Below are positions 1-42,879 of a stretch of DNA of 42,879 bases, in pieces. Position 1 is the first letter of the stretch. Every line of letters begins with the position of its first letter. A model generated the notes under the pieces. That model saw nothing but the letters and a program-made list of their open reading frames with translations, ran no database searches and was not told the origin of the DNA. Origin of the DNA: Clostridia bacterium (lineage in GTDB: Bacteria; Bacillota; Clostridia; JAQVDB01); assembly GCA_028698525.1 (NCBI GenBank), contig JAQVDB010000009.1, positions 1 through 42,879 on the forward strand. Reading direction: 5' to 3'. The position numbers and the translations under genes are program-made.

Positions 1-21
1 GATACAATAGACTGTGCTCAT
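1..21 (-). CDS. 5' end of an unidentified gene (partial)
   Basis: Seven codons (MSTVYCI) of a minus-strand gene that continues beyond the left edge. The ATG at 19-21 has a GGAGA ribosome binding site at 28-32, six bases upstream, and a TATAAT box further up. The fragment is too short to identify. The gene lies downstream of yfcE on the same strand but appears to have its own promoter. Confidence 0.45.
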
Positions 22-57
22 GATTCTTCTCCGTTTCTGTTTATTATAGTGATTAAC

Positions 58-63
58 ATTATA
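58..63 (-). promoter_or_regulatory. Extended -10 box of the gene at the left edge
   Basis: The minus strand reads TGTTATAAT: a perfect TATAAT with an upstream TG, an extended -10. No good -35 is visible. The -10 box lies 36 bases upstream of the ATG of the partial gene. A short GCTC-ATGA-GAGC hairpin lies just upstream of it. Confidence 0.4.
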
Positions 64-113
64 ACAGAGAAGCTCTCATGAGCATTATTTATTTAATTGT
101 GTTTCATTTAATT

Positions 114-596
114 TTACAACTCGCCTAATTTTATTATGCTCGGTATTACTTTTCCCTTTTTTATTTCAATTATTGCAAAGGTCCCTTGATTGCTAAATCT
201 AGGTTCTGATACACTTCCAGGATTTATAAACACTGTGGTTCCGTTATAAAAAATTTGTGGAATATGTGTATGTCCATACAATACAATATCAGCTTGAATT
301 TCTAATGCTTTATAAACAATTAGTTGCTCGCCCCATTTTATCCTGTATTTATGCCCGTGGGTCACAAATATCTTATTACCTTCAACATGTAAAATCTCCT
401 CATCTGAAGCATCATAACCAAAATCACAATTCCCTTTGATAAGAATTATATCCTTGTATTTTCTTGTATTCAATGACTGAATATCACTATAGTGATCACC
501 TAAATGTATCAATTTATCCACTTTTGGCATAGCATCCAATGCCCTTTTTAAGAAAAAAATTTTTCCGTGGCTATCGCTTACAACTCCTATTCTCAT
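114..596 (-). CDS. yfcE: YfcE/MJ0936-type metallophosphoesterase
   Basis: A 160-residue calcineurin-like phosphodiesterase, the usual length of the family. It shows the ordered metal-binding motifs: DSHG near residue 8, HLGDH near 31, KGNCD near 54, THGH near 79 and YGHTH near 107. Family members are manganese-dependent phosphodiesterases acting on artificial substrates; the physiological substrate is generally unknown. It is the last gene of gerM-rph-rdgB-yfcE and starts 12 bases after rdgB ends. The same order occurs in B. subtilis, where this gene is ysnB. No signal peptide is present, so it is probably cytoplasmic. Confidence 0.9.
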   Translation of the reverse strand: MRIGVVSDSHGKIFFLKRALDAMPKVDKLIHLGDHYSDIQSLNTRKYKDIILIKGNCDFGYDASDEEILHVEGNKIFVTHGHKYRIKWGEQLIVYKALEIQADIVLYGHTHIPQIFYNGTTVFINPGSVSEPRFSNQGTFAIIEIKKGKVIPSIIKLGEL

Positions 597-608
597 TTAC
601 AAAACTCC

Positions 609-1208
609 TCATAAAACAAAACTATCCAAAATAAACCTTCTTAATTTTTTTAATGCAGCTGCCCTATGGCTAATTGAATTTTTCACATTGTCTGGTAATT
701 GGGCAAATGTTTTATTATATGGCGGCCATACAAACACCGGATCATATCCAAAGCCATTTTTACCTTTAGGCACATTTGATATATATCCCCTACATTCTCC
801 TTCTACAGATATTATTTTACCATCTGGTAAAGCCATAGTCATCACACATCTAAATCTAGCTTTCCTGTTTTCCCATTCTACTCCTTCCATCAGTTTTAAA
901 AGTTTTTCTATGTTCTTTTGATCGGTAGAATTTTCTCCCGAAAATCTAGCAGAATATATTCCTGGCTCATTATTCAAATATTCAACCTCCAAACCTGAAT
1001 CATCTGCTATAACAGGAGAGTCAGTATATCTAGATACAGTTTTTGCCTTGATTGTTGCATTTTCCTCAAAGCTAGTACCGTTCTCTTCAATCTCTATATT
1101 TATTCCCAATTGATCCATAGAAGTAAAAACAATGGGAATGTCATGAAAGAAATTCCTTATTTCGTTTAATTTTCCATCATTAGAAGTGGCAACGATAAAT
1201 TCAAGCAT
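609..1208 (-). CDS. rdgB: XTP/dITP diphosphatase (RdgB/HAM1 family)
   Basis: A 199-residue house-cleaning nucleotidase that hydrolyses non-canonical purine triphosphates (dITP, XTP) to monophosphates, keeping deaminated bases out of DNA and RNA. The N-terminal [11 protein letters not shown] is the family's substrate-binding start. [10 protein letters not shown] near residue 69 and GFGYDPVF near 151 complete the signature, and SHRAAAL lies near the C-terminus. The ATG overlaps the last eight bases of rph, so translation is probably coupled. It corresponds to ysnA of B. subtilis. Confidence 0.95.
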
Positions 1209-1953
1209 TATCAGTCATCCCTATTTTATTTGCTATAGCTCCTAGAGCATTTTTTTGTACTTCTATAATTTCCTTTACTCCTTTTTCCCCTAAATCTAAT
1301 AAATCTAAAAGTTCGCTACTAGTAAAAGGGCTTTTTTCACCTGTCCCCTGAATCTCAATAAATTCACCATTCCCAGTCATTACTATGTTCATATCCACCT
1401 TTGCATTGGAATCTTCAAGGAAACATAGATCCAGAAGGGGTTGTCCATCTACTATGCCCACACTTATGGCAGCAACATAATCTGTCACTGGTATTGTATC
1501 AATTAAACCCTTTTTTTGCATCTTATCCAATGCATACATCATGGCTACATATGAGCCGGTAATAGATGATGTTCTAGTTCCCCCATCAGCTTGGATTATA
1601 TCACAATCCACCCATATCGTCCTTTCACCCAGTTTTTTCAGGTCTACTATAGAACGTAAGGCTCGTCCAATTAAACGCTGAATTTCATGGGTTCTGCCCT
1701 CTATTTTGCCCCTTCTGGATTCTCTTACCTTCCTTACTTTAGTAGAGGCAGGTAGCATTGAATATTCACTGGTGATCCATCCCTGACCGGTACCTACTAA
1801 AAATGGGGGAACTTTTTCTTCTACGGTAGCAGCACATATCACTTTAGTGTCTCCTGTCTCGATGAGCACTGAACCATCTGAATATTTTAAAAAATGTGGA
1901 GTTATTTTAACTTTTCTTATCTCATTATTTTTTCTTCCGTCTATCCTGTCCAT
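1201..1953 (-). CDS. rph: Ribonuclease PH
   Basis: A 250-residue phosphorolytic 3'-5' exoribonuclease that trims tRNA 3' ends. The start [13 protein letters not shown] is chosen because AAGGAGGAGA lies just ahead of it; the frame stays open 27 codons further up, but that stretch lacks family similarity. Visible motifs include RIDGR near the N-terminus, [21 protein letters not shown] near residue 90, and [16 protein letters not shown]-like residues near 120. It follows gerM after 117 bases and overlaps rdgB by eight. The space before it can fold into a three-stem RNA, described separately. Confidence 0.95.
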
Positions 1954-1986
1954 AGATTTCTCCTCCTTTTTATGGAAAACATATAC

Positions 1987-2052
1987 AAGACAGGCCGCCG
2001 GAATATGTAATATATACCAACTGCGGTAACACACATACCAGCAGTCTGTCTT
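1987..2052 (-). ncRNA. Candidate structured RNA in the gerM-rph gap
   Basis: The minus-strand transcript of this 66-base stretch can fold into a three-way junction. The closing stem AAGACAG/CTGTCTT pairs 2046-2052 with 1987-1993. A hairpin ACTGC-T-GGTA/TACC-GCAGT pairs 2036-2045 with 2020-2028, with one bulged base. A second hairpin GGTATAT/ATATTCC pairs 2012-2018 with 2000-2006, with one mismatch. It ends about 34 bases ahead of the rph start. I do not recognise the core of any known riboswitch. No U-run follows, so it is not a simple terminator. Function is unknown. Confidence 0.35.
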
Positions 2053-2070
2053 AATACAGGGAAAATAAAA

Positions 2071-3096
2071 CTAATATTCGTTAGCAAAGGTAGGTACCGA
2101 AAATGTATCATTATCACTTTCTAATTCTTGGCCTTCTACCAATATCTTTACCTCTTTTATATCTCCAAATTCTTTCACAGTCAATACTATGGCTTTAATA
2201 GCCCTCTCCTGCGCTTGCTTATCTTCCCCAAAATTATTAAATTCTTTAGAAAAATTAATATATGCTATGCCGTCCTTGACTTGAACTCCCAGCAACTTTG
2301 TACCTTCAGGTATGCCCGATTTAAGCTCTGAATCAGAATCAGGTCCTTTTATTATCTCCTCAATTGCAGATTCAATATTTGGTTCTAGTGTTGCTACTAT
2401 TTTGGTAACAGGTACAAAATATTCGAAATCCGGATTAGAATCATTATAAAAGTAGACCATCAAATTAGAGGCTTGATCAGAATCACTATAACTATCTGAT
2501 TGAACATTTATAACCTCTCTTGTCAAGGGAGCACTAATGTCAGTACCATAAGTCAATTCTTTAACTCTTTCTCCTTCTATAATGAGTTCTACCTGATCTA
2601 TAGTGGGAAACTCAGTCAATGTATACACTATCGATTGTACTATACAATTTTCTTCGGCTGCACTTGAATAATTCATAAAATTTTTATTGAAGTCTATCCT
2701 GGCAAGATTTCCTGTATCGGGTATTATTGCCATTCCCAATATTTCAGTACCTTCTGGAAGTGTGGGGTATAATCCCATTTCTGCAGCCTCTTCCCTTATC
2801 ACAGGTTCATCTATCAACGCATTGATAGCCTTTTTCGCTATCCCTTCTTCCCAAGGTATTTTTCTCATTACCGGAACTAAATAACCATGTTTATCCTGAT
2901 AATACAAGACAGTAGAACGAAGACCATCCTCATCCTGCATTGTCTCATCCAAGCCCTCTTGTTCTTCTTCCTGCACAATATCTTCAGTATCGTCTTTACC
3001 AAACAACGATTTAAGTGGATTTTTACAACTTGTCAAAAGAATACATAACAAAATCAAAATAATTACTGATAGTACTACCTTGTGCTTGTGCAACAT
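2071..3096 (-). CDS. gerM: GerM-type lipoprotein with two GerMN domains
   Basis: A 341-residue exported protein. A lysine-containing N-terminus and a hydrophobic segment (about residues 8-23) end in the lipobox L-T-S-C, with the lipidated cysteine at 24. An acidic linker (about 34-56) is followed by two GerMN domains, roughly residues 85-190 and 235-330. Each contains the pattern of an EGT(E/K)LLG-type strand and a later V-E-L/I-(I/V)-EG strand. In B. subtilis GerM is needed for sporulation and germination and localises SpoIIQ. Position ahead of rph matches the B. subtilis order. A palindrome overlaps its probable promoter. Confidence 0.9.
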   Translation of the reverse strand: MLHKHKVVLSVIILILLCILLTSCKNPLKSLFGKDDTEDIVQEEEQEGLDETMQDEDGLRSTVLYYQDKHGYLVPVMRKIPWEEGIAKKAINALIDEPVIREEAAEMGLYPTLPEGTEILGMAIIPDTGNLARIDFNKNFMNYSSAAEENCIVQSIVYTLTEFPTIDQVELIIEGERVKELTYGTDISAPLTREVINVQSDSYSDSDQASNLMVYFYNDSNPDFEYFVPVTKIVATLEPNIESAIEEIIKGPDSDSELKSGIPEGTKLLGVQVKDGIAYINFSKEFNNFGEDKQAQERAIKAIVLTVKEFGDIKEVKILVEGQELESDNDTFSVPTFANEY

Positions 3097-3107
3097 CCTG
3101 CTTCCCC

Positions 3108-3142
3108 CTTACTAATATTCTTGTTACAATTATATTAGTAAG
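3108..3142 (-). promoter_or_regulatory. 11-bp inverted repeat over the gerM -10 region
   Basis: CTTACTAATAT (3108-3118) is repeated in perfect inversion as ATATTAGTAAG (3132-3142), with a 13-base spacer. On the minus strand a TATAAT hexamer (3129-3134) lies within it, and the gerM ribosome binding site GGGGGAAGCAGG follows immediately. It could be an operator or a 5' hairpin next to the ribosome binding site. No clear -35 is seen. Confidence 0.45.
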
Positions 3143-3166
3143 AAATTGATAGTATGTATAAACATG

Positions 3167-4171
3167 TTAACATTTAACCAATTTTTTCACTTTTCCTTCT
3201 ACCTTATAAATCTCATCTTTATCCGGTGGCATGAGCTCTAAATACTCTCCATCTCCTGTCTTTATCCTTTTGCTGCTATCTAAAATCTTCCCAATAACGT
3301 TGCATTCTATGCCATTCATCTTTAGAATGCTGATTATACGCGTACAATCTGCTGCTGTTATCAACATGCTCCCACTTGAAATCAGTCTATATGGATCAAC
3401 ATTTAGGAAATCACATAATATTTCTGTTTCCCGGGCAATTTTTATATCATCCTTCCATAACTCTATACCCACCCCTGATGCTTCAGCTATTTCCCAGGCA
3501 GCCCCATATACGCCCCCTTCAGTGATGTCATGCATTGCAGATACATTTTCTTTACCGCAAATAATGCCTTCCTTGACGACGCTTATTCTATCCCTGAATT
3601 TTATAGCAGAATCCAATACGTCAATATCGATATGACTTGATAGCCCTCTATAAAAATCAGAGGCAATAATAGACGTACCTTCTATACCTGCGGTTTTAGT
3701 CATAATAACATAATCACCGGGTTTTGCACCTGAGCTTGTTATCAAATTCTGCTTATTTCCCTTCCCTAATACTGTCGATACAATCACTACTTTGTTTACC
3801 ACGTCGGTGACTTCGGTATGACCCCCTATTATGTCTACATCTAATGCTGTCGCTGCATCATTGATATCCATCATTATATCCTGTATCATCTCAAGGGTTG
3901 CAGTAACAGGTACCATCATTGTAACCAACATTGCTACAGGCTCAACACCACAAGATGCCACATCATTACAAGAAACATTGACAGCTAAAAAACCCACACC
4001 TTTTTCAGCCCCTGTAATAGGGTCTGAAGAGACAACGCATACTTTCTGACCAAAATCAACTACTCCACAATCCTCTCCCACCGCAGGGCCAATCAATATA
4101 TCGTCCCTCTTCTTGCTCAGCCCTGAAAGTATTTTCTTTAAATCATCATTTGATAATTTGCCAGGTTTCAT
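3167..4171 (-). CDS. AIR-synthase-related protein (PurM/HypE/ThiL superfamily)
   Basis: A 334-residue ATP-binding protein of the PurM superfamily. The N-terminal half has GPAVGEDC near residue 28, a conserved SSDPITG near 49, NDVASCGVEPVAM near 86 and GGHTEVT near 117. The C-terminal AIRS half has HDITEGGVYGA near 215 and ISSGSML near 267. It resembles the HypE-like 'AIR synthase family' proteins of Clostridia, whose substrate is unknown. No hyp or thi genes are adjacent. It is not the pathway enzyme PurM, which is encoded separately at about 22.3-23.3 kb. It appears monocistronic, 70 bases ahead of gerM. Confidence 0.8.
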   Translation of the reverse strand: MKPGKLSNDDLKKILSGLSKKRDDILIGPAVGEDCGVVDFGQKVCVVSSDPITGAEKGVGFLAVNVSCNDVASCGVEPVAMLVTMMVPVTATLEMIQDIMMDINDAATALDVDIIGGHTEVTDVVNKVVIVSTVLGKGNKQNLITSSGAKPGDYVIMTKTAGIEGTSIIASDFYRGLSSHIDIDVLDSAIKFRDRISVVKEGIICGKENVSAMHDITEGGVYGAAWEIAEASGVGIELWKDDIKIARETEILCDFLNVDPYRLISSGSMLITAADCTRIISILKMNGIECNVIGKILDSSKRIKTGDGEYLELMPPDKDEIYKVEGKVKKLVKC

Positions 4172-4302
4172 TATTATCTCCCCTGTTGAAATTCTCTATT
4201 TTATTATAATCGATCAGTTTCATACATAGCTACATTGTTTTTTAAATTTAATATTATCTGACTATATTTTACTATACTCTATATAATAACCAAGTTCAAT
4301 TC

Positions 4303-4328
4303 AAAAAAAGAGGAGAATACTCCTCTTT
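4303..4328 (-). terminator. Terminator of the pcrA-ligA-gatCAB operon
   Basis: On the minus strand AAAGAGGAG-tatt-CTCCTCTTT is followed by further Ts. The 9-bp stem has a four-base loop (pairs 4307-4315 with 4320-4328). The hairpin starts within the gatB stop codon. Confidence 0.9.
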
Positions 4329-5751
4329 ATTGAAGCTGTTCCCTGATCAATTTATTTACCATCTGAGGGTTAGCTTTTCCTCTTGTGGCTTTCATAGTCT
4401 GCCCTACTAAAAATCCTATCGCCTTTTGCTTCCCATTCCTATAATCTTCAACTGATTTGGGGTTATCCTCCAATACTTTTGCAATTATTTCCAAAAGTTC
4501 TCCCTCATCGCTTATCTGAACAAGTCCTTTTTCTTTAACAATATCACCTGGATCTTTACAAGTTTCAAACATATCCGACAATACTTTTTTGCCTATGTTA
4601 CCGCTTATTGTGCCTTTATCTACCATCTTCAGCAGGTCTACTAATTGTTTAGGTTTAAAAGGGATCTCATCCGGCTGCTTGTCTTGCTCTTTTAATATCC
4701 TGAGCACTTCTCCCATAATCCAATTGCTTACATTTTTAGGATTGTCATAGCCCTCCATACACTTTTCAAAAAAGTTTGCCAATGCTTTTGATGAAGTCAG
4801 TATATCAGAATCATAATCAGGCAATTCATACTGGTCTACAAATCTTTTTTTCTTAACTTCCGGCATCTCTGGAAGATCCTTTTTTATCGCTTCAATCCAT
4901 TCGTCTTCTAGTTCTATCGGAACCAAATCAGGCTCCGGAAAATATCTATAATCATGGGCTTCTTCCTTTGACCGCATGGCAAAACTCTTGTTCTGGGAAT
5001 CATCCCATCTCCTAGTCTCCTGGCTTATACTGCCCCCGTCCTGCAAAACTTTTATCTGCCTGCCGCTCTCATATTTTATTGCGTTTACAAGAGACCTAAA
5101 AGAATTAAGGTTTTTCATTTCTGTCCTAGTTCCAAATTCAGGCTGACCTTTTTGTCTTACAGAAAGGTTTACGTCAAACCTCAATGAACCTTCTTGCATC
5201 TTGCAGTCTGAAACTTCAGTGTACTCCAATATGGATTTCAGTTTTTCTGCAAAAACTCTAGCTTCCTCCGCACTTCTTAAATCCGGTTCTGTAACAATTT
5301 CTATCAGTGGAACCCCACCTCTATTATAATCCGCAAGTGAAACACCTGGCTTTTCATGCAGCAATTTACCTGCATCTTCTTCTATATGAATTCTAGTTAT
5401 TCCAATGGTCTTTTTTTGTCCATCTACCTCTATCTGAACGCTACCATCTTTACAAATAGGCAAATCATACTGCGAAATCTGATATGCTTTGGGCAGATCA
5501 GGATAGAAATAGTTTTTTCTATCCATTTTGCTCAATCTCGATATATCACAATTTAAAGCTATTCCAGCCCTTACAGCATACTCCACTACTTTTTTGTTTA
5601 ATACCGGCAATGTGCCAGGCATGCCAGCACAAATAGGACAGCAGTGAGTATTAGGCTCTCCACCGAACTCAGTGGTACATTCACAAAAAATTTTAGTCTT
5701 GGTATCCAGTTCTACATGTATCTCCAAACCTATCACAGTCTCAAAGTCCAT
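4327..5751 (-). CDS. gatB: Aspartyl/glutamyl-tRNA amidotransferase subunit B
   Basis: A 474-residue subunit of GatCAB, which converts mischarged Glu-tRNA(Gln) (and Asp-tRNA(Asn) where needed) to the amide form. GatB binds the tRNA and carries the kinase activity. GLEIHVEL opens the protein; a cysteine cluster (C23, C25, C38, C41) forms the zinc site; [10 protein letters not shown] lies near residue 120; the YqeY-like tail domain occupies roughly the last 150 residues and ends near [11 protein letters not shown]. The ATG at 5751 is chosen because AAGGCGGTG lies six bases ahead; the in-frame GTG three codons earlier is part of that ribosome binding site. It follows gatA by 14 bases. Confidence 0.96.
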
Positions 5752-5765
5752 ATTTAACACCGCCT

Positions 5766-7229
5766 TTATACTAATGATGGTTTATGCTTATGAAAGTCTG
5801 TAGCTTGCTCAAAAGCATAAGCCGTTTTTATAAGTGTATACTCATCGAAGGGTTTTCCCACAATCTGCATCCCTACAGGTAAACCCTTACTGTCAAATCC
5901 ACAGGGAATTGATATGCCCGGCAATCCTGCCATATTTAAAGATATAGTACATATGTCCTGCATGTACATTTCCATAGGATTGTCATTCTTTTCACCTAGC
6001 TTAAATGCCGTTGTCGGTGAGGTTGGACATATAATAACATCATAATTTTCAAAAGCTCTATCAAAGTCTTGCTTTATAAGGGTCCTGGCTTTAAGGGCTT
6101 TTAGATAATATGCATCATAATATCCAGAGCTCAACACATATGTACCAAATATTATTCTTTTCTTTACCTCATCTCCAAAACCAAGACTTCTTGTCTGATT
6201 ATACAAATCCAAGAGATCGTCATATTTTTCAGCCCTAAACCCGTACTTGACTCCGTCAAACCTAGCTAAATTAGAGCTCGCTTCTGCTGACGAGATAATA
6301 TAAAATGCAGATAATGCATATTCAGCACTTGGAAGTGAAAACTCTTGATAGTCTGCACCCATATGCTTTAAAAGTTCAATAGATTTTAATACTGCCTGTC
6401 TAACTTCCGGATTTATTTCGTTTCCAAAATATTCTTTAGGCACACCTATTTTTAAGCCTTTTATATTTTCCTTTAATGCCTTTCTAAAATCAGGATGCTC
6501 AACCTTTGCAGAGGTAGAATCACGCTGATCTTCTCCTGCTATGGAATTTAAAATAATGGCACAATCTTCAACATCTTTGGAAAGCGGACCTATCTGATCC
6601 AAAGAGGACGCAGACGCTACAAGACCATATCTTGATACAGAACCGTAGGTAGGCTTCATACCTACTATACCGCAATAAGAAGCAGGCTGCCTTATAGAAC
6701 CACCTGTATCTGAACCTAATGCAAAGTACGCTTCATCTGCTGCCACGGCAGCTGCAGAACCTCCGCTGGAACCTCCGGGCACCCTGTCAGTATCCCATGG
6801 ATTCCGGGTAACCTTAAAAGCTGAGTTCTCGGTAGAAGAACCCATTGCAAATTCATCCAAATTTGTTTTCCCTATTAGAACTGCGCTCTTTTGTTTTAAT
6901 CTATCAACAACGGTAGCATCATAAGGAGGAACAAAGTTTTCCAACATTTTCGATGCACAGGTGGTCTTTATTCCTTTAGTAATGATGTTGTCCTTGAGAA
7001 CAAAGGGTATGCCTGTCATATCATCGCGTTCTGAATCGGATGATATTAGTTTGTCAGCCTCTTTTGCAACATTTAATGCGTTTTCTTCACATTTTGTAAG
7101 AATAGCATCTGTTTTGCTTTCTACTTTTTCAATTCTATCTAGCACTGATTGTGTTAACTCAGTGGATGTTATTTCTTTTTTGTTCAACAGATCTATACAT
7201 TCGTGTACTGTAAGCTTATATAATTCCAA
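5766..7229 (-). CDS. gatA: Aspartyl/glutamyl-tRNA amidotransferase subunit A
   Basis: A 487-residue amidase-family glutaminase that releases ammonia from glutamine for the GatB reaction. The Ser-cisSer-Lys triad is visible: K79 in LKDN, S154 in [10 protein letters not shown] and S178 in [10 protein letters not shown]. The start is a TTG, supported by GGAGG seven bases upstream and by the family N-terminus ELYKLTVHE. It lies between gatC and gatB in one operon. Confidence 0.97.
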
Positions 7230-7265
7230 ATCTATACCTCCATTCTTTTGTGGTTATACTAATTT

Positions 7266-7553
7266 TTATTCAACTATTCTCGGTACTTTAAAACACCCAT
7301 CTTCACTTTTGGGAGCATTAAACAGCATTTCATCTCTATCAGTTGAAGGACCAACTTTATCCTCTCTAAACACATTTTTCATTTTAAACACGTGTACTGT
7401 AGGCTCAACGTCTTGAGTATTCAATTCGTTTAATTTATCCATATAGTTTAACATTTCATCTAAATCGTGGGTAAACTTTTCTTTTTCAGACTCGCTTAAT
7501 ATTAATCTGGATAACGATGCCATGTAATCTACATCTTTTTTTGTGATCTTCAT
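7266..7553 (-). CDS. gatC: Aspartyl/glutamyl-tRNA amidotransferase subunit C
   Basis: A 95-residue chaperone-like subunit that wraps around the GatA-GatB interface and stabilises the complex. The N-terminus KKDVDYMASLSRL, the middle DEMLNYMDKLNELNTQDVEPT and the tail DGCFKVPRIVE fit the family from end to end. The ATG has GGAGG nine bases ahead. It opens the gatCAB part of the operon, 56 bases after ligA. Confidence 0.95.
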   Translation of the reverse strand: MKITKKDVDYMASLSRLILSESEKEKFTHDLDEMLNYMDKLNELNTQDVEPTVHVFKMKNVFREDKVGPSTDRDEMLFNAPKSEDGCFKVPRIVE

Positions 7554-7609
7554 TTTTCCATTCCTCCTTTATCCTATTTATTTTACCATGTCTACAAAAA
7601 TACACAAAA

Positions 7610-11787
<4,178 letters not shown>

Positions 11788-11823
11788 TCTATACCTCCAT
11801 ACTTTATGTGAAGCTTTTTATAT

Positions 11824-11855
11824 TTATCATATACTTTGTATATATTATCATATAC
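11824..11855. repeat. Pair of 11-bp direct repeats upstream of pcrA
   Basis: TTATCATATAC occurs at 11824-11834 and again at 11845-11855, spaced 21 bp start to start, about two helical turns. It lies 37-68 bases upstream of the pcrA start, where the promoter should be. It may be an operator or AT-rich chance. Confidence 0.3.
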
Positions 11856-12009
11856 TACAACAAATCCAGTGGTACAATAGAATATTTATTGTTGCTATAC
11901 TAATTTTAATATATTAACCCTATTTAGTACAGCCATTAATATTCTAGTTTTATACTTTGTATTTACGGAACCTGGTATATATAAGTTCCTGTTGAGTAGT
12001 TTAAAACAA
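11856..12009. other. Non-coding stretch between pcrA and the methyltransferase
   Basis: Together with the flanking repeats, the gap between the divergent genes pcrA and the THUMP methyltransferase is about 430 bases. It is AT-rich. A 69-codon open frame at 11895-12104 on the minus strand has no ribosome binding site or recognisable product and runs through the repeat at 12010-12036. Apart from the two repeat features I see nothing functional. Confidence 0.5.
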
Positions 12010-12036
12010 GACACAAGGGGACGGTTCTTCTGAGTC
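12010..12036. repeat. REP-like imperfect palindrome
   Basis: The 27-base unit begins GACACAAGGGGACGG and ends TTCTTCTGAGTC. Its outer arms GACACA/TGAGTC pair with one mismatch. Units of this kind (a GACACA arm, a GGGGACGGTTCTTCTG core and a TGTGTC arm) recur as dispersed repeats in Clostridia and other Firmicutes and are often linked to REP-associated transposases; this is from memory. I noticed only one copy in the window. Confidence 0.45.
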
Positions 12037-12220
12037 ATAGGGAAAGCTAAACTTGGTTTAGGTTGCATATGATATCCAGTATTGCTGTATTTTAAAAGTA
12101 ACATCTTATTAAAATATCACATAAATCTATATTCCGTAGCAATACTATTCACATACATAGTAATATGTTATCATCTATTATGGAATGCATTCAACAAATG
12201 ATAAGATGAGGAGGCTTTTT

Positions 12221-13360
12221 GTGTCTGGGATAAATTTAATTGCTACTTCAACATTTGGATTAGAGGCTATAGTAAAAAGAGAATTGATAGCTCTTGGGTT
12301 TAATGATTTAAAGGTATCTGATGGAAAGGTGGAATTTACAGCAAATGAAGAAGCCATTCCCAAAACCAATATATGGCTTAGGTGTGCCGATAGAGTGCTG
12401 TTAAAAATGGGAGAATTTAAAGCGTTGAGCTTTGAAGAGCTTTTTGAAAACACCAAGGCACTGCCTTGGGATGAATGGATAACCGAAGATGGCAAGTTTA
12501 CTGTAATTGGAAAGTCGGTAAAATCCAAGCTGTTCAGTGTTCCTGATTGTCAATCTATCGTAAAAAAAGCAGTGGTAGAAAAACTAAAATCAAAGTACAA
12601 AAAACAATGGTTTGATGAGACAGGGCCGGAATTTACAATACAGGTTTCCATTTTAAAGGATGTAGCTACCTTGACTATAGATACAAGCGGTATCGGACTT
12701 CACAAAAGGGGTTATAGACAAAAATCAGTAAGAGCTCCATTAAAGGAGACATTGGCTGCTGCAATGATACAGTTGAGTTTCTGGAATAAGGATCGCCTTT
12801 TATTGGATCCATTCTGCGGTTCAGGTACAATCCCCATAGAAGCTGCCCTGATTGGTATGAACATAGCACCTGGGCTTAATAGACATTTTGCCTCAGAAAA
12901 CTGGCCCAGAATAGATAGTAAAGTATGGAAGAAAGTAAAAACTGAAGCCTTTGGTCTGATAGATTCTAATGTGGATTTGAACATATCAGCATCGGATATA
13001 GATCAAAAAGCTATTGAACTGGCATCTCAAAACGCAATAAACGCAGGAGTAGATTATTGCATCGATTTCAAAACCAAGTCTGTCTTTGATTTAGATGTAA
13101 ACAATGAGTATGGGGTACTTATATCTAATCCTCCTTATGGTGAACGAATAGGCAAAAAATCAGAAATAGAAAAAATATATAAAACTTTAGGTAAAAAATT
13201 CAGGTCTAAGGATACTTGGTCAGTTTATCTCCTTACCTCTGATGAAAGCTTTGAAAATATATATGGTAAAAAAGCTGATAGAAAGAGAAAATTATATAAT
13301 GGCAGGATAAAAGTAGACTATTACCAATATTATGGAAAAAAGCCTAATGATCAAAATTAA
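12221..13360 (+). CDS. THUMP-domain class I SAM-dependent RNA methyltransferase (YpsC/RlmL-like)
   Basis: A 379-residue protein resembling B. subtilis YpsC and the N-terminal part of E. coli RlmL, predicted to make N2-methylguanine in 23S rRNA. The start is GTG at 12221, because AGGAGG ends six bases ahead and GINLIATSTFGLEA then matches the family N-terminus; an upstream in-frame ATG at 12185 would add 12 unconserved residues. A THUMP domain occupies roughly residues 45-150. The SAM motif DPFCGSGTIPIEAA lies near 200 and the catalytic NPPYGERIG near 300. It is one of two confident plus-strand genes and converges on the ATPase, with which it shares the last bases. Confidence 0.88.
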   Translation: MSGINLIATSTFGLEAIVKRELIALGFNDLKVSDGKVEFTANEEAIPKTNIWLRCADRVLLKMGEFKALSFEELFENTKALPWDEWITEDGKFTVIGKSVKSKLFSVPDCQSIVKKAVVEKLKSKYKKQWFDETGPEFTIQVSILKDVATLTIDTSGIGLHKRGYRQKSVRAPLKETLAAAMIQLSFWNKDRLLLDPFCGSGTIPIEAALIGMNIAPGLNRHFASENWPRIDSKVWKKVKTEAFGLIDSNVDLNISASDIDQKAIELASQNAINAGVDYCIDFKTKSVFDLDVNNEYGVLISNPPYGERIGKKSEIEKIYKTLGKKFRSKDTWSVYLLTSDESFENIYGKKADRKRKLYNGRIKVDYYQYYGKKPNDQN

Positions 13361-13380
13361 TTTTGACCATTAGGCTTTTT
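13337..13380. terminator. Bidirectional terminator palindrome containing both stop codons
   Basis: A 44-bp near-perfect palindrome. The 13-bp outer arms (13337-13349, 13368-13380: AAAAAGCCTAATG and its inverse) are followed by one mismatched pair (A13350/C13367, a G-U wobble in the minus transcript), then TCAAAATT/AATTTTGA. The arms end in T-runs in both directions. The central TTAA (13357-13360) supplies the stop codons of both convergent genes. Confidence 0.9.
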
Positions 13381-15984
13381 AAACAATTTAACAATCTCCA
13401 TCATTATTAGAGGTATAATTGAATATATTACTACAATCATAATTTGATTTTTGGATAAATAAGCAAGTTCAAAAACTCCCCTTAAAAATGGTATAGCTAT
13501 TACTGCCAATACAAGCAGTGTAGATATAAAAATAGATGCTATAAGATATTTATTTGAAAATACTCCAATTTTAAATACCGATTTATCTATAGATCTCACA
13601 TCCAAACTATGTATCAGCTGAGATAAGCTTAAAGTAGTAAACGCCATTGTCCTGGCGATATCAATATTGTATTTTAGGCCTCTGTTGAATGCTAAAAGTG
13701 TCACACTGCCTATGATTATACCTTCTACTAAAATCATAACACCTAAACCTTGAGAAAATATGCTCTCCTTAGGATCTCTAGGTTTCCGCTTCATAATGTC
13801 TTGATATATAGGATCTACCCCCAGAGATAAAGCAGGTAGACTATCTGTTATAAGATTTATCCACAAAATATGTATAGGCAATAACGGGGCAGGCATGTTG
13901 AATAAAAGTGCAATAAATAATGTTATTATCTCTCCTATATTGCATGAAAGAAGAAAATGTATAGATTTCTTAATATTATCAAATATTCCTCTGCCTTCTT
14001 CCACAGCATCAACAATAGTAGCAAAATTATCATCTGTAAGTATCATATCAGATGCCTGCTTTGAAACATCTGTTCCAGTAATCCCCATAGCACATCCTAT
14101 ATCTGCACTTTTGAGGGCAGGGGCATCATTTACCCCGTCACCGGTCATGGCTACCACCCTTCCCTTACTCTGCCATGCTTTTACAATCCTTACCTTGTGA
14201 TGAGGTGATACCCGCGCAAATACTGAATGTTTGTGGATATTTTCAGAGAGCTGTTCGTCGGTCATCTTCTCAAGTTCAACACCGTCAACTGCTATATCTC
14301 CTGTTTTAAAGATACCTAGCTGCTCTGCTATTGCAACAGCCGTATTTTTATAATCCCCTGTGATCATCACAGGCTTTATCCCTGCCAGCCTGCACTTTTC
14401 CACTGCAAGTTTAACTTCTTCTCTAGGAGGATCGATCATCCCCATCATTCCCACGAATACCAAGTCATTTTCAGTATTTTCCGGGTTAATATCATCAGGT
14501 ATTACATCGATTTCTTTGTATCCCATAGCCAAAACGCGCAAAGCCTTTTGAGACATTTTATTATTCTGTTCCATTATTCTATTTTTGGTTTGCTGATCAA
14601 TAGTCAATATACCATCATCAGTTAAAACACGGCTGCATCTATCCAATAATACATCTAATGCTCCTTTTGTAAATACATAGTATTTATCTTGATAGGAATG
14701 TATTGTAGACATAAGCTTTCTGTCCGAATCAAAAGGTATCTCTTGTACTCTTCTTTTTATTTTCTCTTGTTCTTGTTTTACCAAGCCTTTTTTATAGGCT
14801 AAATCTAACAATGCTATTTCAGTAGGATCACCCACAGGTTCAGCCTGTATAGATGCATCGTTGCATAAAAGCCCGATATCTAACAACAATTTCTGGAGTT
14901 TATCCTGTATTCTTATTTCATTTATATCTTCCATTGGTGTATCATAAATGTAAGCAGCTGTCACTGTCATCTTATTTTGAGTCAAAGTTCCTGTCTTATC
15001 GGAGCATATAACAGATGCAGTACCCAATGTTTCCACTGCAGGCAATTTTCTTATGATTGCATTCTTTTTTATCATCCTCTGTACGCCAAGGGAAAGAACT
15101 ATAGTTACAATGGCAGGCAAACCTTCAGGTATAGCTGCTACCGCCAGGGAAACAGCCAACATAAACATTTCTAACATGTCTCTCCCCTGGAAAAAGCCTA
15201 CCAGAAATATTATGGCACAAACTGCAATAGCTACTAATCCTAACCATTTCCCCAGTTCTTCCAGTTTTATCTGTAAAGGAGTCTTTAAATTGTCTTCTTG
15301 TTCAATCATCTGGGCGATTTTGCCTATTTCAGTATCCATACCCGTTCCTGTCACAACTATCTTAGCTCTCCCATTAGTCACTAATCCTGTAGAAAACACC
15401 ATGTTTGCCATATCACCTAGGGGTATGTCTCTGTCCTGGATTACATCCTGGTGTTTTTGCACTGGAACTGATTCCCCTGTAAGTGACGATTCTTCAACCA
15501 TCAGATTAGAACATTCTACAATTCTACCATCGGCAGGTATAAAATCACCTGCTTCTAAAATAACAATATCTCCCGGTACTATATGTGTGGATTTAACTTG
15601 AATTGTGTTCCCATCTCTTATAACTTTTGCTGATGGAATTGACATATTCTTTAGCGCTTCAAGGGCTTTTTCCGCCTTATTTTCCTGTAGAACACCTAAA
15701 ACAGCATTTAAAACTACAATTGTTATAATAATTATGGTATCATTTAATTCTCCCAAAAACCCGGATATAACAGCAGCAATCAAGAGTATTATAACCATGA
15801 AATTTTTAAATTGGCTTAAAAACATATTTAAGATAGTAGTTTTTTTCTCACTCTTTATCTGATTATACCCATGCTCTTCTAATCTTTGCCTTGCTCGTTT
15901 ATCTCCCAATCCTCTTTCTTTATCTGATTTTAATGTTTCCAATGCTTGTTCAGCTGTATATCTATACCAGTATTTATCGCCCAT
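13357..15984 (-). CDS. Calcium-transporting P-type ATPase (SERCA-like P2A)
   Basis: An 875-residue membrane pump that probably exports Ca2+. The order is an N-terminal cation-ATPase domain, TM1-2 (about 55-100), actuator domain with TGES at 169-172, TM3-4 (about 245-300) with the P2-type ion-binding PEGLP at 286-290, phosphorylation motif DKTGTLT with D329, a nucleotide-binding domain, MTGDGVNDAPALKSADIG near 618, and six C-terminal TM segments including NLITDSLPALSLG. Substrate Ca2+ is inferred from the TM4 and TM6 motifs; Mn2+ is possible. It is 59 bases downstream of yerC, but a terminator and a fresh ribosome binding site (GGAGGAAGCG) separate them. Confidence 0.92.
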   Translation of the reverse strand: MGDKYWYRYTAEQALETLKSDKERGLGDKRARQRLEEHGYNQIKSEKKTTILNMFLSQFKNFMVIILLIAAVISGFLGELNDTIIIITIVVLNAVLGVLQENKAEKALEALKNMSIPSAKVIRDGNTIQVKSTHIVPGDIVILEAGDFIPADGRIVECSNLMVEESSLTGESVPVQKHQDVIQDRDIPLGDMANMVFSTGLVTNGRAKIVVTGTGMDTEIGKIAQMIEQEDNLKTPLQIKLEELGKWLGLVAIAVCAIIFLVGFFQGRDMLEMFMLAVSLAVAAIPEGLPAIVTIVLSLGVQRMIKKNAIIRKLPAVETLGTASVICSDKTGTLTQNKMTVTAAYIYDTPMEDINEIRIQDKLQKLLLDIGLLCNDASIQAEPVGDPTEIALLDLAYKKGLVKQEQEKIKRRVQEIPFDSDRKLMSTIHSYQDKYYVFTKGALDVLLDRCSRVLTDDGILTIDQQTKNRIMEQNNKMSQKALRVLAMGYKEIDVIPDDINPENTENDLVFVGMMGMIDPPREEVKLAVEKCRLAGIKPVMITGDYKNTAVAIAEQLGIFKTGDIAVDGVELEKMTDEQLSENIHKHSVFARVSPHHKVRIVKAWQSKGRVVAMTGDGVNDAPALKSADIGCAMGITGTDVSKQASDMILTDDNFATIVDAVEEGRGIFDNIKKSIHFLLSCNIGEIITLFIALLFNMPAPLLPIHILWINLITDSLPALSLGVDPIYQDIMKRKPRDPKESIFSQGLGVMILVEGIIIGSVTLLAFNRGLKYNIDIARTMAFTTLSLSQLIHSLDVRSIDKSVFKIGVFSNKYLIASIFISTLLVLAVIAIPFLRGVFELAYLSKNQIMIVVIYSIIPLIMMEIVKLFKKPNGQN

Positions 15985-16013
15985 CGCTTCCTCCTCATCA
16001 TCATATGAGTAAG

Positions 16014-16042
16014 AAAAAACCGACGTTATCAGTTAACCTCGG
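16014..16042 (-). terminator. Terminator of yerC
   Basis: The minus strand has CCGA-G-GTTA-actga-TAAC-G-TCGG followed by six Ts. The 8-bp stem has a central G/G mismatch. It lies directly after the yerC stop, between yerC and the Ca2+ ATPase. Confidence 0.8.
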
Positions 16043-16043
16043 A

Positions 16044-16343
16044 TTACTCTTTGCTCAATAATCTGTCAATAATAATATTATATCCATCGGCACCGTAAAT
16101 TAGACACTTGTTGACTCTGCTTATAGTAGCAGTGCTAGCACCAGTTTTTTTAGCAATTTCAGTGTATGTCTTGTTCTGCTTCAGCATAATAGCAACTTCC
16201 AATCTTTGAGCTAATGACTTTATTTCATTTATAGTACCGACATCTTCGAAAAACCTATAACATTCGTCAATATTTTCCAGAAGCAGAATCGCTTCAAATA
16301 ATGTGTCTATAGATGAATCTTTTATTTTTGAATTATATGCCAT
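16044..16343 (-). CDS. yerC: YerC/YecD family TrpR-like DNA-binding protein
   Basis: A 99-residue helix-turn-helix protein of the TrpR superfamily. The family core is visible: ECYRFFEDV near residue 28, INEIKSLAQRLEVA near 38, and the recognition HTH (TYTEIAKKTGASTATISRVNKCL) at about 58-81. B. subtilis YerC is a small uncharacterised regulator; a tryptophan link should not be assumed. An extended -10 lies at 16381-16389, and a terminator lies on each side, so it is probably monocistronic. Confidence 0.88.
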   Translation of the reverse strand: MAYNSKIKDSSIDTLFEAILLLENIDECYRFFEDVGTINEIKSLAQRLEVAIMLKQNKTYTEIAKKTGASTATISRVNKCLIYGADGYNIIIDRLLSKE

Positions 16344-16380
16344 AAACTCACCCCTATTTAATTATATTCGGTGACACTAT

Positions 16381-16389
16381 ATTATATCA
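16381..16389 (-). promoter_or_regulatory. Extended -10 promoter element of yerC
   Basis: The minus strand reads TGATATAAT: TATAAT with a TG one base upstream, 38 bases ahead of the yerC ATG. No convincing -35 was found, as is common with extended -10 promoters. Confidence 0.45.
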
Positions 16390-16410
16390 ATTTTAACACA
16401 TTAAATTGCT

Positions 16411-16440
16411 AAAAAAAAGGGCCTTCAAAATTGAACGCCC
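16411..16440 (-). terminator. Terminator of the PfkB kinase gene
   Basis: The minus strand has GGGC-G-TTCAA-tt-TTGAA-G-GCCC followed by eight Ts. It lies 7 bases beyond the kinase stop codon and ahead of the yerC promoter. Confidence 0.88.
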
Positions 16441-16446
16441 AAAATT

Positions 16447-17466
16447 TTACTTTAGTTCCCTCTTCGGCATTGAATTGTAAAGCTTTTGTATACTATCGAT
16501 ATCTTTCATCCCATCTACAGCATTCACCTCAGACAAGTTGCACGCGGCAGCAGATACCGCTATCTTCAACGCCTTCTCAATATCCCATTCCTTGTAAACA
16601 GAGTACAATATACCTGCACAAAAAGCATCTCCTGCTCCTGTAGTACCTTTGATATAACCTTCAGGCAGCTTCAATGATGGTTGTATATAGTAATCACCTT
16701 TATCATTCATTCCAAAACCGCCTTCTGGAGAGTGGATAATAGCCCAATCCTTAACCCCCATCTTAAATAACTCTTTACACATCTTTTGCATATTATCAAC
16801 AATTAATGATTCATTTTTTCCCCTTGCTGGAATATTTGTGATATAAGAGGCTTCTACCTCATTTATTATACAATAATTTGTGTATTTTAAACTAGGAGGC
16901 ACTATCTTCCTAAACCGATCACTGTCTTCACTTACAACATCCACAGAAGTCTTTATCCCCTGCTCTTGCGCCATATGCAGTAATCTAGCCATAACCGTAC
17001 CATATTCATTATCTTTTGAATCTAATTTGTCCAACAATAGCGCATAGCCTATATGTAATATATCTGCATTTAGATTGGGTAGGTCGAAATGCTCTATATC
17101 CAATAAACTATTAGCACCCCTATAAGTAAAAAAAGTCCTGCTACCATCTGTACTTACTGACATTACATCGGTATAAGAAGTATTTTGATTGGAATCCCTG
17201 GTTATAAAATCAGTATTAATATTATAATTATTCAGCTGCTGTATTATAAAATCCCCCGCTTCATCACATCCCACTAATCCGATAGCCGTTAAAGGGGTCT
17301 TGTCATCTATCTTCGCCAAGTCAATTAAACAATTAGGTACTGCCCCTCCAACAGACCTTTGAACATCTAGTATGTTTGCGAGGTTCCCTTTATTTGGGTA
17401 TATATCCACTATCTTCAGATTATCTAATACTAAGTTCCCTCCTATAGCTATTCCTTTTCTATTCAT
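16447..17466 (-). CDS. PfkB-family carbohydrate kinase
   Basis: A 339-residue ribokinase-type sugar or nucleoside kinase. Two PfkB signatures are visible: GGAVPNCLIDLAKI near residue 40 and GTTGAGDAFCAGILYS at 274-289, with catalytic base D280. IGLVGCDEAGDFI near 62 is also typical. The substrate cannot be read from sequence; no sugar transporter or regulator is adjacent. It lies 67 bases downstream of the Nudix gene and may be co-transcribed with it. GGAGGTAAGTGCT precedes the ATG. Confidence 0.85.
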   Translation of the reverse strand: MNRKGIAIGGNLVLDNLKIVDIYPNKGNLANILDVQRSVGGAVPNCLIDLAKIDDKTPLTAIGLVGCDEAGDFIIQQLNNYNINTDFITRDSNQNTSYTDVMSVSTDGSRTFFTYRGANSLLDIEHFDLPNLNADILHIGYALLLDKLDSKDNEYGTVMARLLHMAQEQGIKTSVDVVSEDSDRFRKIVPPSLKYTNYCIINEVEASYITNIPARGKNESLIVDNMQKMCKELFKMGVKDWAIIHSPEGGFGMNDKGDYYIQPSLKLPEGYIKGTTGAGDAFCAGILYSVYKEWDIEKALKIAVSAAACNLSEVNAVDGMKDIDSIQKLYNSMPKRELK

Positions 17467-17533
17467 AGCACTTACCTCCTGCTTATATTATTTTAATGTT
17501 TTATAATATATTTATTTAATGATATAAAAAACT

Positions 17534-18157
17534 CTAATCAAAGATAGCCTCATGGATGCGCTTTTCTCTTGCCTCAAAACACATCTTAATTTGTTGTTCA
17601 GTATTTCTCCCTTTGGATAAAGAGGGTAAATTATCCTTATCAAAGAATCTACATTCCGACGTTTCAATATTCTCCTTAAACCGTCCTTTAATATAATCGC
17701 ATTCAACAAATATTTTATATATACCATAAGGCAACACGGCAATATTATTTCTTCTCATATCCAATACTGCCACTATCCGTTTGGGTGCTATTGATGCCCC
17801 CGCTTCTTCTTTTGCTTCCCTTATCAAGTTCTCTCTAAGTGAGCAATTTATATCAGCCCATCCTCCGGGCATAGCCCATAAACCGTCAATCTTCTCTTTC
17901 ACCAGCAATATTTGTTTGCCTTTAAATATCGCAGCACGCACATCTATTTTAGGAGTTTGATACCCTGTTTCGCTGGCAAATAATTTTTTTACTTTTTTAC
18001 ATTCTATATCAGTATAATTGTGAACTATCTCTACACTTATCTCTCTTATCTTTTCAAATCTTTCAATGTCATATTTATCTTTCGAATATGTCAATCCCGC
18101 CTGAGCTATAGATTGAAGTTCTTTAGCATATTCTAACCATTTCAATTCAAAATCCAC
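17534..18157 (-). CDS. Nudix hydrolase with N-terminal helical domain
   Basis: A 207-residue pyrophosphatase. Residues about 5-60 resemble the small N-terminal domain found in one group of bacterial ADP-ribose/nucleoside-diphosphate Nudix enzymes; the Nudix fold begins near 72. The Nudix box runs from G99 to A121 and keeps R113-E114 and E117-E118, but the first glutamate of the consensus (box position 7) is cysteine, C105. The start is GTG, with AAGGA four and GGGAGG eleven bases ahead. Substrate unknown; ADP-ribose or a related sugar nucleotide is likely. Confidence 0.85.
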   Translation of the reverse strand: MDFELKWLEYAKELQSIAQAGLTYSKDKYDIERFEKIREISVEIVHNYTDIECKKVKKLFASETGYQTPKIDVRAAIFKGKQILLVKEKIDGLWAMPGGWADINCSLRENLIREAKEEAGASIAPKRIVAVLDMRRNNIAVLPYGIYKIFVECDYIKGRFKENIETSECRFFDKDNLPSLSKGRNTEQQIKMCFEAREKRIHEAIFD

Positions 18158-18198
18158 CTATTCCTTGCCCTCCCGCAATTAATTTCCTTTGCCCATCA

Positions 18199-18372
18199 TT
18201 AATTATAGTTTTCATCATCTGTCCCCGTATCCGCTTTATTCCTTATTTTTTCTTCTAATACTTGAATCCTCTTTTTTAGATCAGTTAACTGAAAAGTAGC
18301 GCTAATTCCAAATATAAATCCCAGCGCCCCCAAGCCAAAACCTAGAATTCCAAATACATCTATATTTTTCAC
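18199..18372 (-). CDS. Small single-span membrane protein with charged tail
   Basis: A 57-codon frame. A glycine-rich hydrophobic segment (about residues 6-26, FGILGFGLGALGFIFGI) is followed by a coiled-coil-like charged helix (LTDLKKRIQVLEEKIRNK) and an acidic tail. This layout matches many unnamed small Clostridial membrane proteins. The start is uncertain. The GTG at 18372 sits too close to GAGAGG, while GGGGGTGA is better placed, six bases ahead, for the AUA codon at residue 4. It is in the gap between the Nudix gene and DUF6485. Coding is inferred from the composition and layout of the peptide. Confidence 0.55.
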   Translation of the reverse strand: MKNIDVFGILGFGLGALGFIFGISATFQLTDLKKRIQVLEEKIRNKADTGTDDENYN

Positions 18373-18485
18373 CCCCTCTCAAAAGCTATACAAAATCATC
18401 ATATACCCTTATAAGAATGTATATTGATAACTCAATCTATTAATTCTCCATAAACTGATTAAATACCTCTTTTTAGGATAAAAAA

Positions 18486-18514
18486 ATCCAGAACAAAAAT
18501 CATCTGTTCTGGAT
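18486..18514 (-). terminator. Terminator of the DUF6485 gene
   Basis: The minus strand has ATCCAGAACA-loop-TGTTCTGGAT followed by a T-run: a perfect 10-bp stem with a nine-base loop. It lies 8 bases after the stop codon and probably also ends pur operon read-through. Confidence 0.92.
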
Positions 18515-18521
18515 CTTTTTT

Positions 18522-18716
18522 CTACTTATTACTGTAATATTCCACAAATCTTTCTATAGATCTATCATATGTCTTTTCAATCTCGGGCGGAAAAAAACAC
18601 GCTGGAAGTTGCCCCATTGATCTATGATAAGATACACACTCACAGCACAACCCTTTTCTGCTGCATGGATAAGTGCAATTACAATTCTTCTTATTAGCTT
18701 GTTTATTACATTCCAT
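18522..18716 (-). CDS. DUF6485-type cysteine-rich small protein
   Basis: A 64-residue protein with a cysteine pattern suggesting a metal site: C3, C13, C15, C19, C25, C26, C28 in [20 protein letters not shown], and a later C41. The tail [19 protein letters not shown] fits the DUF6485 family of Clostridia, of unknown function. ATG at 18716 is chosen because AAGGGGGTG lies eight bases ahead; the longer open frame has no such site. It lies 109 bases after purD on the same strand, so it may be the tail of the pur transcript. Confidence 0.75.
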
Positions 18717-18825
18717 ATAATACACCCCCTTGAAAATACTATGACAGAATCTTCTATTCTTGGCTCCCAAATAAAACTTTGTGTGTATTACCATACTGAA
18801 CTGATATTAAAGTTAAACGAGCTGC

Positions 18826-20085
18826 TTATTTAATGCCTATATCTTTTCTATAATGCATATCTTTAAATTCTATCCTGTTCACAGCATCATAAGCCTTGCA
18901 CCTGGCCTGCTCAATATCTTGTGCCATAGCAGTAACACCAAGCACCCTTCCACCGTTGGTAATATAGTTTCCATCCACTTTTTCAGTCCCGGCATGAAAT
19001 AAAATTATATCCTTGCTGTCCTTAAAATTTTCCAATCCCTTTATTGTATAACCTTTTTCATAACTTACAGGATATCCTCCAGAAGCTAATATTACACAAA
19101 CAGCGGCATTATCATCCCATTCTATATCCACACTATCCAGTTTCCCATCAATTATAGCATCAAATATATCCACTAAGTCTGTTTTCAGCCTTGGAAGCAC
19201 AACCTGTGCTTCCGGATCCCCGAATCTAGCATTATATTCCAGCACTTTAGGACCATCATCGGTAAGCATAAGTCCAAAGTATAATACACCTTTGAAAGGT
19301 CTCCCTTCTGCTGACATAGCCTTCACCGTAGGTATCAGTATGTTCTTTTTCACTTCTTCCGCAATATCTTGGGTGTAATATCTGCTAGGTGTGAAAGTAC
19401 CCATCCCACCGGTATTCAACCCTTCGTCATTATCATAGGCTCTCTTATGATCCTGAGAACTCACCATAGGTACTACTGTCTTGCCGTCAGTAAATGTGAG
19501 TATAGTAACCTCCAGTCCTTGGATGTATTCTTCAATCACAATCCTTTTTCCTGCTTCTTTAAATACCTTATCCACCATTATACTCTTGATAGCATCTTTA
19601 GCTTGCTGCTCAGTTTCTACAATTATAACGCCTTTACCCAAGGCAAGACCTTCTGCCTTTATTACAGCCGGATATGACATATCTTTAGAAAATTCAAAAG
19701 CTTGTTGTGCATCATCAAACACCCTATAATCCGCAGTTGGTATATTATATTTTTCCATCAATTGCTTTGCAAATACCTTGCTTGATTCTATCAGTGCAGC
19801 GCTCTTATTAGGGCCGAAAGCCCTTAAACCCCTCTTCTCCAGCTCATCTACCGCTCCCATGGCGAGAGGGTCATCAGGAGCTACGATGGTAAGATCTACT
19901 CCTTCTTTTTGAGCAAAGTCAGCAATACCAATTATATCTGTAGCTTGTATAGGCACACATTCCGCAACATCTGATATACCTCCGTTTCCCGGAGCACAAT
20001 ATATTTTAGATATTCTTGAACTCTGTTTAAGTTTCCATATTATAGCATGTTCCCTTCCTCCACCACCTACTACCAAGACTTTCAT
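18826..20085 (-). CDS. purD: Phosphoribosylamine-glycine ligase (GAR synthetase)
   Basis: A 419-residue ATP-grasp enzyme for step 2 of purine synthesis: phosphoribosylamine + glycine + ATP to GAR. GGGGREHAI opens the N domain (residues 7-15); the ATP-grasp domain runs about 100-325, with KAEGLALGKGV near 143 and NARFGDPEAQ near 287; a C-terminal domain closes the protein. It is the last pur gene, starting 19 bases after purH. No clear terminator follows it directly. Confidence 0.97.
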   Translation of the reverse strand: MKVLVVGGGGREHAIIWKLKQSSRISKIYCAPGNGGISDVAECVPIQATDIIGIADFAQKEGVDLTIVAPDDPLAMGAVDELEKRGLRAFGPNKSAALIESSKVFAKQLMEKYNIPTADYRVFDDAQQAFEFSKDMSYPAVIKAEGLALGKGVIIVETEQQAKDAIKSIMVDKVFKEAGKRIVIEEYIQGLEVTILTFTDGKTVVPMVSSQDHKRAYDNDEGLNTGGMGTFTPSRYYTQDIAEEVKKNILIPTVKAMSAEGRPFKGVLYFGLMLTDDGPKVLEYNARFGDPEAQVVLPRLKTDLVDIFDAIIDGKLDSVDIEWDDNAAVCVILASGGYPVSYEKGYTIKGLENFKDSKDIILFHAGTEKVDGNYITNGGRVLGVTAMAQDIEQARCKAYDAVNRIEFKDMHYRKDIGIK

Positions 20086-20104
20086 GATTCCTTCGCCCCC
20101 TGTA

Positions 20105-21649
20105 TTAATGTTTAAAATGTCTCATGCCTGTAAAAATCATAGCTATGCCGCACTTGTTACATGCATCTATGGATTGCTGATCCCTTATAGATCCTCCAGG
20201 CTGTATTATTGCAGTGATACCAGCTTTCGCAGCTGCCTCTACACAATCTGGGAAAGGGAAAAATGCATCTGATGCCATTACACTGCCTTTCACTTTATCT
20301 CCAGCCCTCTGTATCGCAGCCTCTGCCGCCCATATTCTATTAGTCTGTCCAGGCCCTACTCCTAAAGTTTGATTTTGTTTTGCAACCACAATTGCGTTAG
20401 ATTTTGTATGTTTGACTACTTTCCAAGCGAATTTTAAATCCTCCATCTCTTGTTGGGTAGGCTCTCTGTCAGTAACAACTTCTAGTTTTTCTTCTACTAA
20501 TAGTTGATTATCCACCTGCTGGATTACCATACCTCCTCCTACCTTTTTAATATTCATCTCATCATCTGTATATTGCTTTTGTATATTCTCCAACTTTAAA
20601 ACTCTGATATTCTTCTTGCTGCACAATATCTCCAACGCTTTATCGGTGTATGATGGTGCCACCACAATTTCTACAAATATTTTGTTTATCTCTTCTGCCG
20701 TTTTCTCATCCATCTCTCTGTTGGTAACCACTATACCTCCAAAAATAGAAACAGGGTCTGCATCATGGGCTTTAATGTATGCTTGATAAACACTATCTGC
20801 CACTCCTACCCCACATGGATTTGCATGCTTAACCGCAACCACAGCTGTTTGATCAAATTCTTTCAGCAATTCCAATGCCCCGTTAGTATCATTTATATTA
20901 TTGAATGAAAGTTCTTTACCATGTAATTGTTGGGCATCGGTAAGCCAACCTTGATTGTTACCTACTTCCCTATAAAATGCCGCTTTCTGATGAGGGTTTT
21001 CCCCGTACCTCATATCTTGAACCTTTTGAAAAGTCATGGTGAATAATTCCGGGAAAATATTACCACCTGCATTTTTCCTCAAATACTGGGCTATCAAAGT
21101 ATCATAATGGCTTGTATGCTCAAATACCTTGGCCGCCAATCTAAAATTGGTATCCCTTGATATACCCCCACTTTGTTTGATTTCGTTAAGTACATCCTGA
21201 TAATCATCAGGATCAACTACTACTGTTACGTCCTGATAGTTTTTGGCAGCGGCTCTCAACATGGTAGGTCCACCAATATCTATATTTTCGATAGCCTCTT
21301 CCAATGTAACTCCAGGCTTTTGTATCGTCTGTTTAAAAGGATACAAGTTTATTACCACCATATCTATTGTATCAATTCCTAATTGTTCTAACTGCGCCAT
21401 GTGGTCTTGGTTATCCCTCATGGCCAACAATCCTGCATGTATTTTAGGGTGCAGAGTTTTAACTCTTCCATCTAAACATTCCGGAAAACCGGTTATATCG
21501 GACACATTTATAACTCTAATCCCTGCGTCAGATATAGCCTTTGCAGTTCCTCCGGTGGAAATTATCTCTATTCCCATATCACTTAAGCCTTTTGCCAACT
21601 CAACTATGCCTGTCTTATCAAAAACACTCAAAATTGCCCTTTTAACCAA
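20105..21649 (-). CDS. purH: AICAR transformylase / IMP cyclohydrolase
   Basis: A 514-residue bifunctional enzyme for the last two steps to IMP. The N-terminal MGS-like cyclohydrolase has STGGTAKAI near residue 31, [12 protein letters not shown] near 60 and INLYPF near 99. The AICAR transformylase domain follows (about 130-514), with [13 protein letters not shown] near 214, KHANPCGVG near 273 and an SDAFFPFPD-type motif near 460. It starts 24 bases after purN. Confidence 0.97.
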
Positions 21650-21673
21650 TCAAACCACTCCTTCCTGTTAATC

Positions 21674-22294
21674 CTATTTAATAAAAACTTTTCTACCCTT
21701 AACATCTATCTTATCCTCCGCTAAAAGCTTTACGGCTTCAGGGAGTATTCTATGTTCTATTTCCAATACCCGCTCTTGCAAAGTTTCTGGAGTATCATCA
21801 GGAAGCACTTGCGCAGCCTGCTGCATTATAATAGGCCCTGTATCGGTACCTTCATCCACAAAGTGTACTGTGGCGCCGGTTACTTTGACCCCATAATCTA
21901 AAACTGCCTGATGTACTTTTATCCCATAATATCCACCTCCACAGAATGATGGAATGAGAGAAGGGTGGATATTTATTATGCGATTTTTATATCTCTTCAC
22001 AAACTTTTTGGTGAGTATGAGTAAATACCCTGCAAGCACTACAATATCCACACCATGCTTGCACAATATCTTCATTATTTGTTCATCATATTCCTGATTG
22101 CTAGAATACTCTCTTCTATCCACAAAATATGCGGGTATACCATGTTTTTGTGCCCTGGCTAAGGCATACGCATTTTTTTTATTTGATATCACAACAGACA
22201 ATTCTGCATTTATATATCCACTATCTATATTGTCTATTATCGATTGAAGATTAGTTCCTCCACCTGATGCTAGCACCCCAATTTTTTTTAACAT
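21674..22294 (-). CDS. purN: GAR transformylase (formyl-THF dependent)
   Basis: A 206-residue enzyme for step 3, transferring formyl from 10-formyl-tetrahydrofolate to GAR. The N-terminal [13 protein letters not shown] binds the substrate phosphate. The catalytic Asn-His-Asp set is visible in [11 protein letters not shown] near residue 105 and [10 protein letters not shown] near 145. It overlaps the end of purM by seven bases, implying coupled translation. Confidence 0.97.
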
Positions 22295-23316
22295 AAGCTT
22301 ACACCCGAATCTCCTGTTTTTATCTCTCCTATAGTAAATGCTCTGGAATTCTCTTTGTTTAGTGTTTCCATAATACCATCACAGTCGTCCTTATCAACTA
22401 TAATAGCCATTCCTATTCCCATGTTGAATGTGTTGAACATCTCTTTTTGTTGTATTTTGCCGGTGCTCTGTATCAACTTGAAAATGCCGGGAACTTGCCA
22501 CGCATTTAAATCTATTACAGCCTGTAACCCATCTGGTAAAATTCTAGGTATATTTTCATAAAATCCGCCACCTGTAATGTGAACAATTCCATTTACTCTA
22601 TATTTATCCATTATCTCCAGCACATCTTTCACATATATCCTGGTGGGCTTTAAAAGTTCCTCTCCAATGGTAGTGCCCAACTCATCTACATGTTCAAACA
22701 AACTATTATTCTTCTCCATAAATAATTTCCTTACAAGGGAATATCCATTGCTGTGTACCCCTGAAGATGCCAAGCCTATAATTATATTTCCTTCTTTTAT
22801 AGATTCACCTGTGATTATATTATCCTTTTCCACTATACCTACACAAAATCCTGCAAGATCGTATTCTTCTTCATCATAAAACCCGGGCATTTCAGCTGTT
22901 TCTCCGCCAATAAGCGCACACCCTGCCTGGACACAACCATCAGAGATGCCTTTTACTATCTTTTCTATCCTTTCAGGGTAATTTTTACCGGTTGCTATAT
23001 AATCAAGGAAAAACAACGGTTCAGCCCCTTGGCAAACTACATCGTTTACACACATAGCAACGCAATCCTGACCTATAGTATCATGTTTGTCAAGTTCAAA
23101 TGCTATTTTTAGTTTAGTACCCACTCCGTCAGTACCGGATACCAATACCGGGGATGCATATTTGCCCACATCCAAATTATACAACCCGGCAAAACTATTT
23201 AACCCTCCCAATACATTTGGGTTGAGAGTCCTTTTTACGTGTTTTTTTATAAGCTCCACAGATCTGTATCCGGCGTTAACATCTACACCTGAATCTTTAT
23301 AAGTTAAACCGCCCAT
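22288..23316 (-). CDS. purM: Phosphoribosylformylglycinamidine cyclo-ligase (AIR synthetase)
   Basis: A 342-residue enzyme for step 5, FGAM + ATP to [14 protein letters not shown] opens the protein; [12 protein letters not shown] near residue 60, [17 protein letters not shown] near 90, [11 protein letters not shown] near 137 and [13 protein letters not shown] near 245 are the family motifs. The ATG at 23316 has AAGGAGG eight bases ahead; the TTG just before it is less well spaced. It lies between purF and purN. Confidence 0.97.
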
Positions 23317-23352
23317 CAAAATATCCTCCTTTTATTCCTTGTCCGACAATAT

Positions 23353-24747
23353 TTATTTTAAGTTTGTAGCAACTTCTACAGGGTAAATCCCATTAAAACA
23401 TCCCTTGCAGTAACCACATTTTCGAACATCCACCGTCTCCATCAGCCCTTCAATACTAATATAGGCTAAACTATCAGCACCTATCAGTTGCTCTATCTCT
23501 TGAACTGACCTTTGGGCTCCTATAAGATGTTTTCTCTCTGGCGTGTCTATTCCAAAATAGCATGGATATTTTACTGGTGGAGAGCTGATCCTCATGTGTA
23601 TTTCCTTTGCACCAGCCCTTCTCAACATATCTACAATCCTCCCACTTGTAGTGCCTCTTACTATAGAATCATCTACCATGATTATCCGTTTGCCTTCTAC
23701 CATACTCTTTAACGCATTAAGCTTTATGTCTACCCCCTGTTCCCTTAGTTCTTGGGTAGGCTGTATGAATGTTCTACCAACATATCGGTTTTTTATAAGA
23801 CCCTCTCCATACTTTATCCCTGATTGTTCAGCATAACCGATGGCAGCAGTAGTACCAGAGTCCGGTACGCCTATTACAAGATCTGCATCCACAGGGTGCT
23901 CCTGGGCTAAAATTCTGCCTGCTTTTTTCCTTGACATATATACACTCATACCATTCATGATACTGTCAGTACGGGCAAAATAAATAAATTCAAATATACA
24001 TAGAGCGGTATTACAATCTTTTTCAGGCATAAATGACTTTATTCCCTGGTCATCGATAACAACTATTTCCCCTGGTTGAACATCTCTTATAGTGTCTGCA
24101 CCTACTGTATCAAAAGCACAGGTTTCTGATGCTAATATATAGGAATTTACTTTTTTCCCTATGCTCAAAGGTCTTATCCCATAAGGATCCCTAAATCCAA
24201 TTAATTTATCCTCAGTCATCATCACCAGAGCATAGGCCCCTTTTATTATTTCCATAGTCTTACGGATTGCCTTCTCAACAGTTGAAGTTTTAGCAAACCT
24301 TGAAATAAGGTTTGCCATAACCTCGCTGTCTACAGATGTCTGAAATATTATGCCCTCTTCCTCCAGTTCACTCCTTAATCTATCAGCATTGACTAAGTTA
24401 CCATTGTGAGCAAGGGCTATAGAACCTTTTCTATACTTTATCACCAAAGGTTGAGCATTCACCGGATAATTGGTCCCTTGAGTAGAATACATCACATGTC
24501 CTACTGCGATTTTGCCTTTCAATCCATCAAGTATTTCGGAATCGAATATCTCGGGAACCAGCCCCATACGTTTGTAGTAATGTATTTTATCCCCGTCACT
24601 TACTGCAATTCCGGCACTTTCCTGACCTCTATGTTGAAGTGCATAAAGTCCATAGTAAGTCATCTTCGCAACATCGTGCGCTCCTTCACTGTCATATATG
24701 CCAAACACACCACATTCTTCTTTTAATTTGTCTATTTCAGATAACAT
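23353..24747 (-). CDS. purF: Amidophosphoribosyltransferase
   Basis: A 464-residue enzyme for step 1, PRPP + glutamine to phosphoribosylamine. With the start at 24747 the protein opens MLSEIDKLKEECGVFG, giving the 11-residue propeptide and nucleophile C12 known from the B. subtilis enzyme; GAGG lies eight bases ahead. The next ATG upstream lacks a ribosome binding site. The PRPP motif VDDSIVRGTTS lies near 345 and the C-terminal iron-sulfur ligands are in CGYCKGCF. The start lies inside the 3' end of purL (16-base overlap). Confidence 0.97.
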   Translation of the reverse strand: MLSEIDKLKEECGVFGIYDSEGAHDVAKMTYYGLYALQHRGQESAGIAVSDGDKIHYYKRMGLVPEIFDSEILDGLKGKIAVGHVMYSTQGTNYPVNAQPLVIKYRKGSIALAHNGNLVNADRLRSELEEEGIIFQTSVDSEVMANLISRFAKTSTVEKAIRKTMEIIKGAYALVMMTEDKLIGFRDPYGIRPLSIGKKVNSYILASETCAFDTVGADTIRDVQPGEIVVIDDQGIKSFMPEKDCNTALCIFEFIYFARTDSIMNGMSVYMSRKKAGRILAQEHPVDADLVIGVPDSGTTAAIGYAEQSGIKYGEGLIKNRYVGRTFIQPTQELREQGVDIKLNALKSMVEGKRIIMVDDSIVRGTTSGRIVDMLRRAGAKEIHMRISSPPVKYPCYFGIDTPERKHLIGAQRSVQEIEQLIGADSLAYISIEGLMETVDVRKCGYCKGCFNGIYPVEVATNLK

Positions 24748-26933
24748 CCAAGTGTCCCTCGCCATTCATTCTTGATTTCTTCAACAGAGAGCCCTATCAA
24801 TTGTTGTTGGTTCACATTAACAATCATTTCACTCCCGGAAACTACGCCTATTTTTTCAACAGAAACATTATTTTGTTGGGCTATTTTTTCTAGCATTTCT
24901 AAATCATCGGATTTAACGGAAACTACAATCCTTGACTGCGTCTCTCCAAACAACAAAGCATCATTTCTCAAATCAGTATAGATATCTATTTTAGCGCCTA
25001 TCTCTCCGCCAATACAGCTTTCAGCAATATTTACAGCAAGTCCTCCATCGCTGCAATCATGTGCGGATTTTACGATGCCCTGGCCTATAGCATCTAGCAC
25101 AGCAGACTGAACTCTTTTTTCTAGCTCTAAATCTATTTCAGGGATTTTCCCTTCTTCCTTCCCATGGATAACCTTGAGATATTCACTGGCACCCAGCTCA
25201 TCCTTGTTTGTGCCTATAAGGACTATAACATCTCCCTCATCTTTAAAATCCTGTGTTGTAACCTTGGATATGTCTTTAATAAGACCCAACATTCCTACAA
25301 CCGGCGTAGGATATATAGCACCCTCTTCGGTTTCATTGTAAAAACTTACATTTCCTCCTATTACAGGTGTATTCAATTTTTCACATGCTTCTTTCATTCC
25401 AAAAATAGACTCCCGGAATTGGTAAAAAATCTCGGGATTCTCTGGATTACCAAAATTCATACCGTCAGTTATAGCTATCGGTATAGCACCGCTACATGCC
25501 ACATTCCTCGCTGATTCAGCTACAACTATCTTGGTTCCTTCACGGGGATTTATATAACAATATCTACCATTACTATCTATAGAGAATGAAATACCTTTAT
25601 TGGTACCCTTTATCTTCAACACAGCTCCATCGGAACCCGGAGCAACCTGAGTACTATCCCCTGCATTGTAATCAAAATGTTGATAAATCCATTCCCTGCT
25701 GCATATATTGCTGGAAGACAACAACTTTAAAAGCACATGGTTATAATCCTCCGGCAGGGGAATATTTTGCATATCTGAACCTTGCAACAAATCCATGTAT
25801 TCAGGTCTCTTGTAGTCTCGTTCGTAGGTGGGAGCCTCTGCAAGTGACTTGGCAGGCACTTCTCCAACTACTTGTCCCTTTTCCAACACTCTTATCATTC
25901 CATCGTCAGTCACTTTGCCTATAACAGCTGCCTGCAAATCCCATTTTTTAAATATATCAAAAACTCGATCCTCTTTTCCCTGCTCCACTATCACCAACAT
26001 TCTCTCTTGGGACTCTGATAGCATTACTTCAGCAGGAGTCATGCCTTTTTCTCTTTTAGGCACCAAATCCACATCTAATTCTATCCCTGTTCCTGCCCTA
26101 GCTGCAGTCTCACAACTAGAAGATATTATGCCTGCAGCCCCCATATCTTGCATGCCTACAACACATTCAGTATTGAAAAGCTCAAGACAAGCCTCTAGAA
26201 GAAGCTTTTCCATTTCAGGATCTCCTGCAGGTACTCCGGAACTCCTCTCTTCTGAACCCTCTACCAGCTCTGCAGACGCAAAACTAGCACCGCCCACACC
26301 GTCTCTGCCAGTAGTATGTCCTACAATCATCACCGAGTTTCCTACACCTGAAGCGATACCTTTCTTAATCTCATCGTGCCTGATTATACCGGCACACATT
26401 GCATTCACCAACGGATTGCCCTTGTATGAATCTGAAAAACCTATATCTCCTCCTACAGTAGGTACGCCCATGCAATTACCGTAGTCTGCCATCCCTTCTA
26501 CAATACCTTTTAGAAGATATTGTACCTTATCACTCTCTTCTAGCTCACCTAGTTTAAGTGAATTTAAACAGGCAATCGGCCTGGCTCCCATGGTGAAAAT
26601 ATCTCTCATCACTCCCCCCACTCCTGTAGCAGCGCCTTTGTATGGCTCAAGAGCAGATGGATGATTGTGGCTCTCTACTTTCATAACTATAGCTTGCTCA
26701 TCGTCTATATCCACTATCCCTGCATTTTCCCCCGGTCCCTGGAGCACCCTGTCTCCCTCAGTAGGAAGATGCTTGAGCATTGGACGGGAATTCTTATAAC
26801 CACAGTGTTCAGACCACATCACACCATATAAATTCAACTCGAGATTGTTTGGCTCTCGACCTAAAATATCTACCACCATATCATATTCCTGCTTTGTTAA
26901 TCCGACTTTTTCCCATTCAGTAACGCTTTTCAA
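24732..26933 (-). CDS. purL: FGAM synthetase, small (PurL) type
   Basis: A 733-residue synthetase for step 4, FGAR to FGAM. The length fits the small Bacillus-type PurL that works with PurS and the glutaminase PurQ, not the fused 1,300-residue form. Motifs include WSEHCGYK near 40, VMKVESHNHPSA near 82, ATGVGG near 100 and GGLAVNIAES near 630. A TTG start at 26933 is preferred because AAGGCGGTG ends six bases ahead, as in gatB; a GTG three codons earlier is part of that site. No purS or purQ is adjacent: only 37 bases separate it from purC. Confidence 0.95.
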   Translation of the reverse strand: MKSVTEWEKVGLTKQEYDMVVDILGREPNNLELNLYGVMWSEHCGYKNSRPMLKHLPTEGDRVLQGPGENAGIVDIDDEQAIVMKVESHNHPSALEPYKGAATGVGGVMRDIFTMGARPIACLNSLKLGELEESDKVQYLLKGIVEGMADYGNCMGVPTVGGDIGFSDSYKGNPLVNAMCAGIIRHDEIKKGIASGVGNSVMIVGHTTGRDGVGGASFASAELVEGSEERSSGVPAGDPEMEKLLLEACLELFNTECVVGMQDMGAAGIISSSCETAARAGTGIELDVDLVPKREKGMTPAEVMLSESQERMLVIVEQGKEDRVFDIFKKWDLQAAVIGKVTDDGMIRVLEKGQVVGEVPAKSLAEAPTYERDYKRPEYMDLLQGSDMQNIPLPEDYNHVLLKLLSSSNICSREWIYQHFDYNAGDSTQVAPGSDGAVLKIKGTNKGISFSIDSNGRYCYINPREGTKIVVAESARNVACSGAIPIAITDGMNFGNPENPEIFYQFRESIFGMKEACEKLNTPVIGGNVSFYNETEEGAIYPTPVVGMLGLIKDISKVTTQDFKDEGDVIVLIGTNKDELGASEYLKVIHGKEEGKIPEIDLELEKRVQSAVLDAIGQGIVKSAHDCSDGGLAVNIAESCIGGEIGAKIDIYTDLRNDALLFGETQSRIVVSVKSDDLEMLEKIAQQNNVSVEKIGVVSGSEMIVNVNQQQLIGLSVEEIKNEWRGTLGCYLK

Positions 26934-26970
26934 TATTAACACCGCCTTAAATTTTTTTAAAATACTATGC

Positions 26971-27687
26971 TTAGTTGCCTTTCTGCCCCATAAGTCTATT
27001 CAAAATCTCTTGATAAGCTTCTTCAACCTGGCCTAAGTCTCTTCTGAATCTATCCTTGTCCAGCTTTTCTCCTGTTTTAGTATCCCAAAAGCGACAGGTA
27101 TCCGGCGAGATCTCATCTGCCAAAATTGTTTTCCCATTAAATCGACCGAATTCCAACTTGAAATCAATAAGCTCAATATTCAAGTCCTTTAAATACTCAG
27201 TTAATATTTTATTAACCATAAAAGAAGTATTACTGATATAATTTATCTCATCTTCAGTTGCTAGCCCCAATGCATAAATATGATAATCGTTGATCATGGG
27301 ATCGCCTAACTCATCATTTTTATAACAAAATTCTAAAACAGTAGATTTAAGCCTGGTTCCTTCCTCTAAACCCAATCTTTTAGCAAGACTACCTGCTGCT
27401 ATATTCCTCACAATTACCTCTATAGGTATTATATCAACTTTCTTAACTACTGTTTCCCGATCATTTAGCTCCTGCACATAGTGGTTTTCAATTCCTTTTT
27501 GATTCAATAATTTAAAAAGATGATTTGACACCCTATTGTTAACCACTCCCTTACCTATGATAGTACCTTTTTTCAATCCATCAAAGGCTGTAGCATCATC
27601 TTTATACTCCACTATCACATGATCCGGATTATCAGTAGAATAAACTTTTTTTGCCTTTCCTTCATACATCAATTCAAGTTTTTTCAT
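26971..27687 (-). CDS. purC: SAICAR synthetase
   Basis: A 238-residue enzyme joining CAIR and aspartate with [12 protein letters not shown] near residue 9, [12 protein letters not shown] near 26, [12 protein letters not shown] near 90 and the late DFKLEFGR and [12 protein letters not shown] motifs are characteristic. It lies between purE and purL; its ATG comes four bases after the purE stop. Confidence 0.97.
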
Positions 27688-27691
27688 GTTT

Positions 27692-28186
27692 TCAAATCTC
27701 CCCTTTTATCTTTTTGTCTTTTTCATTTACTTCTTGGGCCATCATTGCCCTGTGTTTTTTTAATTTCATAGATAAATAATCATATTTCAATGCCAATATC
27801 TCCAACGCTAAAAGTGCCGCATTTTCAGCACCGTTTATCGCTACCGTGGCAACTGGTATACCTTTTGGCATTTGCACCATAGATAACAAAGAATCCAATC
27901 CATCCATCGTTGAGGATTTGATAGGAATCCCTATAACTGGCAAAGTTGTCAAGGCGGCAATCACTCCCGCAAGATGGGCCGCTTTCCCTGCAGCAGCGAT
28001 GATGACATCAAAACCGTTCTTTTCAGCTGACTTGCCAAACTCTAATGCCTTATCCGGTGTCCTATGTGCAGATATTACGTTGAGCTGATAATCAACATCA
28101 AACTCTTTTAATACTTCCGCAGCCTTTGAAACTACTGGTAGATCAGAATCACTTCCCATTATTATAGCTATCTTTGGATTTTTCAT
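27692..28186 (-). CDS. purE: N5-CAIR mutase (PurE)
   Basis: A 164-residue enzyme that makes CAIR. The motifs GSDSDLPV near residue 11, SAHRTPD near 39 and [19 protein letters not shown] near 103 are those of bacterial class I PurE, which normally uses the N5-CAIR made by PurK. No purK is present here. AAGGGGGATTAT precedes the ATG. It is the first pur gene of the block, after an unusual two-hairpin leader. Confidence 0.95.
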
Positions 28187-28213
28187 ATAATCCCCCTTAA
28201 TTTTTTTGATTAA

Positions 28214-28264
28214 GCTTCAGCTTTTCATAACAGAAAAGATTTTTCTCCTATGAAAAACTGAAGC
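28214..28264 (-). other. Long hairpin in the purE leader
   Basis: A 51-base near-perfect stem-loop on the minus strand. The outer GCTTCAG/CTGAAGC (28258-28264 with 28214-28220) is followed by one U-G wobble, TTTTCATA/TATGAAAA, a two-base internal loop, AGAAAA/TTTTCT and a three-base loop. The odd pair is a wobble in the minus transcript but an A/C mismatch in the plus, which fits function as minus-strand RNA. No U-run follows. Confidence 0.6.
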
Positions 28265-28285
28265 CCGATTAGAATAACTAGTCGG
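28265..28285 (-). other. Second hairpin abutting the purE leader hairpin
   Basis: The minus strand has CCGACTAG-ttatt-CTAATCGG, an 8-bp stem with one C/A mismatch. It ends at the base where the long hairpin begins, so the two could stack. Confidence 0.5.
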
Positions 28286-28299
28286 ACTCCATATTTTTC

Positions 28300-28328
28300 A
28301 TTTTATATTAATGTGGAAATACAGTAAA
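28300..28328 (-). promoter_or_regulatory. Possible purE promoter in the end of the permease gene
   Basis: TTTACT (28323-28328) and TAAAAT (28300-28305) are spaced 17 bases on the minus strand, matching sigma-A hexamers at 4 and 5 of 6 positions. Transcription would start near 28293, just ahead of the two hairpins. Read-through from the riboswitch-controlled permease promoter is the alternative, since no U-tailed terminator separates the genes. Confidence 0.35.
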
Positions 28329-29639
28329 TCTCAGTATAAACAATATAGCAAGAACATAGATTGCAGGATGCACTTCTTTACCTTCCCCAACTGAAATCTT
28401 TGTCAAAGGATACAAAATCATACCTGCTGCTATACCATTTGCTATACTATATGAAAAAGGCATTATTGCTATAGTGAAGAATGCAGGCAATGCTTCGGTA
28501 AAATCTTGGAAGTTTATTTTTGTAATGGAACCAACCATCAAGACCCCTACTACCATCAAAGCCGGCGCTGTTGCTTCCCCAGGTATAATACCTACCAATG
28601 GCGAGAAAAACAAAGCCAACAGAAATAAAACTGCTACTGTCACAGATGTGAGTCCTGTTCTTCCACCTTCACTCACTCCTGCAGCACTCTCTACAAATGT
28701 TGTAGTAGTAGATGTCCCCAGTACCGCACCTGCTGATGTAGCCACAGCATCGGCCAATAAGGCTTTTTCCATATTCTTAACATTCCCGTTTTCATCCATT
28801 AGCCCTGTGTTAGATGCAGTCCCCACCAATGTTCCAATAGTATCAAACATATCCACAAGGCTGAATGATATTATAACAGTTATAACATTGACCAATGCAC
28901 CTATCACTGTTAACTCCCCACCGGTTTTTAACAACCCGGCAAAATCCATCTTCATGAAAGTAGGAGCAAGGCTAGGTGGCAGCGAAACAGGGCTGAAACC
29001 AGTAAGATCAACAATACCCATTGGTACACCTATTAATGTAGTTATAATTATTCCGAGAATTATAGAGCCTTTTACCTTCCTGGCCATCAATATACTGGTT
29101 ATTATCAAACCTATAATTGCAAGTATAGTTTTAGGATCTGTAAAATCTCCAAAACCCACAACAGTAGCTTCATTAGAAACGATTATATGACCGTTTATCA
29201 GTCCGATCAACGCAATGAATAATCCAATACCACCGCTTATAGCATATTTCAATGACATAGGCAGTGCATCAACTATGCCTTTCCTTAAACCAGTTACTGT
29301 CAGCAATATAAATAATAGCCCGGAAATAAACACAGCTGCCAATGCCTGCTGCCATGTATATCCCATTCCTGATACAACACTGTAGGTAAAAAACGCATTA
29401 AGTCCCATGCCGGGTGCTTGAGCAAATGGAATATTGGCATAAAGCCCCATTATCAATGTTCCTATCACAGCTGCCAAACAAGTAGCAACAAACACTGCAC
29501 CGGCATCCATTCCAGTTTCACTAAGTATACTAGGGTTAACAAATATAATATAGGCCATTGTTACAAAAGTAGTTATGCCAGCTAGTATCTCTGTCTTTAC
29601 ATTCGTCTTGTTCTCAGTTAATCCAAAAAATTTATCCAT
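28308..29639 (-). CDS. pbuG: NCS2-family guanine/hypoxanthine permease (PbuG-like)
   Basis: A 443-residue membrane protein with about 12-14 hydrophobic segments, of the AzgA/PbuG branch of purine:H+ symporters. Family landmarks: AGITTFVTMAYIIFVNPSIL near residue 20, PGMGLNAFFTYS near 75, SLVDMFDTIGTLVGTA near 260 and GTSTTTTFVESAAGVSEGGRTGLTSV near 318. Guanine or hypoxanthine as substrate is supported by the guanine-type riboswitch in its leader. GGGGGA lies nine bases ahead of the ATG. Confidence 0.93.
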   Translation of the reverse strand: MDKFFGLTENKTNVKTEILAGITTFVTMAYIIFVNPSILSETGMDAGAVFVATCLAAVIGTLIMGLYANIPFAQAPGMGLNAFFTYSVVSGMGYTWQQALAAVFISGLLFILLTVTGLRKGIVDALPMSLKYAISGGIGLFIALIGLINGHIIVSNEATVVGFGDFTDPKTILAIIGLIITSILMARKVKGSIILGIIITTLIGVPMGIVDLTGFSPVSLPPSLAPTFMKMDFAGLLKTGGELTVIGALVNVITVIISFSLVDMFDTIGTLVGTASNTGLMDENGNVKNMEKALLADAVATSAGAVLGTSTTTTFVESAAGVSEGGRTGLTSVTVAVLFLLALFFSPLVGIIPGEATAPALMVVGVLMVGSITKINFQDFTEALPAFFTIAIMPFSYSIANGIAAGMILYPLTKISVGEGKEVHPAIYVLAILFILRFTVFPH

Positions 29640-29713
29640 AGTTTAGTTTCCCCCTCACAAATATAATTTATGTAATATAGAATGTAATTGCTTGACTTTC
29701 CTCCTTTCAGTGA

Positions 29714-29757
29714 AAATAAAAAGCAGATGTATTTCACATGAGTGAAACCCATCTGCA
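29714..29757 (-). terminator. Riboswitch-controlled terminator ahead of pbuG
   Basis: The minus strand has GCAGATG-gg-TTTCAC-tcat-GTGAAA-ta-CATCTGC, then TTTTTATTTT. The inner segment TTTCACTCAT (minus strand of 29739-29748) is perfectly complementary to ATGAGTGAAA from the 3' side of the aptamer's P1 stem (minus strand of 29790-29799). Antiterminator and aptamer P1 are therefore mutually exclusive. Confidence 0.92.
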
Positions 29758-29792
29758 GGTCATCTAAAAAAGATGCCATATAGATAATATTT

Positions 29793-29863
29793 CACTCATA
29801 GTCAGGCAATTTACGGTCGCCTGGTAGAGACTTTCAGACCATATTACTGAAAATATATGAGTG
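29793..29863 (-). promoter_or_regulatory. Purine riboswitch aptamer, guanine class
   Basis: The minus strand shows the purine aptamer consensus: P1 arms CACTCATA/TATGAGTG, AATATGG of J1/2-P2, the loop region CTCTACCAGG, CCGTAAA of L3, and GACTATGAG of J3/1. The base equivalent to position 74 of the B. subtilis xpt aptamer is C, which pairs with guanine or hypoxanthine; adenine riboswitches have U. Ligand binding stabilises P1, blocks the antiterminator and turns pbuG off. Confidence 0.96.
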
Positions 29864-29889
29864 GAAAACTATTCATCTTATGATTAAAT

Positions 29890-29917
29890 ATTATCAAAAA
29901 CAATATAGTATTGTCAA
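29890..29917 (-). promoter_or_regulatory. pbuG promoter
   Basis: A perfect TTGACA (29912-29917) and GATAAT (29890-29895, 5 of 6) with a 16-base spacer on the minus strand. Transcription would start about 20 bases ahead of the aptamer. Confidence 0.75.
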
Positions 29918-30142
29918 CAAGTTTTTGAACTTTTTTTAAATAAATCAGATTAATGTTCGCCTTTTTGTCCTCGTACTGTCCTTAACTCGCATAATGTTAT
30001 TTTATATATCCTTTTGCCATTTAGTATATTTTCTCTCTTCTTTAATCTCTCATTTTAACCCGAGGAATCTCTAGGTACAATGTGTTTTGCTCATTATATT
30101 TAAATAGCTAATAATTGTATAATTAGTCTTATACGGGATTTC
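29918..30142. other. Non-coding stretch between pbuG promoter and the anti-sigma gene
   Basis: AT-rich DNA with only very short open frames and no convincing ribosome binding sites. There is a weak AT palindrome at 30108-30126 but no U-run for a terminator. I see no gene here. Confidence 0.5.
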
Positions 30143-31036
30143 CTAATCTCTGTTCTTTGATTTATTATACAAATTGATAAAAAGCAAAAATAAACAATAG
30201 ATTGGAATGGTTGCTAACAAAATTGCAAAGAAATCACGTTGTGCAGAGTATGAGGTAGCTGAAAAACCTTTGATACAAAAATGTCCAATAATATAGGATA
30301 TGGGCAGCAATAAAATCTTTTTCAATACATATTTTCTTTTGTCTTCCTTACGATATATAAAAAGAAAAATCCCACACAAAATTGCCAGCAACATAGCTAT
30401 CAGAATATAGTATGCAAGAACTAATCTAGGCAAGGTAACTACACCGCCATCTTTGTGTAAATCCTTTCCGTAAATTAAAATATCATCTCTTCCATCAGTA
30501 AAATAATAATATACTGCTGCTACATCTTCCCCATCCGGATTTAATATTATGCTTTGTGTATTATTCTTAAGGATATATTGGCTCCAAATAGTGCTCCAAG
30601 TGGTTAAATGATATACATAGCCCGCATTATCCTCTGCCACATATCGGTCAATATCATATCCCGTTACCTTATCATCAAATGTAATAATAATTTTACCGTC
30701 CTCATATGCAGTCAAAGATACTATATCATTAGAATAAGGCAAATATTCTGGAGATGTAAGGTAGGCCATACTGATTATTACAATTGCCAAAACTAAAATA
30801 ATAGTTAAAGCAATTATTTGGATCCGCTTCTTAAAAAGCCTTCTTTCTACCTTTTTAAATGGCTCTACATTAGTGTCTATTGGAATCTGCTTAGGATTCT
30901 GAATAGCATTCAATCGTTTTTTACATTCTGTGCAAGTATTAAGATGTTCTTCTACAAGCTTTTGAGTATCATCACTTGTAAGCCCTTCTACATATAGAGG
31001 CAAAAGGTCTTCAATTATATCACATGTAATTTTCAT
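30143..31036 (-). CDS. Zinc-finger membrane anti-sigma factor
   Basis: A 297-residue protein with an N-terminal anti-sigma zinc finger: the HXXXCXXC core is H31, C35, C38, after C5. TM1 spans about 72-93, then an extracytoplasmic region (about 95-205), and three more TM helices at about 207-230, 240-260 and 266-290. The ATG overlaps the sigma gene stop by four bases, the usual layout for a cognate ECF sigma/anti-sigma pair. The external domain is unlike any I recognise, so the signal is unknown. Confidence 0.85.
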   Translation of the reverse strand: MKITCDIIEDLLPLYVEGLTSDDTQKLVEEHLNTCTECKKRLNAIQNPKQIPIDTNVEPFKKVERRLFKKRIQIIALTIILVLAIVIISMAYLTSPEYLPYSNDIVSLTAYEDGKIIITFDDKVTGYDIDRYVAEDNAGYVYHLTTWSTIWSQYILKNNTQSIILNPDGEDVAAVYYYFTDGRDDILIYGKDLHKDGGVVTLPRLVLAYYILIAMLLAILCGIFLFIYRKEDKRKYVLKKILLLPISYIIGHFCIKGFSATSYSAQRDFFAILLATIPIYCLFLLFINLYNKSKNRD

Positions 31037-31518
31037 AAATAATCCTCCATTTCCTCCTGAATTCTCTTCCTAGCACGGTGATAAGTGACACATGCCCAGT
31101 TATCATTTTTTCCGAAGAGGGATGCTATTTGTTTGAAACTTAACTCACTAAAAACACGTAGTGAAAACACCTCTTTATATGGCTCCTTAAGGCTATGTAG
31201 AATTTCGTGGATTTTCAATGAATTTTCTTTAGAAGCTATTAATTGTTCGAGGTTAATTTCGCTTTCATGCTCTGATAGGGTATCTGTAAGAGTGATTTTT
31301 TTATTCTTCCGCAGATCTGATAAATAATAATTTTTTGCAATTTGACACAGCCATACTCGAATATCGCAATCTCCCTTAAAAGTATCAATAGATTTAATAG
31401 CTTTAATAAAAGTCTCTGAGGTAATATCCTCAGCTATATATTCATCCCCCGATAGACTTTTTATATAAAGAAATACATCTTTAAAATACATTCGATATAG
31501 ACTCTCAAGCTCGGTCAC
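31033..31518 (-). CDS. ECF-type RNA polymerase sigma factor
   Basis: A 161-residue sigma-70-family protein. Region 2 covers about 5-68 (YRMYFKDVFLYIKSL, ITSETFIKAI, VWLCQIAKNYYLSDLRK). Region 4 covers about 105-158, with an HTH at LSFKQIASLFGKNDNWACVTYHRARKRI. The start is GTG with AGGAGGTGA five bases ahead. It probably activates its own promoter and unknown targets when the anti-sigma protein releases it. Confidence 0.93.
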   Translation of the reverse strand: MTELESLYRMYFKDVFLYIKSLSGDEYIAEDITSETFIKAIKSIDTFKGDCDIRVWLCQIAKNYYLSDLRKNKKITLTDTLSEHESEINLEQLIASKENSLKIHEILHSLKEPYKEVFSLRVFSELSFKQIASLFGKNDNWACVTYHRARKRIQEEMEDYL

Positions 31519-31956
31519 TTTTTCACCTCCTCATATATAAGACGCATAGATTCCAATTATCTTACAATTAATTTTAAAAATTTCAAAACAATCTACAGCT
31601 TTGAAATTCTGACAGTAAAACTTTGTTTATATGATTATAGCTCATAATTTAATCTCCATGTGATATATTGTGGTAAATATATTCTACACGAAGTTATTAT
31701 TATGGACTACCTTTTTATCCATATGTAGTACTTCATTTTACATAAGTAAATCTCTAAAGTCCTTATTTAAAAGAGGATTTATTTACTGGACATGATTATT
31801 TTAGAATTTAGGTTAATTGTCAGTCAATATTTCTCGCATTGGATCAAGCAAAGGCTTCACTTTTTATATTATTGCTGATAAAGATAACTTTGCTTATACT
31901 TCTAGAAAAAATTATTTATCATTTTAAAAAAGGTCATATATATCCTTGTTTTTTAG
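31519..31956. other. AT-rich non-coding stretch
   Basis: It contains the sigma-gene ribosome binding site at its left end and presumably that promoter. A loose inverted repeat (AAGTAAATCTCT against AGAGGATTTATTTACT, about 31744-31787) is visible. Stop codons are frequent in all frames, and no gene was recognised. Confidence 0.5.
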
Positions 31957-32064
31957 TTATTCATTCAACTTTTTGATGGCTTTATAGGCATGTGCATTGG
32001 ACACTCCGAGGATTTCCGCTACCTCACCTGCTTTCATAAACATTCTTTTATCCATTTTACTCAT
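31957..32064 (-). pseudogene. Truncated excisionase-like helix-turn-helix gene
   Basis: A 35-codon frame opens MSKMDKRMFMKAGEVAEILG and runs through VSNAHAYKAIKKLNE to TAA. The motif resembles the excisionase-like HTH proteins of Clostridial integrative elements, which continue after KKLNE with an E-L-K-x-K-G segment and a short wing. Here the expected glutamate codon is TAA, and the next in-frame codons read LKNKDIYDLF before a second stop, so the gene looks broken by a nonsense change and then truncated. The family match is from memory. No integrase or relaxase remains in the window. Confidence 0.5.
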
Positions 32065-32273
32065 CTTTTAATCAACACAAACACTTGTGCCCACTACGTT
32101 AAACTCTTTTATTTTAGCTGTTGAAAAGTGGGAATAATTGTTATATGCTTAAATAAACAATTGTGCACGCACTTTTGTTTTTAGATAAAAAGTTCTTGGG
32201 CAAGGCGAACTTACTCAAGAGGAATATTATGAATAGAATGTGAATTGGAAAGTATAGTAGAGGTGTATATTTT
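32065..32273. other. Non-coding leader ahead of the HNH gene
   Basis: This holds the plus-strand upstream region of the HNH nuclease, including its ribosome binding site GAGGTG eight bases before the ATG. A plus-strand peptide ending GELTQEEYYE-stop (about 32210-32235) may be a relic of another gene but is too short to name. No clear promoter was found. Confidence 0.4.
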
Positions 32274-32906
32274 ATGAATAAAGATAATCCTATCTGGAAA
32301 ACAGAAACAATTGCAGCTTTAAAGGATTTAGGCGGTGTAGCCCATTTAGATGATATTTTCGATAAAATTGCTGAACGTAATAATATTGATTTTTCCAATT
32401 CAAAAACCCCCAAAAAAACTTTAAGCAGAGTTTTACAAACATTTTCACAAAGTACAAAATATGGTATTGATAATACTTTCTATTGTTTTTATGGTGTCTC
32501 TGAACGAAAAGGTGTTTGGGGGTTAGTAGACAACAACATTCCAAATGATGAACCATCATATACACAAGAAGATGATTGTTTTATAGAAGGTAGAAAAAAG
32601 TTACGACAGCATATCATATGTGAACGAAATCAACAATTAATAAAAAGTGCTAAACAAAGGTTTAAGGATGCACATAATAACAATATATTTTGTGAAGTAT
32701 GCGGATTCGACTTTTATAAAGTATATGGGAAATTAGGCGAAGATTTTATAGAGGCGCATCATATAAAACCTGTTTCTGAAATGAAAGATAATGAAAAAAC
32801 GGATATAAATGATATTGTAATGGTATGTTCAAATTGTCATAGCATGATACATAGAGAGCGACCTTGGTTAACAAGAGAAACACTGAAAACAATCCTCAAT
32901 AAATAA
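32274..32906 (+). CDS. HNH endonuclease with N-terminal winged-helix domain
   Basis: A 210-residue probable nuclease. Residues about 6-88 look like a winged helix of the HARE or Mrr-N type (WKTETIAALKDLGG near 8, KTLSRVLQTFS near 48, VWGLVD near 81). The C-terminal half is an HNH domain: zinc cysteines C140, C143, C185, C188; catalytic AHHIKPV with H162-H163; and CHSMIHR with H189 and H193. This architecture is common in orphan restriction-like nucleases. No methyltransferase or partner gene is beside it. AT-rich base composition, opposite strand and the adjacent excisionase relic suggest acquisition by transfer. Confidence 0.82.
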   Translation: MNKDNPIWKTETIAALKDLGGVAHLDDIFDKIAERNNIDFSNSKTPKKTLSRVLQTFSQSTKYGIDNTFYCFYGVSERKGVWGLVDNNIPNDEPSYTQEDDCFIEGRKKLRQHIICERNQQLIKSAKQRFKDAHNNNIFCEVCGFDFYKVYGKLGEDFIEAHHIKPVSEMKDNEKTDINDIVMVCSNCHSMIHRERPWLTRETLKTILNK

Positions 32907-32939
32907 TTCTGTTATCAAGACGTTATCACCGCACAAAAA

Positions 32940-32980
32940 AAGGACCACAAACCCACATGAATACTGGGTTTGTAGTCCTT
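32940..32980. terminator. Bidirectional terminator between HNH and guaA
   Basis: Arms AGGAC-C-ACAAACCCA and TGGGTTTGT-A-GTCCT pair over about 14 bp with one interruption (a G-U wobble in the minus transcript). The minus strand continues TTTTTTT, so it ends guaA; the plus strand continues TTTTG and could end HNH transcription. Confidence 0.88.
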
Positions 32981-32987
32981 TTGTCTC

Positions 32988-33932
32988 CTATTCCCACTCT
33001 ATCGTTGCTGGCGGTTTTGAGGTTATATCATATACCACCCTATTCACATGGTCCACCTCATTTACAATCCTGGAGGATACCTTCTCTAACACATCATAGG
33101 GTATCTTTACCCAATCAGCAGTCATCCCGTCAATGCTGTTGACAGCTCTCAGCGCAATCGTGTAGTCATAAGTTCTTTGATCTTTGGTGACACCTACACT
33201 TCGCATATCGGTAAGTACTGCAAAATACTGCCATATCTTTCTGGATAAGCCTGCTTTTTTTATTTCATCCCTATATATCGCATCAGCCTCTCTCAAAATG
33301 CTGAGCTTTAATTCATTCACCTGGCCGATCACTCTTATTGCCAATCCTGGCCCTGGGAAGGGTTGTCTCCAAATTATTTCCTCCGGCATTCCTAATTCTT
33401 CTCCCAATCGCCTCACATCGTCTTTATATAAGGTCTTGAGAGGCTCTATTATATCCTCAAAATCTATATTGTCAGGCAAACCTCCTACATTATGATGACT
33501 TTTGATCACTGCCCCATCACCTTGACCGCTCTCTATAATATCAGGATATATAGTACCCTGAACAAGAAAATCCATGTTTTCGAGTTTCTTGGCTTCTTCT
33601 TCAAATACCCTTATAAACTCCTCACCGATTATCTTTCTCTTTGTTTCAGGCTCAACAACACCTTCTAGTCTATCCAGAAAACGCTTTTGTGCATCCACTT
33701 TTATAAGATTTATATCAAATTTTTCTCTAAATATCCTTTCCACATACTCTGCTTCACCTTTTCTCAAAAGTCCGTGGTCTACAAAAATACATGTCAATTG
33801 TTTACCTATAGCTTCGTTGACAAGAACTGCTGCAACTGAAGAATCTACACCACCTGAAAGGGCACATAATACATTTTTATCTCCCACTTTATCTCTAATC
33901 TCTCGGATAGATTTTTTTACAAACGATTTCAC
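32988..33932 (-). CDS. guaA: GMP synthase, synthetase subunit only (no glutaminase domain)
   Basis: A 314-residue protein that aminates XMP to GMP. It contains the ATP pyrophosphatase domain (P-loop SGGVDSS at 26-32, [11 protein letters not shown]-like strand near 50, SHHNVGGLP near 144, [11 protein letters not shown] near 192) and the C-terminal dimerisation domain ending KPPATIEWE. The class I glutaminase domain that makes up the first ~190 residues of normal bacterial GuaA (about 510 residues) is absent. The start is genuine: GTG follows AAGGAGGATGAAAA, and only 94 bases separate it from guaB. Ammonia must come from a separate subunit, as in archaea, or from solution. Confidence 0.92.
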
Positions 33933-34002
33933 TTTTCATCCTCCTTACATTTGCATAAATTACTGAATCCATAGCATTCCCATGGTACCATATTTATATA
34001 AT

Positions 34003-34026
34003 AAAAAAACGGCAATATACCGTTTT

Positions 34027-34028
<2 letters not shown>
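34003..34028 (-). terminator. Terminator of guaB
   Basis: The minus strand has AAAAAACGG-tatattg-CCGTTTTTT followed by more T. The hairpin starts within the guaB stop codon. A second terminator follows guaA, so guaA must be transcribed by read-through or from its own promoter in the short gap. Confidence 0.8.
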
Positions 34029-35508
<1,480 letters not shown>

Positions 35509-35569
35509 CTATGCTTTTTAATCGCCCTTGTTAGACTTGCTTTTTAAACAAGCTTTTATCGTTCATTAA

Positions 35570-35598
35570 AGTTTATCAAAGCATTAGACAGGTGTCAA
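35570..35598 (-). promoter_or_regulatory. guaB promoter
   Basis: A perfect TTGACA (35593-35598), a 17-base spacer and TAAACT (35570-35575, 4 of 6) on the minus strand, leaving a leader of about 75 bases before the guaB start. No riboswitch aptamer is visible in that leader. Confidence 0.6.
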
Positions 35599-35608
35599 TT
35601 AAAAAAAT

Positions 35609-35647
35609 AAAAACCCTGCACAAATATTATTTCTGTACAGGGTTTTT
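35609..35647 (-). terminator. Terminator of groESL
   Basis: The minus strand has AAAAACCCTGTAC-loop-GTGCAGGGTTTTT: a 13-bp stem including one G-U pair, ending in a T-run. It lies 9 bases after the groEL stop, ahead of the guaB promoter. Confidence 0.92.
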
Positions 35648-35656
35648 ATATACTTA

Positions 35657-37309
<1,653 letters not shown>

Positions 37310-37329
37310 TTATTTTATACTTCCATATA

Positions 37330-37644
<315 letters not shown>

Positions 37645-37671
37645 TTAGCACTCACTCATATCGAGTGCTAA
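37645..37671. promoter_or_regulatory. CIRCE operator (HrcA-binding)
   Basis: TTAGCACTC, nine bases, GAGTGCTAA: a perfect match to the CIRCE consensus, about 30 bases ahead of groES. HrcA represses groESL here until heat or misfolded protein draws GroEL away. An AT-rich TATAAT-containing stretch upstream on the minus strand is probably the promoter's -10. The hrcA gene is not in the window. Confidence 0.97.
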
Positions 37672-37844
37672 CTACATGTAATATATTATATAATTTTTTT
37701 CTGATAATCAAATACTAAAATGTCAGTTTACAACGCATCTACGGCCATCACAATAAATTGTGCCCATATAACTCCACTTTTCTCCTTGTATATCCTTTTT
37801 TCAATAAATACAATATAAAAGTCCCGGACATCATTTACCTTCAT

Positions 37845-38534
37845 TCAAATTAGCGACTTTACTATCGAATATATAAGAGGAATAAAGATTGCCGGAAGCA
37901 TATTCCCCACATTTATCTTCTTTATATCCAGCATCGTAATACCTATTCCCACTATGAGTATGCCCCCCACTGCAGCCATTTCAAGTATTACAACATCGCT
38001 CATATAAGCCTTCAAGCCTGAAGAGGCTAGCACAATCGCACCCTCATATAAAAGGACCGGTCCTGCTGAAAAAGCTACTCCTATTCCCATGGTAGATGAA
38101 AATATTATGGCTGTAATACCATCCAGCATCGATTTTGCATACAATATATCGTGCCTTGCTTCCAATCCACTCTGAAGAGCACCCATTATAGCCATGGCCC
38201 CTACACAATATATCAATGTTGCAGTTATAAAACCCTGTACAAATCTTCCGTCACCTTTACCGGAAAACTTACTCTGAATCTTTTCACCAATACCCTGAAG
38301 TCTGTCTTCAATCTTAAGCAATTCACCTATAATACCTCCAATAATCAGGCTAATTATTACTATAAGAATATTTTGGCTTTTTATTGCCATTGTAATACCT
38401 ATTATAACTACCGATAAAGAAACTGCCTGAATTACAATATTTTTATATTTTTCAGGTAAACCACCTTTTAAAAATGTCCCTAAAATACTTCCACAAATAA
38501 TAGCTATGACATTAACTATAGTTCCCCAAAGCAT
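37845..38534 (-). CDS. DUF554 family membrane protein
   Basis: A 229-residue integral membrane protein with about six or seven hydrophobic segments. GTIVNVIAIICGSILGTFLKGGLPEKYK at the N-terminus, IGGIIGELLKIEDRLQGIGEKIQSKF near residue 64, FVQGFITATLIYCVGAMAIMG near 98 and a glycine-rich C-terminal half fit the DUF554/YqgA family. Function is unknown, though transport has been suggested. It starts 13 bases after the glycosylase gene, so the two are co-transcribed. Confidence 0.9.
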   Translation of the reverse strand: MLWGTIVNVIAIICGSILGTFLKGGLPEKYKNIVIQAVSLSVVIIGITMAIKSQNILIVIISLIIGGIIGELLKIEDRLQGIGEKIQSKFSGKGDGRFVQGFITATLIYCVGAMAIMGALQSGLEARHDILYAKSMLDGITAIIFSSTMGIGVAFSAGPVLLYEGAIVLASSGLKAYMSDVVILEMAAVGGILIVGIGITMLDIKKINVGNMLPAIFIPLIYSIVKSLI

Positions 38535-38547
38535 AAGACTCCCCCTG

Positions 38548-39432
38548 TCATTTTCCTATTTTTAGTTCCCTTGCATAGTAAAATAAATATTGTTGGGCAA
38601 ACCCTGACAGTTCACCAAACTTGTCAATCGCATAATCATGAATTTTTTTAAGGCTCATATCATCATCCACATAAAACTGTTTCATCACCCTACCTACCCA
38701 CACGTCTGTAGGAAATGCAGTAAATTTTCCCATTGAATAAAGCAAAACACAATCGGCTACCTTAGGACCTACTCCTGGCAACTTCAAGAGCTGTTCTCTG
38801 GCATCCCGATAATCCAGATATTTTAACTTGTACAGATCTACTTCTCCGCTCAACACCATTTCAGCAGATCTCTTAATATAATCTGACCTGTAACCGCACT
38901 TACATTCTTTGATATCTGAAACATCAGAATATGCCAGATCTTCAACGGTTGGAAAAGTATAAAACATTAAATCTTTATATTTTATAGGTCTTCCAAAATA
39001 TCTACAGATATAATCTATTGATTTTTTTATTCTAGGTATTGCATTATTGGCGGATATGATAAAAGAAACTAGGCACTCCCATTCATCTTGCCTGAGAATT
39101 CTGATTCCATGTCCAAATTTTACAGCTTTTTTTAAAACCTTATCAAGGCTGAGGCTTTCTTTTATCTGGCTATATCCTCTTTCAAGATCAAAATATTCCT
39201 TCCATATATCATTGAATTCATATAGGGTACAATTGTCTATAAATAATTTTCCATCCTTCAAATAAACATAAATCACCTTGCCAAAGGCTATGCCTATATA
39301 TCCGTTTTTAAACCGATTCCATCTAAAACATTGCCCACATTCAAAAATATGTGTCAAATCAAAATTTCTTATCCCATGGACAATAACAGTTTGTTTATCT
39401 TGCTCAATACATGTATAATCCATTTTTAACAT
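38548..39432 (-). CDS. ogg: 8-oxoguanine DNA glycosylase (OGG1 type)
   Basis: A 294-residue base-excision repair enzyme. The OGG N-terminal domain includes FECGQCFRWNR at about 30-40. The helix-hairpin-helix-GPD core has FIISANNAIPRIKKSID near 124 and LPGVGPKVADCVL with catalytic lysine K224, then D243 in FPTDVWV. These correspond to K249 and D268 of human OGG1, indicating glycosylase plus AP-lyase activity. AAGGAA lies five bases ahead of the ATG. It is followed closely by the DUF554 gene. Confidence 0.92.
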   Translation of the reverse strand: MLKMDYTCIEQDKQTVIVHGIRNFDLTHIFECGQCFRWNRFKNGYIGIAFGKVIYVYLKDGKLFIDNCTLYEFNDIWKEYFDLERGYSQIKESLSLDKVLKKAVKFGHGIRILRQDEWECLVSFIISANNAIPRIKKSIDYICRYFGRPIKYKDLMFYTFPTVEDLAYSDVSDIKECKCGYRSDYIKRSAEMVLSGEVDLYKLKYLDYRDAREQLLKLPGVGPKVADCVLLYSMGKFTAFPTDVWVGRVMKQFYVDDDMSLKKIHDYAIDKFGELSGFAQQYLFYYARELKIGK

Positions 39433-39543
39433 TAAGTTCCTTTCCGGTAAATATTAGCATTAAAAATATATTTTCTAACCCTTCAATTATTCTATTTATT
39501 TTTAATATCTATAATAATACCATAAAAACCAGTTTAGAATAAC

Positions 39544-39575
39544 AAAAATCTCCACTATGATCAAGTGGAGATTTT
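39544..39575 (-). terminator. Terminator of the nfnAB operon
   Basis: The minus strand has AAAATCTCCACT-tgatcAT-AGTGGAGATTTTT. The stem is about 12 bp, ending in Ts. It lies about 20 bases after the nfnB stop. Confidence 0.9.
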
Positions 39576-39594
39576 CAATAAAAATATAAGTCCT

Positions 39595-41007
39595 TTATAA
39601 GTTGTTTTTGGCTTTGATGTATTCATCTATTGCATCTGCAGCCTTTTTACCTGCTCCCATGGCGAGTATTACAGTAGCAGCTCCGGTTACAGCATCTCCG
39701 CCTGCATATACCCCTTCTTTGCTAGTCTGACCTGTTTCCTGATCCACCTTGAGTCCACCCCAGAAATGGGTTTCTAATCCTTGTGTAGTGCTCTTTATTA
39801 AAGGATTAGGACTTGTTCCTATAGCCATTATCACAGTATCTATGTCTATAGTAAATTCAGATCCTTCTACAGGAACTGGTCTTCTTCTTCCGGATGCATC
39901 AGGCTCCCCTAGCTCCATTTTTATACAGCTAATGCCCTTTACCCAACCATCTTCTCCATGTATCTCTACCGGATTGGTGAGCAATTTAAACTCAATTCCT
40001 TCCTCTTTTGCATGATGTACTTCTTCCTGCCTTGCAGGCATTTCAGCTTCAGAACGTCTATAAATTATATACACCTTATCCGCACCCATCCTCAATGCAC
40101 TTCTGGCTGAATCCATCGCTACGTTGCCTCCGCCTACTACCGCAACTTTTTTGCCTTTCTTTATAGGTGTATCAGCTTCCGGAAATTTGTATGCTTTCAT
40201 TAAATTTATTCTAGTCAAGTATTCATTGGCAGAATATACTCCATTGAGATTTTCACCGGGTATGTTCATGAATTTAGGCAGCCCTGCACCTGTTCCTATA
40301 AATACTGCCTCATATCCCTCTTGAAACAAGTCGTCTATTGTAAGAGTTTTACCTATTATAACGTTGGTTTGTACTTCTACTCCCAATTGTTTCAAGTTTT
40401 CTATCTCTGTTTTTACCAACGCTTTGGGCAATCTGAACTCAGGGATACCGTATATCAATACTCCGCCCGGTTCATGAAATGCCTCATATACTGTTACTTT
40501 ATATCCTTTTTGGGCAAGGTCTGCTGCTGCAGTAAGCCCTGCTGGTCCTGCGCCTATCACTGCAACCTTGTGAGCATTATCTTGAATATTCTGTGCTTGA
40601 TTGGTCTGAGATATATTGTTTTTTAATGCGTAATCAGCTGCAAATCTTTCTAATCGACCTATAGCCACACTTTCACCTTTTTTGCCTAAAATGCACTTTT
40701 TCTCACATTGTTCCTCTTGAGGGCACACTCTCCCGCAAATAGCAGGTAAATTATTGGTTTGCTTTATTATACTTATTGCTCCTTCAAAATCTTCCTCCGC
40801 TATCTTTTTTATAAAATCAGGTATTTGTACGTTTACAGGACAGCCGGCCACACACTGAGGCTTTTTACACTGAAGGCATCTTTTGGCCTCCTGTACAGCC
40901 TGCTCTTTTGTATAACCCAATGCTACCTCTTGAAAGTTCTTTGCCCTTATTTCAGGTTGTTGTTCCGGCATAGGTGTTTTGGTCTTCTGTCTATTTAACG
41001 TCATCAT
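39595..41007 (-). CDS. nfnB: NfnB: NADPH-binding subunit of the bifurcating transhydrogenase
   Basis: A 470-residue flavoprotein of the GltA (glutamate synthase small subunit) family. Two [4Fe-4S] sites are formed by the N-terminal cysteines (CLQCKKPQCVAGCPV and CGRVCPQEEQCEKKC), then an FAD site GAGPAGLTAA near 150, an NADPH site GGGNVAMDSAR near 290, and AGGDAVTGAATV near 435. The family also contains true glutamate synthase subunits, but pairing with nfnA argues for NfnB: reduced ferredoxin + NADH reduce 2 NADP+. Its start (ATG at 41007 or 41004) follows GGAGGTGATC and lies inside the nfnA end. Confidence 0.9.
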   Translation of the reverse strand: MMTLNRQKTKTPMPEQQPEIRAKNFQEVALGYTKEQAVQEAKRCLQCKKPQCVAGCPVNVQIPDFIKKIAEEDFEGAISIIKQTNNLPAICGRVCPQEEQCEKKCILGKKGESVAIGRLERFAADYALKNNISQTNQAQNIQDNAHKVAVIGAGPAGLTAAADLAQKGYKVTVYEAFHEPGGVLIYGIPEFRLPKALVKTEIENLKQLGVEVQTNVIIGKTLTIDDLFQEGYEAVFIGTGAGLPKFMNIPGENLNGVYSANEYLTRINLMKAYKFPEADTPIKKGKKVAVVGGGNVAMDSARSALRMGADKVYIIYRRSEAEMPARQEEVHHAKEEGIEFKLLTNPVEIHGEDGWVKGISCIKMELGEPDASGRRRPVPVEGSEFTIDIDTVIMAIGTSPNPLIKSTTQGLETHFWGGLKVDQETGQTSKEGVYAGGDAVTGAATVILAMGAGKKAADAIDEYIKAKNNL

Positions 41008-41839
41008 GATCACCTCCACACAGTCCCCCACCGTCACACTGCCTTTCCTCTGCCTTGTACATACTCTGCCTTCTCATGGCCTCATCAAAGTCTATTAGGT
41101 GTCCGTCAAAATCCGGCCCATCCACACATGCATATTTTGTCTCTCCACCCACAGTCACTCTGCAACCGCCGCACATACCGGTACCATCTACCATTATAGG
41201 GTTCATGCTGACAGTAGTTTTTATCCCATATTTTCTGGTCATATCACATATCACTTTCATCATGATAAGCGGTCCTATAGCTATTACTCTGTCATAGTTT
41301 CGCCCTTGTTGTTCTATCAATTTTTTCATTACATCGCTAACAAATCCATGATGTCCCATGCTCCCATCATCAGTTGCAATATATAAGTTGTCACATACAC
41401 CCTTCATTCGGTCTTTAAATATAACATAATCTTTTGTTTTTGCTCCTATTATCACATCTACTTTTTTGCCTTTGTCATGCAAATACTTTACTTGTGGATA
41501 TAGTGGGGCGACACCCACTCCGCCCCCTATGCACAATACATTTTCACCATCTTCCAGTTCTGATGCGCAGCCAAGAGGTCCTACAAAATCTTTTATGCTC
41601 TCACCCTGATTCATCTGGCCTAATAGTTTGGTAGTTTTACCTACTTCTTGAAATATTATAGTTATGGTTCCTTTTTCCCTATCAAAGTCTGCTATAGTCA
41701 AAGGAATCCTTTCTCCATCCTCTCTCACCCTCAAAATTATAAACTGCCCAGGTTGAGCTTTACGTGCCACTAAGGGAGCTTGTATTTCCATGAGCTTTAT
41801 CCCAGAAGCTAATAGCTCTTTATGTTCTATTCTATACAT
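40991..41839 (-). CDS. nfnA: NfnA: NADH-binding, [2Fe-2S] subunit of the bifurcating transhydrogenase
   Basis: A 282-residue flavoprotein of the PyrK-like ferredoxin-NADP reductase family. It has an FAD-binding RVREDGERIPLTIAD near residue 38, the NAD site GGGVGVAPLYPQVKYL near 105, and the [2Fe-2S] ligands in GTGMCGGCRV near 220 and YACVDGP near 236. The C-terminal tail CDGGGLCGGD is an added Cys/Gly-rich end. With NfnB it links NADH, ferredoxin and NADP+ pools in anaerobes. It starts 13 bases after the P-loop/Asp23 gene. Confidence 0.9.
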   Translation of the reverse strand: MYRIEHKELLASGIKLMEIQAPLVARKAQPGQFIILRVREDGERIPLTIADFDREKGTITIIFQEVGKTTKLLGQMNQGESIKDFVGPLGCASELEDGENVLCIGGGVGVAPLYPQVKYLHDKGKKVDVIIGAKTKDYVIFKDRMKGVCDNLYIATDDGSMGHHGFVSDVMKKLIEQQGRNYDRVIAIGPLIMMKVICDMTRKYGIKTTVSMNPIMVDGTGMCGGCRVTVGGETKYACVDGPDFDGHLIDFDEAMRRQSMYKAEERQCDGGGLCGGDHDDVK

Positions 41840-41852
41840 CTTCCCTCTCCTT

Positions 41853-42662
41853 TCATCTCTTTAGTTTTTTAGCTACTATGTCTGCCTTAAGCACATTAAG
41901 GCCAGTCATATATTCTACATCATTCACTAATTTTTTCTGTACGTGTTTTAGGGTATTGATTATATTCCCGCCGTATTGCAAATATAATTCTACAGTAATT
42001 ATAATGCCAGATTCATAGGATCGGATATCCACGCTAATTACTTTAAGAATCCCATCAACAGACCCGCAAGAATACCTAACAATAGAATCAAGAGCGGTAT
42101 CATTGATATAAAATCTTCCCAAGTAGCTGTATGTAGGACGTACAACACTTTTTTCACTTATATCGATGTTGCTGCTATCTTTTTTCCTAAATATCTTCAA
42201 AGGATCAACAAAATAGCCTGAAAAATCCTTTTTTATTTCAAAGGTAGGAACAGGTATTACATGTTTACCTTGTTCTTTTCTAACCCTTCTTGCTTTTAGT
42301 ATCTGGCTGTCTGTAGCTATTTCCTGTATAAATATTTTAGTATTAGGCAAGGGCAGATCTAGATTGCTCGCTATTTTCTCCACCATTCCTTCAGATGTAC
42401 CAATAACCATAATGGAGGAAGGGTTCTCTGCTTTTATAGCTTCCTTTACTATCTCACAGTGTTCTGAATGTACAAACATCGCCCTTTTTATTGCACCGAT
42501 CTTAGTTGACTCTTTTTTCGCAGAATAGCCTGCTATTATTTTTGTGTCCTTTATAAATAAACCGTCGTCTATAATATAATTAATTCCCCGGGATTTAGCA
42601 ATATTCAAAGCTCTATGGCTTTTCCCGGTACCACTAGGTCCTACAAAAGCAACTATTTCCAC
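41853..42662 (-). CDS. P-loop ATPase fused to an Asp23/Gls24 domain
   Basis: A 269-residue two-part protein. The N-terminal part has a Walker A GPSGTGKS at 8-15, a possible IIDDGLF acidic strand at 30-36, and the VIGTSEGMVEKIASNLDLPLP segment near 86. The C-terminal part, about 172-268, resembles the Asp23/Gls24 alkaline-shock fold (YINDTALDSIVRYSCGSVDGI near 185, hydrophobic strands, IQYGGNI-like region near 230). The start is GTG with GGGAGG ahead. It is the first gene of an operon with nfnAB. Its function is unknown; no signal peptide or TM helix is seen. Confidence 0.75.
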   Translation of the reverse strand: MEIVAFVGPSGTGKSHRALNIAKSRGINYIIDDGLFIKDTKIIAGYSAKKESTKIGAIKRAMFVHSEHCEIVKEAIKAENPSSIMVIGTSEGMVEKIASNLDLPLPNTKIFIQEIATDSQILKARRVRKEQGKHVIPVPTFEIKKDFSGYFVDPLKIFRKKDSSNIDISEKSVVRPTYSYLGRFYINDTALDSIVRYSCGSVDGILKVISVDIRSYESGIIITVELYLQYGGNIINTLKHVQKKLVNDVEYMTGLNVLKADIVAKKLKR

Positions 42663-42840
42663 TGGTTATCCTCCCAACACAAGAATATACCAATAATTTT
42701 AACACAAATTGAGATAAAAAACATTAGTGAAAAGAAGCGTGGAAATTATAATAGTACTCAACTTTCCCACTTGAGAAAAGCAATATGAACCTTGAAAAAT
42801 GAATATAAAAAATCACGCTTATAATTAATTTAGAAAAGGA

Positions 42841-42864
42841 AAACCGCCGCGGTTATGGTATAAT
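42841..42864 (+). promoter_or_regulatory. Outward-facing extended -10 promoter at the right edge
   Basis: TATGGTATAAT on the plus strand is a full TRTGN-TATAAT extended -10 (TATAAT at 42859-42864). It overlaps a GC-rich palindrome AACCG-CCG-CGGTT at about 42842-42854, where a regulator could bind. It would drive a gene beyond the window, divergent from the P-loop/Asp23 operon. Confidence 0.5.
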
Positions 42865-42879
42865 TGAATCATCACAAAC

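Follow-up and report, generated by a model that had tools for sequence, protein, structure and literature searches.

A near-perfect palindrome encodes the ends of two convergent genes and is predicted to terminate transcription in both directions in a Clostridia bacterium

Introduction

Bidirectional intrinsic terminators are pervasive between convergent genes, as the work of Ju et al. (2019, Nat Microbiol) is represented in PMC8060035 and PMC7566282. In B. subtilis, a short distance between stop codon and terminator accompanies uncoupled transcription, with RNA polymerase running ahead of the ribosome (PMC7858274, PMC12207403), and the Bacillota have been classed as runaway at the phylum level (PMC13323073). 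Terminators of B. subtilis, Listeria and Enterococcus typically have an A tract ahead of the hairpin (PMC12207403). E. coli ribosomes repress a terminator almost completely when it lies only a few bases from a stop codon (PMC4824070).

Here we describe a convergent junction from the Clostridia bacterium assembly GCA_028698525.1 (contig JAQVDB010000009.1, positions 1-42,879; this stretch of 42,879 nucleotides is referred to as the window), which is very probably an extreme case of the known bidirectional intrinsic terminator overlapping gene ends. A single palindrome encodes the C-terminal tails of both converging genes, an arrangement of which a limited literature search yielded no description.

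Results

Two convergent genes share a 44-bp palindrome

The plus-strand gene (12185-13360), assigned from its domain matches, encodes an RlmL-type rRNA methyltransferase of 391 residues that ends in ...YYGKKPNDQN. Its product combines RlmL ferredoxin-like, THUMP and UPF0020 domains, as expected of an RlmL-type 23S rRNA methyltransferase; it scores under the RlmKL equivalog cut-off, matching model positions 4-381 of 704, with the RlmK half absent. The minus-strand gene (13357-15984) encodes a calcium-transporting P-type (IIA) ATPase of 875 residues, ending in ...EIVKLFKKPNGQN, which exceeds the curated cut-offs of both TIGR01522 (813.2 bits; cut-off 798.3) and TIGR01116 (704.8 bits; cut-off 703.4). 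The two ORFs overlap by four bases, TTAA, which contain both TAA stop codons. In the second convergent pair of the window (gene ends at 32906 and 32988), a terminator-like hairpin of the ordinary bidirectional kind, at 32938-32982, is entirely intergenic.

Centred on the overlap is a near-perfect palindrome of 44 bp (13337-13380), whose arms, folding and comparison with simulated sequence point to a bidirectional intrinsic terminator stem. The arms (13337-13358 and 13359-13380) are 22 nt each and 95% complementary, forming 21 of 22 possible pairs with no spacer. The central TTAA (13357-13360) is at once the hairpin loop, the 4-base convergent overlap and both stop codons. The sole unpaired position, 13350 (partner 13367), falls in the codon that reads GAT on the plus strand and GGT on the minus strand, producing an Asp/Gly difference between the proteins, an A.C mismatch in the plus-strand RNA and a G.U wobble in the minus-strand RNA. 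When 3 Mb of sequence with matching composition was simulated by a first-order Markov model, the top zero-loop score was 17/22 pairs and 21/22 was never attained; a chance origin of the 44-bp palindrome is excluded. The genome contains a single copy of it.

Other zero-loop palindromes with at least 21/22 pairs are present in the same genome, on contigs L146 (~5369), L165 (~5404), L163 (~11113) and L139 (~17641). The first of these shows no mismatch over 52 bp or more and lies between co-directional genes; as it lacks a clear U tract, it is perhaps something other than a simple terminator.

The palindrome is predicted to fold as a terminator-like hairpin on both strands

The plus-strand RNA hairpin has a predicted free energy of -20.9 kcal/mol (z -7.1) and contains a 1x1 internal loop at the A.C mismatch, while its minus-strand counterpart reaches -24.5 kcal/mol (z -7.8). 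The latter, on the ATPase side, is unbroken and stronger because the 13350/13367 pair is G.U in that RNA and A.C in the other. None of 200 shuffled sequences folded as well as the native one, on either strand. A U tract follows the stem directly, encoded by T5 on the plus strand and T6 on the minus strand, with A5 and T5 tracts flanking a GC-containing core. The junction therefore carries hairpin and U tract on both strands, the sequence signature of a bidirectional intrinsic terminator, and the stem begins 19-24 nt ahead of the end of each gene. An Rfam scan of the palindrome returned sub-threshold matches alone, as for any hairpin.

Symmetry and reading frame account for the mirrored tails

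The left arm (13337-13357, plus strand) encodes the methyltransferase tail KKPNDQN through the codons AAA AAG CCT AAT GAT CAA AAT TAA, and its A tract doubles as the U tract of the minus-strand transcript. The right arm (13360-13380, minus strand) encodes the ATPase tail KKPNGQN through AAA AAG CCT AAT GGT CAA AAT TAA and also supplies the U tract of the plus-strand transcript (TTTTT, 13376-13380). A sequence-only reading of the window had described this palindrome, its TTAA centre supplying both stops, its one asymmetric pair and the two near-identical tails; coordinates, symmetry and codons all hold. It had further held that one sequence serves as two terminators, two stop codons and two protein tails, of which the stops, the tails and the anatomy of opposed terminators stand, with termination itself a prediction from sequence.

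The tails are alike because each gene runs into the palindrome from its own side and both do so in one frame, a point that the earlier reading leaves out. Such a palindrome is identical on both strands, and same-frame entry must therefore spell the same residues and the same stop. The three frames across it read KA*, with a stop in the left arm, KSLMIKINFDH*, with a stop in the right arm, and the frame in use, which stops at the centre. Given that both genes enter the palindrome, agreement in frame is a 1-in-3 event. The look-alike tails are thus a by-product of symmetry and frame and not a sign of special function.

Comparison with family members reveals two ordinary C-termini. Past the conserved VDYYQYYG, the methyltransferase tail comprises seven residues against a median of six in 58 relatives; proline occupies the third place in 56 of these and Lys or Arg the second in 53, so that the KP within KKPNDQN is family consensus. 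The ATPase tail, counted after query residue 865 from the conserved lysine 866, comprises ten residues, equal to the median of 27 relatives (range 6-15), among which its sequence varies freely. At the position corresponding to the ATPase arm, [K/R]P is found in just two of the 27. KPN is absent from the tails of all 58 methyltransferase relatives, one of which alone ends in QN (PPPPFQN), and neither KPN nor a QN ending occurs in the 27 ATPase tails. The alignment of C-termini proposed earlier as a check for tails exceeding the usual ends thus finds no excess in either protein, and the idea of tails noteworthy in their own right is not supported, their lengths being family-typical, the methyltransferase KP consensus and the likeness a consequence of palindrome and frame. 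With their lengths ordinary, the ATPase tail variable and KPN absent from relatives, we propose that the terminator sits in two tolerant C-termini, each an unconstrained tail of family length that would accommodate terminator codons.

Terminators abut or invade gene ends across the genome

We surveyed 1.085 Mb of contigs, about half of the genome, with a simple ORF-based gene caller. Among 62 convergent pairs, 50 lie within 150 bp, and 30 of these have a junction with a strong palindrome. Of these 30 palindromes, 21 contain one stop codon or more and eight contain both, as mirror copies in four of the eight. The mirror copies extend over 24/24 nt at the window junction and over 7/7, 6/6 and 6/6 nt elsewhere in the genome, and Tissierellia records contain three further mirror-copy junctions (3/3 nt in one and 5/5 nt in each of the others, which look like one locus represented in a pair of related records). 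Of the symmetric cases sampled, the window junction reaches deepest. In the other mirror-copy pairs of this genome (L154:17031-17062, L162:4446-4480 and L163:6596-6632), the stops lie at the base of the palindromic terminator.

The wider set of 153 gene ends bearing terminator-like hairpins in the same genome places the start of the G-C-closed stem at a median of 5 nt past the stop, with 18% of stems beginning inside the coding sequence. The corresponding medians are 18.5 nt in four higher-GC members of the class and 16 nt in 50 kb of E. coli, a comparison that is indicative only, as GC contents differ and the terminator rule is our own. Tissierellia loci of similar GC also give a median of 5 nt, so that the short distance is a lineage-wide habit. 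Terminators that touch the end of a gene or reach into it are common in this AT-rich clostridial genome.

The gene pair is confined to this genome among those compared

Adjacency of the methyltransferase and the ATPase was absent from 60 relatives, 291 genomes of the class, 398 genomes of the phylum and 50 contig loci. The comparison of the junction in related genomes, suggested earlier as a check, therefore found the gene pair in none of them, and a case in which both proteins keep these tails without the palindrome was not seen. As the pair is absent from the relatives compared, with the present genome as the only representative of its order in the comparison sets, the junction looks lineage-specific, and the gene pair and its shared palindrome seem to be products of this lineage. 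The gene following the methyltransferase in many relatives starts with M[ST]IYTKTGDKG, which we take to be the start of an ATP:cob(I)alamin adenosyltransferase; this family (PF01923) has no match in the present genome, which is 97% complete. A similar palindrome in genome G029 was considered as a coding counterpart and rejected, being a separate terminator 20-odd nt past the stop of a different gene.

Discussion

The junction is best explained as a bidirectional intrinsic (Rho-independent) terminator set deep in both genes, with its arms translated; we place the probability of this reading at roughly 0.86. RNA polymerase arriving from either side would transcribe the stem, the hairpin would form, and transcription would end in the U tract, probably ~18-23 nt beyond each stop codon. 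Each mRNA would thereby be complete and neither polymerase would enter the opposing gene. The ribosome, arriving later, would melt the stem and stop in the loop. Such a mechanism can work because RNA polymerase in the Bacillota usually outruns the ribosome, leaving the forming hairpin uncovered; for this species, we infer uncoupling of transcription and translation from its phylum and from the short stop-to-stem distances of its genome. If the species instead couples the two processes, the terminator would be weak, since E. coli ribosomes repress stop-proximal terminators. Also speaking against the terminator reading are the A.C mismatch in the plus-strand hairpin and its T tract of only five residues followed by AAA.

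Two routes could have produced the palindrome. Selection may have favoured a terminator both strong and compact, or template switching may have evened out the arms of an imperfect inverted repeat. In the second, a replication template switch would have homogenised a chance imperfect repeat, copying one arm together with its KKPN codons from one gene to the other, with the terminator role acquired later or reinforced. We regard this origin as possible but doubtful; it is compatible with the terminator explanation and concerns origin. Template switching is known to create and repair hairpin stems, to homogenise the arms of inverted repeats and to alter codons in coding DNA (PMC8794818, PMC8604942), and the 21/22 complementarity of the arms spans codons as well as the loop. 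The genome also has other zero-loop palindromes with 21 or 22 pairs. The family alignments suggest a direction for such copying, from methyltransferase to ATPase, as [K/R]P is native to the former (P in 56/58, K/R in 53/58) and rare in the latter (2/27). The methyltransferase arm could accordingly be the older of the two, a weak hint, because two ATPases also have [K/R]P there. Against this origin, the same junction exists in no relative compared, hence there is no before-and-after comparison, and selection for a strong terminator predicts the same outcome. That one template switch made the two-way terminator, the shared stops and a peptide transfer between unrelated proteins in a single event appears unlikely.

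Far less probable is that the palindrome, instead of being a terminator, acts at the DNA level as a cruciform, a site for protein binding, a mobile element or a repeat. Long zero-loop palindromes lacking clear T tracts do exist elsewhere in the genome, as at ~5369 on contig L146, but the window palindrome is single-copy, belongs to no Rfam family at gathering score and sits where two convergent genes end, its A/T tracts arranged as in a terminator, like most palindromes at junctions of this type. Selection of the mirrored tails as a protein feature, for instance with KKPN(D/G)QN as a signal common to both proteins for degradation, interaction or localisation, would account for a near-identical heptapeptide at both ends but deserves almost no credence and was rejected on the tails of relatives, given that KPN is missing from all of them, that symmetry alone yields the identity and that both lengths are ordinary.

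Taken as a single case, the bidirectional terminator proposed here is a tidy curiosity; its value is as the extreme point of a genome-wide pattern of terminators at gene ends, in which convergent pairs of an AT-rich clostridial genome often use one palindrome for both. The locus also offers a clean natural test of uncoupling outside Bacillus, since stops placed in the loop should permit termination only if polymerase outruns the ribosome.

The junction resembles short 4-nt convergent overlaps in that both TAA stops overlap at TTAA; to our knowledge, such overlaps usually have no palindrome reaching into both genes. With the bidirectional terminators of Ju, Li and Liu (2019), as portrayed in the sources that relay them, it shares convergent genes and one hairpin, flanked by an A tract and, opposite it, a T tract, that could serve both strands; unlike those, it holds its whole stem within two coding sequences, has stop codons for a loop and is a predicted terminator. 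The very short stop-to-stem distance, a genome-wide tendency here, recalls the terminators of runaway Bacillota (Johnson et al. 2020, as conveyed by PMC7858274 and PMC12207403), which in those accounts lie a few nucleotides downstream of the stop, whereas the present stem starts 19-24 nt before the gene ends. Coding inverted repeats, known from Nematomorpha mitochondrial genes (PMC6649704) and from template-switched repeats in yeast (PMC8604942), likewise encode protein in both arms; those repeats are embedded within genes, whereas the arms described here are read in the sense direction in two convergent genes, and the hairpin that they form is a predicted terminator.
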